From Baekduia alba (GTDB lineage Bacteria > Actinomycetota > Thermoleophilia > Solirubrobacterales > Solirubrobacteraceae): a stretch of DNA of 64,000 bases. The position numbers and the translations under genes are program-made. Shown here piece by piece: positions 1 to 64,000 of the stretch. The stretch covers positions 5,270,001 to 5,334,000 of the forward strand of contig NZ_CP114013.1 in NCBI RefSeq assembly GCF_028416635.1, read 5' to 3'. Position 1 is the stretch's first letter, and every line of letters starts with the position of its first letter. Below the pieces are notes generated by a model. The model was given only the letters and a program-made list of their open reading frames with translations. It did not search any database and was not told the DNA's origin.

Positions 1-1
1 A

Positions 2-97
2 TGGTGGATCCGCTGGCGTCACGCGACCGCCGAAGCGGGCTGGCGGACCTCTGCCGCATGGGCGGAGTTCCGCGACTGGGTGCGCCTAGGACGCTGA
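2..97 (+). CDS. C-terminal end of an unidentified protein (5' truncated)
   Basis: An open frame enters from the left edge and stops at the TGA at 95-97. Its 31 residues are rich in tryptophan and arginine (WWIRWRHATAEAGW and so on) and the codons end mostly in G or C, as in the genes that follow. This makes a real gene tail plausible, but the piece is too short to assign to a family. It could equally be noncoding. Confidence 0.35.
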   Translation, partial: WWIRWRHATAEAGWRTSAAWAEFRDWVRLGR

Positions 98-108
98 AGC
101 ACGGCGCC

Positions 109-114
109 TACACT
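109..114 (+). promoter_or_regulatory. Putative -10 element of nrdJ (TACACT)
   Basis: TACACT fits the TAnnnT hexamer seen at most operon heads in this window. Here it lies about 125 nt before the start codon, so the nrdJ message would carry a leader of roughly 115-120 nt, unlike most of its neighbours. No convincing -35 hexamer is visible. Confidence 0.35.
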
Positions 115-134
115 TGAAGTTCTCCGCAGATAGC

Positions 135-151
135 GGGGACGACCCCTTTTT
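135..151 (+). terminator. Attenuator-like hairpin with T-run in the nrdJ leader
   Basis: GGGG (135-138), loop ACGA, CCCC (143-146) is followed directly by five T residues (147-151). T-runs are scarce in this GC-rich sequence. The hairpin lies between the putative promoter and the nrdJ start, so it could be an attenuator; it could also be the terminator of the gene that ends at 97. The stem is only 4 bp. Confidence 0.35.
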
Positions 152-238
152 CCGTCCGGCCCACGCGCCACCCTGCTCGACCCCCACCAAGGTTTTCGAG
201 TTGCCGCGGGCCGGCGGCGAGGAAGGATCAAGAGGCGT

Positions 239-3097
239 ATGGACACAGCACCACAGACCGCTTTCGCGACGGACATCCAGCCCGGTCGCGCGCTCACGAT
301 CGAGCGCTATTTCACGACCGCGGGCACCGCTCCTTTCGACAGCGTGGAGTGGGAGCTCCGCACCGCGGCGGTCGGCAAGTTCCGCCAGGACGACGTCGAG
401 TTCCCGAAGACGTGGTCGCAGAACGCGACCAACATCGTCGCGCAGAAGTACTTCCGCGGCCAGATGGACTCGCCCGCGCGCGAGCGCTCCGTCAAGCAGA
501 TGATCGGCCGCGTCTCGGGCACGATCGCCGACTGGGGCCGCCAGCGCGGCTACTTCGCGACCGCCGAGGACGGCGACGCGTTCCAGGACGAGCTCACCTA
601 CATCTTGCTGCACCAGCTGGCGGCGTTCAACTCGCCGGTCTGGTTCAACGTCGGCTTCGAAGAGCAGCCGCAGTGCTCGGCCTGCTTCATCCTGAGCGTC
701 GAGGACACGATGGACTCGATCCTCGACTGGAACACGCGCGAGGGTCGCATCTTCCGCGGCGGTTCCGGCTCGGGCATCAACCTGTCCAACATCCGCGGCT
801 CGATGGAGCCGCTGTCCAAGGGCGGCACGGCCTCCGGCCCGGTGTCCTTCATGCGCGGCGCCGACTCGTGGGCCGGCACCATCAAGTCGGGCGGCAAGAC
901 GCGCCGCGCGGCCAAGATGGTGGTCCTCGACGTCGACCACCCGGACATCGTCGAGTTCATCGAGTGCAAGGCCAAGGAGGAGGACAAGGCCGAGGCGCTG
1001 CGCAACGCGGGCTTCGACATGTCCATCGACGGCGACGGCTTCAAGTCGATCCAGTACCAGAACGCCAACAACTCGGTCCGCGTCACCGACGAGTTCATGA
1101 ACGCCGCCGAGGCCGACGGCGAGTGGCGCACGCTGGCCCGCTCCAACGGCAAGCCGGTCGGCGAGCCGCTGCGCGCGCGTGAGGTCATGCGCAAGATCGG
1201 CGAGGCCGCCTGGCGCTGCGCCGACCCGGGCGTCCAGTACGACACCATCATCAACGAGTGGCACACCTGCCCGGTGTCGGGCCGCATCAACGCGTCGAAC
1301 CCGTGCTCGGAGTACATGCACGTCGACGACTCGGCCTGCAACCTGGCGTCGCTCAACCTCATGAAGTTCCGCCGCGTCGACGGCACGTTCGACGTCGAGC
1401 GCTTCGAGAAGGCCGTCGACGTCGTCTTCCTCGCGCAGGAGATCGTGGTCGGGCCGTCGAGCTACCCGACCGAGGAGATCGGCGTCAACGCCCGCGCGTT
1501 CCGCCAGCTCGGCATGGGCTACGCCAACCTCGGCGCGTACCTGATGTCCAACGGCATGCCGTACGACTCGGAGTCCGGCCGCGCGACGGCCGCCGCGATC
1601 ACGGCGCTGATGACCGGCCGCGCATACCTGCAGTCGGCGAAGGTCGCCGCGGCGATCGGCCCGTACGAGCGCTACGCCGAGAACCGCGAGCCGCACAACG
1701 CGGTCATGCGCATGCACCGCGACGCCACGGCGCACATCCCGGTCGGCATCGGCCGCGACGACGCGCTGCTGTCCGCTGCCCGCGAGGTGTGGGACGAGGC
1801 GGTCGAGGTCGGCGAGGCCCACGGTTACCGCAACGCGCAGGCGACGGTGCTCGCTCCGACCGGCACGATCTCGTTCCTGATGGACTGCGACACGACGGGC
1901 GTCGAGCCCGACTTCTCGCTCGTCAAGTACAAGGAGCTCGTCGGCGGCGGGTCGATGACGATCGTCAACCGCACGGTCGGCCTCGCGCTGGAGACGCTCG
2001 GCTACGCGCCGACCGCGATCGACCAGATCGTCGCGCACATCGACCAGTACGGCACGATCGTCGAGGCGCCCGGCATCAAGGACGAGCACCTTGAGGTGTT
2101 CGACGTCGCCGTCGGCTCCCGCGCGATCAGCCACATGGGCCACATCAAGATGATGGGCGCCGTGCAGCCGTTCATCTCGGGTGCGATCTCCAAGACGGTG
2201 AACATGCCGAGCACGGCGACGGTCGAGGACATCGTCGACGCGTACACGCAGGCGTGGCACCTCGGCGTCAAGGCGCTGGCGATCTACCGCGACGGGTCCA
2301 AGACCGCGCAGGCGCTGCGCACGGACGCCCAGACGGAGCAGGCCGCACCGGCCCTCGACTCCGCCGAGTTCGAGGCGGCCGTGAAGGCCGAGGTCGCCAA
2401 GCAGATCGGCGAGCTCGGGCCGCAGCGTCGCAAGATGCCGCGCGAGCGTCAGTCGATCACGCACAAGTTCAGCCTGGGTGGCCACGAGGGCTACATCACG
2501 GCGGGCATGTACGAGGACGGCACGGTCGGCGAGATCTTCATCACCGACGTCGGCAAGGAGGGCTCGACCCTCCGCGGCATGATGAACTCGTACGCGACCG
2601 CGATCTCGATCGCGCTCCAGTACGGCGTGCCGCTCGAGACGCTCGTCTCGAAGTTCGCCTACATGCGCTTCGAGCCGGAAGGGATCACCCAGAACCCGGA
2701 GATCCCGTTCGCGAAGTCGATGCCGGACTACATGATGCGCTGGCTCGCCTCCCGCTTCCTGGACGCCGAGATCCAGGAGGAGCTCGGGATCCTGACGCAG
2801 GAGGTCCGCGCCAAGAAGCTCGCCGAGGAGACCGGGATGTCGATCTCGTCGGACACGGCGGGCCCGGCGACGCCGGCACCGCGCGTGACGCCGACGAACG
2901 GCAACGGCACGGCGACGCCCAAGGCGTCGGCGCCGCAGCCGCCGACCTCGGCGCTCACCGACACGCCGCCGGTGCGCCCGGCGCGCCTCGTCGGCCTCGA
3001 TCTCGGCCCCGCGTGCAGCAACTGCGGAGGCATGATGCAGCGGACCGGCTCGTGCTACACGTGCTCGTCCTGCGGCAACAACACTGGCTGCGGCTGA
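239..3097 (+). CDS. nrdJ: Adenosylcobalamin-dependent (class II) ribonucleotide reductase
   Basis: A 952-aa enzyme that reduces ribonucleotides to deoxyribonucleotides, generating the thiyl radical from adenosylcobalamin, so it needs neither oxygen nor a separate small subunit. The catalytic loop NPCSE lies at 354-358 (Asn354, Cys356, Glu358), followed by CNLASLNL. Near the N-terminus are FNSPVWFN (130-137) and CSAC (146-149). The last 28 residues are Cys-rich (CSNC, CYTCSSC, GCG), the usual redox or zinc tail that re-reduces the active site. A low-complexity linker rich in Ala, Pro and Thr precedes this tail. The length is normal for the long actinobacterial form. The ATG is supported by a purine-rich site (GAGGAAGGA) about 12 nt upstream. 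No cobalamin riboswitch is visible in the short leader. Confidence 0.97.
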   Translation: MDTAPQTAFATDIQPGRALTIERYFTTAGTAPFDSVEWELRTAAVGKFRQDDVEFPKTWSQNATNIVAQKYFRGQMDSPARERSVKQMIGRVSGTIADWGRQRGYFATAEDGDAFQDELTYILLHQLAAFNSPVWFNVGFEEQPQCSACFILSVEDTMDSILDWNTREGRIFRGGSGSGINLSNIRGSMEPLSKGGTASGPVSFMRGADSWAGTIKSGGKTRRAAKMVVLDVDHPDIVEFIECKAKEEDKAEALRNAGFDMSIDGDGFKSIQYQNANNSVRVTDEFMNAAEADGEWRTLARSNGKPVGEPLRAREVMRKIGEAAWRCADPGVQYDTIINEWHTCPVSGRINASNPCSEYMHVDDSACNLASLNLMKFRRVDGTFDVERFEKAVDVVFLAQEIVVGPSSYPTEEIGVNARAFRQLGMGYANLGAYLMSNGMPYDSESGRATAAAITALMTGRAYLQSAKVAAAIGPYERYAENREPHNAVMRMHRDATAHIPVGIGRDDALLSAAREVWDEAVEVGEAHGYRNAQATVLAPTGTISFLMDCDTTGVEPDFSLVKYKELVGGGSMTIVNRTVGLALETLGYAPTAIDQIVAHIDQYGTIVEAPGIKDEHLEVFDVAVGSRAISHMGHIKMMGAVQPFISGAISKTVNMPSTATVEDIVDAYTQAWHLGVKALAIYRDGSKTAQALRTDAQTEQAAPALDSAEFEAAVKAEVAKQIGELGPQRRKMPRERQSITHKFSLGGHEGYITAGMYEDGTVGEIFITDVGKEGSTLRGMMNSYATAISIALQYGVPLETLVSKFAYMRFEPEGITQNPEIPFAKSMPDYMMRWLASRFLDAEIQEELGILTQEVRAKKLAEETGMSISSDTAGPATPAPRVTPTNGNGTATPKASAPQPPTSALTDTPPVRPARLVGLDLGPACSNCGGMMQRTGSCYTCSSCGNNTGCG

Positions 3098-3133
3098 GCC
3101 GCGCCTGGGGGCGGGTCACCCACCCGACTCAGC

Positions 3134-3190
3134 CTTCGGCGCCGGCCCGCGCCGAAGCTCTTCGAAGGGGCGCCTCCGGGCGCCCCTTCG
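3134..3190 (+). terminator. Two tandem GC-rich hairpins downstream of nrdJ
   Basis: The first hairpin pairs CTTCGGCGC (3134-3142) with GCGCCGAAG (3149-3157), a perfect 9-bp stem with a 6-nt loop. The second pairs CGAAGGGGCGCC (3163-3174) with GGCGCCCCTTCG (3179-3190), a perfect 12-bp stem with loop TCCG. Neither has a real U-tract. The position just after the nrdJ stop suggests termination or 3'-end protection. Confidence 0.6.
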
Positions 3191-3313
3191 TCGTTCCGGG
3201 ATGGAGTGGTTCTCGCGGCGCGCTGCCGGGTAAGTGGCTCGTCGCCCCGGCGCCCGTGCCGTCTCAGCCAGCCGCGTCTGGATCGCCTGAGCCGGCCGTC
3301 CGCGCGCCGTTGG

Positions 3314-3319
3314 CACAAT
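3314..3319 (+). promoter_or_regulatory. Putative -10 element (CACAAT) for the DUF4031 gene
   Basis: GGCACAAT occurs here and again before the kinase gene (12373-12380). Six nt after the hexamer is an ATG at 3326, so transcription probably starts at or very near that ATG. Confidence 0.4.
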
Positions 3320-3325
3320 GGACGG

Positions 3326-3346
3326 ATGCCGGTGAACGCGCGCTGA
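3326..3346 (+). CDS. Possible six-codon leaderless leader ORF coupled to the DUF4031 gene
   Basis: ATG CCG GTG AAC GCG CGC TGA encodes MPVNAR. Its stop (3344-3346) overlaps the ATG of the next gene (3346-3348) by one base. With the hexamer CACAAT 6 nt upstream, ribosomes would load on this ORF first and re-initiate on the downstream gene. A second case of the same arrangement lies at 39791-39829. Purely sequence-based; there is no family to compare. Confidence 0.35.
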   Translation: MPVNAR

Positions 3347-3636
3347 TGGCCGTCTACGTCGATGACGCGTTCGTCCACGCCGACTGGGGCCGCTGGACCG
3401 GCGGCGGCCACCTCCAGGCCGACAGCACCAAGGAGCTGCACGCGTTCGCCGACGCCTTGGGGCTCAGGCGCGAGTGGTTCCAGTCGCGGCCGGGCCGCCC
3501 CGACCGCGACCACTACGACCTGCACCGCGCCGGCCGCGACGCCGCGATACTGGCCGGCGCGATCCCGGAGACGGCGCGCGAAGGCGTCGTCCGCCGCCGC
3601 GCGCTGCGACCCCAGCGCGACCGCGCGCGCGGCTGA
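3346..3636 (+). CDS. DUF4031 domain protein
   Basis: A 96-aa protein of the DUF4031 family, known from many bacteria but without an established function. It begins MAVYVDDAFVHADWGRW and has the family features TKELHAFADALGLRREWFQ and HYDLHRAGRDAAILAGAIP. The small basic cytoplasmic domain covers the whole protein. The start at 3346 is chosen because the VYVDD motif opens other family members and because the stop of a mini-ORF overlaps it. The Arg-rich tail (RRRALRPQRDRARG) is partly duplicated just after the stop codon, see 3601-3680. Confidence 0.8.
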   Translation: MAVYVDDAFVHADWGRWTGGGHLQADSTKELHAFADALGLRREWFQSRPGRPDRDHYDLHRAGRDAAILAGAIPETAREGVVRRRALRPQRDRARG

Positions 3637-3680
3637 TCGCGGGCGTCCTCCACGACCGGGCGCTGCGCCCGCAGCGCGAT
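3601..3680 (+). repeat. 60-bp-spaced partial duplication of the DUF4031 gene 3' end
   Basis: GCGCTGCGACCCCAGCGCGA (3601-3620) recurs exactly 60 bp later as GCGCTGCGCCCGCAGCGCGA (3661-3680) with two differences. The second copy is in the same frame and would encode ALRPQRD again, but lies beyond the stop codon. This looks like a small tandem duplication, with the stop either pre-existing or newly acquired. The rest of the gap to 3840 has nothing else recognisable except the promoter of the next gene. Confidence 0.5.
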
Positions 3681-3826
3681 AGCGCGCCACCGCGCGGGCG
3701 CCTGATCGCGACCGCGCGCCGACCCGGGACCGGGCGCCAGGCGACCCGCACCCCGGACCCCCACACCGCCCCGCCCGCCGCCCGGCTCACCCGGTTCGGG
3801 TGGTGCCAGCGGCGGCGCCGCGAGCC

Positions 3827-3832
3827 TAGGAT
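3827..3832 (+). promoter_or_regulatory. -10 element TAGGAT, leaderless start of the FGE gene
   Basis: TAGGAT ends 8 nt before the ATG at 3841. This spacing puts the transcription start at the ATG itself and argues against the in-frame GTG at 3835. Confidence 0.5.
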
Positions 3833-3840
3833 CGGTGGCG

Positions 3841-4758
3841 ATGGGACACGACCACGACGGTGGGTGCTGCGCGCCGCGGGGCAACGGCGAGTCGGCGCGC
3901 CCCGGCGCGTCCACGGCCATCGCCGACGACGCGGCACGTTCGGCCGCCCGCGCGACGCTCGTCGCGGTCCCCGCCGGCGCGTTCCTGATGGGCAACGAGG
4001 ATCGCCACGCCCGACCGGGCGACGGCGAAGGCCCGGTCCGCTCGATCGAGCTCAACGCCTACAACATCGACGCCTACGCGGTCACCACCACGCGGTTCGC
4101 GGCGTTCGTCGAAGCCACCGGCCACCGGACGACCGCCGAGCAGGAGGGCTGGTCGTTCGTCTTCGGCGGGTTCCTGCCCGACGACTTCCCGCCGACGCGC
4201 GGCGTCGCCCAGGCGCCCTGGTGGCGACAGGTCTTCGGTGCCGACTGGGCCCATCCGGAGGGACCGCAGTCACACCTCGAGGGCCGCGCGGACCATCCGG
4301 TCGTCCACGTCTCCCGCCACGACGCCGAGGCCTACTGCGCCTGGGCCGGCGTCCGGCTGCCGACCGAGCCCGAGTGGGAGCGCGCGGCCCGCGGCGGCCT
4401 CGAGCAGGCCCGCTATGCCTGGGGTGACGAGCTCGAGCCCGGCGGCGAGCACCGCGCCAACATCTGGCAGGGCACGTTCCCCAACAACAACACCGGCGCC
4501 GACGGCTGGCTCGGCACCTGCCCCGTCGACACCTTCGCGCCCAACGGCCTCGGCCTCTTCAACACCGCCGGCAACGCCTGGGAGTGGACCTCCGGCTCCT
4601 TCTCCGCGGGCGGCCTCGACAACCTCGTCCCGATGCGCGGCGGCTCCCATCTCTGCCACGTGTCCTACTGCGACCGCTACCGCGTCGCCGCGCGGACAGC
4701 GAACACCCCGGACGCCTCGTCGGGCCACTTGGGGTTCCGGGTCGCGGCCGACACCTAG
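3841..4758 (+). CDS. Formylglycine-generating enzyme family protein (SUMF1/FGE)
   Basis: A 305-aa copper-dependent oxidase of the SUMF1 fold. FGEs convert a cysteine in type I sulfatases to the catalytic formylglycine. The protein begins MGHDHDGGCCAP, a Cys-rich lead-in often seen in bacterial members. The FGE core then runs from about residue 38 (LVAVPAGAFLMGNEDR) to the end. The C-terminal RGGSHLCHVSYCDRYRVAAR (266-285) keeps both copper/active-site cysteines (Cys272, Cys277), which separates true FGEs from EgtB- and PvdO-like relatives. No sulfatase is encoded in this window, so the client must be elsewhere. The gene is monocistronic with a leaderless-type promoter. Confidence 0.9.
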   Translation: MGHDHDGGCCAPRGNGESARPGASTAIADDAARSAARATLVAVPAGAFLMGNEDRHARPGDGEGPVRSIELNAYNIDAYAVTTTRFAAFVEATGHRTTAEQEGWSFVFGGFLPDDFPPTRGVAQAPWWRQVFGADWAHPEGPQSHLEGRADHPVVHVSRHDAEAYCAWAGVRLPTEPEWERAARGGLEQARYAWGDELEPGGEHRANIWQGTFPNNNTGADGWLGTCPVDTFAPNGLGLFNTAGNAWEWTSGSFSAGGLDNLVPMRGGSHLCHVSYCDRYRVAARTANTPDASSGHLGFRVAADT

Positions 4759-4830
4759 CCGCCACGTTCCAAGCGCGGCGCCGCTGACGCGCGCGAAGGC
4801 CGCCGTGCGCGCCGCGGCCGCCGCGTGCGG

Positions 4831-4836
4831 TATACC
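4831..4836 (+). promoter_or_regulatory. -10 element TATACC, leaderless start
   Basis: TATACC ends 9 nt before the ATG at 4846, which favours that ATG over the in-frame codon at 4825. Confidence 0.45.
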
Positions 4837-4845
4837 CGCACGCCA

Positions 4846-6504
4846 ATGCCCTCCGACGTTGAGCTGTACCAGCGGACCTACTCGACCCTCCTGCGCTCCC
4901 GTGGTGAGACCAAGCTGCGGATCCTCGAGTCGTCGCACATCGCGATCGAGTCGTCGTTGCATCCGCTGGCCGGCGCGGAGGATCTGGACCTCGGGGCCTT
5001 CCTGTACGCGACGCAGCGGCTGCCCGCGACGATCTACCAGGGCCGGCTCATCGTCATGGGCCAGGAGGCTGAGCAGTTCGCGGCCGTCAACCTGCCGCTC
5101 AACGACTGGCCGACGAAGGAGGCGCCCGCGCGGCGGCGCCAGTGGCACGAGGGCCCGGACGGGATCTGGGGCGTCCTGCTGTCCTCGACGTCGGACGTCG
5201 ACGACCTGATCCCGACGCTCGTCGCCTACCAGATCGAGTGGAACAAGCTGCGTCGCAAGCTCAACGCGATCGGCTGGCCCAAGCCGCAGGGCCTGCCCGG
5301 CGCCGCTGAGTGCTCACGCGTCCTCGGCGGTTCGACCGAGGACTGGGAGCGCCTCCAGGAGGCCTGGGGCACCGCGTTCGCGCGTCGCCTCGGCGAGGTC
5401 GCCGCGACCGACCTCTCGCTGCGCATCCGGATGCTCGGCGGCTCGCAGGTGTCCTACGCGCGCCTCACCCGCCGCTGGTGGACACCCGTCCGCCACAACC
5501 TCGAGCAGGCCGGCATCGGGCGCGACGCCCCCATCTACTTCGTCTCGTCCAACACCCACTCCTTGGTCAACCTCCTGTCCGGCGACGCCCGCTCGCGCGA
5601 GTCGGCGCTGGTCGAGTGGGTCGAGCGCGCCGGCGCGTCGGACCTGCGCGAGGAGCTGGCCGCCTTCCGCCAGCAGCGCACCGCCGGCTCGTGGAACAAC
5701 TTCCTGTACTTCCTCGCCCGCGAGCAGGCGGTCTCCGAGCCCGGGCCCCAGACGCGCCGCTACGCCGAGCAGGCGCGCGGGATCCTGCACCTCAACTCGG
5801 AGTCGGGCCTGCGCGTCGCCGCGCAGGTCATGCCCATCGACAAGCTCGACCCCACGGCGCTGGACGACCGCCTCGGCGACCTGGACGCCGACGCGCTGGC
5901 CAACTCCAAGGCCACCATCATCAACATCGACTACCCGCTCGGGCTCGCGGCCTACAACATCCTCTCCGAGATCTCCGCCGACCGCGACACACTCAAGGGC
6001 GTCTACGTCCTGGGCAAGGCCGCGACGCTGAACGCCGACGTCGGCGACGTGATGATCTCCAACACCATCTACGACGAGCACAGCGGCACGACCTACTGGC
6101 TCGACAACGCCTTCGACTTCGACGACATCGCGCCGTACCTGCGCTTCGGCTCCGGGCTCGACAACCAGCGCGCGGTCACCGTCCGCTCCACCTTCCTGCA
6201 GAACCGGTCCTACCTGGACCGCTACTACCGCGAGGCCTACACGGTGGTCGAGATGGAGGCCGGGCCCTACTGCGACGCGGTCTACGAGCTGGCCGAGCCG
6301 GACCGCTACCCGACCGATGGGCAGGTCAACTTCTCCAAGCTCCCGATCGACTTCGGGATCGTCCACTACGCCTCGGACACGCCGTTCACGCAGGCCCGCA
6401 CGCTCGGCGCGCGCGGCATGTCCTACTACGGCATGGACTCGACCTACGCGACGTCGATCGCGATCCTCAGACGCATCTTCACGCTCGAGGGCGCGCTCAC
6501 CTAG
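4846..6504 (+). CDS. Conserved-looking 552-aa protein, possible nucleoside-phosphorylase-like C-terminal half
   Basis: I do not recognise a named family over the full length. The protein is soluble, with no signal peptide or membrane segment. The N-terminal half (1-300) is helical, with many charged residues. The C-terminal half contains GVYVLGKAATLNADVGDVMISNTIYDE, which resembles the GxAGxLNxDxxxGDVVI strand-loop of purine nucleoside phosphorylases. Later comes YTVVEMEAGPYCDAVYE, resembling the MEAA substrate-binding segment of the same fold. The similarity is read by eye and is an inference. The gene stands alone between the FGE gene and a small hypothetical gene, with its own promoter hexamer. 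Confidence 0.75.
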   Translation: MPSDVELYQRTYSTLLRSRGETKLRILESSHIAIESSLHPLAGAEDLDLGAFLYATQRLPATIYQGRLIVMGQEAEQFAAVNLPLNDWPTKEAPARRRQWHEGPDGIWGVLLSSTSDVDDLIPTLVAYQIEWNKLRRKLNAIGWPKPQGLPGAAECSRVLGGSTEDWERLQEAWGTAFARRLGEVAATDLSLRIRMLGGSQVSYARLTRRWWTPVRHNLEQAGIGRDAPIYFVSSNTHSLVNLLSGDARSRESALVEWVERAGASDLREELAAFRQQRTAGSWNNFLYFLAREQAVSEPGPQTRRYAEQARGILHLNSESGLRVAAQVMPIDKLDPTALDDRLGDLDADALANSKATIINIDYPLGLAAYNILSEISADRDTLKGVYVLGKAATLNADVGDVMISNTIYDEHSGTTYWLDNAFDFDDIAPYLRFGSGLDNQRAVTVRSTFLQNRSYLDRYYREAYTVVEMEAGPYCDAVYELAEPDRYPTDGQVNFSKLPIDFGIVHYASDTPFTQARTLGARGMSYYGMDSTYATSIAILRRIFTLEGALT

Positions 6505-6642
6505 CACCGCGGCTGCGGCCCTCCGCGCAGGACCGCGAACGTCGCTCCGAAGACGCTCCCCTGCAGGGCTCATGACCTGCTGTCCGTTGGTCGATAACCG
6601 GGGCACAACGCAAAACGGCACCCGGTCGTCCTTCCGGCCCGC

Positions 6643-6648
6643 TAGCGT
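6643..6648 (+). promoter_or_regulatory. -10 element TAGCGT
   Basis: TAGCGT ends 10 nt before the ATG at 6659. There is no Shine-Dalgarno sequence between them. Confidence 0.45.
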
Positions 6649-6658
6649 CTTCTACGTC

Positions 6659-7099
6659 ATGGTCAACGCCGAGCTCCGCACGCTCCACGCCGCAGACGGG
6701 ACACCCGTCTGCAATGTGTCGTTCGACCTGTCCGCCGCGCAGCTCCATGCGGCGGCCCGGGCGGCGGAGGCCGTCCGGCTCGAGCGCCACCGCCATCAGG
6801 CCCTGAGCACCGACGACGTGCTCGCCCTGCGCGAGCTCACCGGCCTCAGCGACGAGCTGCACCTGCTCGCCGAGCACGGCGCCAACGCGACCGTCGTCCT
6901 GACGCTCGCGCGCTTCGTCGCGCTGCACGACGCGCTCACCGAGTGGGTCCACGCCGCCGAGGACCGCGGCTGGATGCGCGAGGAGGATCAGGAGATCCAC
7001 CCGCTCGTCGCGGCGCTGATCGACCCGATGGCCTCCTTGCGCGCCGACGCGCTGCAGGCGGTCCTGGGCGCGACGTCGCCCCACGCGGCCGACGCCTAG
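6659..7099 (+). CDS. Hypothetical protein, 146 aa
   Basis: I cannot assign a family. The protein is acidic, predicted mostly helical and soluble, with a short N-terminal beta-rich stretch (LRTLHAADGTPVCNVSFDLSAAQL) before long Ala/Leu-rich helices. Codon use matches the neighbours, and the promoter hexamer sits at leaderless spacing. It lies upstream of, but is not obviously co-transcribed with, the DUF1059 gene, which has its own leader. Confidence 0.7.
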   Translation: MVNAELRTLHAADGTPVCNVSFDLSAAQLHAAARAAEAVRLERHRHQALSTDDVLALRELTGLSDELHLLAEHGANATVVLTLARFVALHDALTEWVHAAEDRGWMREEDQEIHPLVAALIDPMASLRADALQAVLGATSPHAADA

Positions 7100-7140
7100 G
7101 CACGATCCGAAGACCCCTTGCCGCCGGGCCCGGCCCGGCG

Positions 7141-7146
7141 TAGCGT
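7141..7146 (+). promoter_or_regulatory. -10 element TAGCGT with a 5' leader
   Basis: TAGCGT is followed by a leader of about 35-40 nt that contains the strong ribosome site AAGGAGG (7178-7184). This contrasts with most genes here, which lack a leader. Confidence 0.45.
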
Positions 7147-7189
7147 CGGACGCCAGGGAGGCGCCTTCCGACCTGGAAGGAGGCCCGCG

Positions 7190-7387
7190 ATGGGCCGCAT
7201 GTACATGGATTGCCGGGACATGCCGAGTGAGAGCGGCTGCGACCTGGCGATGGCCGGCAGCGAGGACCACCTCCTCAAGGCCGCCGTCACCCACGCCGTG
7301 ACCGCCCACGGCCACGAGGACACCCCGGAGCTGCGCGAGATGATCCGCGGCGCCATGAAGGAGGAGGTCCCGGGCGCGCTCGCCTGA
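7190..7387 (+). CDS. DUF1059 family small protein
   Basis: A 65-aa protein of the DUF1059 family. The family hallmarks are present: MYMDCRDMPSESGCDLAMAGSEDHLLKAAVTHAVTAHGHEDTPELREMIRGAMKE. It has conserved cysteines at 8 and 17 and a helical C-terminal half with two His residues (TAHGH). Family function is not established; members are small stand-alone cytoplasmic proteins. The start has one of the best Shine-Dalgarno sequences in the window (AAGGAGG, 5 nt before ATG), so it may be strongly translated. Confidence 0.88.
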   Translation: MGRMYMDCRDMPSESGCDLAMAGSEDHLLKAAVTHAVTAHGHEDTPELREMIRGAMKEEVPGALA

Positions 7388-7399
7388 GCGCGGCGACGC

Positions 7400-10009
7400 T
7401 CAGCCCGTGTTGCGCAGGCCGAACGCGATCCCGGTCACGGTCCCCAGCAGGGGCTGACGGTCGGCGGTCGCGCCGGCCCGCGTGCGCTCCAGCAGCTCGA
7501 CCTGGAGGTGCGACAGCGGATCGACCCACGGGTCGCGATGCGCGAGCCGGTCCTGCAGCTGCGGCGCGCCCGCGAGCAGCCGATCGTTCCCGGTGATCGC
7601 GAGGACCGACGCCTTGACCTTGTCGTGCTCGGCGGCGATCTGCGGCCAGAAGTGGTCACGCAGCTCGGGGTCGACGAGGCGCAGGTAGCGCTCGGCGACG
7701 CCCAGGTCGGTCTTGAACAGCGCCATCTCGAGCGTCGAGATCAGCGATGCGAAGAACGGCCAGTCCGCGTGCATCGCGCGGTAGCGGTCCAGTTCGCCCT
7801 CGGCCAGCGCCGAGCCCGCGCCGTACCAGGACGGCAGCAGGATCCGGTTCTGCGTCCAGGCGAAGACCCACGGGATCGCGCGCAGCGACTCGATCGACCC
7901 GTCGCCCCCGCGCGACGGCGGCCGCGAGCCGATGTTGAGGTCGGCGAGCGCGTCGATCGGCGTGACCTGGAAGAAGAAGCGCGCGAAGTCCGGGTCGTCG
8001 TAGACCAGCGCGCGGTAGACCTCGCGCGAGCGGCGCGCGAGCCGGTCGATGTCGGCGCGCCAGTCGTCGGGCGCGGCGGGGCGCGCGACGTTGGACGCCA
8101 GCAGCACCGCGCTGAGCGTCTGCTCCAGCGAGCGCTCGGCCAGCTCGGGATGCCCGTAGCGGGCGCTGATCGTCTCGCCCTGCTCGGTGATCCGGATGCG
8201 CCCGCGCAGCGAGCCGGTCGGCTGGGCGACGATCGCGCGGTACATCGGCCCGCCGCCGCGCGACGTCGAGCCGCCGCGGCCGTGGAACAGCTCCAGCTCG
8301 ATGCCGAGCTCCGCCGCCTGGCGCGAGAGCGCGAGCTGGGCGCCGCGCAGCGCCCATTGCGACGCGATGAAGGACCCGTCCTTGCCCGAGTCCGAGTACC
8401 CCAACATGACGATCTGGCGGTCGCCCTGCTCCTCCAGCAGCCGCCGGTACGCGGCGCTGCCGTAGAGCGAGGCCATGGTCTCGGGCGCCCGCTCGAGGTC
8501 GTCGAGCGTCTCGAACAGCGGCACGAACCGCAGATCGAGCGCGGCGCCGGCGCGCTGGGCCAGCCAGCGCGCGCCGAGCACGTGCGACGGCTTCTCGGTC
8601 ATCGACACGATCAGGCAGCGGACGACCTCCGGACCGTAGGCCTCGGACGCGAGCGCGGCGGCGTCGAGCGCGGCGACGAGCTCGCCCGCCGTGCCCGCCG
8701 GACGCCGCTGCAGCCCTACGCGACCCGCGACGATCGCGTCGGCCAGCAGCGCCTGGCGCTCCTCCTCGGGCGCGGCGGCGTAGCCGGGCAGCAGCGCCTC
8801 GACCGCGGCGTCGACGACGTTGGCGTTCTGGCGCAGGTCCAGGCCCGCGAGGTGGAAGCCGAAGATGTCGACCTGGCGCAGCAGCCGGCGCAGCGAGCCG
8901 TGCGCGACGTGCCCGGAGTGCAGCGATCCGACGACCAGCTCGAGGTCGGCGCGCAGCTGGCCCGGCCCGTCGTAGCCGACCTCGCCGCGGCCGTCGAGCA
9001 TGTTGATGAGGCGCCGCTCGATGAACCCCAACTTGGTCCGCAGCGGCTCCCACTCGTGATGGGGCCGGCGCAGGACGCGGGCGCTCGGCATGTCGGCGGC
9101 GTCGCGCTCCAGCGACGCCGCCAGCTCCGCGCTGAGCGGCACGTGGCGCTCGGAGTGGCTGAAGCGCCGGGCCAGCCGCGCGACGCGGTCGCGCAGCAGC
9201 CGGATCGCGGCGCGCCGGTGCAGCTCGATCGTCTGGGTGACGGTGTCGGCGCCGACCTCCGGGTGGCCGTCCATGTCACCGCCCGGCCAGGAGGCGAACT
9301 CCAGCACGGGCTCCGGGCGATCGCCGTCGGGCAACGGGCTGTCCAACGCGCGCTCCAGCTCGTCGAGCGTGCGCGGGACCGCGTCGTAGAGCACGGACTC
9401 GAAGACGTACAACGTGCGCCGGACCTCGTCCTCGACGTGCGGCCGGGCGCGGCGGACCTCGTCGGTCTGCCACCAGATCGTCAGGACCTCGCGCAGCTCG
9501 TCGAGCAGCGTGCGCCGGCGCGAGATCCCGGTCCGCGGGTCCTCGACGCGGTCCAGCAGCTCGGTGATCGCCCACTGGTGGTCCAGGACCGAGCGGCGCG
9601 CGGCCTCGGTCGGGTGGGCGGTGAGGACGAGCTCGACGTGCAGGTCGCGGAGCGCCTGCGCCGGATCGACATGGTGGTCTTCGAGCAGGCCGGCGGTCTG
9701 GGTCAGCGACTCGCGCTGCGTCGTGCCCTCGGCGTCGTAGGCGCGCCGGCGGCGCAGGCGCTCGCGCTCCTCGGCGATGTTCGCCAGCTGCAGCTGCAGC
9801 GAGCAGGCGCGGATGATCGGCTCCAGATCGCCCTCGGCCAGCTCGTGCAGGCGCGTGAAGAGCGCGCCGCCGGCGCTGTCGTCGCCCTCGCGGACGCGCG
9901 CGGCCGTCGCGTGCAGCCACTGGACGGTGTCGGCGAACTCCGCACCGCACTGCTCGGTGAGCACGTCGTGGACGAGGCCCTCGAGGAGCTCGACGTCGGA
10001 GGCTTCCAT
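7400..10009 (-). CDS. ppc: Phosphoenolpyruvate carboxylase
   Basis: An 869-aa anaplerotic enzyme that makes oxaloacetate from PEP and bicarbonate. The catalytic histidine motif LTAHPTEA is at 129-136 (His132). MLGYSDSGKDGSF and the glycine-rich FHGRGGSTSRGGGP loop lie in the C-terminal half. The polypeptide ends in the conserved ...RNTG tail, so the reading frame is complete. Length is normal for the bacterial-type enzyme. The gene is convergent with the DUF1059 gene (12-bp gap) and divergent from a LysR regulator. The hexamer TAGCGT (minus strand, 10024-10019) ends 9 nt before the ATG. Confidence 0.97.
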   Translation of the reverse strand: MEASDVELLEGLVHDVLTEQCGAEFADTVQWLHATAARVREGDDSAGGALFTRLHELAEGDLEPIIRACSLQLQLANIAEERERLRRRRAYDAEGTTQRESLTQTAGLLEDHHVDPAQALRDLHVELVLTAHPTEAARRSVLDHQWAITELLDRVEDPRTGISRRRTLLDELREVLTIWWQTDEVRRARPHVEDEVRRTLYVFESVLYDAVPRTLDELERALDSPLPDGDRPEPVLEFASWPGGDMDGHPEVGADTVTQTIELHRRAAIRLLRDRVARLARRFSHSERHVPLSAELAASLERDAADMPSARVLRRPHHEWEPLRTKLGFIERRLINMLDGRGEVGYDGPGQLRADLELVVGSLHSGHVAHGSLRRLLRQVDIFGFHLAGLDLRQNANVVDAAVEALLPGYAAAPEEERQALLADAIVAGRVGLQRRPAGTAGELVAALDAAALASEAYGPEVVRCLIVSMTEKPSHVLGARWLAQRAGAALDLRFVPLFETLDDLERAPETMASLYGSAAYRRLLEEQGDRQIVMLGYSDSGKDGSFIASQWALRGAQLALSRQAAELGIELELFHGRGGSTSRGGGPMYRAIVAQPTGSLRGRIRITEQGETISARYGHPELAERSLEQTLSAVLLASNVARPAAPDDWRADIDRLARRSREVYRALVYDDPDFARFFFQVTPIDALADLNIGSRPPSRGGDGSIESLRAIPWVFAWTQNRILLPSWYGAGSALAEGELDRYRAMHADWPFFASLISTLEMALFKTDLGVAERYLRLVDPELRDHFWPQIAAEHDKVKASVLAITGNDRLLAGAPQLQDRLAHRDPWVDPLSHLQVELLERTRAGATADRQPLLGTVTGIAFGLRNTG

Positions 10010-10073
10010 AGGCGCCCCACGCTAGCCCGGCCAACGCGGCGTTCGTAGGGACCGACGGGCAGAATGCACCGCA
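10010..10073. promoter_or_regulatory. Divergent promoter region ppc / lysR
   Basis: A 64-bp gap. The minus-strand hexamer TAGCGT (10024-10019) faces ppc with 9-nt spacing. The plus-strand CAGAAT (10060-10065) faces the LysR gene with 8-nt spacing. The shared region makes ppc a candidate target of the regulator; no clear T-N11-A palindrome could be picked out with confidence. Confidence 0.4.
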
Positions 10074-10976
10074 ATGGACCTGCGACAGCTCGAGTACTTC
10101 GCCGCGGTCGCGCGCCATCGCCACTTCCGGCGGGCCGCGGAGTCGCTGTACGTGACGCAGTCGGCGGTGTCCCAGGCGGTGCGGCGGCTGGAGGCCGAGC
10201 TGGGGATCGAGCTGCTGCGGCGCCGGCCGGGCGCGCAGCCGCCGGTCGAGGTGACGCCGGCGGGCGAGGAGCTGCTGGCGCGCGCGGAGGCGATCCTGGC
10301 CGACGTCGCCCGGGCGCGCGCCGCGATGGACGAGCACGCGGGCACGCTGCGCGGCGGCGTGCGCGCGGCGGCGACGACCGGCGACGCGCTGCGCGTGGCG
10401 CCGGCGCTGGCGCGCTTCGGCCGCGAGCATCCGGGCGTGCGCGTGGCGTTGACGCAGGCGCGTCCCGCCGAGGTCGTCGACCTCGTCGCCCAGGGCGCTG
10501 CCGAGCTGGCGGTCGCGGCGCTGCCGGAGGGCGTCGCGGTCCCCGAGGGCATCGAGGCGGTCGCGCTGCGGCCCGAGCCGCTGGTGTTGGTGGTCGCCGC
10601 CGACGACCCGCTGGCGGGCGCGCGCGGCGTGAGGCTGTGGGACGTGCGCGACCGGCCGTTCGTCCTGGCCGAGGCCGGCAGCGCGTTGCGACACAGCGCG
10701 CTGGAGGCGTGCGCCGCCGAGGGCTTCGGCCCCGTCCCGCTGTTCGAGATCGGCGAGCCGACGGCGGTGCGGATGCTCGTCGGCGCCGGCCTGGGCGTGT
10801 CGCTGGTCCCGGAGTCCTGGGCCGCGGCCGCCGGCCCGGAGGTCGGCGTCGCGACGGTGGCCGGCGGCGCCGCACGGCACGAGATCGCGCTCCTGACACG
10901 CGGCGCCACCGCCCTGGGCCCCGTCGCGCGCCTGCTCGCCGAGCACCTGCGCGCGGCGTTGGGCGCGGTCGGCTAG
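10074..10976 (+). CDS. LysR-family transcriptional regulator
   Basis: A 300-aa LysR regulator. The N-terminal winged helix-turn-helix (1-60) reads MDLRQLEYFAAVARHRHFRRAAESLYVTQSAVSQAVRRLEAELG, textbook for the family. The substrate-binding domain covers about 90-295 (GGVRAAATTGDALRVAPALARF, then a second lobe after residue 160). The inducer is unknown. It is transcribed divergently from ppc and its stop shares a CTAG with the convergent thioredoxin gene. LysR proteins usually control the adjacent divergent gene, so ppc is the first target to consider (inference). Confidence 0.93.
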   Translation: MDLRQLEYFAAVARHRHFRRAAESLYVTQSAVSQAVRRLEAELGIELLRRRPGAQPPVEVTPAGEELLARAEAILADVARARAAMDEHAGTLRGGVRAAATTGDALRVAPALARFGREHPGVRVALTQARPAEVVDLVAQGAAELAVAALPEGVAVPEGIEAVALRPEPLVLVVAADDPLAGARGVRLWDVRDRPFVLAEAGSALRHSALEACAAEGFGPVPLFEIGEPTAVRMLVGAGLGVSLVPESWAAAAGPEVGVATVAGGAARHEIALLTRGATALGPVARLLAEHLRAALGAVG

Positions 10977-11299
10977 AGCATCTCGGCCAGCTCGGCCTCG
11001 AGCTTGCGCTTGGGGCGCGAGCCGATGAGCTTGAGGATCGGCTCGCCGTGGCGGAAGACCATGAAGGTCGGCATCGAGAGGACGCTGTAGCGCGCGGCGA
11101 CGCCCTGGTTGGCGTCGACGTCGATCGACACGACGCGCAGGTCGTCGCGCTCGGTCGCGAGCTGCTCGAGGATCGGATGCATCGCGCGGCACGGCGGGCA
11201 CCAGGCGGCCCAGAAGTCGACGAGGACGGGCGTGTCGGACTCCAGGACCTCGGCGGCGAACGTGTCGTCGGTGACCTGGGACAGGGAGGCGGTGGTCAT
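10973..11299 (-). CDS. Thioredoxin with variant CPPC active site
   Basis: A 108-aa single-domain thioredoxin with no signal peptide, so cytoplasmic. The active site is WCPPC (Cys34, Cys37) instead of the usual WCGPC. The rest of the fold is standard (VLVDFWAAW, later VVSIDVDANQGVAARYSVLSMPTFMVFRHGEP with the cis-Pro). Replacing Gly by Pro between the cysteines changes redox potential in studied thioredoxins, so this may not be the main disulfide reductase. The gene overlaps the LysR gene by the four bases CTAG. GACACT (11312-11307, minus) lies 7 nt before the ATG. Confidence 0.93.
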   Translation of the reverse strand: MTTASLSQVTDDTFAAEVLESDTPVLVDFWAAWCPPCRAMHPILEQLATERDDLRVVSIDVDANQGVAARYSVLSMPTFMVFRHGEPILKLIGSRPKRKLEAELAEML

Positions 11300-11390
11300 G
11301 GCTCTGAGTGTCGGCGGGCAGTCGTGTCCGGTCGACGCCGATTCGCGATCGGGGCGAGTAGCGACGCTGCACGCATGTCAGGATCGCGGG

Positions 11391-12341
11391 ATGCGCCGCC
11401 GTGCCGTCCTGCTCGTCCTCGCCGTCTGCGCCGCCCTGGTCCCCGCGACCGCGGCGCAGGCGCGGATCCCGATCCGCGTCGGGATCGGCGACCAGAGCAC
11501 CACGATGTTCGACCAGCCGGCGTTCCAGCGCGCCAGGTTCGAGCGCGTCCGGTTCTTCGTGCCGTGGAACATCATGGACAACCCGGGCCAGGTCACGGCG
11601 GCGACCCAGTTCGTCCAGCGCGCCCGGGCGGCGAGGTTCTCGATCCTGCTGCACGTCTCGACCGACAACTACACCATCAGGAAGGCCAAGCTGCCGTCGG
11701 TCGCCGCCTACACGTCGAAGGTCGGCCGGTTGGTGAGGTACTTCCGCGGCCTGGGCGTGCGCGAGTTCGGCACGTGGAACGAGGCCAACCACGCGTCGCA
11801 GCCGACCTACCGCTCGCCGACGCGCGCCGCGTCCTTCTTCCGCGCGATGTACCGGATGGTCAAGGGGCCGTGCCCGTCGTGCGGCGTCGTCGCGCTCGAC
11901 GTCCTCGACCAGACCGGCGTCGAGCGCTACATGCGCACGTTCTACCGCCACCTCTCGCCGACGTTCCGCCGGCGGGCGACGATCGTCGGCATCCACAACT
12001 ACGGCGACGTCAACCGCCGGCGCACGACGTTCACGCGCAGCATCATCCGCCAGGCCCACCACTACAACTCGCGCACGCGCTTCTGGTTCACCGAGACCGG
12101 CGGCATCGTGAAGTTCGGCCGGTCGTTCCCCTGCAACACCACCCGCGCGGCCAACCGGATCGACACCATGTTCTCGCTCGCCCGCAGGTTCCGAACCTCC
12201 GGCGTCCAGCGGATGTACGTGTACAACTGGACCGGCGCGGGCTGCGCCGCGCGCTTCGACGCCGGCCTGACCACCCCGGCCGGGACCCCGCGCGCCGCGT
12301 ACACGACGCTGCGCCGCCAGCTGGTCAACTACGAGCGCTGA
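11391..12341 (+). CDS. Secreted glycoside-hydrolase-like TIM-barrel protein
   Basis: A 316-aa protein with a Sec signal peptide (MRRRAVLLVLAVCAALVPATAAQA, about 1-24). The remainder resembles clan GH-A hydrolases: GTWNEAN carries the presumed acid/base Glu131 at the end of strand 4, and FWFTETGG carries the presumed nucleophile Glu235. Two cysteines (Cys161, Cys164) lie between them. Substrate unknown; a cell-wall or extracellular polysaccharide is plausible. A second protein with the same two-glutamate layout is encoded at 18781-20133. The hexamer CAGGAT lies 6 nt before the ATG. Confidence 0.8.
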   Translation: MRRRAVLLVLAVCAALVPATAAQARIPIRVGIGDQSTTMFDQPAFQRARFERVRFFVPWNIMDNPGQVTAATQFVQRARAARFSILLHVSTDNYTIRKAKLPSVAAYTSKVGRLVRYFRGLGVREFGTWNEANHASQPTYRSPTRAASFFRAMYRMVKGPCPSCGVVALDVLDQTGVERYMRTFYRHLSPTFRRRATIVGIHNYGDVNRRRTTFTRSIIRQAHHYNSRTRFWFTETGGIVKFGRSFPCNTTRAANRIDTMFSLARRFRTSGVQRMYVYNWTGAGCAARFDAGLTTPAGTPRAAYTTLRRQLVNYER

Positions 12342-12374
12342 GACCGTCCCGCCCGCCCGCGCGGCCGCGCGCGG

Positions 12375-12380
12375 CACAAT
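12375..12380 (+). promoter_or_regulatory. -10 element CACAAT of the kinase gene
   Basis: GGCACAAT, identical to the element at 3312-3319, ends 9 nt before the ATG at 12390. Confidence 0.45.
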
Positions 12381-12389
12381 GAGGGGCGT

Positions 12390-13901
<1,512 letters not shown>

Positions 13902-13914
13902 GCGCAGGCTCCGT

Positions 13915-14493
13915 CTAGCAGCGGCGCGCCAGCTGCACGACGACGGTCGTGCCGGGGTCGACGGTGGCGCCGGCCTCCGGGCTGGTCTGGCAGACCTTCG
14001 GGTCGCCGCCCAGGAGGTCGTCGAAGAAGCCGCCGTTGTCGGTCTGCAGCCTGGCCGTGAGGTGGGCGTCCTCGAGGTCCTGGCGGGCGTCGTCGGCCGA
14101 CAGGCCGGTGACGTCGGGGACCTCGACGTCGATCAGCCGGCGCACCCGGACGGCGGTCAGCGCGGGGCGGGCGCGGCCGGCGGAGGCGAGGACGTCGACG
14201 ACGTTGACGCCGGGCTCCAGGCTCACCTGCGCGGTCCACTGGCCGGAGCTGACGCTGGCCTGCTTGCCGCGGACGGTGACGGTGGCGTCCGACGGCCGGA
14301 CCGTGCCGCGGACCTGGACCTGCCCGTCGCGCACGCCGGCGAGGTCGCCGGGCGCGGTGATCGCGAGGTGGACGGCACCGACGGACGCGTTCGAGGTGCT
14401 GTCGCCGCCGCCGCAGGACGCGAGCAGGAGGGCGCAGCCGAACGCGCCGGCGATGAGGGGAAGCCGCTGGAGGATGGGCTCAGTATGCGACAC
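13915..14493 (-). CDS. Lipoprotein with one Ig-like and one PASTA domain
   Basis: A 192-aa exported lipoprotein if started at the GTG at 14493: a short n-region, hydrophobic LIAGAFGCALLLAS, lipobox LASC. The mature part has an Ig-like/glucodextranase-B-type module (ITAPGDLAGVRDGQVQVRGTVRPSDATVTVRGKQA) and then one PASTA domain (VEVPDVTGLSADDARQDLEDAHLTARL to the end). PASTA domains bind muropeptides and are normally found on PknB-type kinases. Here the domain sits on a separate lipoprotein beside a kinase that lacks PASTA. A longer version starting at 14544 would add an Arg-rich tail before the signal peptide and seems less likely. Confidence 0.85.
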   Translation of the reverse strand: MSHTEPILQRLPLIAGAFGCALLLASCGGGDSTSNASVGAVHLAITAPGDLAGVRDGQVQVRGTVRPSDATVTVRGKQASVSSGQWTAQVSLEPGVNVVDVLASAGRARPALTAVRVRRLIDVEVPDVTGLSADDARQDLEDAHLTARLQTDNGGFFDDLLGGDPKVCQTSPEAGATVDPGTTVVVQLARRC

Positions 14494-14582
14494 GGCGCGT
14501 GGCCGCCGCCCCGCCCGGGCAGGACGCGGCGACGTGGATGGCAAGGTGCTCGCGCGGCTCGTCGGGCCGTCTTAACGCCCGA

Positions 14583-14606
14583 AGCCCCCTGCTGGCACAG
14601 GGGGCT
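14583..14606. terminator. Perfect 9-bp hairpin
   Basis: AGCCCCCTG (14583-14591), loop of six, CAGGGGGCT (14598-14606). It lies between two minus-strand genes, downstream of the ORF ending at 14715. No proper U-tract follows on either strand. A short plus-strand ORF (14644-14691, 15 codons, GTG start behind AGAGGAGG) follows it, but I would not call it a gene. Confidence 0.5.
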
Positions 14607-14714
14607 CCGGGTGAGGAAGGTCAAACACGAGCGAGAGGAGGATGTGTTGCGTGCTCTCCCAGGTAGTCGGCACCACCTCGTACCGACTTGAGCGGCCACG
14701 TGCCCGCGACGTCC

Positions 14715-15062
14715 TCAGCCCACGCGCGTCTCGTCGAGCAGGTGCAACTGGACGGTCCGGCGGCCGCCGGCCAGGGCGCGCCGCCACGGTCCGTCGCCGT
14801 CGGGGTCGCCCGCCGCGTCGAGCAGCATCGCCGCCAGCGTGAGCGCCGCGTCGCGGGTCTGCGGCGGCGAGATGTAGAACCGGTCGCTGCGCCCGGTCAA
14901 GCCGGGCGTGAAGCGGTCCTGGACCTCGACCGCGTAGGTCGGGCCGAGCGTGAGCGAGAGCTGATCCGGGGCGGACACGTGGCGGAAGCGTCGCACGACG
15001 GCGACGCTCGCGCCACGGACGCACCGCGCGTGTCGTCCGCGCGGTGCGCGCTGTGTCCGCAT
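14715..15062 (-). CDS. Hypothetical protein, up to 115 aa
   Basis: No family recognised. The central part reads LSLTLGPTYAVEVQDRFTPGLTGRSDRFYISPPQTRDAALTLAAMLLDAAGDPDGDGPWRRALAGGRRTVQLHLLDETRVG, a plausible small globular domain with normal codon bias. The start is uncertain: the ATG at 15062 gives an Arg-rich N-terminus, while GTG codons at 14996 and 14978 give shorter versions that begin nearer the ordered part. No TAnnnT hexamer is obvious. It lies downstream of the rpf-like gene on the same strand. Confidence 0.5.
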   Translation of the reverse strand: MRTQRAPRGRHARCVRGASVAVVRRFRHVSAPDQLSLTLGPTYAVEVQDRFTPGLTGRSDRFYISPPQTRDAALTLAAMLLDAAGDPDGDGPWRRALAGGRRTVQLHLLDETRVG

Positions 15063-15106
15063 GGTGGCCCGGATCGGCTCCCTTGCCGAGCTCGGTGACG
15101 CGCCTC

Positions 15107-15817
15107 CTAGGAGGACTTACCGCAGACCGGCCAGGGCGTCGTGCCCTGTTGGGCCAGCAGCGTCGCGGCGCGCTGGTCCTGCTCGGCCTCCGGTGCGTCG
15201 GCGGGGTCGCCGCTGCCGCCCATCTGCGCCCACGTCGAGCGGGTGAACTGGTACTTGCCGCGGTACTGGCCGTCGGCGCTGATCGCCGTCGGATCGCCGC
15301 CCGACTCGCACTGGGCGATCCGGGCCAGCGTGGCGGAGGCGTCGCCGGACGGCGCGGCGGTGGTGCCGGCGGAGGCGTCCGCGCTGGTCGCGCCGGTGGC
15401 GTCGCTCGTCTTGGCGACGGCCGACGGGAGCCCCAGCGCCGCGGCGGTCTGCGGCCCGACGATCCCGTCCACCGTCAGCCCGTGCTGGCGCTGGAACGAG
15501 CGCACGGCGCGCTTGGTCGCGGCGGTGAAGGTCCCGGTCTGCTTGACGCCCAGGGCGGCCTGCAGCGCGCTGACCGCGGCGCCGGTCGCGCCGGCGCTCA
15601 GCGTCGCGGGCGCGGGCGCTTGGGCGGTCGTCTGGCCGAGCGCCAGCGGTGCCCCGAGCGCGAGCGCGGCGGTCAGCGCCACGATCGACATCCCGCTGCG
15701 CCGGCCTCGTCTGCGTCGTACGCGGCGCAGGTCCGCGAGTCGCGTCGCCATGGCGGTCCGGCGCGCACGCGAGCGCTCCAGGGACGCCTGGCAGGCGCGT
15801 TCGAAGTCGTAGATCAC
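15107..15817 (-). CDS. Secreted peptidoglycan-binding, Rpf/transglycosylase-like protein
   Basis: A 236-aa exported protein. A long basic N-terminus (1-42) precedes the hydrophobic export segment MSIVALTAALALGAPLALG. A peptidoglycan-binding domain (TLSAGATGAAVSALQAALGVKQTGTFTAATKRAVRSFQRQHGLTVDGIVGPQTAAAL) comes next, followed by an Ala/Thr/Ser linker. The C-terminal lysozyme-like domain contains LARIAQCESGGDPTAISADGQYRGKYQFTRSTWAQMGG, the resuscitation-promoting-factor type, with catalytic Glu in CESGG. It should cleave glycan strands during growth or exit from dormancy. The GTG start has AAAGGA 6 nt upstream, immediately after the c-di-AMP riboswitch (15836-15985), so expression should respond to c-di-AMP. 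Confidence 0.9.
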   Translation of the reverse strand: MIYDFERACQASLERSRARRTAMATRLADLRRVRRRRGRRSGMSIVALTAALALGAPLALGQTTAQAPAPATLSAGATGAAVSALQAALGVKQTGTFTAATKRAVRSFQRQHGLTVDGIVGPQTAAALGLPSAVAKTSDATGATSADASAGTTAAPSGDASATLARIAQCESGGDPTAISADGQYRGKYQFTRSTWAQMGGSGDPADAPEAEQDQRAATLLAQQGTTPWPVCGKSS

Positions 15818-15835
15818 GAAGGTTCCTTTTGCTCT

Positions 15836-15985
15836 TCACGCCTACGGGGTTAGCTGTCGGGCTCGCGCTGGAAGAGCTGCGCTACAGGGCCGCATTGGCC
15901 CCGATTCGCCCCTGGGTCCGGATCGCTCCAGACCCCTTGGGTCCCCCGCTCCCGGCGACTTGCGCCACCGGGACTCGGCTGGTGT
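15836..15985 (-). ncRNA. ydaO/yuaA-type cyclic-di-AMP riboswitch
   Basis: The minus-strand leader of the rpf-like gene carries the conserved blocks of the ydaO aptamer: CCGAGTCC near the 5' side, GGGGGACCCA (15947-15938), GGGGCGAATC in the middle, and the diagnostic 3' block GACAGCTAACCCCGTAGG (15858-15841). The aptamer ends about 7 nt before the ribosome site AAAGGA (15829-15824). This class binds c-di-AMP and usually turns expression off when the ligand is abundant. In Streptomyces the same class is known to sit before the rpfA cell-wall hydrolase gene, which fits this context. Outer boundaries are approximate. Confidence 0.92.
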
Positions 15986-16100
15986 ACAGCCCGGTAGACA
16001 AGCACATCCAGACGCCGCGTGCGGGGCGACATAATCGTTCGGGACCGACCGCTCGCGGCCTGGCCGGCGGGTACACGGCGAACGGCGCCGTCATGGTTCG

Positions 16101-16106
16101 TACACT
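16101..16106 (+). promoter_or_regulatory. Putative -10 element TACACT of ftsH
   Basis: TACACT ends 15 nt before the ATG at 16122, giving a short leader of perhaps 8-9 nt. The riboswitch leader of the rpf gene is transcribed in the opposite direction just to the left. Confidence 0.35.
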
Positions 16107-16121
16107 GCGCAGCCAACGCGC

Positions 16122-18137
16122 ATGCCATCCGAGTCCGAAGCCCCACGCCGCAGGGACGAGCGCCAACCGACGCCGTGGCGGGTCGAGGGCGCGCCCGAGC
16201 AGAAGTCGAAGGGCCCGATGGGGATGCCGCGCCCTCCCGGAGGCCGGCGCTTCCTGTACTTCGTCGCGGCGATCCTCGCGCTGAACTTCCTGTTCGCGTC
16301 GTTCGTGCCCAGCGACCCGGGCCGCATCTCGGTCCCGTACACGCAGTTCCTGGCCGAGGTCGACAAGAACAACGTCAAGGAGGTCACGTCCAAGGGCGAC
16401 GACATCCAGGGCGTCTTCAAGCAGAAGGTCGACCCGCAGGACTCCAAGAAGGACCCGGAGACCAAGTTCAAGACCTTCCGGCCGGCGTTCGCGCCGTCCA
16501 ACGACGAGCTGCTGTCCGAGCTGCGCACCAAGGGCGTGACGGTCAACGCCAAGCCGCTCGACAACGGCCGCTCGCTCTGGGCCGACGTCCTGCTGTTCTT
16601 CGGGCCGACGCTGCTGCTGGTCGGCATCTTCGTCTTCGCCGCGCGGCGCGCCGGCGGGGCGGGCGCCGGCGGGCTCGGCGGCCTGGGCCGCTCGCGCGCC
16701 AAGCGCTACGAGCCGGACAAGGGCGCGCGGACGACGTTCGCCGACGTCGCCGGCATCGACGAGGCCGAGGACGAGCTCGAGGAGGTCGTCGACTTCCTCA
16801 AGAACCCGGACAAGTACCGCTCGCTCGGGGCGATGATCCCCAAGGGCGTCCTGCTGTCCGGCCAGCCCGGCACGGGCAAGACGCTGCTGGCGCGCGCGGT
16901 GGCGGGCGAGGCCGACGTCCCGTTCTTCTCGATCAGCGCGAGCGAGTTCATCGAGATGGTCGTCGGCGTGGGCGCGTCGCGCGTGCGCGACCTCTTCACG
17001 CAGGCCAAGGCCGCGGCGCCGTCGATCATCTTCATCGACGAGCTCGACGCGATCGGGCGCCAGCGCGGCGGCGGCGCCTCGCTCGGCGGCCACGACGAGC
17101 GCGAGCAGACGCTCAACCAGATCCTGACCGAGATGGACGGGTTCACGGGCTCCGAGGGCGTCATCGTGCTCGCCTCGACCAACCGGCCCGACGTCCTGGA
17201 CTCCGCGCTGCTGCGCCCCGGGCGCTTCGACCGGCGCGTGACCGTCAACCCGCCCGACGTCGACGGGCGCGAGAAGATCCTGCAGGTCCACACGCGGTCG
17301 GTGCCGCTGGCCGACGACGTCGACCTCAAGGCGCTCGCCGCGACGACGCCGGGCATGGTCGGCGCCGACCTGCGCAACCTCGTCAACGAGGCCGCGCTGC
17401 TCGCCGCCAAGCGCGGCGCCGCCGAAGTGCACTCGGCCGACTTCTACAACGCCTTCGAGAAGATCGTGCTCGGCACCGAGCGGCGCATCACGCTGTCGCG
17501 CGAGGAGCGCGAGCGGACGGCGTACCACGAGGGCGGCCACGCGGTCCTCGGCATGCTCGAGCCGGGCGCCGACCCGGTCCGCAAGGTCTCGATCGTCCCG
17601 CGCGGGCGCGCGCTCGGCGTGACGTTCCAGTCGCCCGAGAGCGACCGCTACGGCTACGACACCGCCTACCTGCTCGGCCGCATCACCGGCGCGCTGGGCG
17701 GCCGCGCCGCCGAGGAGATCGTGTACGGGTCGGTCACCACCGGCGCCGAGTCCGACCTCCAGCAGGTCACCCAGATCGCCCGCTCGATGGTCGGCCGCTG
17801 GGGCATGTCGGACGAGATCGGCCTCGTGACCGTGATCGCCGACGAGCAGTACCCCGGCCAGTCCGACGGCAACTCCGAGGCGACGCGCGAGCTGATCGAC
17901 CGCGAGGTCCGCCGCATCGTCGACGAGTGCTACGACCGCGCCGTCTCCCAGCTGCGCGAGAACCGCTGGCGCCTGGACGGCCTGGCGAAGCAGCTGCTCG
18001 AGCGCGAGACCCTCGACGAGGGCGACGCCTACAGAGCCGCCGGCTTCGAACGCGGCGCCGCACCGGGCGACCGCCCACCGCACGGGATGCTCAAGGAGCC
18101 GTCGGTGTCGCCGCGCGACGCCGAGCAGCAGTCCTAG
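16122..18137 (+). CDS. ftsH: ATP-dependent zinc metalloprotease FtsH
   Basis: A 671-aa membrane-anchored AAA+ protease that degrades misfolded membrane proteins and short-lived regulators. Transmembrane helices lie at about 43-61 and 154-175, enclosing a roughly 90-residue extracytoplasmic domain. The AAA module has Walker A GQPGTGKT (247-254), Walker B IIFIDEL (302-308) and the SRH with the arginine finger in RPGRFDR. The zinc site is HEGGH (469-473). The protein lacks the long acidic C-terminal tail of some homologues. Its TAG stop shares CTAG with the convergent NIPSNAP gene. It is divergent from the rpf-like gene. Confidence 0.97.
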
Positions 18138-18442
18138 GCGTCCAGCACCGGTCGCAGGAACGTGCGCTCGTAGCGGCGCACGCAGCCCGACCGCTCACGG
18201 ATCTCGTCGGCGGCGACGAAGTCCGGGTCGACGCCGAACTTGGTGCGGTACTCCTCGTAGGCGGCGAGGCTGGGGAAGCTGAACAGCGCGTACGCGATGT
18301 CGCTGGCACCCTCCGACGGCAGGAAGTACCCGTGATGCGTCCCGCCAGACCGGTTGACGAGCGCGATCCACGCCCGCCCGAACCGCTCGAAGTCCTCCAA
18401 CTTGCCCGGATCGATCTCGTAGCGCAGGTGACAGGTGACCAT
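18134..18442 (-). CDS. NIPSNAP family protein
   Basis: A 102-aa dimeric alpha-beta-barrel (ferredoxin-like) protein of the NIPSNAP family; bacterial members have no settled function. The start chosen is the ATG at 18442 (MVTCHLRYEIDPGKLEDFERFGRAWIALVNRSGGTHHGYFLPSEG). The hexamer CAAGAT (18455-18450, minus) stands 7 nt before it, and HLRYEI begins the first beta strand of the family. An upstream ATG at 18451 would add MKH. The family core SDIAYALFSFPSLAAYEEYR is present. The gene overlaps the end of ftsH by the 4 bases CTAG. Confidence 0.85.
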   Translation of the reverse strand: MVTCHLRYEIDPGKLEDFERFGRAWIALVNRSGGTHHGYFLPSEGASDIAYALFSFPSLAAYEEYRTKFGVDPDFVAADEIRERSGCVRRYERTFLRPVLDA

Positions 18443-18555
18443 GTGCTTCATCTTGGCATGTGGGGCGGGGCGGGGGAGGCGGCGAGGGCGACGATGCGCG
18501 CAGCGACCTCGAGCCCGGCGCGTGGGCGGCGCGCGGGCTGTCGACGCGGCGCAGC

Positions 18556-18681
18556 GACTGCGGCGCGGTGACTGCGGCGCGGTGACGCCGGTGCGCGTGA
18601 TGCGAAGGCGCGGCGCGGTGCGGCCGACGCGGCGGCGGAGGCGGGTGGTGCTCCGGCGTCGGCGCGTGATCCGAAGGCGCG
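18556..18681. repeat. Short direct repeats in a gene-free stretch
   Basis: GACTGCGGCGCGGT occurs twice in tandem (18556-18569, 18570-18583). A 20-mer GCGCGTGATGCGAAGGCGCG (18593-18612) recurs with one change at 18662-18681. The interval 18443-18780 has no gene I can support on either strand; open frames across it are strings of Arg, Ala and Pro. Confidence 0.5.
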
Positions 18682-18718
18682 CAACTTCCGAGGTCCGGTG
18701 GCCGTTCTCTCAGTGACA

Positions 18719-18764
18719 GCGGCCGGGGTGTGATGAGTCCTCCCGATGAAGTCGCCCCGGCCGC
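18719..18764. repeat. 10-bp perfect inverted repeat before the GH gene
   Basis: GCGGCCGGGG (18719-18728) and CCCCGGCCGC (18755-18764) are perfect complements separated by 26 nt. The right arm ends 16 nt before the ATG at 18781. It could be an operator or a hairpin in the leader that limits ribosome access. No TAnnnT hexamer is visible at leaderless spacing here, so this gene is regulated differently from most. Confidence 0.45.
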
Positions 18765-18780
18765 CGTCCACTCCTCTCCC

Positions 18781-20133
18781 ATGTCTGCTCTCAACGCTCC
18801 CCTGCGGGCGGCGATCGTCGCTGCCCTGCTCCTGCTCACCGCCGCGGCGACCGCGCGGGCCTCGGCCCGTGCGCCGATGTACTTCGATGCCGGTCGTGCG
18901 GCGGTCGACGACTCGACGCGCGAGGCGACGCTCGAGCGGCTCGACTCGCTCGGCGTCCGCGCGCTGCGGCTGTCGCTGCCGTGGGCCGCGGTCGCGCCGG
19001 CGGCCACGTCCGCCACGAAGCCGGCGTTCGACGCGGCCGATCCCAATGCCTATGACTGGGGCGGCTACGGCCGCCTCGTCGACGCCGCCCACGCGCGCGG
19101 CTGGCGGATCCTCGTCACGTTCAGCGCGCCCGTCCCGAAGTGGGCGACGGCGGCCCACCGCGACCAGGTCACGCGCCCGAGCGCTCTGGAGTTCGGCGCG
19201 TTCGCGACCGCGGCCGGCCGGCGCCTCGGCGCCGCCGTCGACGCTTGGGGCATGTGGAACGAGCCCAACCACCCGCGCTTCCTGCTGCCGCAGTACGTCC
19301 ACGGCAAGCCCACCGCCCCGTCGCTGTACCGCGCGCTGCATCTCGCGGGCGTCCGCGGCCTCGAGGCCGCCGGCCAGGCCAAGGACACCATGTTGGGTGG
19401 CGAGACCGCGCCCGGCGGCGACCGCAAGCGCAGCGTCCCGCCGCTCCAGTTCCTGCGCGGCGTGTTGACGCCGGCCCACCCACCCAGCGCGCGCCTGCGG
19501 ATCGACGGCTGGGCCCACCACCCCTACGCCAACCGCCGCGGCCCGTTCTACGTCCCGCCCGACAAGGACAACGTGACGGTCGGGGTCATGCGCCGCCTGG
19601 AGTCCGCGCTCACCAAGGTCGGCCGCCCCGCGACCAAGGTCTGGGTCACCGAGTTCGGCGTCCAGTCCACGCCCGACACGACGCTCGGCGTCCCGCTCGC
19701 CCAGCAGGCCGAGTACCGCTCGATCTCCGAGCGCATCCTGCGCGCCGACCCGCGCGTCGCGGCGATGTCGCAGTACCTGCTGAACGACGACGCGGCGCTC
19801 AGCGGCTTCCAGTCCGGCCTCGTCACCGCGGCCGGCCGGGCGAAGCCGAGCCTCGACGAGTTCCGCCTCCCGCTGACGGTTCGCCGGACTGGCAGCACCG
19901 CGCTCTTGTGGGGGCTCGTGCGACCGGCGAGCATGGCCGGCGCAACCCACGTGGAGGTCCTCGTCCGAGACAAGTCCAGCGCCCACTCGACCGCCGTGAC
20001 CACCCGCCCGACCGACGGCGTCGGCGTCTGGACGGCGCGCCTGCCCTGGCGTTCGGGCCGGACCTGGCGCGTTCGCTGGACGGCGCCCGGCGGAGCGACG
20101 TACGTAGGACCCCCCGTCCGGGTGTACGGCTAG
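18781..20133 (+). CDS. Secreted glycoside-hydrolase-like protein with C-terminal beta domain
   Basis: A 450-aa protein. Signal peptide about 1-28 (APLRAAIVAALLLLTAAATARASA). A TIM-barrel-like domain follows, with MWNEPNHPRF (presumed acid/base Glu161) and KVWVTEFGVQ (presumed nucleophile Glu291), the layout of clan GH-A (GH5/GH39-like). The last 95 residues (RRTGSTALLWGLVRPASMAGATHVEVLVRDK onward) look like an Ig-like beta sandwich. Shares its plan with the shorter protein at 11391-12341. Substrate unknown. An in-frame ATG at 18733 would lengthen the n-region to an unusual degree. Confidence 0.82.
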   Translation: MSALNAPLRAAIVAALLLLTAAATARASARAPMYFDAGRAAVDDSTREATLERLDSLGVRALRLSLPWAAVAPAATSATKPAFDAADPNAYDWGGYGRLVDAAHARGWRILVTFSAPVPKWATAAHRDQVTRPSALEFGAFATAAGRRLGAAVDAWGMWNEPNHPRFLLPQYVHGKPTAPSLYRALHLAGVRGLEAAGQAKDTMLGGETAPGGDRKRSVPPLQFLRGVLTPAHPPSARLRIDGWAHHPYANRRGPFYVPPDKDNVTVGVMRRLESALTKVGRPATKVWVTEFGVQSTPDTTLGVPLAQQAEYRSISERILRADPRVAAMSQYLLNDDAALSGFQSGLVTAAGRAKPSLDEFRLPLTVRRTGSTALLWGLVRPASMAGATHVEVLVRDKSSAHSTAVTTRPTDGVGVWTARLPWRSGRTWRVRWTAPGGATYVGPPVRVYG

Positions 20134-20173
20134 CCACAGCGCAGGACACGAGCCCACACCCGCGAAAGGGAAC

Positions 20174-20190
20174 ATCCAATTCGGTTGGAT
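20174..20190. repeat. Small palindrome ATCCAA-n5-TTGGAT
   Basis: A 6-bp perfect inverted repeat with a 5-nt centre in the 118-bp gap between the GH gene and a small ORF. AT-rich for this DNA, so an operator or terminator remnant is possible. A TTGACG hexamer follows at 20218-20223. Confidence 0.3.
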
Positions 20191-20251
20191 GAGCGTAACC
20201 CGTAGTGCAGAACCCCGTTGACGGGTAGGACCCCCAACCGCAGCAGCGATC

Positions 20252-20476
20252 ATGCCCACCGACCTCCAGACCATGTACGCCACCGAAGTCCGACAGCACC
20301 TGCTGCTGCTCGGCGAGGAGCGCGTGCTGGCCCACGAGGCCGGGTTGGACCACGATCGGGCCTACATGGCCGACCTCGACGACGAGATCGCCACCTACCG
20401 CTCCGCCTACATGGGCGCCGTCGTCACCGAGATCGCGATGCTCCGCGCGCGCCTCGACGGCCCCCTCCAGGGCTAG
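20252..20476 (+). CDS. Hypothetical small protein, 74 aa
   Basis: No family recognised. Fully helical by appearance (MPTDLQTMYATEVRQHLLLLGEERVLAHEAGLDHDRAYMADLDDEIATYRSAYMGAVVTEIAMLRARLDG), acidic, soluble, with regularly spaced Leu and Ala suggesting a helical hairpin or dimer. Codon bias fits its neighbours. The gap before it contains the palindrome at 20174 and a TTGACG box (20218-20223) that could serve as a -35. Confidence 0.6.
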   Translation: MPTDLQTMYATEVRQHLLLLGEERVLAHEAGLDHDRAYMADLDDEIATYRSAYMGAVVTEIAMLRARLDGPLQG

Positions 20477-20584
20477 CACCGCGCGCACGCGTCCGCCGCC
20501 GGACCGGCCGCTGGCGCACCCGCGTTGAGCGACCCCCTCGAACGGTGAGGCTCCCCCAGCCGGCTCCGTGCCAGACTCTGGCGC

Positions 20585-21118
20585 TTGCGTGGGTCCGTCG
20601 TCATCATGATTGCCATCGCTGCGGGGGCGTGCGCCACCGGCGCCCCGGTCGCGAGCGCCGCGGCGCCGCCGGCTTCCTGCGCCGGCGCAGACGCCGTCGC
20701 GACGCCGGCCAACGTCGCGCAGACCCGCGCGGCGATCGCCTGCCTCATCGACGCCGCGCGCGCCGGCCGCGGCGCGCCCGCCCTCCGGCGCGACGCCAGG
20801 CTGCGCGTCGCCGCCCAGCGCTTCGCCGCCACGCTGGACCCGGCCAAGCCGCTGACGCACACGGGCTCCGGCGGCTCCAGCCCGCTCGATCGCGTCGCCA
20901 AGGCCGGCTACGGCCGCGGGACGTTCAGCGCCGGCGAGGCGCTCGGCCGCTCGACCGACGAGCTCGCCACCCCCACCGCGCGCGTCAAGGCGTGGCTCGC
21001 CGACCCGCAGCCGCGCCGCCTGCTGCTCAGCGCGAAGTACCGCGACGTCGGCATCGGCGTCGTGACGCGCGGCACGGTGACCACGTTCGTGGTCGACGTC
21101 GCGCGCCGCGACTCCTAG
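20585..21118 (+). CDS. Secreted CAP/SCP-domain protein
   Basis: A 177-aa exported protein. A short signal segment (VVIMIAIAAGACATGAPVASAA) is followed by a CAP (cysteine-rich secretory protein/SCP) domain: IDAARAGRGAPALRRDARLRVAAQRFAATLDPAKPLTHTGSGGSSPLDRVAKAGYGRGTFSAGEALG and AKYRDVGIGVVTRG near the end. Bacterial CAP proteins are extracellular and mostly uncharacterised. The TTG at 20585 is preferred because CAGACT ends 7 nt before it, the same leaderless spacing as elsewhere. The in-frame ATG at 20606 would leave a very short signal. It ends on a CTAG shared with the convergent regulator gene. Confidence 0.8.
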   Translation: MRGSVVIMIAIAAGACATGAPVASAAAPPASCAGADAVATPANVAQTRAAIACLIDAARAGRGAPALRRDARLRVAAQRFAATLDPAKPLTHTGSGGSSPLDRVAKAGYGRGTFSAGEALGRSTDELATPTARVKAWLADPQPRRLLLSAKYRDVGIGVVTRGTVTTFVVDVARRDS

Positions 21119-22290
21119 AGCGCAGGCGCCTCGGCCAGCTCGGCCGTCGCGCGCAGCGCGAGCGCCAGCTCGAAGCGCGCGTCCGGGTCGTCCAGCCGCG
21201 CGCCGAACAGGTCGCGCAGCTGCGCCATCCGGTAGCGCACGGTCTGCGGGTGCACGTGCAGGCGCTCGGCGACGCGCGTGACCTGGCCGGGCTCGTCGAG
21301 CCACGCGCGCAGCGTCTCGAGCAGCCGCGCGCGCGTGGAGTCGCGGACGTCGTCCAACGGCGCCAGCGCCCGCGCCGCGAGGTCGGCGGCCAGCGCGCCG
21401 TCGCCGTGCAGCAGCAGGTCGGGCAGGTGCTCGTCGGTGACCAGCGGGCTGGACGGCGGCAGGACCCCGCTCTCGACCAGCCCGAACGCGGCCTGCGCGC
21501 GCAGCAGCGACTGCGCCGCGAGCTCGAGCGCGACGGTCGGCCCCAGCGCCGCCGGCGCGCCGTCGAGCGCCGCCGTCAGCTCCGCGTGGCGGCCGGGCGC
21601 GTCGGCGTCGGGGACGAACGCGAGCGCCAGCTCCTGCTCGGCGGCCGCGATCGTCTCGCCCCCCAACCGCGACGCGAGCCGGTCGGCGTCCTCGGTCCGG
21701 GTGACGAGCCCCGCGACCGTCGCCGGCCGCGCCCAGACCGCGAGCTGCGCGAGGTCGCGCACGGCCTCGGGCCCCGCGTCGGGCTGCGCGAGCATCCGGA
21801 CCAGCGCGCGGCGGCGGCGCTGGCGCTCGGCCAGCGTGGCCGACTGCTCGGCCGCGTAGCCCTCGACCGACTCGGCCGAGATCCGGTCGATGTAGGAGAA
21901 GATCGCCGAGGCCAGCGAGTACAGGATCTCGGGCGGGAAGCCCGCGGCCTGGCCCGCGGCGACGCACCGCTCCCACGCGATCCGCGCGCCCAGGCGGTAG
22001 GCGGAGAGCAGGGCGTCGAGCGACCGTCCGGCGCGCATCTCGCCGCGCCCCAGCTCGACGTAGACCGCGCGCGTCGCGCTGTCGTCGGCGTGCGCCGGGT
22101 CGACGAGCGCCTCGACGAAGCGCCCGAGCGCGCGCTCGACGCCGAAGCGCAGGCCCTGCCCGAACGGCCCCTCCAGCGGGCGGCGGTACTCCGCGACCTC
22201 GCGGCCGATCGCGCCGATGATCTCGTCGGCCAGCCGCGGCAGCCCGGGGCGCAGCGCGTCCGCGAGCTCTGAGGGCAGGCGCTCGTCCAT
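21115..22290 (-). CDS. PucR-family helix-turn-helix regulator
   Basis: A 391-aa regulator. The C-terminal HTH_30 motif of PucR/CdaR proteins is clear: LLETLRAWLDEPGQVTRVAERLHVHPQTVRYRMAQLRDLFG. Upstream is a GGDEF-like degenerate sensor region (about 165-290), and the N-terminal 160 residues form a helical domain (RsbT-co-antagonist-like). It is transcribed away from the desaturase gene at 22376, which is the likeliest target. The hexamer TAGCCT (22304-22299, minus) ends 8 nt before the ATG. Confidence 0.88.
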   Translation of the reverse strand: MDERLPSELADALRPGLPRLADEIIGAIGREVAEYRRPLEGPFGQGLRFGVERALGRFVEALVDPAHADDSATRAVYVELGRGEMRAGRSLDALLSAYRLGARIAWERCVAAGQAAGFPPEILYSLASAIFSYIDRISAESVEGYAAEQSATLAERQRRRRALVRMLAQPDAGPEAVRDLAQLAVWARPATVAGLVTRTEDADRLASRLGGETIAAAEQELALAFVPDADAPGRHAELTAALDGAPAALGPTVALELAAQSLLRAQAAFGLVESGVLPPSSPLVTDEHLPDLLLHGDGALAADLAARALAPLDDVRDSTRARLLETLRAWLDEPGQVTRVAERLHVHPQTVRYRMAQLRDLFGARLDDPDARFELALALRATAELAEAPAL

Positions 22291-22375
22291 TTGTGTCGAG
22301 GCTACAGATATGGCGCACCTGGTTGTCTCTCAGCGGGCAACAAGCGCCACCCTTGAGCATTAACCTTCAGCTCGC
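22291..22375. promoter_or_regulatory. Divergent promoter region pucR-type gene / desaturase
   Basis: An 85-bp gap with TAGCCT (minus, 22304-22299) and TAACCT (plus, 22361-22366), each at leaderless spacing. Between them is TTGT-N13-ACAA and, outside it, GGCGC/GCGCC, a nested symmetric arrangement that could be the regulator's binding site (inference). Confidence 0.4.
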
Positions 22376-23281
22376 ATGTCCAGGGCTCAGCGCAACACCA
22401 ACCTGGCGGCGGTCATCATCCCGCTGCTCGCCTTCTTCGCCGCGATCGTCCTGCTGTGGAACAAGGTCGTCGGCTGGAACGACCTCCTGCTGCTGGCGAT
22501 CCTCTACGTGTTGACCGGCCTCGGCATCACGGTCGGCTTCCACCGGATGCTCACGCACCGCTCGTTCCAGACCTCGAAGGCCGTGGAGCGCACCTTCGCG
22601 GTCCTCGGCTCGCTGGCCGTGCAGGGTTCGGTGATCCAATGGGTGTCGGACCACCGCAAGCATCACGCGCACACCGACGAGGAGGGCGACCCGCACTCGC
22701 CGCACGCCGGGTTCGCGGGCGGCGGCGTGAAGGGCACGCTCAAGGGCCTCTTCCACGCCCACGTCGGCTGGATCCTCACCGAGGAGGGCGGCGCGGCCCG
22801 CGCGCAGTACGCCAAGGACCTCGTCGAGGACCGCGGGATGCGGCGCATCAGCGACAACTTCCACTGGCTCGTGCTCCTGTCGCTGGCGATCCCGGCCGCC
22901 GGCGGCTTCGCGCTCAGCGGCGGCTCGTGGAAGGGCGCGGCCACCGGGCTGCTGTGGGGCGGCCTGGTCCGGATCTTCCTGCTGCACCACGTGACGTGGT
23001 CGATCAACTCGATCTGCCACTTCGTCGGGACGCGGCGCTTCGACGTCGACGACCACTCGACCAACGTCTTCTGGCTGGCGCTGCCCTCCTTCGGCGAGGC
23101 CTGGCACCACAACCACCACACGTTCCCGCGCTCCGCGCAGCACGGCCTCAAGCGCTGGGAGCGCGCGATGGACCCCTCGGCCGGCGTCATCTGGGCGCTG
23201 GAGCGCCTCGGCCTGGTCTGGAACGTCGTCCGGATCACGCCCGAGCGGCAGGCCGAGAAGACCCTCACGCAGCAGGTTTAA
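22376..23281 (+). CDS. Membrane fatty-acid (acyl-CoA) desaturase
   Basis: A 301-aa integral membrane di-iron desaturase. All three histidine boxes are present: HRMLTH (HxxxxH), HRKHH (HxxHH) and HHNHH (HxxHH), plus the additional conserved HHVTW. Hydrophobic pairs flank them (VIIPLLAFFAAIVLLW, LLLAILYVLTGLGITVGF). It should introduce a cis double bond, probably delta-9, into acyl chains to tune membrane fluidity. Divergent from a PucR-type regulator; TAACCT ends 9 nt before the ATG. Confidence 0.93.
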   Translation: MSRAQRNTNLAAVIIPLLAFFAAIVLLWNKVVGWNDLLLLAILYVLTGLGITVGFHRMLTHRSFQTSKAVERTFAVLGSLAVQGSVIQWVSDHRKHHAHTDEEGDPHSPHAGFAGGGVKGTLKGLFHAHVGWILTEEGGAARAQYAKDLVEDRGMRRISDNFHWLVLLSLAIPAAGGFALSGGSWKGAATGLLWGGLVRIFLLHHVTWSINSICHFVGTRRFDVDDHSTNVFWLALPSFGEAWHHNHHTFPRSAQHGLKRWERAMDPSAGVIWALERLGLVWNVVRITPERQAEKTLTQQV

Positions 23282-23301
23282 GACATCTGAGTCGGCCGCG
23301 C

Positions 23302-23351
23302 TAAGATCCTCTGGACCGTTGCAGAAGCAACGATTCGCGGACCAAAGGATC
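23302..23351 (+). promoter_or_regulatory. Promoter and folded leader of lon
   Basis: TAAGAT (23302-23307) fits the local -10 consensus. Downstream is a hairpin CGTTGC-AGAA-GCAACG (23317-23332). GATCCTCTGG (23305-23314) can pair with CCAAAGGATC (23342-23351) with one mismatch, and this right arm contains the ribosome site AAAGGA before the GTG at 23356. If the -10 call is right, much of the left arm lies at or before the transcription start, so only the inner hairpin is certain to be in the RNA. Confidence 0.4.
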
Positions 23352-23355
23352 CTCA

Positions 23356-25659
<2,304 letters not shown>

Positions 25660-25708
25660 TCGGATGATGCGATCGCGCCGGGACCTGGCGGTCCCGGCGC
25701 GGCGCGCA

Positions 25709-25714
25709 TAGGCT
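25709..25714 (+). promoter_or_regulatory. -10 element TAGGCT
   Basis: TAGGCT ends 9 nt before the GTG at 25724 and decides that start over the ORF that opens at 25714. Confidence 0.45.
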
Positions 25715-25723
25715 TGCGCGGCT

Positions 25724-28189
25724 GTGGCCGCGAGCGCTTCCCCCACGCCTCCGGAGCGCGCGGGCTCCCGCGCGCTCGCGCTGGCCGTCGTCCTGCTGCT
25801 CGCGGCCGTCGTCGCCGACCTGGTGATCGGCGGCACGACGCTGACGATCGTCGCCGTGACGCTGCTCGCGGCGGTCGCGTTCGCGCTGGTGCGGGCGCAG
25901 GGCGTCCTGGCCCGCACCGCCCGGTCGCTGGTGGTCGAGCGCGACGCCGAGCGCGTGGCGCGCCACCGCTTCGAGCTGCTGGCCCGCGTCGCCGACCTGC
26001 TCGAGTCGCCGCTGGATCCCGACGAGATGCTCGGGCGGATCACGGGGCTGTTCGTCCCGTCGCTGGGCGACGTCGCGATCTTCGACCGGCTGCAGCCCGA
26101 CGGGACGCTGCGCGGCGCGGTGACCGCGGCGGTCGACGACCGCGTCGCCGACGACCTGCGCCAGCTGCGCGAGCGGCACCCGCTGGACCCGGCCAGCGAG
26201 CATCCGGTCGCGATCGCGCTCCGGACCGGCGAGCCGACGCTCCTCCAGGACCTCCCGCACGAGGTCTACCAGTACGCCGACAGCGCCGAGCACGTCGCGC
26301 ACGTGGTGGACTTCGAGTACCAGTCCGTGCTGTCGGTCCCGCTGATCGGGCGCGCCGCCACGTTCGGGACGATCTCGTTCGTGCGCCGCGCCGGCCGCGA
26401 GCCGTTCACGCCCGACGAGGTGACGCTCGCGCGCATCGTCTGCGCGCGCGCCGCGCTGGCGCTCGACAACGTCACGCTCTTCGACGGGCTGCGCACCACG
26501 GAGGAGCGCATGGCGGCGATCGTCGAGAACCTCGGCGAGGCGGTCGCGGCGATCGGCGCCGACGGGCAGCTGCGGTTCGCCAACTCGGCGGCGGCGGAGT
26601 TCGCGGGCGTGGAGAGCGCCGAGGCGCTGGTGGCGGGCGGCGGCCCGGCGCTGCTGGCGCGGTGGTCGGTCGTCGACGAGCGCGGCGACCCGATCGCGCC
26701 GGAGGACTACCTGTTCGTCCGCGCGCTCGCGGGCGAGACGCCGCCGCCGCGGCTGCAGCACGCGATCGACCGCGAGACCGGGCGGGACCGCTGGCTGCTC
26801 ACGCGCGTGGCGCCGGTGTTCGACGCCGCGGGCGCCGTCGACTTCGTCGTCTGGGTCGGCGAGGACATGACCGCGGTCAAGCGCCAGGAGATGCGCGAGC
26901 GGCTGCTGTCCAACGCCTCCAAGCTGCTGGGCTCCTCGCTGGACGTCGACGCCACGCTGGACAAGGCCGCGTGGGCGGTCGTCCCGGAGCTGGCCGACTG
27001 GGCGCGCGTCGACCTGCCCGACGAGCGCGGGTCGCTCGTCCAGGTCGCGGTCGCCCACCGGGAGCTCGAGAAGGTCGAGCTGCTGGAGGAGTGGCGCCGC
27101 GACTTCCCGCCCGACCCCGCCGACGCGCGCGGGCCGGCCGAGGTCATGCGGTCCGGGCGGTCGGTCGTGTGGAGCGAGGTGTTCCCGGCCGACGTGACCG
27201 CCTACGCGCAGGCGCCGCGGCACGCCGAGCTGATGCAGGCGATCGCCACGCGCTCGATGCTGATCGTCCCGCTGGTCGCCGGCGAGCGGGTGATCGGGAC
27301 CATGCAGCTCGCGACGACGACCGAGAGCGGGCGGCTGCTCGGCCCGGCCGACCTGGAGGTCGCCGAGGAGCTGGCGCGGCGCGCGGCGATCGCGGTCGAG
27401 CACGCGCGGATCCACGCGGCACGCACCCACATCGCCACGACGCTGCAGCGCTCGCTGCTGCCGCCGCGGCTGCCGGTGATCCCGGGGCTGGCGATCGCCG
27501 CGCGGTTCCGGGCGGCCGGGACGGCGACCGAGGTCGGCGGCGACTTCTATGACCTGTTCGAGGGTCGCGGCAAGTGGATGGTCATGATGGGCGACGTGAC
27601 CGGCAAGGGGCCGGGCGCGGCGGCGATCACGTCGCTGGCGCGCTACACGATGCGGACCGTCGCGCAGTACGAGGATGACCCGACCGCGATGCTGCGGCGC
27701 CTCAACGCGACGCTCGGCGCCGACCCGGAGCGGCGCCAGATCTGCACGGCGGTGTGCGTCGGCATCCGCGACGTGGTCGACGGCAAGGTCGGGTTGGAGA
27801 TCGTGTGCGCCGGGCATCCGGCCCCGTTGTTGGTGTCCTCGGTCGACGGGAGCGTGCGGCCGGTCGGGCGGTCCGGGACGTTGTTGGGGGCCTTCCCGGA
27901 GGGGCGCTGGACGCCGACGACCGTGGAGCTGGGCGTCGGCGACTCGCTGGTGCTCTACACCGACGGCGTGACCGACACGCGCGGGGCGGAGGGGCGCTTC
28001 GGAGGAGAGCGCCTCGAGGCGCTGCTGGCCGCGATCGGCCCGGTCGAGCCCGACGCGATCGCGGGCGGGATCGACGCGGCGCTCATGGAGTTCGGCGAGC
28101 AGCGCGACGACGTCGCGGTCCTCGTCCTGAGCGGCGCCGGCGCCGACGCGCCGCCCCGCGCGACCGTCCTGGGCCAGACCTCGGCCTGA
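25724..28189 (+). CDS. GAF/PAS-domain PP2C (SpoIIE-type) phosphatase
   Basis: An 821-aa signalling phosphatase. Two membrane helices at the N-terminus (ALALAVVLLLAAVVADLVIG, LTIVAVTLLAAVAFALV) are followed by a GAF domain (about 75-245), a PAS domain (about 258-385), a second GAF (about 395-555) and a C-terminal PP2C/SpoIIE domain (about 575-815). The last has GGDFYDLFE, MGDVTGKGPGAAAITS and LYTDGVTDTRG, the metal-binding aspartates of the family. Such proteins usually dephosphorylate anti-anti-sigma factors in partner-switching stress cascades; no anti-sigma or STAS gene is adjacent. GTG start at leaderless spacing. Confidence 0.92.
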   Translation: MAASASPTPPERAGSRALALAVVLLLAAVVADLVIGGTTLTIVAVTLLAAVAFALVRAQGVLARTARSLVVERDAERVARHRFELLARVADLLESPLDPDEMLGRITGLFVPSLGDVAIFDRLQPDGTLRGAVTAAVDDRVADDLRQLRERHPLDPASEHPVAIALRTGEPTLLQDLPHEVYQYADSAEHVAHVVDFEYQSVLSVPLIGRAATFGTISFVRRAGREPFTPDEVTLARIVCARAALALDNVTLFDGLRTTEERMAAIVENLGEAVAAIGADGQLRFANSAAAEFAGVESAEALVAGGGPALLARWSVVDERGDPIAPEDYLFVRALAGETPPPRLQHAIDRETGRDRWLLTRVAPVFDAAGAVDFVVWVGEDMTAVKRQEMRERLLSNASKLLGSSLDVDATLDKAAWAVVPELADWARVDLPDERGSLVQVAVAHRELEKVELLEEWRRDFPPDPADARGPAEVMRSGRSVVWSEVFPADVTAYAQAPRHAELMQAIATRSMLIVPLVAGERVIGTMQLATTTESGRLLGPADLEVAEELARRAAIAVEHARIHAARTHIATTLQRSLLPPRLPVIPGLAIAARFRAAGTATEVGGDFYDLFEGRGKWMVMMGDVTGKGPGAAAITSLARYTMRTVAQYEDDPTAMLRRLNATLGADPERRQICTAVCVGIRDVVDGKVGLEIVCAGHPAPLLVSSVDGSVRPVGRSGTLLGAFPEGRWTPTTVELGVGDSLVLYTDGVTDTRGAEGRFGGERLEALLAAIGPVEPDAIAGGIDAALMEFGEQRDDVAVLVLSGAGADAPPRATVLGQTSA

Positions 28190-28305
28190 GCATCGGCCCC
28201 GAACGATCAGCGGCCTCACGGATTCGTCCGGACCATGCGGGATCTTTGCGCCGCAGCCGTTGACCCGCCGGCCCGGTCGGCGTGGCATGGGCTGCGAGGA
28301 GGGTC

Positions 28306-28479
28306 ATGGACCGGTCGCTTCCGATCTACGCCAGCACGGCCACCCGCCGCGGTCGCGGCCGAGGATGGTCGCGTCGCCGACGCCGCTGGGTCGGCCGGGT
28401 GGTGAGACCGGGCGCCGTGGGGCTGGTTCTGGCGGTCGTGGCGCTGCTGGCGACGGCCGCGGAGCGAGCGGTGGGGTGA
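28306..28479 (+). CDS. Possible small membrane protein, 57 aa
   Basis: ATG behind GAGGAGGG (28296-28303). The peptide has a strongly basic front (TRRGRGRGWSRRRRRW) and a single hydrophobic stretch (AVGLVLAVVALLATAA) near the C-terminus. The basic-inside pattern fits an inner-membrane miniprotein, and the ribosome site is good though close (2 nt). No family known, and it lies in a repeat-rich gene-poor stretch, so it may be spurious. Confidence 0.4.
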   Translation: MDRSLPIYASTATRRGRGRGWSRRRRRWVGRVVRPGAVGLVLAVVALLATAAERAVG

Positions 28480-28503
28480 GGGGGCTTCGCGCCTACGGCC
28501 GGG

Positions 28504-28880
28504 CGCCGGGCGTGGTTGGTCACCAGTGTGGCGCGTTGTCGTGGCTGCGGCGCGTGGGTTCGTCCCTCATCAAGGGCGTGCGAGTGTGGTGGCGGCGCTC
28601 CACGCGGTCGGTGTGGCTCGTCCTCGTGGCAGCGCGGGGGGCGAGTTCGGGGCCGACTCGTCGGGTCAGGCGCTATGGATCGCGTGAAGTCCGCGTATGT
28701 CGCGGACTTGACGCGATCGAGCACCATTCGGCCCCGAACCGCCCGCCCCGAAGCACGACCAACGACGAGCCACACCGACCCCGGTCGCGCCGCCAAACGC
28801 CTTGACGCCCTTGATGAGGAACGAACCACGCCCCGCAGCACCACACGCGCGCCGTACTGGTGACCAACCAACGCCCGCGC
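28504..28880. repeat. Large imperfect inverted repeat, about 370 bp
   Basis: Two arms of about 180 nt face each other around a centre near 28692-28698. Perfectly complementary blocks: 28514-28527 with 28856-28869 (14 bp), 28566-28579 with 28805-28818 (14 bp), 28606-28622 with 28764-28780 (17 bp), 28645-28656 with 28728-28739 (12 bp). The core is AAGTCCGCG-TATGT-CGCGGACTT (28687-28709), extended by GATCGCGT/ACGCGATC (28678-28685, 28711-28718). Between blocks the arms differ by substitutions and small indels. No transposase or convincing ORF. Could be a MITE-like or REP-like element, two inverted copies of a repeat, or a long structured RNA between the phosphatase gene and ctaA. Confidence 0.75.
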
Positions 28881-28913
28881 GACCCGCCCGCGCGACCCGC
28901 CCGCGACCCCGCC

Positions 28914-29906
28914 CTACGACACCGCCGCCGGCTCCCGCGGAGCCGCCGGCTCGCGCGGCGACACGTCATCGCTCGCCGCCACCCGCTCCGCCCGGCCAGC
29001 GGCCAGATACGACCAGACCAGCGCGTTCCAGGTCAGCGTGACCGACGCGACGTGGAGCCAGACGGTCCAGGCCGGGTAGTCGAGGATGTGGTACTGCAGC
29101 GTGCCGACGGCGCCCGTCAGCGCGACCGCGAGGCAGACGGCGGTGAGGGGCGCGTAGAGGTCGCGGGCTCCGCGGAGGCGGGCGAAGATCCAGAGGGCGA
29201 CCGCGCAGACGCCGAAGACCGCGGCGATCCGCGCGTGGACCATGATCACCGTCTTGAACGTGTCGTCGCCGAAGATGCCGAGGCGCGAGACGGTGTCGTC
29301 GGTGCCCTCGCCGCCGGCGTAGGGGCCGGAGGCGGTGACGGCCGTCCCGATCACCACGACCGCGCCGCCGACCACGGTCAGCGCGCGCGTCATCCGGACG
29401 AGCAGCGCGTCGTGCGACGGCGTCTGCGGCTGCTCGCGGCGTTCGCGGACGACGCGCCACACGAGCGTGACCGCGACGACGAGCGTCGCGATCGACAGCA
29501 GGAAGTGCGACATCACCGTGACGGGGTTGAGGCCCGTCAGCACCGTGACCCCGCCGAGCACGGCCTGGACCGCGACGCCCGCCGCGAGCAGGGCGCCCAT
29601 GACCGTGAAGTCGCGGCGGTAGGGCCGGCGCAGGAGCGCGAACGCGAGGCACAGGACCGCCGCGATCGACACCGGCGTCGTGATCATCCGGTTGGAGAAC
29701 TCGATGTAGGCGTGCCCGTTCGACGGCGTCACCGACGTGCCGTTGCAGCGCGGCCACTCGGGGCAGCCCAGGCCGGAGCCGGTCAGCCGGACGGCGGCGC
29801 CGGAGATGATGATGAGCGTGAAGAGCACCAGCGCCGACCACGCGGCGTAGGCGTGCACGCGCGGGGAGATCGGCCACCGGTCCCGCAGGCGATCGAGACG
29901 GGACAT
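28914..29906 (-). CDS. ctaA: Heme A synthase (CtaA/Cox15 family)
   Basis: A 330-aa polytopic membrane protein (about eight helices) that converts heme O to heme A for aa3-type cytochrome oxidase. Features: RLTGSGLGCPEWPRCNG with the Cys pair in the first periplasmic loop, YIEFSNRM, and conserved histidines in VMSHFLLSI, IMVHARIAA and WLHVASVTL. The ATG at 29906 is chosen because CATCCT (29921-29916, minus) ends 9 nt before it; a start at 29933 would add nine residues. The C-terminal tail repeats REPAA. No ctaB or oxidase genes adjoin it. Confidence 0.92.
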   Translation of the reverse strand: MSRLDRLRDRWPISPRVHAYAAWSALVLFTLIIISGAAVRLTGSGLGCPEWPRCNGTSVTPSNGHAYIEFSNRMITTPVSIAAVLCLAFALLRRPYRRDFTVMGALLAAGVAVQAVLGGVTVLTGLNPVTVMSHFLLSIATLVVAVTLVWRVVRERREQPQTPSHDALLVRMTRALTVVGGAVVVIGTAVTASGPYAGGEGTDDTVSRLGIFGDDTFKTVIMVHARIAAVFGVCAVALWIFARLRGARDLYAPLTAVCLAVALTGAVGTLQYHILDYPAWTVWLHVASVTLTWNALVWSYLAAGRAERVAASDDVSPREPAAPREPAAVS

Positions 29907-29955
29907 GCGCCGCACAGGATGCCAACTCCGCACGTGGTCGTGCGTGACTCAGGCC

Positions 29956-30975
29956 TCAGAGGGCGCGGAGCGCGGCGGCGAGCGCCGCCGCCGTGGCCGA
30001 CCAGCCGCCCGGGACGAGCGCGAAGCCGGCGCGGGCGCGCTCGGCGCGCAGCGCGTAGTCCGGGTCGGCGAGGAAGGCCTCGACGGCGTCGGCGGCCGCG
30101 AGCGGGCCGCGAGCGAACGAGGCGGCGTCGCCCAGCGCGGCGCGGGAGGCGGCGTCGTCGGGCGCGACGACGGCCTGGCCGCAGGCGAGCATCGCGATCG
30201 CGGCGGGGCGCCAGCCGCGAACGGCCGGCGCGAGCGCGACCGTGGCCGACGCGAACGCGTGCGCGAGCGCCTCGGGACCGGGGTCGACGCCGAGGAACGG
30301 GAACGGCAGCGCGAGGTCCGGCCGGACCCCGGTGACCGCGAACGAGAGGTCGTCGCGCCGCTGGGCGACCTCCGCCGCCGCCAGCAGGCCGAACGGCTCC
30401 TCGCCGTGGACCAGGACGAGGTCCTCGCGCCGATGGACGGGCTTCGGGACGTACGCCGCGTCGGCGCCGGCCGGCAGCCCGCCGCCGAGCCAGGCCGGGC
30501 CGAGGACCGGGACGCCGCTCGCCCAGCCCAGCTCGGCGAGCGGCGCGGGCTCCGCGGTCGCGAGCACGGCGCGCGCGCGGAGGCCCGGCGCGGTGAGGAC
30601 CGCCGGCGCGGCGGGCCACCCGGCGGCGAGGACGACGTCGGCGGCCGCGAGCGGATCGGCGGCGGGCGCAGCGGCAGCGGCCGGCGGCGCGTCCTCCTCC
30701 AGCTCGGCGGCCGTCACGACGTGCGGCGTGATGCCTTCCGCGCGCAGGGCGCCGAGCAGCTCGGGCGGGATGCCGGCGGCGCGGGGTGTGTCGGTGCCGG
30801 GACCGAGGACGAGCGTCACCGAGAAGCCCTCAGACCCAGGGCGGTCGGCGAGCGGCGCCGGCCCGTCGCGCAGCAGGTCGCCCAGCGCCCACGGCACCGC
30901 CGCCGGCGTCCCGACGACCGGCTCGTCCTCAGGCTCCGGCGCCGGCTCGGGTGGGCGGCGCTTCAGGCGGGGCAT
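29956..30975 (-). CDS. GT4-like glycosyltransferase, degenerate
   Basis: A 339-aa protein, Ala/Pro-rich, resembling the second Rossmann lobe and C-terminal helices of GT-B glycosyltransferases: LGVDPGPEALAHAFASATVALAPAVRGWRPAAIAMLACGQAVVAPDDAASRAALGD. The MLACG segment matches the same position in the enzymes at 57984 and 60152 (EMLACG). The first 50 residues are a proline-rich, low-complexity lead. It may be a glycan-modifying enzyme of unknown donor. The ATG overlaps the end of the MOSC gene by 13 nt, so the two form an operon. Confidence 0.7.
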   Translation of the reverse strand: MPRLKRRPPEPAPEPEDEPVVGTPAAVPWALGDLLRDGPAPLADRPGSEGFSVTLVLGPGTDTPRAAGIPPELLGALRAEGITPHVVTAAELEEDAPPAAAAAPAADPLAAADVVLAAGWPAAPAVLTAPGLRARAVLATAEPAPLAELGWASGVPVLGPAWLGGGLPAGADAAYVPKPVHRREDLVLVHGEEPFGLLAAAEVAQRRDDLSFAVTGVRPDLALPFPFLGVDPGPEALAHAFASATVALAPAVRGWRPAAIAMLACGQAVVAPDDAASRAALGDAASFARGPLAAADAVEAFLADPDYALRAERARAGFALVPGGWSATAAALAAALRAL

Positions 30976-31772
30976 GGCGTCAACGCGTCGCCGACGCGGA
31001 TCTCGCCGGCCTCGAGGATGTCGGCGCGCAGGCCGCCGCGGTGGACCATGGGACGCAGCAGAGCGCCGCCGTTGAGCCGGTCCAGGTGGGCGCAGGGCTC
31101 GCACAGCCGGCGGCCCCGGCACCGCACCGATCCCAACAGGAACGCGCGTCCGACCAAGGCGTTCAGGTCGGTCCCGCGGACCACGACGTTGCGGCGGTGA
31201 TCGACCACCGCGCCGCGCGCGGCCGCCAGCTCGTCGAGCACGTCGGCGTCGACCAGCGTCAGCGCGGACCCCGGCCGCCCCGAGGCGAAGGTCCCGACGC
31301 CGTGCCAGTACCGATCCCCGCGCAACCCGCGATCCGGGACCGCGGAGGCGACGGTCAGCGCCTCGACCGGCGCCGTCGCCGACGGCGCGATCGCCAGCGC
31401 CTCGACCACCCCGGCCGCGACGTCCGCGACCGGCACCGGCGGCCAGGTCGCCAGCTCCAGCGGCGCGACCACGAAGCCCTCCACCAACGCGTCCTCGGTG
31501 CCCGCCGGATCCCAGATCACGCCCGACGGCACGCCGAACATGACGACGGCCCGCGGCCCGCCGCCGTCCCGCGCCGGGCGGATCCCGATCCACGACCCCG
31601 GCCACGCGAAGTCGCCGACGTCGGCGACCGGCACGAGCCCCAGCCCGCGCTCGGCCAGCCACGCGCGGCGCTCGTCGTCGTCGAGCGGCACGTCGACCGC
31701 CGGCACCGCGACGACCTGCGCGATGCACGCGGCCAGCGTCGAGCGCTCCGTGTGCCGGGAAGAAGACCCCAC
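30963..31772 (-). CDS. MOSC-domain protein
   Basis: A 269-aa protein. The C-terminal two thirds is a MOSC domain (molybdenum-cofactor sulfurase C-terminal type): [77 protein letters not shown] with the conserved cysteine. Stand-alone MOSC proteins handle sulfur carried as a cysteine persulfide or reduce N-hydroxylated compounds. The N-terminal 110 residues ([20 protein letters not shown] before the domain) are not recognised. Start GTG 31772, with TATCGT (31786-31781, minus) 8 nt upstream. Forms an operon with the downstream glycosyltransferase-like gene. Confidence 0.85.
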
Positions 31773-31809
31773 GGGCCCCAACGATACGGAGAGATACAGT
31801 CCGGCCTCG
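31773..31809. promoter_or_regulatory. Back-to-back leaderless promoters, MOSC gene / rfbF
   Basis: In only 37 bp lie TATCGT (minus, 31786-31781) and TACAGT (plus, 31795-31800), 8 bp apart and pointing away from each other. Polymerase cannot sit on both at once, and each -35 region would fall close to or inside the opposite gene. Confidence 0.5.
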
Positions 31810-32586
31810 ATGAAGGCCGTGATCCTCGCGGGCGGCCTCGGCACGCGGCTGGCCGAGGAGACGTCGATCCGCCCCAAGCCGATGGTCGAGATCGGCGGCA
31901 AGCCGATCCTGTGGCACATCATGAAGATGTACGCCTCGCACGGCATCCACGACTTCGTCGTGTGCCTCGGCTACAAGGGCTACGTCATCAAGGAGTACTT
32001 CGCCAACTACCACCTGCACACCGCCGACGTCACGTTCGACCTCGCCGCCAACGCGATGGAGGTCCACACGAGCAGCGCCGAGCCGTGGCGCGTGACGCTC
32101 ACCGACACCGGCGACGCCACGATGACCGGCGGCCGGATCAAGCGCGCCGCGGGCTTCCTCGATCCGGACGAGGCGTTCTGCCTGACCTACGGCGACGGCG
32201 TCGCCGACGTCGACCTCACCGCGCTCATCGCCCACCACCGCGCGCACGGCCGCCTGGCGACCGTCACGACCGTCCAGCCGCCCGGCCGCTACGGGTCGAT
32301 CGAGTTCGGCCCCGGCGACGCGGTCAAGGCGTTCCACGAGAAGCCGCGCGGCGACGGCGGCTGGATCAACGGCGGCTTCTTCGTCCTCGAGCCCAAGGCC
32401 ATCGACTACATCGACGACGACGCCACGGTCTGGGAGCGCGAGCCGATCGAGCGCCTCGCCGCCGACGACCAGCTGCGCGCCTACCGCCACCGCGGCTACT
32501 GGCATGCGATGGACACGCTGCGCGACCGCCAGCAGCTCGAGGCGCTGTGGGCGACCGGCGCGCCACCGTGGAAGACGTGGGCGTGA
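31810..32586 (+). CDS. rfbF: Glucose-1-phosphate cytidylyltransferase
   Basis: A 258-aa nucleotidyltransferase that makes CDP-glucose from CTP and glucose 1-phosphate, the entry step to CDP-deoxysugars. The signature [20 protein letters not shown] (6-25) and [11 protein letters not shown] follow the family closely. Later motifs include [44 protein letters not shown] and [15 protein letters not shown]. Full length. First gene of a CDP-sugar module; the stop overlaps the next start (GTGA). Confidence 0.96.
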
Positions 32587-33611
32587 GCGGGTTCTGGCAG
32601 GGCCGGCGCGTCCTGGTCACCGGCCACACGGGCTTCAAGGGCGCGTGGCTGACGCTGTGGCTGCTGCGGCTCGGCGCGGAGGTGACCGGCTTCGCGCACG
32701 CGGCCGAACCCGGATCGCTGCACGCCGAGGCGAACCTCGACAAGGACATCATCTCGATCGAGGGCGACGTCCGCGACCTCGACGCGGTCGTCGCCGCGAC
32801 CCGCGCCGCGCGCCCCGAGCTCCTCCTCCACCTCGCGGCCCAGCCGCTCGTCCGCCGCTCCTACGCCGAGCCGGTCGCGACGTACGCGACCAACGTCATG
32901 GGGACGGTCCACGTCCTGGAGGCCGCGCGCGCCGCGCCGGACCTGCGTGCGGCGCTCGTCGTCACCAGCGACAAGTGCTATGACAACTCGACGCCCGGCA
33001 CGGCCTACGCCGAGGACGCGCCGCTCGGCGGCCACGACCCCTACTCCAGCTCGAAGGGCGCCGCCGAGCTGGTCGCGGCCGCCTACCGCGCGAGCTACGA
33101 CCTGCCCGTCGCGACCGCCCGCGCCGGCAACGTGATCGGCGGCGGCGACTGGGCCCCGGACCGGATCGTGCCCGACGCGATGCGCGCCTTCGCCGACGGC
33201 CGCCCGCTGCACGTCCGCAACCCGCACGCGATCCGCCCCTGGCAGCACGTCCTCAACTGCCTCGACGGCTACCTCACGCTCGCCGAGCGCCTGCACGACG
33301 ACCCGCGCCTGGCCGGCGGCTTCAACTTCGGCCCGCCCGACGCCGACGCCCGCAGCGTCGAGTGGATCGTCGCGCGCCTGTGCCGCGCCTGGGGCGACGG
33401 CGCCGCCTGGGCGGCCGACCCCGGCCCGCACCCGCACGAGGCCCACACCCTGCGGCTGGACTCGTCCAAGGCGCGCGCGCAGCTGCGGTGGACCCCGCGC
33501 TGGGACCTGCCCGAGGCGCTGGAGCGCACCGTCGCCTGGCACCGCGCCGCGCACGACGGCGCCGACGCGCGCGCGCTGACGCTCGCCCAGCTCGACGCGT
33601 TCGCGGGCTGA
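32583..33611 (+). CDS. rfbG: CDP-glucose 4,6-dehydratase
   Basis: A 342-aa short-chain dehydrogenase/reductase that turns CDP-glucose into CDP-4-keto-6-deoxyglucose. NAD-binding GHTGFKG (14-20), active-site [10 protein letters not shown], catalytic Tyr/Lys in [12 protein letters not shown], and [23 protein letters not shown] all fit. The GTG at 32583 overlaps the rfbF stop as GTGA. In-frame GTG codons 6 and 15 nt farther upstream are possible but would deepen the overlap. Confidence 0.95.
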
Positions 33612-33632
33612 GCGTCGTTACCCTTCCCGCCG

Positions 33633-34187
33633 ATGCGCCGCCTCCCCACCAAGTTCGACGGAATCGTCCACCTCGCCCCCGACGTCCACGGCGACAGCCG
33701 CGGGTTCTTCCTCGAGGCCTTCCGCGAGGACGTGTGGGCGGAGAACGGCGTCGACGTCGCGTTCGTCCAGGACAACCACAGCCGCTCCGGCCAGGGCGTC
33801 GTGCGCGGCATGCACTTCTCGCTCGGCGACGGCCAGGCCAAGCTCATCCGCTGCGGCCGCGGCAGCATCTGGGACGTCGTGGTCGACCTGCGCGGCGGCT
33901 CGCCGACCTACGGCGAGTGGGAGGCCGTCGTGCTCGACGACGCCGAGGGCCACCAGCTCTTCGTGCCGGTCGGCTTCGCGCACGGCTTCTGCGTGCTCAG
34001 CGACGTCGCGGACGTCATGTACAAGGTGTCGTCCTACTACGACCCGGCCGTCGAGCGCGGCTTCCGCTGGGACGACCCGGCCGTCGGCATCGCGTGGCCG
34101 CCCGAGGTCGAGCACCACGTCTCCGAGCGCGACGCGACCGCGCCGCTGCTCGCCGACATCGCCGGCGATCTGACCTTCCCGGTCTGA
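33633..34187 (+). CDS. RmlC-like NDP-4-keto-6-deoxysugar 3,5-epimerase
   Basis: A 184-aa cupin of the dTDP-4-dehydrorhamnose 3,5-epimerase family. FQ/VQDNHSRS and VVRGMHFSLGDGQAKLIRCGRGSIWDVVVDLR hold the catalytic His-Asp region, and YKVSSYYDP contains the catalytic Tyr. In this setting the substrate is probably CDP-4-keto-6-deoxyglucose, not the dTDP form, because no rmlA or rmlB is nearby (inference). It has its own hexamer TACCCT (33619-33624), 8 nt before the ATG, although only 21 bp separate it from rfbG. Confidence 0.88.
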   Translation: MRRLPTKFDGIVHLAPDVHGDSRGFFLEAFREDVWAENGVDVAFVQDNHSRSGQGVVRGMHFSLGDGQAKLIRCGRGSIWDVVVDLRGGSPTYGEWEAVVLDDAEGHQLFVPVGFAHGFCVLSDVADVMYKVSSYYDPAVERGFRWDDPAVGIAWPPEVEHHVSERDATAPLLADIAGDLTFPV

Positions 34188-34203
34188 GCGGAGGCGCCGG
34201 CGC

Positions 34204-35139
34204 TCAGGCCGGCTTGACGCCCCACGCCAGCTGGTTGCCGACGTTGAGCGAGACCGGGCGCGCGCCCAGCCCGGACTTGGTCAGGGCGCCTTCGAACGCG
34301 CCGTGCAGCTTGCCGGGCAACGGCAGCAGCTGGGCCCAGTAGCGCGCCGGGTAGCGGTTGCGGATCACGTCGCGCCCCACGTCGGCCAGGCCGCCGCGCT
34401 TGAGCAGCTCGGTGATGCTCTTGGGCGAGAACAGCTGCATGTGCTCGACGTCCATGATCGGCGAGCGCAGCCCCAGCGTCCGGTTGACGCGCGAGCGGCG
34501 GTCGTGGCAGACGATGACGACCATGCCGCCGGGCTTGAGCATGTCGTAGGCGTCGCGCACCATCGCGGCCGGGTCCGGCACGTGCTCGATGGTCTGGAAG
34601 CACGTGATCAGGCTCAGGCTCCCAACCGGGTGCAGCCCGGCCTGGAAGACGCCCTGCTCGATCAGCGGGCGGATGGCGTCGGGCGCCGCGGCGATCGGAT
34701 CGGTCGACGGCTCGATGCCGGCGACCTCGGTGAAGCCGAGGTGCAGCAGCTCGGCCAGGAACGCGCCCTCCCCGGTGCCGATGTCCAGCGCGCCGACGCG
34801 ATCGGGCAGCCGCGCGGCCAGCGGGGCGACGGCCTCGCCGTAGGTGCGCGCGGCGAAGCCGGCCTCCTCGGCGCTGCCGAAGGCGGCGGCCTCGTAGAGG
34901 CTGGCGAGCGCCTCGGGCGACGGCACCGAGCTCGCGTAGACCAGGTCGCAGACCGGGCACTCGACGAGGTGCAGGCGCATCCGCTCAGGACGCTTGCGCG
35001 AAGCGAAGGCGTGATCGCCGAGCGCCGCGAAGTCCAGCGACTCGGTGGCGAAGACGTGCGACTGGTCGGTCGATCCGCACACCGGGCAGCCCCGGTGGGT
35101 CCGTTCGCTCAGCAGCCGGCTGGTCATCGTCTCGGACAT
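34204..35139 (-). CDS. Zinc-ribbon SAM-dependent methyltransferase, sugar C-methyltransferase type
   Basis: A 311-aa protein. The N-terminus has two CPxC knuckles (CPVCGS, CPVCDLVYASSVPSPE), the zinc-binding domain typical of NDP-hexose C-methyltransferases and related enzymes. A class I SAM domain follows: VGALDIGTGEGAFLAELLHLG, acidic post-motif GIEPS, CFQTIEHVPDP, LKPGGMVVIV. Given its neighbours, methylation of a keto-deoxysugar or a glycan end is likely (inference). ATG 35139 is supported by TACGCT (35152-35147, minus) 7 nt upstream. Confidence 0.87.
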   Translation of the reverse strand: MSETMTSRLLSERTHRGCPVCGSTDQSHVFATESLDFAALGDHAFASRKRPERMRLHLVECPVCDLVYASSVPSPEALASLYEAAAFGSAEEAGFAARTYGEAVAPLAARLPDRVGALDIGTGEGAFLAELLHLGFTEVAGIEPSTDPIAAAPDAIRPLIEQGVFQAGLHPVGSLSLITCFQTIEHVPDPAAMVRDAYDMLKPGGMVVIVCHDRRSRVNRTLGLRSPIMDVEHMQLFSPKSITELLKRGGLADVGRDVIRNRYPARYWAQLLPLPGKLHGAFEGALTKSGLGARPVSLNVGNQLAWGVKPA

Positions 35140-35190
35140 CCGGCACAGCGTACGCACTGCGTCGCCGGGCAGGCTTTAGCCTTGGGCCTG
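35140..35190. promoter_or_regulatory. Divergent leaderless promoters, methyltransferase / gtrA-like
   Basis: TACGCT (minus, 35152-35147) and TAGCCT (plus, 35177-35182) drive the two genes from a 51-bp gap with 7- and 8-nt spacing to the starts. Confidence 0.45.
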
Positions 35191-35595
35191 ATGTCAAGCT
35201 TCCGCCACCGCGTGGCCGAGTTGATCCGCTTCGGCCTCGTGGGCGGGTTGAGCACGCTCATCTACCTGGGGATCTACGCCGCGCTGATCTGGGCGAGCGT
35301 CGGCCTGGTGCTCGCCGCGCTCGTCGCCTTCGCCGTCAGCGCCGGCATCGGCTACTTCATGCACCACCGCTTCACGTTCCGCACCGACGACCCGACGGCC
35401 GGCGGCATGGTCCGCTGGCTGGCCCTCCAGGGCACCGTCATCGGGATCAACATCGTGCTGCTGTCGGTGCTGGTGCACCGCGCGGGGCTCGACCGGATCG
35501 TCGCCCAGATCGTCCTCCTGCCCCTGATTCCGGCGCTCACGTACCTTGCCTCCCGGCAGCTAGTGTTCCGACCCGGGGCCACCCAGGATCGCTAA
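35191..35595 (+). CDS. GtrA-family membrane protein
   Basis: A 134-aa protein with four membrane helices (LIRFGLVGGLSTLIYLGIYAALIW, LVLAALVAFAVSAGIGYFMHH, ALQGTVIGINIVLLSVLVH, IVLLPLIPALTYLASRQLVF). GtrA proteins are thought to flip polyprenyl-phosphate-linked sugars across the membrane. It sits a few genes from a GtrB/ArnC-type glycosyltransferase (37339), the usual partner that loads the lipid carrier. TAGCCT lies 8 nt before the ATG. Confidence 0.92.
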   Translation: MSSFRHRVAELIRFGLVGGLSTLIYLGIYAALIWASVGLVLAALVAFAVSAGIGYFMHHRFTFRTDDPTAGGMVRWLALQGTVIGINIVLLSVLVHRAGLDRIVAQIVLLPLIPALTYLASRQLVFRPGATQDR

Positions 35596-35607
35596 GGTCC
35601 TTTCCCC

Positions 35608-36411
35608 ATGGACTTGCCAGAGCGCGCGTCGTTCGCGCATGCCATCAGGCGGATCGTCATCGAGCAGTCGTACCGCGCGCACGTGGGCCACATCGGGTCC
35701 GCGCTGTCGATCGCGGACCTCGTGACGGCCGTCGTCGCGGGCCCCATGCGGGGCGAGGGCGCCGATCGCGACCGCTTGGTCCTGTCCAAGGGCCACGCGG
35801 CGCTGGCGCTGTACGGCGCGCTGCACCTGCAGGGCCGCCTCGACGACGAGCAGATCGCCAGCTACTGCGACGACGGCACCCAGCTCGGCGTCCACCCGGA
35901 GCCGGGCCTGGACGGCATCGACTTCGGCACCGGCTCGCTCGGACAGGGCCTCTCGCTCGGCGCCGGCGCGGCACTCGCTGCCAAACGTCAGGGGTCGGAC
36001 CGTCGCATCTACGTGATCGTGAGCGACGCCGAGCTCAACGAGGGCTCGATCTGGGAGGCCGCGATGTTCAGCGCCCACCACCGGCTCGACAACCTCACGC
36101 TCCTGGTCGACCTCAACGGCCAGCAGGCCATGAACTACACGCCCGAGGTCCTCGACCTCGGCGCCGTGGACGAGAAGTTCCGCGTCTTCGGCTGGGACGC
36201 GCAGGTCGCGCCCGGTCACGACCAGGAGCAGCTCGCGGCCGCGCTGGAGCGCGCCGCCGGCGCGACCGGCCAGCCGAGCGTCATCGTGGCGACCACCACC
36301 TTCGGGCACGGCGTCTCGTTCATGGAGTCCGTGATCGACTGGCACTACCTCCCGCTGACCGACGAGCAGTACGAGCAGGCCATGGCCGAGCTCGAGGCGG
36401 TGGCCGCCTGA
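35608..36411 (+). CDS. Transketolase, N-terminal (TPP-binding) subunit
   Basis: A 267-aa half-transketolase. Motifs HVGHIGSALS, LSKGHAALALY, FGTGSLGQGLSLGAGAAL and the TPP/Mg segment VIVSDAELNEGSIWEAAMFSAHHRLDNLTLLVDLNG are those of transketolase domain 1 (SDAE replaces the usual GDGE). The pyrimidine-binding and C-terminal domains are in the next gene, which overlaps by one base (TGATG). Split transketolases appear in sugar-biosynthesis loci. Here the pair could supply a ketose for the glycan or add a two-carbon unit to a keto-sugar; both are inferences. TAAGGT lies 9 nt before the ATG. Confidence 0.93.
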   Translation: MDLPERASFAHAIRRIVIEQSYRAHVGHIGSALSIADLVTAVVAGPMRGEGADRDRLVLSKGHAALALYGALHLQGRLDDEQIASYCDDGTQLGVHPEPGLDGIDFGTGSLGQGLSLGAGAALAAKRQGSDRRIYVIVSDAELNEGSIWEAAMFSAHHRLDNLTLLVDLNGQQAMNYTPEVLDLGAVDEKFRVFGWDAQVAPGHDQEQLAAALERAAGATGQPSVIVATTTFGHGVSFMESVIDWHYLPLTDEQYEQAMAELEAVAA

Positions 36412-37334
36412 TGCGCAACGACTTCATCGCCGAGCTCGTCGAGCTGGCCGCCGAGGACGAGCGCGTCATGCTGCTGACCGGTGACCTCGGCTACATGGTG
36501 CTCGAGGACTTCGAGAAGCGCCACCCGGAGCGGTTCCTCAACTGCGGCGTCGGCGAGCAGAACATGCTCGGCGTCGCGACCGGCCTGGCCGAGGCGGGGT
36601 ACATCCCGTTCGCCTACTCCATCGCGACGTTCGCGACGCTGCGCCCGTACGAGTTCATCCGCAACGGCCCCGCGCTGCACGACCTGCCGGTCCGCATCGT
36701 CGGCGTCGGCGGCGGCTTCGACTACGGCCACAACGGCGTGACGCACTTCGCGCTCGAGGACTACGCGGTCATGCGCACCCAGCCGTCGATCACGACCGTC
36801 GCGGCCGCCGACGCCGCGCAGGCGCGAGCCGCCGTGCGGGCCACGCGGGACCATCCGGGCCCGATCTACTTCCGCGTCAGCAAGCGCGGCGACGCCGTCC
36901 CCGGCCTCGACGGCCGCTTCGCGCTGGGCCGCCTCGAGGTCCTGCGCGAGGGCGGCGACGCCGCGATCCTGGCGATCGGCTCGATCGCGCACGCCGCGGT
37001 CGAGGCCGCCGAGCTCCTGGCGAACCAGGGCCTGCAGGCCAGCGTCGGCATCGTGTCCTCGTTCAACCCGGGGCCGGCCGACGACATCGCCGAGCTGCTG
37101 GACGGCGTCCCCGCGGTCGCGACCGTCGAGGCGCACTACCGCGACGGCGGCCTCGGCTCCTACGTGGCCGAGACGATCGCCGAGCGCGGCCTGGAGTCGC
37201 GGCTGCTGCGCTGCGCCGTGGGCCGGATGCCCGGCGGCGAGGCCGGCAGCCAGAGCTACCTCGAAGCGCAGCACGGCCTGTCGGCCCAGCAGATCGCCGA
37301 GCGCGTGCTGGCCGCCGTCGACGTCGCGAGGTGA
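36411..37334 (+). CDS. Transketolase, C-terminal subunit
   Basis: A 307-aa partner of the preceding protein. The pyrimidine-binding domain has NCGVGEQNMLGVATGLAEAGYIPFAYSIATFATLRPYEFIRN, with the glutamate that activates the TPP aminopyrimidine, and GGGFDYGHNGVTHFALEDYAVMR. The transketolase C-terminal domain begins about residue 185 (LEVLREGGDAAILAIGSIAHAAVEAAELLANQGL). Translationally coupled to the first half, so a 1:1 complex is expected. Confidence 0.93.
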   Translation: MRNDFIAELVELAAEDERVMLLTGDLGYMVLEDFEKRHPERFLNCGVGEQNMLGVATGLAEAGYIPFAYSIATFATLRPYEFIRNGPALHDLPVRIVGVGGGFDYGHNGVTHFALEDYAVMRTQPSITTVAAADAAQARAAVRATRDHPGPIYFRVSKRGDAVPGLDGRFALGRLEVLREGGDAAILAIGSIAHAAVEAAELLANQGLQASVGIVSSFNPGPADDIAELLDGVPAVATVEAHYRDGGLGSYVAETIAERGLESRLLRCAVGRMPGGEAGSQSYLEAQHGLSAQQIAERVLAAVDVAR

Positions 37335-37338
37335 TCGC

Positions 37339-38367
37339 GTGAAGATCACGGCGGTCATCGCCTGCTACCGGGACGCTCCCGCCGTCCCGATCATGCACGA
37401 GCGGTTGGTCAACACCTTCAACTCGATCGGCAGCGACTACGAGATCATCTTCGTCAACGACGGCTCGCCCGACAACGCGCGCGACGTCCTGGCGGAGCTG
37501 GCCGCGCGCGACCCGAAGGTCGTCGTGGTCAACCACGCGCGGGCCTTCGGCTCGCAGAGCGCGTTCACGTCGGGCATGCGGATCGCCACCGGCGACGCCG
37601 TCGTGCTGCTCGACGGCGACCTCCAGGACCCGCCGGAGATCATCCCCGAGTTCGTGGAGAAGTGGCGCGAGGGCTACGACGTCGTCTACGGCATCCGCGT
37701 CCAGCGCGAGGCGCCCAAGCACATGCAGCTCTTCTACAAGAGCTTCTACCGCGTCTTCAAGCGCATGGCCTACGTCGACGTGCCCGTCGACGCCGGCGAC
37801 TTCGGCCTCGTCGACCGCCGCGTCGTCGACGCCATCAACGCGCTCCCGGAGACGCACCGCCTGATGCGCGGCCTGCGCGCCTGGGTCGGCTTCAAGCAGG
37901 TCGGCGTCCCCTACGTCCGCCCCGAGCGGATGTTCGGCACCACCACCAACAACTTCCGCAAGAACCTCGGCTGGGCGCGGCGCGCGATCGTCTCGTTCTC
38001 CTACGCCCCGCTGGACCTCATCACCGGGCTGGCGCTCTCGATCGTGCTGCTCTCGTTCCTGGCGATCTTCGTGCAGCTCGTGCTGCGCGTGGTCGACCCG
38101 AGCGCGGCGCCGCGCGGCATCACGACCATCATCTTGATCGTGCTGTTCCTCGGCGGCATCCAGCTGCTGTGCCTGAGCATCATCGGCTCCTACCTCGCGC
38201 ACGTCTACGAGGAGGTCAAGCGCCGCCCGCCGTTCGTGGTGGAGTCGATCCTCAACGCCCCTCCGGGCACGGTGCTGCCCGCGGCGCGGGCGCTGCCGGT
38301 CAGCGACCCGGTGGCGCCGGAGTCGGCACGACCGGCGCCGACGCACGTGGTCCCGCCCGGTCCCTGA
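37339..38367 (+). CDS. GT2 glycosyltransferase with two C-terminal membrane helices (GtrB/ArnC-like)
   Basis: A 342-aa protein. The GT-A domain has VIACYRD, IIFVNDGSPDNARDVL and the metal site LLDGDLQDPPE. QREAPKHMQLFYKSFYRVFKRMA and DAGDFGLVDRRVVDAIN are typical of polyprenyl-phosphate glycosyltransferases. Helices at about 228-255 and 265-290, then a Pro/Ala-rich tail. It should transfer a sugar to polyprenyl phosphate for a GtrA-type flippase. GTG start 4 nt after the transketolase stop. The last 68 nt overlap the antisense gene at 38300. Confidence 0.92.
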   Translation: MKITAVIACYRDAPAVPIMHERLVNTFNSIGSDYEIIFVNDGSPDNARDVLAELAARDPKVVVVNHARAFGSQSAFTSGMRIATGDAVVLLDGDLQDPPEIIPEFVEKWREGYDVVYGIRVQREAPKHMQLFYKSFYRVFKRMAYVDVPVDAGDFGLVDRRVVDAINALPETHRLMRGLRAWVGFKQVGVPYVRPERMFGTTTNNFRKNLGWARRAIVSFSYAPLDLITGLALSIVLLSFLAIFVQLVLRVVDPSAAPRGITTIILIVLFLGGIQLLCLSIIGSYLAHVYEEVKRRPPFVVESILNAPPGTVLPAARALPVSDPVAPESARPAPTHVVPPGP

Positions 38368-39739
38368 GCGCGAGCACGACGGCGACGAGCAGGGCGGCGA
38401 GCGCCGCCAGCCACGCCAGCGTCATCAGGACGGAGCTGAACGACGTCGTCACGCCGCTGACGGCGTCGGGCAGGACCCAGTGCTTGTACCAGGCCCAGTG
38501 GATGATGCAGTGGTAGTAGCCGCCTGGGTTGTCGACGACCGACACCGACGTCGGGCACGCCGAGTCCGGGTCGAACAGCCCGGCCTGGGCCTGGTTGTCC
38601 CACAGGACGCCGACCTGCGACAGCACGGTCGCGACGGCCAGCGCGGCGAGCGCGACCTTCAGCGCGGTCGCCCACCGGCCGGCCGCGGACGCGACCGCCT
38701 GCAGCTCGGGCGCCAGCGTCGCGGCGCCGAAGAGCAGCAGCGCCGGCGTCAGCAGCAGCATCAGCCGCGGCCCCCACGCGATCCAGCCGAACGGCGCGTA
38801 CCAGTTGGCGTAGCCGTAGGTCATGGCCAGCGCGCAGACCAGCACGACCGCGCCGGCGCCGACGGGCCGCAGGTGCTCGCGCCAGCGCCGGACCCGCGCG
38901 GCCGCCACCGCGACCATCGCCAGCAGCGCCGCGCCGGCCAGCGGCCAGAACGTCACCAGCCCGGCGTTGGGCGCCAGCCACAGCGACAGCACGAAGCGCG
39001 CCTTCAGGCCGGTCGTCGGGGTGCGCTCATAGGACTCGGAGTAGACCGCGTTGGTCAGCTGGCCGAAGCGCAGCTCGTTGAACGCGCCGGTGAGCGCGAG
39101 CGCCAGGACCGCGCCGATGCCCAGGCCGATCCAGTGGCGGCGGTCGATCCCGCGGCCCTCGATCGGCGACCACAGCAGCGCGCCGATCCCCATCAACGCG
39201 AGGAACGGCAGCGCGGTCTCCTTGGAGACCCCGGCGAGCGCGAGCGTCAGCGCGAGGACCGGCGCGGGCGCGCGCCACAGCGCGGCGGCCACGAACGCGA
39301 CGCACGCGAAGGCGCCGAGCGACTCGCCGAACGTCGTCCACGCGTACCACGGCAGCGGCGAGGCGACGAGCACCACGAGCAGCGCGACGCCCAGCGCCGG
39401 CCGGGCCAGGCGCGCGAGCGTCGTGTAGCTCGCGAGCAGCATCCCGACGAACGCCGCGACGTTGAGCAGGCCCAGCGCGCGCTCGATGTCGTTGTCGCCG
39501 AGACCCAACCCGATGAACAACGTCGTCGGCAGGTACTGGAGCAGCGGGTAGGGCGCGACGTGGATCCCGCAGTTGGTCAGCGTCCCGTCGCCGAGGCAGC
39601 TCAGCCCCAGGTGGGTGCCCGCGATCATCGCGATGGTGTCGCCGGAGCGCCCGATCGGCGAGCGCACGGAGAACAGCAGGATCGCCACCGCCACGAGGCC
39701 GATCGCCGTCCAGGTCAGCTTGGCCGGCCGCTCGGTCAC
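38300..39739 (-). CDS. Polytopic membrane protein, GT-C-like
   Basis: A 479-aa protein with about eleven to thirteen hydrophobic helices, no signal peptide needed. The first extracytoplasmic loop contains SPIGRSGDTIAMIAGTH, whose acidic residue resembles the catalytic Asp of GT-C enzymes that use polyprenyl-linked sugars. FGESLGAFACVAF and VSKETALPFLALMGIG follow the usual pattern of such proteins. The GTG start at 39739 is supported by TACGAT (39752-39747, minus) 7 nt upstream. Its 3' end overlaps the convergent GT2 gene by 68 nt. Confidence 0.8.
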   Translation of the reverse strand: MTERPAKLTWTAIGLVAVAILLFSVRSPIGRSGDTIAMIAGTHLGLSCLGDGTLTNCGIHVAPYPLLQYLPTTLFIGLGLGDNDIERALGLLNVAAFVGMLLASYTTLARLARPALGVALLVVLVASPLPWYAWTTFGESLGAFACVAFVAAALWRAPAPVLALTLALAGVSKETALPFLALMGIGALLWSPIEGRGIDRRHWIGLGIGAVLALALTGAFNELRFGQLTNAVYSESYERTPTTGLKARFVLSLWLAPNAGLVTFWPLAGAALLAMVAVAAARVRRWREHLRPVGAGAVVLVCALAMTYGYANWYAPFGWIAWGPRLMLLLTPALLLFGAATLAPELQAVASAAGRWATALKVALAALAVATVLSQVGVLWDNQAQAGLFDPDSACPTSVSVVDNPGGYYHCIIHWAWYKHWVLPDAVSGVTTSFSSVLMTLAWLAALAALLVAVVLALRDRAGPRASAPVVPTPAPPGR

Positions 39740-39781
39740 CGCGCCGATCGTAGTAGACGACGTCCGGCCTGGGGCTCGACG

Positions 39782-39787
39782 TATGAT
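39782..39787 (+). promoter_or_regulatory. -10 element TATGAT
   Basis: The best match to TATAAT in the window. It ends 3 nt before an ATG (39791) and 6 nt before a GTG (39794), both in the frame of a 12-codon ORF that overlaps the epimerase start. Confidence 0.5.
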
Positions 39788-39790
39788 CGG

Positions 39791-39829
39791 ATGGTGAGTC
39801 ATTCGCATCCGTGCCCCCACTCCGCGTGA
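39791..39829 (+). CDS. Possible leader peptide MVSHSHPCPHSA coupled to the epimerase gene
   Basis: Twelve codons (or eleven from the GTG at 39794) ending in a TGA (39827-39829) that overlaps the GTG at 39826 as GTGA, the same coupling used inside the operons here. The peptide has three His, one Cys and three Ser in twelve residues, which could make its translation sensitive to a charged-tRNA pool or to metal. The promoter spacing puts transcription start inside or at its first codons, so it would be read leaderless. Confidence 0.4.
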   Translation: MVSHSHPCPHSA

Positions 39830-40773
39830 GAGCGCTCGTCACCGGCGCCGGCGGCTTCGTCGGCGCCAACCTCGTCGAAGAGCTCGCGGACCAGGGCCAC
39901 GAGGTCGTCGCCTGGGTCCGTCCGGGAAGCGACAACTGGCGCCTGGACCACCTCGCGGGAGAAGTCGACATCGCCGACGTCGACCTGCTCGATCCCGAGG
40001 CGATCCACGGCGGCGTCGACCACGCCAAGCCCGACTGGGTCTTCCACCTCGCCGCGCACGGCGCGTACTCGTGGCAGCGCGATCCCGAGATCATCATGCA
40101 GACCAACCTGGTGGCCGCCGTCCACCTGCTGTCGGCCTGCCAGAACCGCGGCTTCGAAGCCTTCATCAACGCCGGGTCCTCATCGGAGTACGGCAGCAAG
40201 GACCGCGCGCCGCTGGAGGGCGACCTGCCCGAGCCCAACAGCGACTACGCGGTGATGAAGGCCGCGACGACGCTGCACGGCCGCTTCGTGTCCGTGCGCG
40301 ACGACGTCCACGTGGTGACGCTGCGCCTGTACTCGGTCTTCGGCCCGTGGGAGCAGCCCGGCCGGCTGATGCCGACGCTCGTCGCGCGCGGCCTGAAGGG
40401 CGAGCTGCCGCCGCTGGTCTCTCCCGACACGCCGCGCGACTTCATCTCGGTGCGCGACACCAACCGCGCGTTCCTGGCCGCCGCCGCGCACACCGAGCTC
40501 GAGCGCGGCAGCGTGCTGAACATCGGGTCGGGTCGCGAGACCAAGCTGCGCGAGGTCGTCGAGGTCGCGCGTGCCGAGCTGGGCATCGCGGCCGAGCCCG
40601 AGTGGGGCACCGAGCCGCAGCGGTCCTGGGACACCGCCGTGTGGGTCAGCGACCCGTCGCTCGCCCAAGAGCGGCTGGGCTGGGTCGCCGCGGACGACGT
40701 CGCCGTCGGCTTCAAGGCCCTGGCCGACTGGCTGCGCGAGCACCCCGAGGTCCACGACCGATTCGGGATCTAG
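39826..40773 (+). CDS. NAD-dependent epimerase/dehydratase (NDP-sugar)
   Basis: A 315-aa extended SDR. Begins RALVTGAGGFVGANLVEEL (GxxGxxG), has HLAAHGAYSWQRDPEIIMQTN, NAGSSSEYGSKDRAPLEGD and the catalytic Tyr/Lys in SDYAVMKAA, then LRLYSVFGPWEQPGRLMPTL. Probably reduces or epimerises the CDP-4-keto sugar from rfbG (inference). The start at 39826 puts VTGAGG at the proper distance and overlaps the leader ORF stop; a GTG at 39811 would add MPPLR. Confidence 0.9.
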   Translation: MRALVTGAGGFVGANLVEELADQGHEVVAWVRPGSDNWRLDHLAGEVDIADVDLLDPEAIHGGVDHAKPDWVFHLAAHGAYSWQRDPEIIMQTNLVAAVHLLSACQNRGFEAFINAGSSSEYGSKDRAPLEGDLPEPNSDYAVMKAATTLHGRFVSVRDDVHVVTLRLYSVFGPWEQPGRLMPTLVARGLKGELPPLVSPDTPRDFISVRDTNRAFLAAAAHTELERGSVLNIGSGRETKLREVVEVARAELGIAAEPEWGTEPQRSWDTAVWVSDPSLAQERLGWVAADDVAVGFKALADWLREHPEVHDRFGI

Positions 40774-40777
40774 ATCG

Positions 40778-41470
40778 ATGAAGATCACGTTCCTCATCCC
40801 CGCCTACAACGAGGCCGCCACGATCGTCGCGGTGCTCGACGCCGTGGACGCGCTCGGGCTCGACCGCGAGATCCTCGTCGTCGACGACGGCTCGCAGGAC
40901 GGCACGGCCGCGCTCGTCGAGCAGTGGGCGCAGGGCAACGACGGCGTCGTCCTGCTGCGCAAGGAGAACGCCGGCAAGGGCAGCGCCCTGCGCCACGGCA
41001 TCCCGCACGCGACCGGCGACATCGTCGTCATCCAGGACGCCGACCTGGAGTACGACCCGCAGGACGTCCCGTCGCTGATCAAGCCGATCGTGGACGGCGC
41101 GGCCGACGTCGTCTACGGCTCCCGCCTCAGCGGCGGCGGCGCGCAGCGCGCCTACATGTTCTGGCACCTCGTCGGCAACCGCTTCCTGTCGCTGGTCACC
41201 GGCGTGCTGTTCAACACCACGCTGTCGGACATGGAGACGGGCTACAAGGCCTTCCGCCGCGAGGTGCTGCAGGCGCTGCCGCTCACCGAGGACCAGTTCG
41301 GGATCGAGCCGGAGATCACCGGCTGGATCTGCCGCCGCGGGCTGCGGATCTACGAGGTCCCGATCTCCTACTTCGGCCGCACGTACGGCGAGGGCAAGAA
41401 GATCACGTGGCGCGACGGCTTCCGCGCCCTGTGGGTGCTGCTGCGCGTCCGGCTGGCGCCCAGCGCCTAG
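40778..41470 (+). CDS. GT2 glycosyltransferase, soluble DPM1-type
   Basis: A 230-aa GT-A enzyme. KITFLIPAYNEAATI, EILVVDDGSQDGTAALV, and the metal site VIQDADLEYDPQD are canonical. KENAGKGSALRHGI and YGSRLSGGG fit the dolichyl/polyprenyl-phosphate glycosyltransferase group. ETGYKAFRREVLQALPLTEDQFGIEPEIT is the acceptor-side signature. No membrane helix. Starts 4 nt after the epimerase stop, so co-transcribed with it. Confidence 0.93.
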   Translation: MKITFLIPAYNEAATIVAVLDAVDALGLDREILVVDDGSQDGTAALVEQWAQGNDGVVLLRKENAGKGSALRHGIPHATGDIVVIQDADLEYDPQDVPSLIKPIVDGAADVVYGSRLSGGGAQRAYMFWHLVGNRFLSLVTGVLFNTTLSDMETGYKAFRREVLQALPLTEDQFGIEPEITGWICRRGLRIYEVPISYFGRTYGEGKKITWRDGFRALWVLLRVRLAPSA

Positions 41471-41495
41471 CGTCGCAGGCGCCGCGCCGGGTCCC

Positions 41496-43325
41496 CTAGG
41501 TCGACGCCTGCGCGGTCACGAAGCCCGTCCCGGCCGTCGCGGTCGACGGCACCGCGACGTCGGCGAACGTCCAGCGGCCGCTGCGGCGCGTGATGCGCGG
41601 CGCCGCCGCACCGGCGACGGGCGCGCCGACCCGCGTCGCCCACTGCGCCCCGAGGCCCGCGAGCGGCGCCTCGCCGCCGTCCTCGATGACCAGCCGCGCG
41701 GTCCGCGCGGCCTTGACGTAGAACAGGTTCGCGTGCCGCTTCGGCCGCCCCGGCGCGAACGGGGTGAGCAGCACCCAGCGCCGCCCGTCCACGACGCCCG
41801 TCGAGAACCAGGCGTTGCGGTGGCCGAGGACCTTGCACTGCTGCTGCTCGTCGGCGCCGGGCAGCGGGCAGAAGCGATCGGTCGCATCGTCGGGGTAGAG
41901 CTCGTAGGACGCCTGGATCGTCTTGGGCGACGCCGTCTCGAACCACTGCTTCATGGTCATGCCGTACGACGGCAGCCAGAAGCCCTCGGGCGGCGCGATC
42001 TGACGCTGGTCGAAGAACAGGACGTCATGGGTCGAGGCGCCGGCCAGCAGCCCGTGGCGCACGGCGTCGTCGAGGTCGTCGCGCTGAGCCGCGACCTTCT
42101 CGAGCGACGAGACGATGCGCGTCCCACCCTCGGCGTTGCGCGCGGCGCTCACGCCGACCAGGACGGCGCACACGGTGGCCAGCGCGGCAACCGGGAGCCT
42201 GCGCGCCGCGGCGGCGTAGGCCAGCGTGGCGAGGACGGCCACGCCGACGACGCCGCCGAAGACCGGCAGGTAGCCCGCGCCCCAGCGCAGGTCGTTCTGG
42301 TAGCGCACGGCCAGCGAGACGAGGGCCGCGGGCAGCGTGATGAGCGCGACGGCGACGATCGCCACGGCGACGACCTGCCGGCGCTCCGGCCGCCAGCCGC
42401 GGGCCTGCGTGGCGGCCGCCCAGAGCAGCGGCAGGGACAGCAGGCCGATCAGGGCGCCGCGCAGCATCGGCGTTCGGGCGTGCGAGGACGGCAGGATGCG
42501 CGGCCCGTCGTGGCTCCAGAACGAGCTGCCGGGCAGCGTGGCGGAGAGCTGCTTGAGGAACGCCGGCACGACCTTGTCCGGCGCGAGGTTGGCGCTGTAG
42601 GAGCCGCTGGAGCTGTACTTGAGGCGCAGGTACGCCGTGACGCCGACGAAGACCACCGAGATCGCGACGGGCGCCATGGCCTTGCGCCAGGGCTGGCGCT
42701 CGGCGATGACCACCGCGACGTGGAGCACCACGAGCAGGTAGGCCGCCTCGTAGAACAGGTCGGCCGCGACGACCAGCGCCAGCGCGAGCGCGAGGCGCCA
42801 CCAGCCGCCCTGGCGCAGCCACCCGACGAACAGCAGAAGCGACCCGCAGAACAGGACGACGACGCACTGGATCAGCGCCGAGTAGGCGTAGAGGACGTCG
42901 TGGTACAGGTGGATCTGGTACAGCGCGGACGTCAATGCGGCCGCCAGCAGCGCGATCTCCGTGGGCACGCGCAGCGCCATGAGCACGCGCGCCACGGCGA
43001 GCGCCGCCACGATCGTCATCACGACCAGGAACGCCTTGTAGGCGAGGCGGTCGTGGACGGTGTCCATCAGCCCGTAGTTCTCCAGCAGGCCGAGCGGGGT
43101 GAAGCGGCCCATGTAGTGCCACTGGGCGCCGATCGAGCTGTGGATGTAGCCCGAGAAGGTCTGATTGGTGTCACGGAGGTACCCGCTCAGGTTCGCGTTC
43201 GCCGCGTCGTCGAACCAGAACGGCGTCCGCAGCACGAGCTGCAACGACACGGCCTGCGCGGCAATCGCGCAGACCAACAGACCAATGCGGGCGTTCCTCG
43301 TGCTACCGCCGGGGAGACGTCTCAT
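41496..43325 (-). CDS. Large polytopic membrane protein with extracytoplasmic tail
   Basis: A 609-aa protein with about ten to twelve helices in the first 400 residues and a soluble C-terminal part of some 200 residues. The first outer loop has FWFDDAANANLSGYLRD, with the acidic pair typical of GT-C/ArnT-like sugar transferases. The tail (RIVSSLEKVAAQRDDLDDAVRHGLLAGASTHDVLFFDQRQIAPPEGFWLPSYGMTMKQWFETASP and following) is not recognised and ends in beta-rich segments. Donor likely a polyprenyl-phosphate sugar (inference). TAGGGT (43340-43335, minus) lies 9 nt before the ATG. Confidence 0.78.
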   Translation of the reverse strand: MRRLPGGSTRNARIGLLVCAIAAQAVSLQLVLRTPFWFDDAANANLSGYLRDTNQTFSGYIHSSIGAQWHYMGRFTPLGLLENYGLMDTVHDRLAYKAFLVVMTIVAALAVARVLMALRVPTEIALLAAALTSALYQIHLYHDVLYAYSALIQCVVVLFCGSLLLFVGWLRQGGWWRLALALALVVAADLFYEAAYLLVVLHVAVVIAERQPWRKAMAPVAISVVFVGVTAYLRLKYSSSGSYSANLAPDKVVPAFLKQLSATLPGSSFWSHDGPRILPSSHARTPMLRGALIGLLSLPLLWAAATQARGWRPERRQVVAVAIVAVALITLPAALVSLAVRYQNDLRWGAGYLPVFGGVVGVAVLATLAYAAAARRLPVAALATVCAVLVGVSAARNAEGGTRIVSSLEKVAAQRDDLDDAVRHGLLAGASTHDVLFFDQRQIAPPEGFWLPSYGMTMKQWFETASPKTIQASYELYPDDATDRFCPLPGADEQQQCKVLGHRNAWFSTGVVDGRRWVLLTPFAPGRPKRHANLFYVKAARTARLVIEDGGEAPLAGLGAQWATRVGAPVAGAAAPRITRRSGRWTFADVAVPSTATAGTGFVTAQAST

Positions 43326-43416
43326 CGGCGCGCCACCCTAGCGGTGTACGGACGCTGAGCGCCTCGTCGTGGTCCGACGACGCGTGTCGCCCCGACCGCC
43401 CTGTAGCCTGAACCCA
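43326..43416. promoter_or_regulatory. Divergent promoters between two large membrane-protein genes
   Basis: TAGGGT (minus, 43340-43335) and TAGCCT (plus, 43404-43409) with 9- and 7-nt spacing to the respective starts. Confidence 0.45.
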
Positions 43417-45777
43417 ATGGGTGAAGCCCCGTCGACGGCCGCTGCCGCCACGTCATCCACCGCCGCTGCACCAGCCCCACCGCCCGCCGTCGCTTCCAGC
43501 ACGGCGGCGGCACGTCTGCGCGCGCTGACCGACCGCTCCTGGGTGCGGGAGCTCGCCGCGCTCACGGTGGCCTGCGTGGCGTCCGTCGTCATCGCGGTCA
43601 TCGCGCTCCAGCTGTGGGACTCGCCGAGCCTGCGGCTCCCGATCGCCAGCGAGAGCGACGGGCTCTTCACGCTGGGCATCTTCAAGTCGATCCACGACTT
43701 CGGCTGGATCTGGAGCAACCACGCGCTCGGCGCGCCCAACGGGCAGCAGTTCTACGACTTCGGGACGCTCGGCCCCGACAACCTGCATTGGGCGATGGCC
43801 TGGGTGCTCGAGCGCTTCGCGTCGCAGCCGGGCGTGGTCTACAACGCGATCCTGCTGGTCTCGTTCCCGCTCAGCGCCGCGTCGGCGTACGCGGTGCTGC
43901 GCTGGCTGAGCGTGAGCCGGCTCGCGGCGATCGCGCCGGCCGCCCTGTTCGCGGTGGCGCCGTACCACATCCTCCGGGGCGAAGTCGGCCATCTGATGCT
44001 CGCCGAGACGCTCGCGGTGCCGCTCGGCGTCTTCCTCGCGATCGCGATCGCGACGGGCATCCCGCTGTGGCGACGGCGCACCGGCGAGAGCCCGCGCCTG
44101 CTGCGCTGGTCCACGTGGACGTCGTGGCGCACCATCATCCTCTGCGTCCTGATCGCGTCGACCGGCGTCTACTACGCCATCTTCACGATCCTCTTCGTGG
44201 GCGTCGCGACGGTGGCGGCGTGGCTGACGACCGACCACCCCAAGGCCGTGCTGCTGACCGCCGGGGCCGTGCTCGTCGCGCTCGGCGCCGTGCTGGTCTT
44301 CAACCTCGCGCCGACGGTCCTCTACCACCAGGCGCACGGCGCCAACGCGGCCACCGGGCAGCGCAGCCCGAACGAGAGCCTGACCTACGGCCTCAACCTG
44401 ATCGGCCAGGTGCTCCCGCCGCCGACGCACCGCCTGGGCGTCTTCGGGGACCTGGGCAACAAGTTCTGGGGTGAGACCACGCTGACCAGCGAGGGCCCGA
44501 CCTGGGGCGGCACGCTGTCGGTGCTGGGCCTGCTGCTGCTGATGGCGAGCCTGATGGCCGCCGTCGTCGGCGGCGCCGGCAAGCGCTTCGTGGCCGATCC
44601 GCGCCTACGCGCGACCTCGCTGGTCGCGCTGACCGCGGCGCTGCTCGGCGCGACCGGCGCCGGCGGCGCGTTCATCGCGTTCATCCTGAACCCGTCGATC
44701 CGGGCCTGGAACCGGATCGGCATCGTGCTCGTCTTCTGCGGGCTGCTCGCCGCGGCCGTGGCGCTGGACGCGATCGGCCGGCGGATGAAGGAGCGCGGGC
44801 CGCGCGCGTCGTGGGCGTTCGCCGCACTCGTGCCGGTCCTGCTCGTCCTCGGCGGCTGGGACCAGACGTCGTCGTCGATGCGCCCCAACTACGAGGGCAC
44901 GGCCAAGACCTGGACCAACGACGCGCACTTCGTCGACGCGGTCAGCGACCGGCTGGGCGGGAAGGGCGAGATCTACCAGATCCCCTACCTGCCCTTCCCG
45001 GAGTCGCCGCCCGTGGTCAACATGTTCGACTACTCGCCGCTGAAGGGCTACATCCACGCCAACAAGAAGCTCAAGTGGTCCTACGGCGCCATGAAGGGCC
45101 GGCCGGCCGACTGGCAGCAGGAGGCATCGGGGCTGCCGCTGCCGGTCCAGTTGCGCGCCGCCGCGCTCGCCGGCTTCGACGGGCTGTGGATCGACGCGGC
45201 CGGCTACGCGGACGTCGCGAACGAGGCGGTCACGCCGGCCCGCATCACCACGGGCGTCGAGCCGATCGTCAGCGACGACACCCGGCTCTACTTCTTCGAC
45301 CTCCGCCCGCTGCGCGCCAAGCTGCAGCGCCAACTGCCGCCGGCTGAGAGCCAGGCGGTCGGCCCGGAGCTGACGCACCCGCTGGCGACCACGTTCGGGG
45401 TCGGCTTCTATCCGCCGGAGTCCGACGCCAAGCACCGCTGGCAGTGGGCGCGGGCCAAGTCGTCGATCAAGCTCGACAACCCCGACGACCAGCCGCGCGA
45501 CGTCGCGTTCGACGCGCGCCTGTCGGCCGGGCGCCGCGCCGCCGTGCAGATCACGCTGGACGGCAAGCCGATCGGCACCGCGATCGCGACGCCGCTGCCG
45601 GGCCGCAAGGTCGACCAGGTCGTCCGCGTCCCGCCGGGCCAGCACGTGCTCGGCCTGAGCACCGACGCGCCGCGCACCGTGCCGTCCACGGCCGACACGC
45701 GCGACCTGCGCCTCCAGGTGCTCGATGGGCAGGTCAACGACGAGGCGATCCTCGACCTCGCCGACGTCAAGCCGTAG
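43417..45777 (+). CDS. Large polytopic membrane protein, GT-C-like, with C-terminal beta domain
   Basis: A 786-aa protein. An Ala/Pro/Thr-rich cytoplasmic lead (1-40) precedes about twelve helices (VACVASVVIAVIALQLW to about residue 480). The first loop, SESDGLFTLGIFKSIHDFGWIWSNHALGAPNGQQFYDF, resembles oligosaccharyltransferase-like and YfhO-like GT-C proteins. The last 300 residues are extracytoplasmic: a region ending in EPIVSDDTRLYFFDLRPLRAKL and then a beta sandwich (DVAFDARLSAGRRAAVQITLDGKPIGTAI). No exact family assigned. The ATG at 43417 follows TAGCCT by 7 nt. Confidence 0.78.
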   Translation: MGEAPSTAAAATSSTAAAPAPPPAVASSTAAARLRALTDRSWVRELAALTVACVASVVIAVIALQLWDSPSLRLPIASESDGLFTLGIFKSIHDFGWIWSNHALGAPNGQQFYDFGTLGPDNLHWAMAWVLERFASQPGVVYNAILLVSFPLSAASAYAVLRWLSVSRLAAIAPAALFAVAPYHILRGEVGHLMLAETLAVPLGVFLAIAIATGIPLWRRRTGESPRLLRWSTWTSWRTIILCVLIASTGVYYAIFTILFVGVATVAAWLTTDHPKAVLLTAGAVLVALGAVLVFNLAPTVLYHQAHGANAATGQRSPNESLTYGLNLIGQVLPPPTHRLGVFGDLGNKFWGETTLTSEGPTWGGTLSVLGLLLLMASLMAAVVGGAGKRFVADPRLRATSLVALTAALLGATGAGGAFIAFILNPSIRAWNRIGIVLVFCGLLAAAVALDAIGRRMKERGPRASWAFAALVPVLLVLGGWDQTSSSMRPNYEGTAKTWTNDAHFVDAVSDRLGGKGEIYQIPYLPFPESPPVVNMFDYSPLKGYIHANKKLKWSYGAMKGRPADWQQEASGLPLPVQLRAAALAGFDGLWIDAAGYADVANEAVTPARITTGVEPIVSDDTRLYFFDLRPLRAKLQRQLPPAESQAVGPELTHPLATTFGVGFYPPESDAKHRWQWARAKSSIKLDNPDDQPRDVAFDARLSAGRRAAVQITLDGKPIGTAIATPLPGRKVDQVVRVPPGQHVLGLSTDAPRTVPSTADTRDLRLQVLDGQVNDEAILDLADVKP

Positions 45778-45785
45778 GCGGTGGC

Positions 45786-45808
45786 GGCGCCGCCGCAGCG
45801 GCGGCGCC
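45786..45808. terminator. Bidirectional terminator hairpin
   Basis: GGCGCCGCCGC (45786-45796), one unpaired A, GCGGCGGCGCC (45798-45808): an 11-bp perfect inverted repeat (realistically about 9-10 bp with a small loop) in the 36-bp gap between two convergent genes. Confidence 0.6.
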
Positions 45809-45813
45809 CAGCG

Positions 45814-48800
45814 CTAGGCCGTCGCGACCAAGGTGTAGGCGTCGGAGCGCAGGAGGTCGACCTCCGCGTCGCCGACGCCGCGCGGGAACGTCGCCACCAC
45901 GCGGCCGAAGCCCGCACCGCGCGCCAGGACGATCATCGTCTCGGGCAGCAGCGGGTGGCGGTGCGTCGGATCGGTCCAGAAGGTCTTCAGCGCGGCCGGC
46001 GCGTGCGGGTTGATCGTCTCGGCCATCAGGACGCCGCCCGGACGCAGCGCCGCGCGCGCCCCCGCCAAGAACCCCAACAACGCGTCGTACGGCAGGTGCT
46101 CGACGACGTGCATGGCCGTGACCGCGCCCAGCGAGCCGGGCTCCCGGGCCTGCAGCGCGGCGATGCCGTCGCCGACCTCGACGTCCAGCCCGGCGGCGCG
46201 GGCCTCCGCCGCCATCGACGCGTCGCTGTCGACGCCGGCCGCCTCGATCCCGGCGGCGGCGAGCAGCGCGAGCAGCTCGCCGCGGCCGGCGCCGACGTCG
46301 AGCACGGGCGCGTGGTCGGCCAGCAGCGGGACGTAGTGCTCGAGCAGCTCGTCGACGCGCTCGCGCGGGCCGCGGAAGACCGCCTCGAAGCCGGCGTAGT
46401 CCTCGGTCTCGTCGCCGCCGAAGGCCAGCACGCGGCGGCCGAGCGCAGGGTCGTCCTCGAAGGCGAAGCTGCCCGGCGTCGTCCATGGACGTGCCTGGGC
46501 GCCGTGGAGCACGGGCGCCACGTCCCGGCCGAGGGCGTCGAAACGGTGGTGCAGCGCCTCCAGCCCGCGGCCGACGGCGGTGATGAGCTCCTCGAGGCGC
46601 GCGATCCGCGCGTCGACCGCGTCGAAGCGCGCGCCGACGCCGTCGAGGCGGGCGTCGAGGCGCCGGTGGCCCTTCAGCGCTGCGGCGGTCAGCGCGGCGT
46701 GCTCCTCGCGCGTGCGCGCCAGCTCGGCCGACAGCGCGTCGACGTAGCGGAGGATCTGCGTGTCGAGCTCGGTCTGGTAGCGCACGGCCGGCGCCACGAC
46801 CGAGCGGGCCACCTTGCGCGCGGGGTCCGGGCGCCCGCCGGTCTGGAACGGGCGCGACGGCGGCTCGGCCCCGGCGCGCAGCGCGTCGAGGTCCGGCGTC
46901 GTGGCCGTCAGCGTCGCCTCGGCGCGACGGACGTGGCGCTCGTCGGCTACGCGCGGGTACAGCGCGGCGAGCCGGTCGCGCATCGCGGCGCCCGCGACGG
47001 CCGGCGCGTAACGCTCGCGGATCCGGCGCTGCCCGGCCTGCGCCTTGCGCGCCGCCAGCTCCGGCGCGTCGCGGATCTCACGCAGCATGCGCGCCGCGGC
47101 GTCCACGTCCGGCTCCGCCCAGCGGCTGTCGGCGGCGTAGGGCGCGTTGCCGGGCCCGACGGCGACCAGCTCGTAGGGCACGGGCCAGCCGACGGCGTCG
47201 TCGACGAAGTCCGCGTTGCCCGACCAGCCCGTCGCCAGCACCGGCGTGCCCAGCGCCATCGCCTCGGCCAGCGGCAGGCCGAAGCCCTCGGAGCGGTGCA
47301 GCGAGACGAACACGTCGGCCGACGCGACCATCGAGTCCAGCGTCGAGCGCGCGACGTAGCGGTCCAGCAGCCGCACTCCGGGGTGGCGCCGCGCGACCAG
47401 CGACAGCTCCTGGAGCGCGCGCGGGTGCAGGTGGCCGTTGAGGTGCTTGATGACGAGCGTCGCGGGTGGGTGGGCCGAATTCCCGTCGAACGCGCGGGCG
47501 AACGCCTCGATCGCGCCCAGCGGGTTCTTGCGCGCCATGACCGAGTTGAAGTCCACGAAGGCCATCGCCAGGAAGCCCTCGGGCAGGCCGAGCGCGGCGC
47601 GCGGGCGGTCGACGACCGGCGCGACGGCGACCGGCAGCGGCATCTGCACGACCGGCACGGGCGACACGCGCTCCAGCGCCTCGCGCACGAACGACGACCC
47701 GACCCAGACCTCCTGGACCAGCGCGAACGCCTCGTGCAGCTCGTCGGGCAGCTCCGGCAGCTCCCACCACCAGTAGCCGACCGTGTAGCGGCCGTCGAAG
47801 AACGCGGGCCCGGCCTCGTGCGCGAAGCCGGGCAGGCCGTCGGCGTTGACGCAGACCACGTTGAAGGGGAACGAGACGGCCTGCGGCGCGGTCGCCTCGA
47901 AGGCCTCGGCACGCCCGGTCGGCGGCTGCAGGACGCCGGTGACCGGCAGGACCGGCACGTGCGCGGCGTCGAACGCGCCCACGAGGCTGCGCGCCACGGT
48001 CCCGATCCCCAGCGTCGACTGGAGGTAGCCGGCGAGGTTGACGCCGAACGGCGGCGGCGCGTCGGGGCGCGGGCCGGCGGTGCCGTCGTCGGGCGCGGCG
48101 CCGTGGCGGTCCAGCGCCTCCTCGGGCAGGACCCAGGCCGGGATCCGCTCCTCGCCGAGGCCGAAGACGACGGCCCAGCCGACGAAGCCGTCGCGCTGGT
48201 CGGGGTCGTTGAGGTCGCCGTAGGCGGCGTGCAGGTCGGGCCGGCCGAGCCAGACGTCGAACAGGACGCGGGAGACGCCGCCGGAGCGGTGGTCGGGATC
48301 GGGGTCGGCGAGCCAGCGGGCCAGGAGCCGGAACGCCGCCTCGTCGGCCGCGGCGCCCTCGACCGCGCCGTCGTGCAGCGCGCGCCGGAACAGGCGGCGC
48401 AGGCGGTCGTCCAGCGGCGTGCCGTCGTAGAGCGCGTCCACGCCAGTCGCCGCGGCGACCGCGGCGGGCGCCGCGCCCTCCGCGATCCGGTCGGCGCGCT
48501 CGGCGGCCAGGCGCGCCAGCGCCGGCGACGGCGTGTCGCCGTCGTCCTCGTCGTCGAGCAGGCGCGCCCAGGCGATCGCGTCGCCCGCACGCTCCTGCTC
48601 GTTCCACGGCGCGACGGCCCACGTCTCGCGGTGGACCACGACCAGCTCGTCGCGCCGCGCGGCCAGCGCCTCCAGCGGGCGCTCCGGCGCGCGCGCCTGC
48701 GCGCCCTCCGCCGCCCACCAGTCCAGCGCGGGGACGCCGCCGGCGCCGACGAGCGCCAGGAAGCCGTCGTCGCAGACGCCCGCGCCCTCGTCGCCGCTGG

Positions 48801-49143
48801 ACGCCGCGAGCAGCGCGCCGTCCTCGGACGGCAGGTCGATCGGGCCCAGGACCACCGCGTCGGGCGCGAGGTAGATCGCGCCGGCGCCCGCGCGCCGCAG
48901 CGCGAACGGGATCAGCGCGGCCTCGAGCTCGGAGCCGCCGTAGGCGGTGGCCAGGACGCCGAACGCGGCGCCCGCGACCTCGGCGCCGCTGACGAGCGCC
49001 GCGCCGGCCGGCCCGGGCGCGGCGTCGGCCACGACGACCTCGACGCGCGCGCCGGGATGGTGGTCGCCGAACGTGGCCGCCAGGTCGAGCGCCGCGGCCA
49101 GCGTCGCGCGCCGGCAGACCGTGACCAAGGCGGCAGGCTTCAT
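45814..49143 (-). CDS. Three-part protein: N-terminal domain, GT4 glycosyltransferase, SAM methyltransferase
   Basis: An 1109-aa protein. Residues 1-240 look like a GT-A-derived or nucleotide-diphospho-sugar-like region (ALVTVCRRATLAAALDLAATF, AIYLAPDAVVLGPIDLP). Residues 240-350 include LFDVWLGRPDLHAAYGDLNDPDQRDGFVGW, shared with the next gene. A GT4 domain follows (about 360-690), with FVDFNSVMARKNPLGAIEAFARAF and VFVSLHRSEGFGLPLAEAMALGTPVLAT. Coiled-coil about 770-860 (ALKGHRRLDARLDGVGARFDAVDARIARLEELI), then a class I methyltransferase (PVLDVGAGRGELLALLAAAGI, AMHVVEHLPYDALL). Likely extends and caps a glycan (inference). TAGGCT (49159-49154, minus) lies 10 nt before the ATG. Confidence 0.85.
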   Translation of the reverse strand: MKPAALVTVCRRATLAAALDLAATFGDHHPGARVEVVVADAAPGPAGAALVSGAEVAGAAFGVLATAYGGSELEAALIPFALRRAGAGAIYLAPDAVVLGPIDLPSEDGALLAASSGDEGAGVCDDGFLALVGAGGVPALDWWAAEGAQARAPERPLEALAARRDELVVVHRETWAVAPWNEQERAGDAIAWARLLDDEDDGDTPSPALARLAAERADRIAEGAAPAAVAAATGVDALYDGTPLDDRLRRLFRRALHDGAVEGAAADEAAFRLLARWLADPDPDHRSGGVSRVLFDVWLGRPDLHAAYGDLNDPDQRDGFVGWAVVFGLGEERIPAWVLPEEALDRHGAAPDDGTAGPRPDAPPPFGVNLAGYLQSTLGIGTVARSLVGAFDAAHVPVLPVTGVLQPPTGRAEAFEATAPQAVSFPFNVVCVNADGLPGFAHEAGPAFFDGRYTVGYWWWELPELPDELHEAFALVQEVWVGSSFVREALERVSPVPVVQMPLPVAVAPVVDRPRAALGLPEGFLAMAFVDFNSVMARKNPLGAIEAFARAFDGNSAHPPATLVIKHLNGHLHPRALQELSLVARRHPGVRLLDRYVARSTLDSMVASADVFVSLHRSEGFGLPLAEAMALGTPVLATGWSGNADFVDDAVGWPVPYELVAVGPGNAPYAADSRWAEPDVDAAARMLREIRDAPELAARKAQAGQRRIRERYAPAVAGAAMRDRLAALYPRVADERHVRRAEATLTATTPDLDALRAGAEPPSRPFQTGGRPDPARKVARSVVAPAVRYQTELDTQILRYVDALSAELARTREEHAALTAAALKGHRRLDARLDGVGARFDAVDARIARLEELITAVGRGLEALHHRFDALGRDVAPVLHGAQARPWTTPGSFAFEDDPALGRRVLAFGGDETEDYAGFEAVFRGPRERVDELLEHYVPLLADHAPVLDVGAGRGELLALLAAAGIEAAGVDSDASMAAEARAAGLDVEVGDGIAALQAREPGSLGAVTAMHVVEHLPYDALLGFLAGARAALRPGGVLMAETINPHAPAALKTFWTDPTHRHPLLPETMIVLARGAGFGRVVATFPRGVGDAEVDLLRSDAYTLVATA

Positions 49144-49156
49144 ATCGGCGGCCAGC

Positions 49157-51802
49157 CTACTGGCGGCCGCGCCGCTCCAGGCGCGCCAGGCGGTCGCGGT
49201 CCCGCGCGCGCTCGGCCTCCAGGGTCTCGACGCGCCGCGCGAGGTGGCGCAGCGAGGCGACCAGCGCCTCGTCGAGCTGGCGCTCGGCGACCGAGTACGG
49301 GCGGATCGCCTTGAGCGCCGCGCGCTTGGCGGTGCCCTTCACGCCGCCGCCCTCGGCGTGCAGCGGGAAGCCGAGGCGCGCCTCGAGCTCGCTGAGCGGA
49401 TAGGGCAGCGCCTCGTGCACCACGCCGTCGTCCTTGCGCGCCGGGATCCGCTCCAGGCGCTTGCGCGCGATGGCGCCGACCGCGTCGAGGTTGAGCTGCG
49501 CCTCGACGTCGCGGCGGCCGCGCTCACCCCGCGCCCGCGCCGCGTCGCGGTCCTCCCAGATCTCGCGCAGGAGCTGCGCGGCGTGCTCGACCGACGGCTC
49601 CGCCCACGTGCCGTTGGCCGGGTAGTGCTCGGCCTCGGGCCCGACCTCGGTGAGCGTGTAGTCCACCAGGTAGGAGTTGCTCGCCGTCATGAAGTCGACG
49701 TTGGACGAGTAGCCCGTCGCCACCACCGGCTTGCCGAGGACCATCGCCTCGGCCAGCGTCAGGCCGAAGCCCTCGGCGCGGTGCAGCGACACGTAGGAGT
49801 CGCACGCGGCGAACAGCGCGGCGAGCCGGTCGGACGGCAGCGCGCCGTCGACCATGACGACGTCGTCGCGGCCGCCGGCCGCGTAGCGCAGGCGGTCGAC
49901 CTCCTGCGGGCGGAAGCGCGCGTTGGTCGTCTTGAGCACCAGCACCGGTCCTTCGCCGGGGGCGAACGCGCGTGTGAACGCCTCGATCAGGCCGAGCGGG
50001 TTCTTGCGCTGCAGCGTCGACAGGAAGTCGAAGGCGAACAGGAACGTCCACGGCGCGTCGGGGACGTCGAGGCCGTGGTCGGCGGCGATCTCGGCCGGCT
50101 TCTCGACCGGCAGCGGGACGACGACGACGGGCTTGGGCGACGCCGCGGCGACGATGCGCGCCGTGTAGGTCGAGGGCACCCAGATCTCGTCGACGAGGGC
50201 GAAGGCCTGGTCCCACCACGGCGGGATGACGTCGACCTCCCACATCCACTGGCCGACGAGGTAGCGCCCGTCGACCACGTCGGGGCCCAGCCGCTCGACG
50301 AGCTCGGGCAGCTGCGGCGCGTTGACGCACGCCAGCAGGACGTCGGGGTCCTCGACCGCGACGTCCTCGAAGGCCAGCTCGTCGTCGCGCCGGCGCGCCG
50401 TGCCGCGCTCGTCCTGCGGGCCGTCGACCGACAGCGTCACGGTGCCGTAGGGCACCGCGGCGCGGCCGAGCGCGCGCGCCATCGCCCGCGCCGCCTCGCC
50501 CAGGCCGAGCGCGCCGCGCAGGTAGCCGGCGACCAGCACCGACGGCGGCCGGCGCTGCGCCTCCGGAACCCAGTCGGGCGGCTCGGGCAGCAGCCGCGCG
50601 TCGAGGCCCAGCTCCATCCGGCCGTGCACCCAGAGCCAGCCGACGAAGCCGTCGGCGTCGGCGCCGTCGAGGTCCGGGTAGGCCTCGCGCAGGTCCTCGC
50701 GGGCCCGCCAGACGTCGTAGGTGTAGCGGTTGATCCCGGCAGGCCCGCCCTGCGCCGCCGGCTCGGCGAGCCAGGCCAGGAAGCGGTCCGCCGCGGCGGG
50801 CGCCAGCAGGTCGCCGAACTCCTCGTCCTCGTCGCGCGCCTCGGCCAGCAGGCGGCGCACGCGCTCGTCGAGGCGCAGGTGGTTGGCCAGCTCGGGGGCG
50901 GCGACGCCCAGCGCAGCCGGCGGCTCCCAGCCCGCCCCGACCAGCGCTGCGGCGCGCTCGCGGCACAGCGTCGACAGCGCGAGGTCGTCGAGGACGCGGA
51001 CGCGGGTCGCGTGCTCCGAGAACCACCACGGCCGGTCGGCGCGGAAGCCCGTGAAGCGGATCAGGCGCAGCGGCTCGCCGCTGGCGAGGAGCACGCCGTC
51101 GCGCTCCGCGATCGGCCGCTCGTGGATGTTCCAGAACGACACGTCGTAGCCCGGGGCGTCGAGCGTGTCGACGCCCGCGAAGGCGCGGACGGCCGCGCCG
51201 AGCACGCTCGGGCCGGCGTCGGCGTCCGGGGCCGGACCGGCCGGCACCGACGCCGGGGTCGGCCGGCGGACCGCGTCCAGGCCGCGGGCGGCCCACCAGT
51301 CGACGAGCTTGCGCCCGCCCTCGGTGGCCCGGACCGCCAGCAGCCCGTCGTCGACGTCGCCCGCCTCCAGCAGGTCGGCAGCGTCCGGCCGCTCGCCGTC
51401 GTCGGGCAGCGAGCCGCTCAGGCGCGGGACGAGGATCGCGTCGCGGTCGGCCAGCGCGGCCTGCAGCTCGACGAGCCGCCCGCGCACCTCGGCGTCGGGC
51501 GGCAGCAGCAGGACGCCATCGGCGCCGCCGTCGAGCAGGCGCGCCACGAGCAGCGCCCGCGCCGCGCGCCCGATCGCGGTCGGGGACTTGTCCCAGATCG
51601 CCTCCAGCAGGTCGTCGTCGCCCAGCGCCTCGACGTCCAGCGTCGTCATGCCCTCCTCGCCGCGCAGCGGCGCGACCGCGCCGGGCAGCGCCAGGACGGT
51701 CAGCGCCAGCTCCGGGTGATGCCGGCGCAGCGTGGCGGCCATGAGGCGGACGGCGGGGGCGTCGTCGGCGCCCGCGACGGTGGCGGCGTGCGTCAACGTC
51801 AT
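49157..51802 (-). CDS. Large GT4 glycosyltransferase, paralogue of the preceding protein without the methyltransferase
   Basis: An 881-aa protein. It shares with the 45814-49143 product the DWWA element of the N-terminal region, TYDVWRAREDLREAYPDLDGADADGFVGW, and a GT4 domain (FAFDFLSTLQRKNPLGLIEAFTRAF, YVSLHRAEGFGLTLAEAMVLGKPVVATGYSSN). It ends in a coiled coil (QLDEALVASLRHLARRVETLEAERARDRDRLARLERR) where the paralogue continues into a methyltransferase. The ATG at 51802 overlaps the previous stop as ATGA. The frame stays open far upstream only as an antisense shadow. Confidence 0.87.
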   Translation of the reverse strand: MTLTHAATVAGADDAPAVRLMAATLRRHHPELALTVLALPGAVAPLRGEEGMTTLDVEALGDDDLLEAIWDKSPTAIGRAARALLVARLLDGGADGVLLLPPDAEVRGRLVELQAALADRDAILVPRLSGSLPDDGERPDAADLLEAGDVDDGLLAVRATEGGRKLVDWWAARGLDAVRRPTPASVPAGPAPDADAGPSVLGAAVRAFAGVDTLDAPGYDVSFWNIHERPIAERDGVLLASGEPLRLIRFTGFRADRPWWFSEHATRVRVLDDLALSTLCRERAAALVGAGWEPPAALGVAAPELANHLRLDERVRRLLAEARDEDEEFGDLLAPAAADRFLAWLAEPAAQGGPAGINRYTYDVWRAREDLREAYPDLDGADADGFVGWLWVHGRMELGLDARLLPEPPDWVPEAQRRPPSVLVAGYLRGALGLGEAARAMARALGRAAVPYGTVTLSVDGPQDERGTARRRDDELAFEDVAVEDPDVLLACVNAPQLPELVERLGPDVVDGRYLVGQWMWEVDVIPPWWDQAFALVDEIWVPSTYTARIVAAASPKPVVVVPLPVEKPAEIAADHGLDVPDAPWTFLFAFDFLSTLQRKNPLGLIEAFTRAFAPGEGPVLVLKTTNARFRPQEVDRLRYAAGGRDDVVMVDGALPSDRLAALFAACDSYVSLHRAEGFGLTLAEAMVLGKPVVATGYSSNVDFMTASNSYLVDYTLTEVGPEAEHYPANGTWAEPSVEHAAQLLREIWEDRDAARARGERGRRDVEAQLNLDAVGAIARKRLERIPARKDDGVVHEALPYPLSELEARLGFPLHAEGGGVKGTAKRAALKAIRPYSVAERQLDEALVASLRHLARRVETLEAERARDRDRLARLERRGRQ

Positions 51803-53025
51803 GGTGTGAGGGAGGTCCTTTCGATGGGGGCGCGGTCCAGCCAGCGCCGTGCGATGACGGGCCAGTCGAAGCGCTCGAGGACGTGCTCGTGCGCGCGGCG
51901 CACGCGGCGCGCGGTCGCGTCGGCCGGCTCGTCGCGCACGGTGGCCAGCGCGGCGGCCAGGCCGTCGGGCTCGGCCTCGACGTAGTGCTCGCCGGGCGTC
52001 ATGTCCAGCCCGCGAGCGCCGAACGCGGAGGAGACCAACGGCACGCCGGCGCCGGCGTACTCCAACATCTTCAGGTTGGTCCCGGACCCCGACATCATGG
52101 GGTTGAGCGCGACGTCGGCCAGCGCCAGGACGTCGCGCAGGAAGCCCTCGTGGACCGGGCCGGTGACGTCCACGTTGGCCGGGACGGCGTCGGGCTTCAG
52201 CGCCTGGCCGGCGCTGCCGACGAGCAGGAAGCGCGCGTCCGGGAGCGCGGCGGCCGCGGCGCAGACGGCCTCGGCGGCCTCCAGGTTGGGTCCGTGCCAG
52301 GAGCCGACGAACAGCGCGGTGAAGCGCTCGACGCCGACGGCGCGGCGATGGGCCGCGCGCGCCTCGGGGTCGACGTAGGGCACGTGCTCGGCCTCGTAGC
52401 CGTTGGGGACGACCGCGACGTGCTCGGGGTCGGCGCCGAACAGCGCGACGAGGCGGTCGCCGTCCCGCGCCGAGCAGGTGAGGATCTGCGCGGCGCGGTC
52501 GCAGGCCAGCGCCTCGGCCGCGCGCACGGAGGCCAGCGCCTCGGCGGCGGCGTCGGCCTCGACGCCCGCGAGCAGCGCGGCCTTCAGGTCGGTCTCGACG
52601 TCCTGGGCCTCGTAGAGCAGCGGCAGGTCCGGCGCGGCGTCCAGCAGCGCGGCGGTCGCGTAGGGGTGGCAGGCCACGACGGCGCTGGCGTCGGCCGCCG
52701 AGGCACGCAGGGCGCCGGCGTAGTCGGGCGTGAGGTCGCCGTAGAGCGCGAGCGCGACGTCGGTGACCGGCACGTGCAGCGCGCGCTCCAGCCGGCTCTC
52801 GGCCGCGTTGTGCTCCTCGCTCTTGGGCACGCGGATCTCGCGCAGGCCCGGCCGGACCTGCGTGACCGTCGCGCGCTCCTCGCGGTCGACCAGCGCGACG
52901 ACGTCGACGTCGACGCCCAGCGCCGCCGCCGCGCCGTAGAGCCCGACGACGCGCGTCTGCCCGCCGCCGCGGGCCGGATGCACGGGGAAGGTCGTGGCGA
53001 CGGTCAGCTTCGGGCGCGCGCTCAT
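51799..53025 (-). CDS. GT4 glycosyltransferase
   Basis: A 408-aa GT-B enzyme: KLTVATTFPVHPARGGGQTRVVGLYGAAAALG at the front (donor-side glycine loop), FLLVGSAGQALKP, then DVALNPMMSGSGTNLKMLEYAGAGVPLVSSAFGARGLD, the GT4 nucleotide-sugar site. The ATG at 53025 lies 11 nt after GAGAAT (53042-53037, minus); another ATG at 53034 would add MSG. First gene of a coupled pair with the 881-aa glycosyltransferase. Confidence 0.9.
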   Translation of the reverse strand: MSARPKLTVATTFPVHPARGGGQTRVVGLYGAAAALGVDVDVVALVDREERATVTQVRPGLREIRVPKSEEHNAAESRLERALHVPVTDVALALYGDLTPDYAGALRASAADASAVVACHPYATAALLDAAPDLPLLYEAQDVETDLKAALLAGVEADAAAEALASVRAAEALACDRAAQILTCSARDGDRLVALFGADPEHVAVVPNGYEAEHVPYVDPEARAAHRRAVGVERFTALFVGSWHGPNLEAAEAVCAAAAALPDARFLLVGSAGQALKPDAVPANVDVTGPVHEGFLRDVLALADVALNPMMSGSGTNLKMLEYAGAGVPLVSSAFGARGLDMTPGEHYVEAEPDGLAAALATVRDEPADATARRVRRAHEHVLERFDWPVIARRWLDRAPIERTSLTP

Positions 53026-53080
53026 GCCAGACATGCATTCTCGAAGGTGCGCCGCGACGTACAGCGGCTGTGCGCCTGAG

Positions 53081-54283
53081 TCATGCGGCCAGGGACCGCT
53101 CGCCGACCGCCTCGAGCTCCGCCACCAGCGCGTCCCACGAGACGCGCCGCGCGCGCTCGGCGCCGGCGCGGCCCATGCGGCGCGCCGCGCGCGGGTCGCC
53201 CATGAGCCGCTCGATCGCGCCCGCGAGCGCCGCCGCGTCGGGCGCCGCGACGAGGCCGGACACGCCGTCCTCGACGAGCTCCATCGGCCCGCCGGCGTCG
53301 CTGACCGTGATGACCGGGCGCTCGAACTCCATCGCCTCCAGCGCGACGAGGCCGAAGTCCTCGTCGTAGGGCACGAACGCGACGGCCTGCGCGCCCGTGT
53401 ACAGGCGCGCCAGCTCCTCGTCGCTGACGCGGCCCAGCAGCGTGATGCGCGGGTCGCCCGCGGCCTGCTCGCGCAGCGGCTCCAGCATCGGGCCGGCCCC
53501 GGCGATCCGCAGCGCGACGTCGGCGCGGACGTGGCTCATCGCCTCGACCAGCAGCCCGACGCGCTTGGCGTCGTCCAGGCGGCTGACCGTGAACAGGTAG
53601 CTCCCGCGGCGGCCGAAGTCCGTCAGGCGCCGCGCCGGCGGCGTGGCGCGCGCGACGGTCGGCGGATGGACCACGAAGACGTCCTCGCCCTCGGGGAAGT
53701 AGTTCGCGCGGCCGGCCACGGTGTGCGAGATCGCGCCGAAGCGCCCGACGCGTCCGGGCGCGAAGGCGACGCCGTCGAGCCAGCGCACGAGCGTGCGGAT
53801 CAGCGGGCCGGGGAACGCGAAGAGCTCCGCCGGCAGCGCGTCAGCGCGCGCATGGAGCGCAGCGAGCCGCTCCCACAGCTCGGGCAGCGCGGAACCTTCG
53901 CCGGCGTGGTCCGTTAGGAACTGCAGCAGCGCGGCCACCTCGGCCGGCGGGTCGGGCACCGCGTCCGGCAGCCCGAAGAAGTGGTACGTGTCGTAAAGGC
54001 CTCTCAGCGGATGCAACATGTACACCACATGCGCCGGGTGCTCGACCATCCAGGCCGGGTACTTGCCGGAGATGACCACGTCGAAGCCGGCGAGGTCCAG
54101 CTCAGCGAACCGCCGGTAGCTGTCCAGCAGCTCCCAGAACCCGTGCTCACGCGAAGGAATGCTCACCAGTGCTGCCTGATGACCCGTCTGCTCGTTGAGG
54201 TGGTCCTGGAGCGCGCGCCAGAGGTTCTCCGCCCCGCCCAGCTGGAACGGCACCGGGCACGGGGCCACGATGGCCACGTCCAT
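53081..54283 (-). CDS. GT4 glycosyltransferase
   Basis: A 400-aa GT-B enzyme. N-terminal lobe MDVAIVAPCPVPFQLGGAENLWRALQDHL; C-terminal lobe LFTVSRLDDAKRVGLLVEAMSHV and VAFVPYDEDFGLVALEAMEFERPVITVSDAGGPMELVEDGVSGLVA with the EDFGLxxxEAM donor site of GT4. Acceptor unknown. Divergent from the ABC exporter; CAGGAT (54295-54290, minus) lies 6 nt before the ATG. Confidence 0.93.
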   Translation of the reverse strand: MDVAIVAPCPVPFQLGGAENLWRALQDHLNEQTGHQAALVSIPSREHGFWELLDSYRRFAELDLAGFDVVISGKYPAWMVEHPAHVVYMLHPLRGLYDTYHFFGLPDAVPDPPAEVAALLQFLTDHAGEGSALPELWERLAALHARADALPAELFAFPGPLIRTLVRWLDGVAFAPGRVGRFGAISHTVAGRANYFPEGEDVFVVHPPTVARATPPARRLTDFGRRGSYLFTVSRLDDAKRVGLLVEAMSHVRADVALRIAGAGPMLEPLREQAAGDPRITLLGRVSDEELARLYTGAQAVAFVPYDEDFGLVALEAMEFERPVITVSDAGGPMELVEDGVSGLVAAPDAAALAGAIERLMGDPRAARRMGRAGAERARRVSWDALVAELEAVGERSLAA

Positions 54284-54318
54284 GCGGACATCCTGCCACA
54301 GCCGCTACCGTCTCAGCC
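54284..54318. promoter_or_regulatory. Back-to-back leaderless promoters, GT4 / ABC exporter
   Basis: CAGGAT (minus, 54295-54290) and TACCGT (plus, 54306-54311) are separated by only 10 bp in a 35-bp gap, so their use should be mutually exclusive. Confidence 0.45.
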
Positions 54319-55578
54319 GTGACCGCCGTGGCCGAACCCACCGCGGAGCAGGCCCGGATCCAAAGGCTGCGCTCGGCGCCGCCCGCGGTGGAGATGGACC
54401 ACGTCTTCAAGACGTTCCGCCTGCCCCGGCAGCGCTACAGCACGCTCAAGGAGCGTGCGCTGCACCCGTTGCGGTCGATGATCTACGACGACCTCGAGGC
54501 GCTCAAGGACGTCCACGTCACGATCCCGCAGGGCGAGTTCTTCGGGATCGTGGGCCGCAACGGCTCCGGCAAGTCGTCGCTGCTGAAGGTCCTGGCCGGC
54601 ATCTACCGCCCCGAGCAGGGGCGCGTCGCCGTCCACGGCCGCCTGTCGCCGTTCATCGAGCTGGGCGTCGGCTTCAACCCGGACCTCCCCGCCCGCGACA
54701 ACGTCGTGATCAACGCGGTGATGATGGGCCTGTCGCGCCGCGAGGCGCGCAAGCGCTTCGACGACGTGCTCGCGTTCGCCGAGCTCGAGGAGTTCGTCGA
54801 CCTCAAGCTCAAGAACTACTCGTCGGGCATGGCCGTGCGCCTGGGCTTCGCGACCGCGATCCAGGTCGACGCCGACGTGCTGCTGGTCGACGAGGTGCTC
54901 GCCGTCGGCGACGCCGCGTTCCAGCAGAAGTGCTTCGAGGAGTTCACGCGGATGAAGTCCGAGGGCAAGACGATCGTCTTCGTCACCCACGACATGTTCG
55001 CCGTCGAGCGCTTCTGCGACCGCGCGATGCTGCTCGAGCGCGGCGACGTCCTCCAGATCGGCGAGCCGCACGAGATCTCGCGCGCCTACAACGAGCTGAA
55101 CTTCGGCCGGCTCGTGCACGACGCGCCGAGCGAGGAGGCCCGCTACGGCGACCACCAGGCGTGCGAGATCACCGACGGCTGGTTCGAGCGCGACGGCGAG
55201 CGGATCGGCGAGAGCCCGCAGCTGGAGCCGCTGACGATGGCCTTCAAGGTGCGCTTCCACGCCGACGTCGACGACCCGGTCTTCGGCCTCAGCCTGCGCA
55301 ACGAGATCGGCCACACGATCTTCAACTGGACCACCGAGTGGGCCGAGACGCCGCCGGCCGGGCGGTTCGCCGCCGGCGACGAGGTCATCGTCCGCGCGAC
55401 GACCGATACCGTGCTCGCCCCGTCCAAGTACCTGCTTACGCCGTCGGTGGCGCGCGAGGGCTACGGCGCCGACGCGCTGGACCTGCGCGAGGACCTGGCA
55501 TCGGTCTACGTCCACGGCCCGCGGGTCACCGGCGGCATCATCGAGCCGCCGCTGAGCTTCAGCCTGGATCGCCGATGA
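54319..55578 (+). CDS. Polysaccharide ABC exporter ATPase (Wzt-like) with C-terminal carbohydrate-binding domain
   Basis: A 419-aa ABC ATPase: Walker A GRNGSGKSS (79-87), signature YSSGM (167-171), Walker B LLVDEV (188-193), H-loop VTHD. The sequence FKTFRLPRQRYSTLKERALH and the motif LSPFIELGVGFNPDLPARDN are typical of O-antigen/teichoic-acid exporters. Residues 270-419 form an extra beta domain (ACEITDGWFERDGERIGES to PPLSFSLDRR), as in Wzt proteins that recognise the modified end of the exported glycan. GTG start 7 nt after TACCGT; coupled to the permease by ATGA. Confidence 0.95.
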   Translation: MTAVAEPTAEQARIQRLRSAPPAVEMDHVFKTFRLPRQRYSTLKERALHPLRSMIYDDLEALKDVHVTIPQGEFFGIVGRNGSGKSSLLKVLAGIYRPEQGRVAVHGRLSPFIELGVGFNPDLPARDNVVINAVMMGLSRREARKRFDDVLAFAELEEFVDLKLKNYSSGMAVRLGFATAIQVDADVLLVDEVLAVGDAAFQQKCFEEFTRMKSEGKTIVFVTHDMFAVERFCDRAMLLERGDVLQIGEPHEISRAYNELNFGRLVHDAPSEEARYGDHQACEITDGWFERDGERIGESPQLEPLTMAFKVRFHADVDDPVFGLSLRNEIGHTIFNWTTEWAETPPAGRFAAGDEVIVRATTDTVLAPSKYLLTPSVAREGYGADALDLREDLASVYVHGPRVTGGIIEPPLSFSLDRR

Positions 55579-56453
55579 GCGAGACCGCCACCACGAGCGA
55601 GACCCCGCCCACGATCGACACCGTCACGACGGTCGAGCCGGTCGGCAGCGGCGCGCCGCCGGTGCGCTGGCCCGAGACGCGCCGGATCCTCAACCTGGCG
55701 TGGACCCTCGGCCTCACCGACTGGAAGCTGCGGTTCTACGGCTCGGCGCTCGGCGCGCTGTGGACGCTCGTGCGCCCGTTCGCGTTCTTCGGCGTGATCC
55801 TCTTCGTCTTCACCGAGATCGCGCAGCTCGACGCCAACGTCCATCACTACAGCGTCTACATCCTGTTCGCGCTGGTGTTCTTCACGTTCTTCGCCGAGGT
55901 CACGACCGCGTCGGTCACGTCGCTGGTCGACCGCGAAGGGTTGCTGCGCAAGATGCACTTCGACCCGATCGTGATCCCGCTGTCGCTCGCGATCACGGCG
56001 CTGCTGAACCTCGGGCTGACGTTCGTCGCCGTCCTGATCTTCGTCTTCGCCAACGGCGTCTGGCCGGACTGGGGCTGGCTGGCGCTGATCCCGCTGGTGC
56101 TCGCGCTGACGATGTTCTCGGTCGGCCTCGGGATGCTGCTCAGCGTGCTGTACGTCCGCTACCGCGACATCCGCCCGATCTGGGAGGTCACCTCCCAGAT
56201 GCTGTTCTACGGGTCGACGATCCTGTACGTGGCGACGACGATCCCGCTGCAGTACCAGCACTACGTCCTGTGCAACCCGCTGGCGGCGATCTTCAGCCAG
56301 ATGCGCCACGCGGTGGTCGACCCCGACGCGCCCTCGATCATCGACCTGATGGGGTGGCGTGCGCTCGTGCCGGCGGGGATCATCGTCTTCACCTTCGTGC
56401 TCGGCGTGTGGTGGTTCCGGCGCGAGAGCCCGCGCGTCGCAGAGAACCTCTAG
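55575..56453 (+). CDS. Polysaccharide ABC exporter permease (Wzm-like)
   Basis: A 292-aa ABC-2-type permease with six helices after a 30-residue Thr/Pro-rich N-terminus. TDWKLRFYGSALGALWTLVRPFAFFGVILFVF and SVLYVRYRDIRPIWEVTSQMLFYGSTILY are the family hallmarks. Partner of the preceding ATPase (4-nt ATGA overlap). Moves a polyprenyl-linked glycan to the outside. Confidence 0.95.
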   Translation: MSETATTSETPPTIDTVTTVEPVGSGAPPVRWPETRRILNLAWTLGLTDWKLRFYGSALGALWTLVRPFAFFGVILFVFTEIAQLDANVHHYSVYILFALVFFTFFAEVTTASVTSLVDREGLLRKMHFDPIVIPLSLAITALLNLGLTFVAVLIFVFANGVWPDWGWLALIPLVLALTMFSVGLGMLLSVLYVRYRDIRPIWEVTSQMLFYGSTILYVATTIPLQYQHYVLCNPLAAIFSQMRHAVVDPDAPSIIDLMGWRALVPAGIIVFTFVLGVWWFRRESPRVAENL

Positions 56454-56653
56454 ATGGCCGACGCAGGATCGACCGTGGTCGTGGTCGTGGTCGTGCTCCG
56501 GCGAATCCGGCCCACCCACCCGCGCCGCGCGGCGGCGCAGCCGATCCTGGTTGGACCGGCAAGCTGCCGCGTGGCGATCCGGCGCCGGCCGGGGCGCGAG
56601 CACGGCCGCGGGAATCCGCGCCGGCCATCTCGACCTCTAGCCTGTCGCCCTTG
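56454..56653. other. Gap with a GTGGTC microrepeat, no supported gene
   Basis: A 200-bp interval beginning right at the permease stop. It holds GTGGTC repeated three times (56475-56492) and low-complexity frames (a 66-codon frame reads MADAGSTVVVVVVVLRR and then Arg/Pro-rich). I see no convincing protein. The right end carries TAGCCT (56638-56643), 10 nt before the next ATG. Confidence 0.45.
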
Positions 56654-57718
56654 ATGTCCGTCCGACGGAAGGTCCTCGCCGCCGCGGGCCGGCGGCGTCA
56701 GCCACCGCCTCCGCCGCCCGCCCCACCGCCACCGCCAGCCCCGCCGGCCCACGAGCCGTGGGTGCAGGCCGTCACGCGCCGTCCGCAGCCGTTTGCCGCC
56801 GATCCGCCCGGGCCGGCGTCGAGCACGCTGTACGAGCGCATCCCGGCCGCGGACCTGGAGCTGCTGGAGCAGAAGATCGCAGCGTCGCCCGAGCCGCCCA
56901 TCCGCGAGATCTGGGAGACGGCCGAGCCGCACCAGAAGCCGCGGCTGGCCGTGCTGTTCTCCACCTACTTCCAGCTGCCCGGCGCGCTGGCCGCGACCGG
57001 CCTGCTGCCCGACATGCCGCCCTACGAGGTCCACGCGATGGCGCGCGGCCCGCTGGCGGCCGGCGGCGACCTCTACATCGCCGACATCGTCCTGACCTAC
57101 CTCGAGGAGGCCGGGCTGGCGCCGGCCCAGGGCGACGCCGTCCTGGACTTCGGCTGCTCGACCGGCCGCGTCCTGCGCGTCCTCGGCGCGCTGCGGCCCG
57201 ACCTCGAGCTGCTCGGCTGCGACCCCAACGGGCCCGCGATCGCCTGGGCCGACGAGCACCTGCCGATGGGGCGCTTCTTCGTCAGCTCGACCGAGCCTCC
57301 GCTCGACCTCGCCGACGCCAGCATCGACGGCGCGTTCGCGATCAGCATCTGGTCGCACTTCGACGCCGGCCCGGCGCTGGCGTGGCTGGACGAGATGCAC
57401 CGCGTCATCCGCCCCGGCGGCTGGATGCTGATCACCACGCACGGCCTCGACGCCGTCGCCTGGCTGACCCGCGGCGGCCACATGACGCCCGAGTCGGCGG
57501 GCGACGTCACCGAGCACCTCGTCAGCGACAGCCACCAGTACCTCGACGTCTTCGGCGAAGAGGGCGACTGGGGCGTCAAGGCCGAGGGCTGGGGCAACAC
57601 CTTCATGACGCTCGACTGGCTCGTCCCGCGCATCACGCCGAAGTGGTCGGTGCGCCTGGTCAAGCAGGCCGCGCTCGGCGAGGTGCAGGACATCATCATC
57701 CTGGAGCGCCGCCCGTGA
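56654..57718 (+). CDS. SAM-dependent methyltransferase with polyproline N-terminus
   Basis: A 354-aa protein. Residues 17-33 are almost all Pro and Ala, a likely flexible tether. The class I SAM domain starts about residue 160: AVLDFGCSTGRVLRVLGALRPDLELLGCDPNG, FAISIWSHFDAGPALAWLDEMHRVIRPGGWMLITTHG. Probably methylates a glycan end or a sugar residue, given its place in the exporter operon (inference). TAGCCT 10 nt before ATG; GTGA overlap to the next gene. Confidence 0.87.
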   Translation: MSVRRKVLAAAGRRRQPPPPPPAPPPPPAPPAHEPWVQAVTRRPQPFAADPPGPASSTLYERIPAADLELLEQKIAASPEPPIREIWETAEPHQKPRLAVLFSTYFQLPGALAATGLLPDMPPYEVHAMARGPLAAGGDLYIADIVLTYLEEAGLAPAQGDAVLDFGCSTGRVLRVLGALRPDLELLGCDPNGPAIAWADEHLPMGRFFVSSTEPPLDLADASIDGAFAISIWSHFDAGPALAWLDEMHRVIRPGGWMLITTHGLDAVAWLTRGGHMTPESAGDVTEHLVSDSHQYLDVFGEEGDWGVKAEGWGNTFMTLDWLVPRITPKWSVRLVKQAALGEVQDIIILERRP

Positions 57719-57987
57719 CCCAGACCGACGAGCAGACCGCCGAGATCGCCGCGCTGCGCGCCCGCGTCGCCGAGCTGGAGGCCCAGCTCGCGCGCAAGGA
57801 CGCCGAGACCGCGCAGACGATCGCCACCGCGCAGGAGAAGCTGTACTGGCTGGAGCGGTGGCACATCGACCTCGACCGCGTCATGCGCAAGCCGGGCGCG
57901 ATCCCGCTGCTCGACGCGCTGCGCAGCGCGCGCCGGGTCACGTGGGAGATCCGCAAGCTGAAGCGGCGGCTGCTGGGACCGCGATGA
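57715..57987 (+). CDS. Small coiled-coil protein, 90 aa
   Basis: No family known. Residues 7-40 form a clear coiled coil (QTAEIAALRARVAELEAQLARKDAETAQTIATAQEKL), followed by YWLERWHIDLDRVMRKPGAIPLLDALRSARRVTWEIRKLKRRLL with a basic amphipathic end. It overlaps both neighbours (GTGA upstream, ATGA downstream), so it is made in step with the methyltransferase and the fused glycosyltransferase. A chain-length ruler or scaffold holding them together is conceivable (inference), as coiled coils link such enzymes in other export-type glycan systems. Confidence 0.75.
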   Translation: MTQTDEQTAEIAALRARVAELEAQLARKDAETAQTIATAQEKLYWLERWHIDLDRVMRKPGAIPLLDALRSARRVTWEIRKLKRRLLGPR

Positions 57988-60155
57988 GGCGGAACACCTC
58001 GCCTGGGGGCTCGGGTTCCGTGCGCTCCGTCTCGGTCGTCATCCCGGTCAAGGACGGGGCGCGGTACCTCCGCGAGCTGCTCGTCGCGGTCTTCGCGCAG
58101 GCCGCCGACGCGCCGGGCGGGCTCGACGTGCTGGTCATCGACTCCGGCTCGCGCGACGACAGCGTCGCGATCGCCCGTGCGGCCGGCGCCGAGGTGCTGG
58201 AGATCGACCCGGCGACGTTCGGGCACGGCCGCACGCGCAACGCCGGCGCCGAGGCGACGCGCGGCGACGTCATCGCCTTCCTGACCCAGGACGCGACGCC
58301 GGTCCCGGGCTGGCTGGCCGGGCTCCTGTCCGGCTTCGCCCTGGCCGCGGACGTCGGCGCCGTCTACGGCCCGCACCGCGCACGGCCGGACACGTCGCCG
58401 ATGATCGCCCGCGAGCTCGACGCGTTCTTCGCCACCCACGCCGGGCCGGGCGGCGGGCCGTCGCTGCAGCGCGACGGCGACGACGCCTACCTGTCCAACG
58501 TCAACGCCGCCTACCGCCGCGACTGCTGGGAGGCCATCCGCTTCCCGGACGTCCCGTACTCCGAGGACCAGGGCTTCGCCCGTGCGATGCTCGCGGCCGG
58601 CTGGGCCAAGGCCTACGTGCCGGCGGCCGCCGTGCTGCACGCGCACGACTACCCGCCGGCGCAGTTCGCGCGGCGCTACTTCGACGAGTACCGCGGCCTG
58701 CGCCAGACGATCGGGCACGTCGAGGGCTTCGGCGTGCGCTCGGCCTACCGCGACGTGCGCTCGCTGGTCGCCCACGACCGCGCGTGGATGCGCGACGCGG
58801 GCTTCGACGAGCGGACGCTGCGCTCCTGGACGGCGCGCTCGCTGGTCCATCACGGCTCGCGCAAGGTCTTCGCGCCGCTGGGCTCGCGCGCCCACCGGCT
58901 GCCGGCGCCGGTGCAGCGCGCGATCTCCCTGGAACGCACGGCGGTGACGACGCCCGCCGAGACGCACGGGGCGGGCACCGGGGTGGGCGGGCCGATCTCC
59001 GGCAAGCCGATCAAGGCCCACTCCATCGTCTACGACGCGGTGCGCCAGTACGCGCGCAACGGCCCGGCGCCGCTGCTGGAGCCGCTGGCGGGCTCGGCCA
59101 CCGACCGTCCGCTGCACATCGCCTGCGTCATCCCGGCGTTCTCGCGCGGGTCGGGCGGCCACACGTCGATCTTCCAGATCATGAGCCGGCTGGAGCGCGC
59201 CGGGCACACGGTCACCTACTGGATCGACGACAACTTCGGGTTGATGTCCGCCAACCGGCCGGCCCGCATCCGGCGCGACATCCAGGAGTGGTTCGCGCCG
59301 ATCCAGGGCCCGGTCTTCAAGGGCTTCGCGGACTGGTACGGCGCCGACGTCGCGGTCGCCACCGGCTGGCAGACCGCGCATCCGGTGATGATGCTCGCCG
59401 ACGTCCGGGCGCGCGCCTACCTCATCCACGACCACGAGCCCGAGTTCTACCCCATGTCGGTCGAGGCGCGGTGGGCGGAGGAGACCTACAACTTCGGCAT
59501 GCACGCGATCTGCGCGTCGCCGTGGCTGGCCGACATCGTGCGCGAGCGCTACGGCGCGAGCACGTCGCTCTTCGACTTCGGCGTCGACCACGACGTCTAC
59601 CGCCCGCTCGACGTGCCCCGCCGGACCGACACGGTGGTCCTCTACGGGCGCGACATCACGCCGCGCCGCGCGGTCCCGCTGGCGCTGATGGCGCTCAAGG
59701 AGCTCAAGGACCGCCGGCCCGACCTGCGCGTGCTGAGCTTCGGCGACTCGCGCGAGATCGACGTGCCCGTCGACTACGAGCACCTCGGGATCCTGTCGCC
59801 GCCCGAGCTGGCGCAGCTGTACAACGAGGGCACGGTCGGGCTGGTGCTGTCGCTGACCAACTACTCGCTGATCCCGCAGGAGATGCTCGCCTGCGGCATG
59901 CCGTGCGTCGACCTGGCCGGCATCAGCGCCGAGGGGATCTTCGGCGCCGACGGGCCGGTCGCGCTGAGCCCGTTCGACCCGCTCGCCATGGCCGGGAAGA
60001 TCGACCACCTGATGGGCGACCGCGCCGAGTGGCAGCGCCGCTCGGCCGCCGGCCTGGCCTTCGTCGAGGGCCGGACGTGGGACGTCGCGGCCACGCAGGT
60101 CGAGGCCGGGCTGCGCGAGGCGCTGCGCCTGCGGCTCGGCACGGCGGCGCGGTGA
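57984..60155 (+). CDS. GT2-GT4 fusion glycosyltransferase, WsaF-like C-terminal half
   Basis: A 723-aa protein with two catalytic modules. The GT2 module (about 15-240) has SVVIPVKDGARYLRELL, LVIDSGSRDDS, FLTQDATPVPGWL and YSEDQGFARAMLAAGW, close to rhamnosyltransferases. The second module (about 375-715) has IPAFSRGSGGHTSIFQIMSRLERAGH, VATGWQTAHPVMML, YLIHDHEPEFYP, and GLVLSLTNYSLIPQEMLACGMPCVDL, the pattern of WsaF-type rhamnan glycosyltransferases. The next gene is a free copy of the second module. Could build alternating linkages of a repeat unit (inference). Confidence 0.88.
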   Translation: MRRNTSPGGSGSVRSVSVVIPVKDGARYLRELLVAVFAQAADAPGGLDVLVIDSGSRDDSVAIARAAGAEVLEIDPATFGHGRTRNAGAEATRGDVIAFLTQDATPVPGWLAGLLSGFALAADVGAVYGPHRARPDTSPMIARELDAFFATHAGPGGGPSLQRDGDDAYLSNVNAAYRRDCWEAIRFPDVPYSEDQGFARAMLAAGWAKAYVPAAAVLHAHDYPPAQFARRYFDEYRGLRQTIGHVEGFGVRSAYRDVRSLVAHDRAWMRDAGFDERTLRSWTARSLVHHGSRKVFAPLGSRAHRLPAPVQRAISLERTAVTTPAETHGAGTGVGGPISGKPIKAHSIVYDAVRQYARNGPAPLLEPLAGSATDRPLHIACVIPAFSRGSGGHTSIFQIMSRLERAGHTVTYWIDDNFGLMSANRPARIRRDIQEWFAPIQGPVFKGFADWYGADVAVATGWQTAHPVMMLADVRARAYLIHDHEPEFYPMSVEARWAEETYNFGMHAICASPWLADIVRERYGASTSLFDFGVDHDVYRPLDVPRRTDTVVLYGRDITPRRAVPLALMALKELKDRRPDLRVLSFGDSREIDVPVDYEHLGILSPPELAQLYNEGTVGLVLSLTNYSLIPQEMLACGMPCVDLAGISAEGIFGADGPVALSPFDPLAMAGKIDHLMGDRAEWQRRSAAGLAFVEGRTWDVAATQVEAGLREALRLRLGTAAR

Positions 60156-61342
60156 GCCTCCGCGCGGCGCTGGCCCGCCGGGTCCGCGGCGCGCCCGCGC
60201 CGCTGACGTCGCCGCGGCCGCCGCTGTTGTTGGAGGCGTTGCGCGAGGGCGCGGTGCCGCTGGCGCCGCGGGCGGCGGCGGCTGCCGGCGACCGCGCGAC
60301 GCCGCTGCGCGTCGCCGTCGTCATCCCCCAGTTCCGCCGTGGCTCGGGCGGCCACAAGACGATCGCCGACCTCGTCCGAGGCCTGGAGGCGCGCGGGCAC
60401 GCGCTCGAGCTGCTGCTCGTCGACGAGGAGGGCCGGCACGCCGAGCAGGCCGACGACGCGGCGCTGAGTGCGTTGTTCATCGCCTTCTTCGGCCCGGTGC
60501 GCGCGCCGGTGCGCCGGCTGGACGCGGCCGCGTTCGGCGGCGCCGACGTCGTCGTCGCCACCGGCTGGCAGACCGTGCCCGCGGTGCTCCGGCTGCCCGG
60601 CGCGGCGGCGCGCGCCTACCTCGTCCAGGACCACGAGCCGGAGTTCTACCCCACCTCGATCGAGCGCGAGTGGGCGACGTGGACCTACCGCCAGGGGCTG
60701 CACGCGATCTGCGCGTCGCCGTGGCTGGCGGGGCTGGTGACCGACCTGTACGGGTCGACCGCCTCGTCCTTCGACCTCGGCGTCGACCACGAGACCTACC
60801 GCGCGACGTCCGGCGGCGGACCGCGCCGGACCGACCGCGTGCTCTTCTACGCGCGGCCCACGACGCCACGCCGCGCGGTCCCGCTCGGCCTCCTCGCGCT
60901 GGAGGAGCTGCACCGCCGCCGGCCGGGCGTCGACGTCGTCCTCTTCGGCGAGCCGCGCGCGACCGACGCGCCGTTCGCCCACCGCGACCTCGGCGTGCTC
61001 CCGCCGGCGCAGCTGGCCCGCGAGTACGCGCAGGCCACGGCCGGCGTCGTCCTCTCGCTGACCAACCCGTCGCTGGTCCCGACCGAGATGCTGGCCTGCG
61101 GGCTGCCGGTCGTCGACCTCGCCGTCGGGTCGATGCTCGACACCTTCGGCGCCGACGGGCCGATCGAGCTCAGCGCCCCCGACCCGCTCGCGCTGTGCGC
61201 GGCGATCGAGCGCCTCCTCGACGACGCCGCGCTGCGCGAGCGCCGCTCCGCCGCCGGCCTCGCGCTCACCGCGCAGCGCACCTGGACCCGGGCCGCCCAG
61301 CAGGTCGACGCCGGGCTGCGGGACGCGCTCGCGGCGCGCTAG
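60152..61342 (+). CDS. WsaF-like GT4 glycosyltransferase
   Basis: A 396-aa paralogue of the C-terminal half of the preceding protein: VVIPQFRRGSGGHKTIADLVRGLEARGH, VATGWQTVPAVLRL, YLVQDHEPEFYPTSIEREWA, HAICASPWLAGLV, VVLSLTNPSLVPTEMLACGLPVVDL. The GTG start overlaps the previous stop (GTGA). It ends 8 bp before the convergent FkbM gene. Donor and acceptor unknown. Confidence 0.88.
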   Translation: MSLRAALARRVRGAPAPLTSPRPPLLLEALREGAVPLAPRAAAAAGDRATPLRVAVVIPQFRRGSGGHKTIADLVRGLEARGHALELLLVDEEGRHAEQADDAALSALFIAFFGPVRAPVRRLDAAAFGGADVVVATGWQTVPAVLRLPGAAARAYLVQDHEPEFYPTSIEREWATWTYRQGLHAICASPWLAGLVTDLYGSTASSFDLGVDHETYRATSGGGPRRTDRVLFYARPTTPRRAVPLGLLALEELHRRRPGVDVVLFGEPRATDAPFAHRDLGVLPPAQLAREYAQATAGVVLSLTNPSLVPTEMLACGLPVVDLAVGSMLDTFGADGPIELSAPDPLALCAAIERLLDDAALRERRSAAGLALTAQRTWTRAAQQVDAGLRDALAAR

Positions 61343-61350
61343 GACTCCAT

Positions 61351-62193
61351 CTAGGGCTGTTCGACCACGCCGACGCCCTCGGCCAGCGGCGACGTCACGA
61401 GATCCTTCTCGACGCGGGCGTAGCAGGCGTCGGACCACGCGAAGCGCCCCTGCGCGCCGGCCAGCGCCGGCTGCGCCATCGCGACGAGCTCGAAGCCGAG
61501 GTCGACCATCCGGGCGTGCAGCGCGCCGAACGTGGCGTCGGCCTCGTAGTGCGAGAAGAACGTGACCTCCATGAGCACGGCCTGGGTGCGCGCCAGCGCG
61601 TTGGTGCCGCCGAGCAGCACGTCGAGCTCGGCGCCCTGGACGTCGAGCTTGACGACCGCGACGTCGCGGTCGCCGACGAGCAGGTCGAGCGTGGTGACCT
61701 CGACGTCGACGCGCTCGGTGACCTCCCACCCCGCGTCGTCCAGGAGCGCGCCCATCTCCTCGCTGCGCGGCTCGCGCAGCGACGAGTTGTGGTCCATCGC
61801 GGTGATGTTGAACGTCGCGCGCCCGGGCTCCAGGCCGATCGCCTGGTCGACGATCGTGACGCGGTCGCCGAGGCGCTTGCGCAGGCGCTCACGCGGCGCC
61901 GGGTTCGGCTCGCAGGCGATGATCTCGGCGTGCGGCGCGAGGCGCGCGACGGCCGCCGAGAAGCTCCCCTCGTTGGCGCCGATGTCGATGATCAGCCCCG
62001 CGTCGAGGTCGACGCTCGGCGGGATCAGGTGCACGCGCGACAGGTAGGCCCGCCGCGCGTGCAGCAGCGACGGCGCGTGCAGGCCGCGCGCCTGGAAGAT
62101 CCGCCGCGCGTCGATCGCCTCGCGCAGCGCGACCGGGGTGAGCAACGGCACGGCGACCCCCGCCATGCGCCGGACGTCTCCAAGAGAGGGCAC
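61351..62193 (-). CDS. FkbM-family methyltransferase
   Basis: A 280-aa SAM-dependent O-methyltransferase of the FkbM family: LIIDIGANEGSFSAAVARLAPHAEIIACEPNPAPRERL, FNITAMDHNSSLREP, VTTLDLLVGDRDVAVVKLDVQGAELDVLLGG. Such enzymes commonly methylate sugar hydroxyls in surface glycans. The GTG at 62193 is supported by TACGGT (62205-62200, minus) 6 nt upstream; an ATG at 62166 would lose only VPSLGDVRR. The long frame extending further upstream is antisense shadow of the next gene. Confidence 0.9.
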   Translation of the reverse strand: MPSLGDVRRMAGVAVPLLTPVALREAIDARRIFQARGLHAPSLLHARRAYLSRVHLIPPSVDLDAGLIIDIGANEGSFSAAVARLAPHAEIIACEPNPAPRERLRKRLGDRVTIVDQAIGLEPGRATFNITAMDHNSSLREPRSEEMGALLDDAGWEVTERVDVEVTTLDLLVGDRDVAVVKLDVQGAELDVLLGGTNALARTQAVLMEVTFFSHYEADATFGALHARMVDLGFELVAMAQPALAGAQGRFAWSDACYARVEKDLVTSPLAEGVGVVEQP

Positions 62194-62236
62194 CCGGGCA
62201 CCGTACAGATCCGATCCGGCTATCGTGCTCGCTCGC
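62194..62236. promoter_or_regulatory. Divergent leaderless promoters, FkbM gene / methyltransferase
   Basis: TACGGT (minus, 62205-62200) and TATCGT (plus, 62221-62226), 6 and 10 nt from their start codons, within a 43-bp gap. Confidence 0.45.
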
Positions 62237-62959
62237 ATGACGCCTGTGACCGACCGCGCCTCTGCGCTCCTGCGCGACCGGCTGTTGACCGCCGCCGACA
62301 CCTGGGAGCGCCACCTGATCGTCGCCGACCTGGCGGGCGACACGCGCCAGGTCGTCGACGTGGGAGGCCTGCCCGGCCAGCTGCGCTCGTTCCTGCCCGG
62401 CGCCTCGGTCCTGGCCGCCAACGTGGCACAGCCCGCCGACCTGCTGGTCGAGCCCGACGGCCTGCCCTTTCGCGACCGGACCATCGCGACCGTCACGAGC
62501 CTCGACGCGCTCGAGCACGTCCCTCCGGCCGCTCGCCCGGGCTTCGTCGCCGAGCTCGTGCGCATCGCGTCGGGCCGGGTGATCCTCTGCTGCCCGTTCG
62601 GGACGCCCGAGCACGCGGCATCAGAGGTCGAGGTCCAGCAGTGGTACGCCGACGTGACTGGTGAGGGCCACCCGTGGCTCGTCGAGCACCTGCTCTACGG
62701 CCTGCCGACCCAGCCCGAGATCGAGGCGCTGTTCGCGGCGGCCGTCGATCCCGCCGACACGGTGAGCCTCCGCTATCACGGGGACTTCCGCACCACCAAC
62801 GCGCAGTTCCGCGAGATCGTGACCGCGCGCCGGCGCCCCACGCCCGGCGCGCTGACGCGCTTCGCCGGCCATCGCGCGCGGCACCGACCCGACACGCAGC
62901 TCCACGACGCGCCCTCGCCGTGGACCAACCGCGTGTTCGTCGTCGTCGACCGCGGCTAG
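62237..62959 (+). CDS. SAM-dependent methyltransferase
   Basis: A 240-aa class I methyltransferase with a somewhat divergent SAM site: RQVVDVGGLPGQLRSFLPGASVLAANV, then LPFRDRTIATVTSLDALEHVPPAARPGFVAELVRIASGRVILCCPFGT. This VVDVGG/LEHVP pattern is seen in methyltransferases of surface-glycan loci. TATCGT lies 10 nt before the ATG. Its stop shares CTAG with the convergent membrane-protein gene. Confidence 0.87.
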   Translation: MTPVTDRASALLRDRLLTAADTWERHLIVADLAGDTRQVVDVGGLPGQLRSFLPGASVLAANVAQPADLLVEPDGLPFRDRTIATVTSLDALEHVPPAARPGFVAELVRIASGRVILCCPFGTPEHAASEVEVQQWYADVTGEGHPWLVEHLLYGLPTQPEIEALFAAAVDPADTVSLRYHGDFRTTNAQFREIVTARRRPTPGALTRFAGHRARHRPDTQLHDAPSPWTNRVFVVVDRG

Positions 62960-63654
62960 GTCGCGGGCGGCTCGTCGTCGACGCTGCGCAGCGCGACCGC
63001 CACGCCGGCGATCGCGGCCGCTACGAGCAGCGCGAGCACGAGGAAGTACAGCGTGTCGGAGAGGCGCGGCGAGCGGAACAGCACCGCGCGGCTGAGGATC
63101 GTCGACAGCTCGGAGCCGTAGGAGCGCGGCGCGCGCTCGAAGATCATGTCGATGTCGACGCTGGCGGGCTTGCCGTCGAGCGTCGCCGTCGAGGTCCGGT
63201 TCGCCGCGTCCCCGTTGCCGTAGAGCGCGACGCGGTTCGGTCCGCCGTTCTTCACGCACACCGCCAGGCCGCTGGTGCCGGCGGCGATCTTGCGGTCCAG
63301 CCCGACGACCTGCGTCGCGTCGGTGGTGATGTCCGGGTAGCCACCAGGCAGCGTGCCGTGCGCCAGGACCGGTCCGCGGATCCCGCGGCGCACGAGCACG
63401 TCGAGCGGCGGCCCGGCCTTGCGGTAGGTCCCGAGCTTGAGCCGGACGCGGTCGAACGCGCCGCCGCGCGGCACGTCCAGCGGCGCCTGGCAGGCGGTCT
63501 GCCCGGCACGCGGCGACACGGCGACGCCGCCGGACTGCACGCCGACCGTGAACGCCTTCGGCGTCTGGCGCAGCGTCACGATCAGCGCGAACGCGAGCAC
63601 GCCCACGACGACGACGGCGGCGAAGCCGCCCAGGGTCCCGAGCCGGCTACGCAT
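62956..63654 (-). CDS. Membrane-anchored protein of unknown function
   Basis: A 232-aa protein with one helix near each end (GGFAAVVVVGVLAFALIVTL at 9-28, LYFLVLALLVAAAIAGVAVAL at about 202-222). The middle part of about 170 residues should be extracytoplasmic, with two Cys (CQAPLDVPRGGAFDRVRLKLGTYRKAGPPLDVLVR, GLAVCVKNGGPNRVALYGN), likely a disulfide-bonded beta sandwich that could bind carbohydrate. No family recognised. Start overlaps the stop of the upstream membrane-protein gene by 8 nt, so the two work together. Confidence 0.75.
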   Translation of the reverse strand: MRSRLGTLGGFAAVVVVGVLAFALIVTLRQTPKAFTVGVQSGGVAVSPRAGQTACQAPLDVPRGGAFDRVRLKLGTYRKAGPPLDVLVRRGIRGPVLAHGTLPGGYPDITTDATQVVGLDRKIAAGTSGLAVCVKNGGPNRVALYGNGDAANRTSTATLDGKPASVDIDMIFERAPRSYGSELSTILSRAVLFRSPRLSDTLYFLVLALLVAAAIAGVAVALRSVDDEPPAT

Positions 63655-64000
63655 AGAACCGCTGCAGGATCAGGCCGAGGGAGAACAGGTTCAGCACGAT
63701 GAACGCGCCGAGCGCGCCGCCGACGAGCTGCCCGCGCAGCCGCTGCGGCGCCCAGGCGATCGTCCGCGCCAGCGCGCAGGCGGCCAGCGGCGCGAGCGGC
63801 AGCACGTAGCGGCCCTGGAAGAAGTTGGACGCGCCGCCCTTGATCTGGCGGTACTCGCTGATGTGCAGCCCGGCCATCAGCGTGAGGACGACGAGCGCCA
63901 GGAACGCGAACACCGCCCAGTCGACGCGGGCGCGGTCCCTCCAGACCCCGGCGACGCCGCCGACGACCGCCACGACGGACACGAAGAGCAGCACGAGGTA
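63647..64000 (-). CDS. C-terminal part of a polytopic membrane protein (DUF2142-like), runs off the window
   Basis: 118 codons visible, open at the right edge (TAC CTC precede the first GTG in frame). At least three helices are seen (LLFVSVVAVVGGVAGVW, VFAFLALVVLTLMAGLHI, GALGAFIVLNLFSLGLIL). The loop NFFQGRYVLPLAPLAACAL is the QGRYxLP motif typical of DUF2142 and related GT-C-like envelope proteins. Function unassigned; coupled to the downstream membrane-anchored gene. Confidence 0.75.
   Translation of the reverse strand, partial: YLVLLFVSVVAVVGGVAGVWRDRARVDWAVFAFLALVVLTLMAGLHISEYRQIKGGASNFFQGRYVLPLAPLAACALARTIAWAPQRLRGQLVGGALGAFIVLNLFSLGLILQRFYA

Follow-up and report, generated by a model that had tools for sequence, protein, structure and literature searches.

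The window analysed here covers 64,000 nucleotides of the Baekduia alba genome (G000). At positions 28504-28880 it holds a giant imperfect palindrome placed between two convergent genes. Its left neighbour, on the forward strand, is a conserved small open reading frame of 57 amino acids (MDRSLPIYAS..., positions 28306-28479), and its right neighbour, on the reverse strand, is a gene of the ctaA type, as the earlier note had named it (positions 28914-29906). The stop codon of the former lies shortly before the palindrome and that of the latter shortly beyond it, each facing the element. The small frame encodes an Arg-rich stretch followed by a hydrophobic one, and a similar frame is found at the same place in the relative G002. 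Genes were called by means of a simple codon model, with the window as training sequence; as had been suggested before, there is no believable ORF within the element itself. The window also contains a c-di-AMP riboswitch (RF00379, positions 15825-15990, reverse strand, 68.5 bits for a gathering score of 38). The palindrome has no Rfam match at the gathering threshold.

The giant palindrome and its copies

The left arm of the palindrome (28504-28668, forward strand) has an outer end that resembles the terminal inverted sequence of the repeat, GGCGTTGGTTGGTCACCAGTGCG. The right arm (28723-28880, reverse strand) is an inverted copy, 74-75% complementary to the left one. Between them stands a core hairpin (28678-28718), GATCGCGTGAAGTCCGCG-TATGT-CGCGGACTTGACGCGATC, that we call type A, and the arm blocks I1-I5 lie where the earlier note had placed them. 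The left arm includes GGGGGGCGAGTTC (28636-28648, forward strand), a motif that many DUF559 genes carry 38-40 nt before their start. A variant of this leader motif, GGGGCGGGCGGTTC, can be read from the sequence in inverted orientation (28736-28749, reverse strand). When folded as RNA, the region 28504-28880 has a minimum free energy of -291.3 kcal/mol, for a mean of -182.7 among shuffled sequences (sd 6.4, z -17), and none of the 100 shuffles folds as well. A scan of the sequence against its own reverse complement gave a score of 152 at the element and nothing above 50 in 400 kb placed evenly across the same genome. The complementarity of the arms is strongest at 28504-28880 and fades towards approximately 28440 and 28944. 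These results confirm the imperfect palindrome of about 370 bp, with its arms and core, that the earlier note had described. The earlier note had seen no terminal duplication, and we found no clear target-site duplication in the flanks examined, where GC-rich DNA blurs the outer limit of the element.

We then compared the core and the arms with the host genome and its relatives, as the earlier note had proposed. This revealed about 20 more copies, full or partial, elsewhere in the B. alba genome (mostly 75-93% identity, with diverse flanks), a diverged family in the sister species of the same genus (G006) and copies of the core at an AbiEi-DUF559 gene. Most copies match on both strands because each of them is a palindrome. 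The other relatives gave weak matches alone. The conserved arm pattern occurs in two of the 299 genomes of the class, those of B. alba and G006, and is absent from the other 297, hence we rejected a wide spread of the arm scaffold. The 43 matches in contigs of a wider set of genomes came one per record from unrelated taxa and look like chance, and a 'perfect palindrome' of 119 bp in one locus (L015) turned out to be a run of N.

The copies have a marked preference for certain junctions. We found 16 out of 20 between convergent genes (p ~ 1e-9, binomial test against the junction frequency); in random samples, convergent junctions were 67 out of 391 (17%) and held 8.5% of the intergenic bases. 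In most of these copies, 0 to about 50 bp separate the palindrome from the stop codons. One copy (L006) lies at a junction whose orthologue in G006 also has a giant palindrome (L006 and L088/L229), suggesting that one or more copies may be older than the separation of the two species. The ctaA junction itself is occupied differently in other genomes. In G001, the hairpin found there matches that of a DUF559 gene of this genome with a score of 29; among 790 control windows, only one more reaches 29 and corresponds to a dispersed copy, with 15 as the next score. In G002, an unrelated palindromic repeat stands there, about 168 bp long and with further copies in G002 and G003. This repeat ends in CTAGGAG..CTCCTAG (L161, L162, L163 and L165, the last being a shortened version) and is also found away from ctaA.

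From copy to copy, the left arm remains different in sequence from the right one, and the consistency of this difference suggests that the element is probably copied as a unit. One of the two readings offered by the earlier note is that the arms are under selection for pairing, a view that our data do not support. Among 15 copies, double-sided changes in arm pairs numbered 18 for a shuffled mean of 16.3, which is no clear excess, and many pairs vary only by breaking. We detected no compensatory selection on arm pairing. This matters when considering that the element might be a functional bidirectional transcription terminator or an RNA element that selection maintains and recombination has duplicated. 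Such a role fits a very stable hairpin between convergent stop codons, the other hairpins at the ctaA junction in G001 and G002, and the presence of one element at orthologous junctions in B. alba and G006. Yet, beyond the lack of excess of compensatory changes, the sequence of 28504-28880 has no T-run after the core or after either arm to complete the GC hairpin of an intrinsic terminator, and most convergent junctions of B. alba leave hardly any gap and lack such a hairpin. We find this explanation quite improbable.

The core hairpin and the AbiEi-DUF559 genes

Judged from sequence comparisons, the centre of the palindrome is a separate hairpin module of 41 bp belonging to a family of AbiEi-DUF559 nuclease genes. 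Eight giant palindromes have this core hairpin, and two copies of it bound a gene with AbiEi_4 and DUF559 domains elsewhere in the genome (G000:790744-791697). The homologous gene of G006 (54% identity) likewise stands between two hairpins, here of the G006 type. The other giant palindromes of B. alba have other cores, which resemble the hairpins of other DUF559 genes of this genome. When the centres were matched to the DUF559 hairpins of the same genome and to at least 70 DUF559 flanks of other genomes, the best match was a hairpin of the same genome in 23 of the 27 giant palindromes. The cores that do not fit are those of L007, L024, L025 and L028; the first is nearly tied with the gene of another genome and the last two are degenerate. 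The L024 copy (1501-1920), from B. alba, has a core that resembles the G006 type and none of the DUF559 hairpins of its own genome. Some giant palindromes have two different small hairpins side by side at their centre (L017 1501-1959, L031-L037). We also considered that solo hairpins might insert into pre-existing palindromes, such as terminators, and rejected it as their flanks are not significantly complementary (p = 0.054 and p = 0.98). The earlier note had suggested an old insertion of inverted repeat copies. This was close, since we observe a dispersed family with inverted arms, but it missed that the core is a module of its own.

Different core types occupy the same arm scaffold, whose outer sequence GGCGTTGGTTGGTCACCAGTGCG is shared by both sides of many copies in the manner of the terminal inverted repeats of MITEs. 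The giant palindrome could then be a MITE mobilized by an ordinary IS transposase recognizing the outer ends of the arms, the DUF559 hairpin being there by chance or as a passenger. The joint travel of the left and right arms would also be consistent with this. On the other hand, the arm matches include no autonomous copy and no solo arm beside a transposase, no target duplication was seen, and the DUF559 leader motif is present at the inner end of each arm. We consider this unlikely. The DUF559 unit has the core and the leader motif in common with the giant palindrome, not the arms, which have no long homology to DUF559 loci beyond this motif.

The protein encoded between the two hairpins has five residues, E209, D236, E247, H254 and D264, that are invariant across 53 homologues, 48 of which have the AbiEi_4 domain. 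In a structure model of mean pLDDT 93, residues 3-197 superpose on the AbiEi antitoxin 6y8q (Z = 13.7, 184 residues), residues 206-306 on the catalytic domain of the homing endonuclease I-Bth0305I (3r3p, Z = 13.6) and residues 204-306 on Vsr (1cw0, Z = 11.3). The first part has the winged-helix N-terminus and the C-terminal fold of AbiEi, and the protein is matched by the AbiEi models of PADLOC. The second part has a PD-(D/E)XK-like Vsr fold with conserved acidic and His residues, and sequence profiles agree with its assignment to the EDxHD/Vsr type. The protein is predicted to join the fold of an AbiEi antitoxin to that of an EDxHD/Vsr homing endonuclease and to be a DNA-cutting enzyme.

G006, G004 and G002 lack the fragment of about 1 kb with the gene and both hairpins, and at their orthologous site the genes flanking it in B. 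alba stand adjacent. The unit was gained or lost between these genomes, and its absence in three relatives points to a gain in B. alba.

DUF559/AbiEi-like genes are present in 62 of the 81 genomes of the family that we sampled, in up to 17 copies each. In a comparison with 526 control genes, a strong upstream hairpin precedes 39% of DUF559 genes (5% of the controls), and 24% have similar hairpins at both ends (none of the controls); an obvious hairpin at either end is present in only about half of the genes. In many cases, the dyad axis of the hairpin falls on the start codon, and 23 out of 71 genes have a motif close to GGGGGGCGAGTTC at about -38 to -40. A palindrome in G001 (L141) was discarded, as it is a GC-rich sequence without any of the three DUF559 hairpins of this genome that we tested. 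In a genome of another genus (G027), the hairpin of one DUF559 gene has about 20 dispersed copies. Its pattern has 48 matches, the reversed pattern has four, and there is no excess in three other genomes. Several of these copies have paired changes in the stem (17 cells with double-sided changes for 9.5 after shuffling, 0/500), and among the 17 intergenic copies with both neighbours called, eight are between convergent genes. Dispersed intergenic short palindromes comparable to REPs occur in G027 (about 20), in G006 (about 20 or more) and, for the core types, in B. alba. The consensus of the G027 hairpin has at its ends neither of the unpaired tags of REPs, GTAG or CGTC.

The position of the hairpins at the start of genes raises the question of their role in regulation. 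They could be operators through which the AbiEi-like domain represses its own gene, the dispersed copies serving as regulatory or decoy sites. The hairpin often spans the start codon, a conserved motif stands at -39, and AbiEi antitoxins autoregulate by binding inverted repeats (PMC7319586), which makes an operator role of the 5' copy a serious rival, or one that may coexist with others. Yet, similar hairpins are also found at the 3' end of DUF559 genes, the dispersed copies are mostly between convergent genes, not at promoters, and operators alone leave unexplained why a gene unit with two hairpins occupies a site where relatives have none. We find this explanation unlikely.

A candidate family of mobile palindromes

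We think that the element is probably a repeat of the REP/MITE kind, which would be mobilized by a homing-type nuclease that has the core as its cognate site. It is a non-coding dispersed palindromic repeat of about 380 bp, made of inverted arms of about 155 bp and the core hairpin of 41 bp. The AbiEi-like domain would recognize the palindrome and the EDxHD/Vsr-like domain would cut the DNA there; repair or replication would then spread the hairpin to new sites, either alone or together with the gene. Each AbiEi-DUF559 protein most likely recognizes its own palindrome. The empty orthologous sites of the DUF559 unit are compatible with such nuclease-driven spread. Insertions would survive best between convergent stop codons, because no promoter or operon is broken there, and elements at these positions may end transcription from both sides. 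A broader proposal is more tentative, its chances falling a little short of even. There could be a class of mobile palindromes outside RAYT/REP, in which an AbiEi-EDxHD gene has its start codon on the axis of a hairpin of its own, often with one copy of this hairpin at each end. The hairpin copies would spread, accumulate between convergent genes and come to form the cores of giant nested palindromes.

How does this compare with known systems? MITEs and palindromic intergenic repeats (ERIC, Nezha and similar) are non-coding, dispersed and strongly hairpin-forming, as is the element described here. It differs from them in that its core is an exchangeable hairpin, and we found neither a target duplication nor a parental transposase among the arm matches. 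The nearest analogue is the REP/REPIN-RAYT system, which has short dispersed palindromes at gene ends or between convergent genes, and where the gene of the enzyme is bounded by its own palindromes, with one type of palindrome per enzyme (PMC3733652, PMC3116915). Placement between convergent gene ends is known for classical REPs (PMC3733652), and there is a REP super-family of CGTC repeats without a dedicated enzyme (PMC3733652). In contrast, the enzyme is an HUH tyrosine transposase in REP/REPIN-RAYT and an AbiEi plus EDxHD/Vsr-type protein here, the hairpins are longer (37-55 nt), some copies are inside palindromes of 380 bp, and the G027 family lacks the GTAG or CGTC tag. Given the other class of enzyme and the lack of this tag, we do not claim membership of REP/RAYT. 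The predicted nuclease shares its C-terminal fold and catalytic pattern with I-Bth0305I (EDxHD) and Vsr, but is fused to an AbiEi-like N-terminal part, and its genes stand on their own between palindromes, outside introns and inteins. Similarly, its residues 3-197 match the whole fold of the AbiEi antitoxin of type IV toxin-antitoxin systems, from which it differs by carrying a nuclease domain. We found no link between DUF559 and palindromic repeats in the literature searched, beyond which other papers may exist.

The DUF559/AbiEi-like genes are frequent and still lack an explanation. If they encode nucleases that each have a palindrome of their own, palindromic repeats of this broad type would gain a concrete enzyme that can be tested, and a simple connection would emerge between a DNA-binding fold of the antitoxin type, a nuclease of the homing type and the way gene ends are shaped. 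These findings point to an undescribed family of bacterial palindromes that would be mobile.
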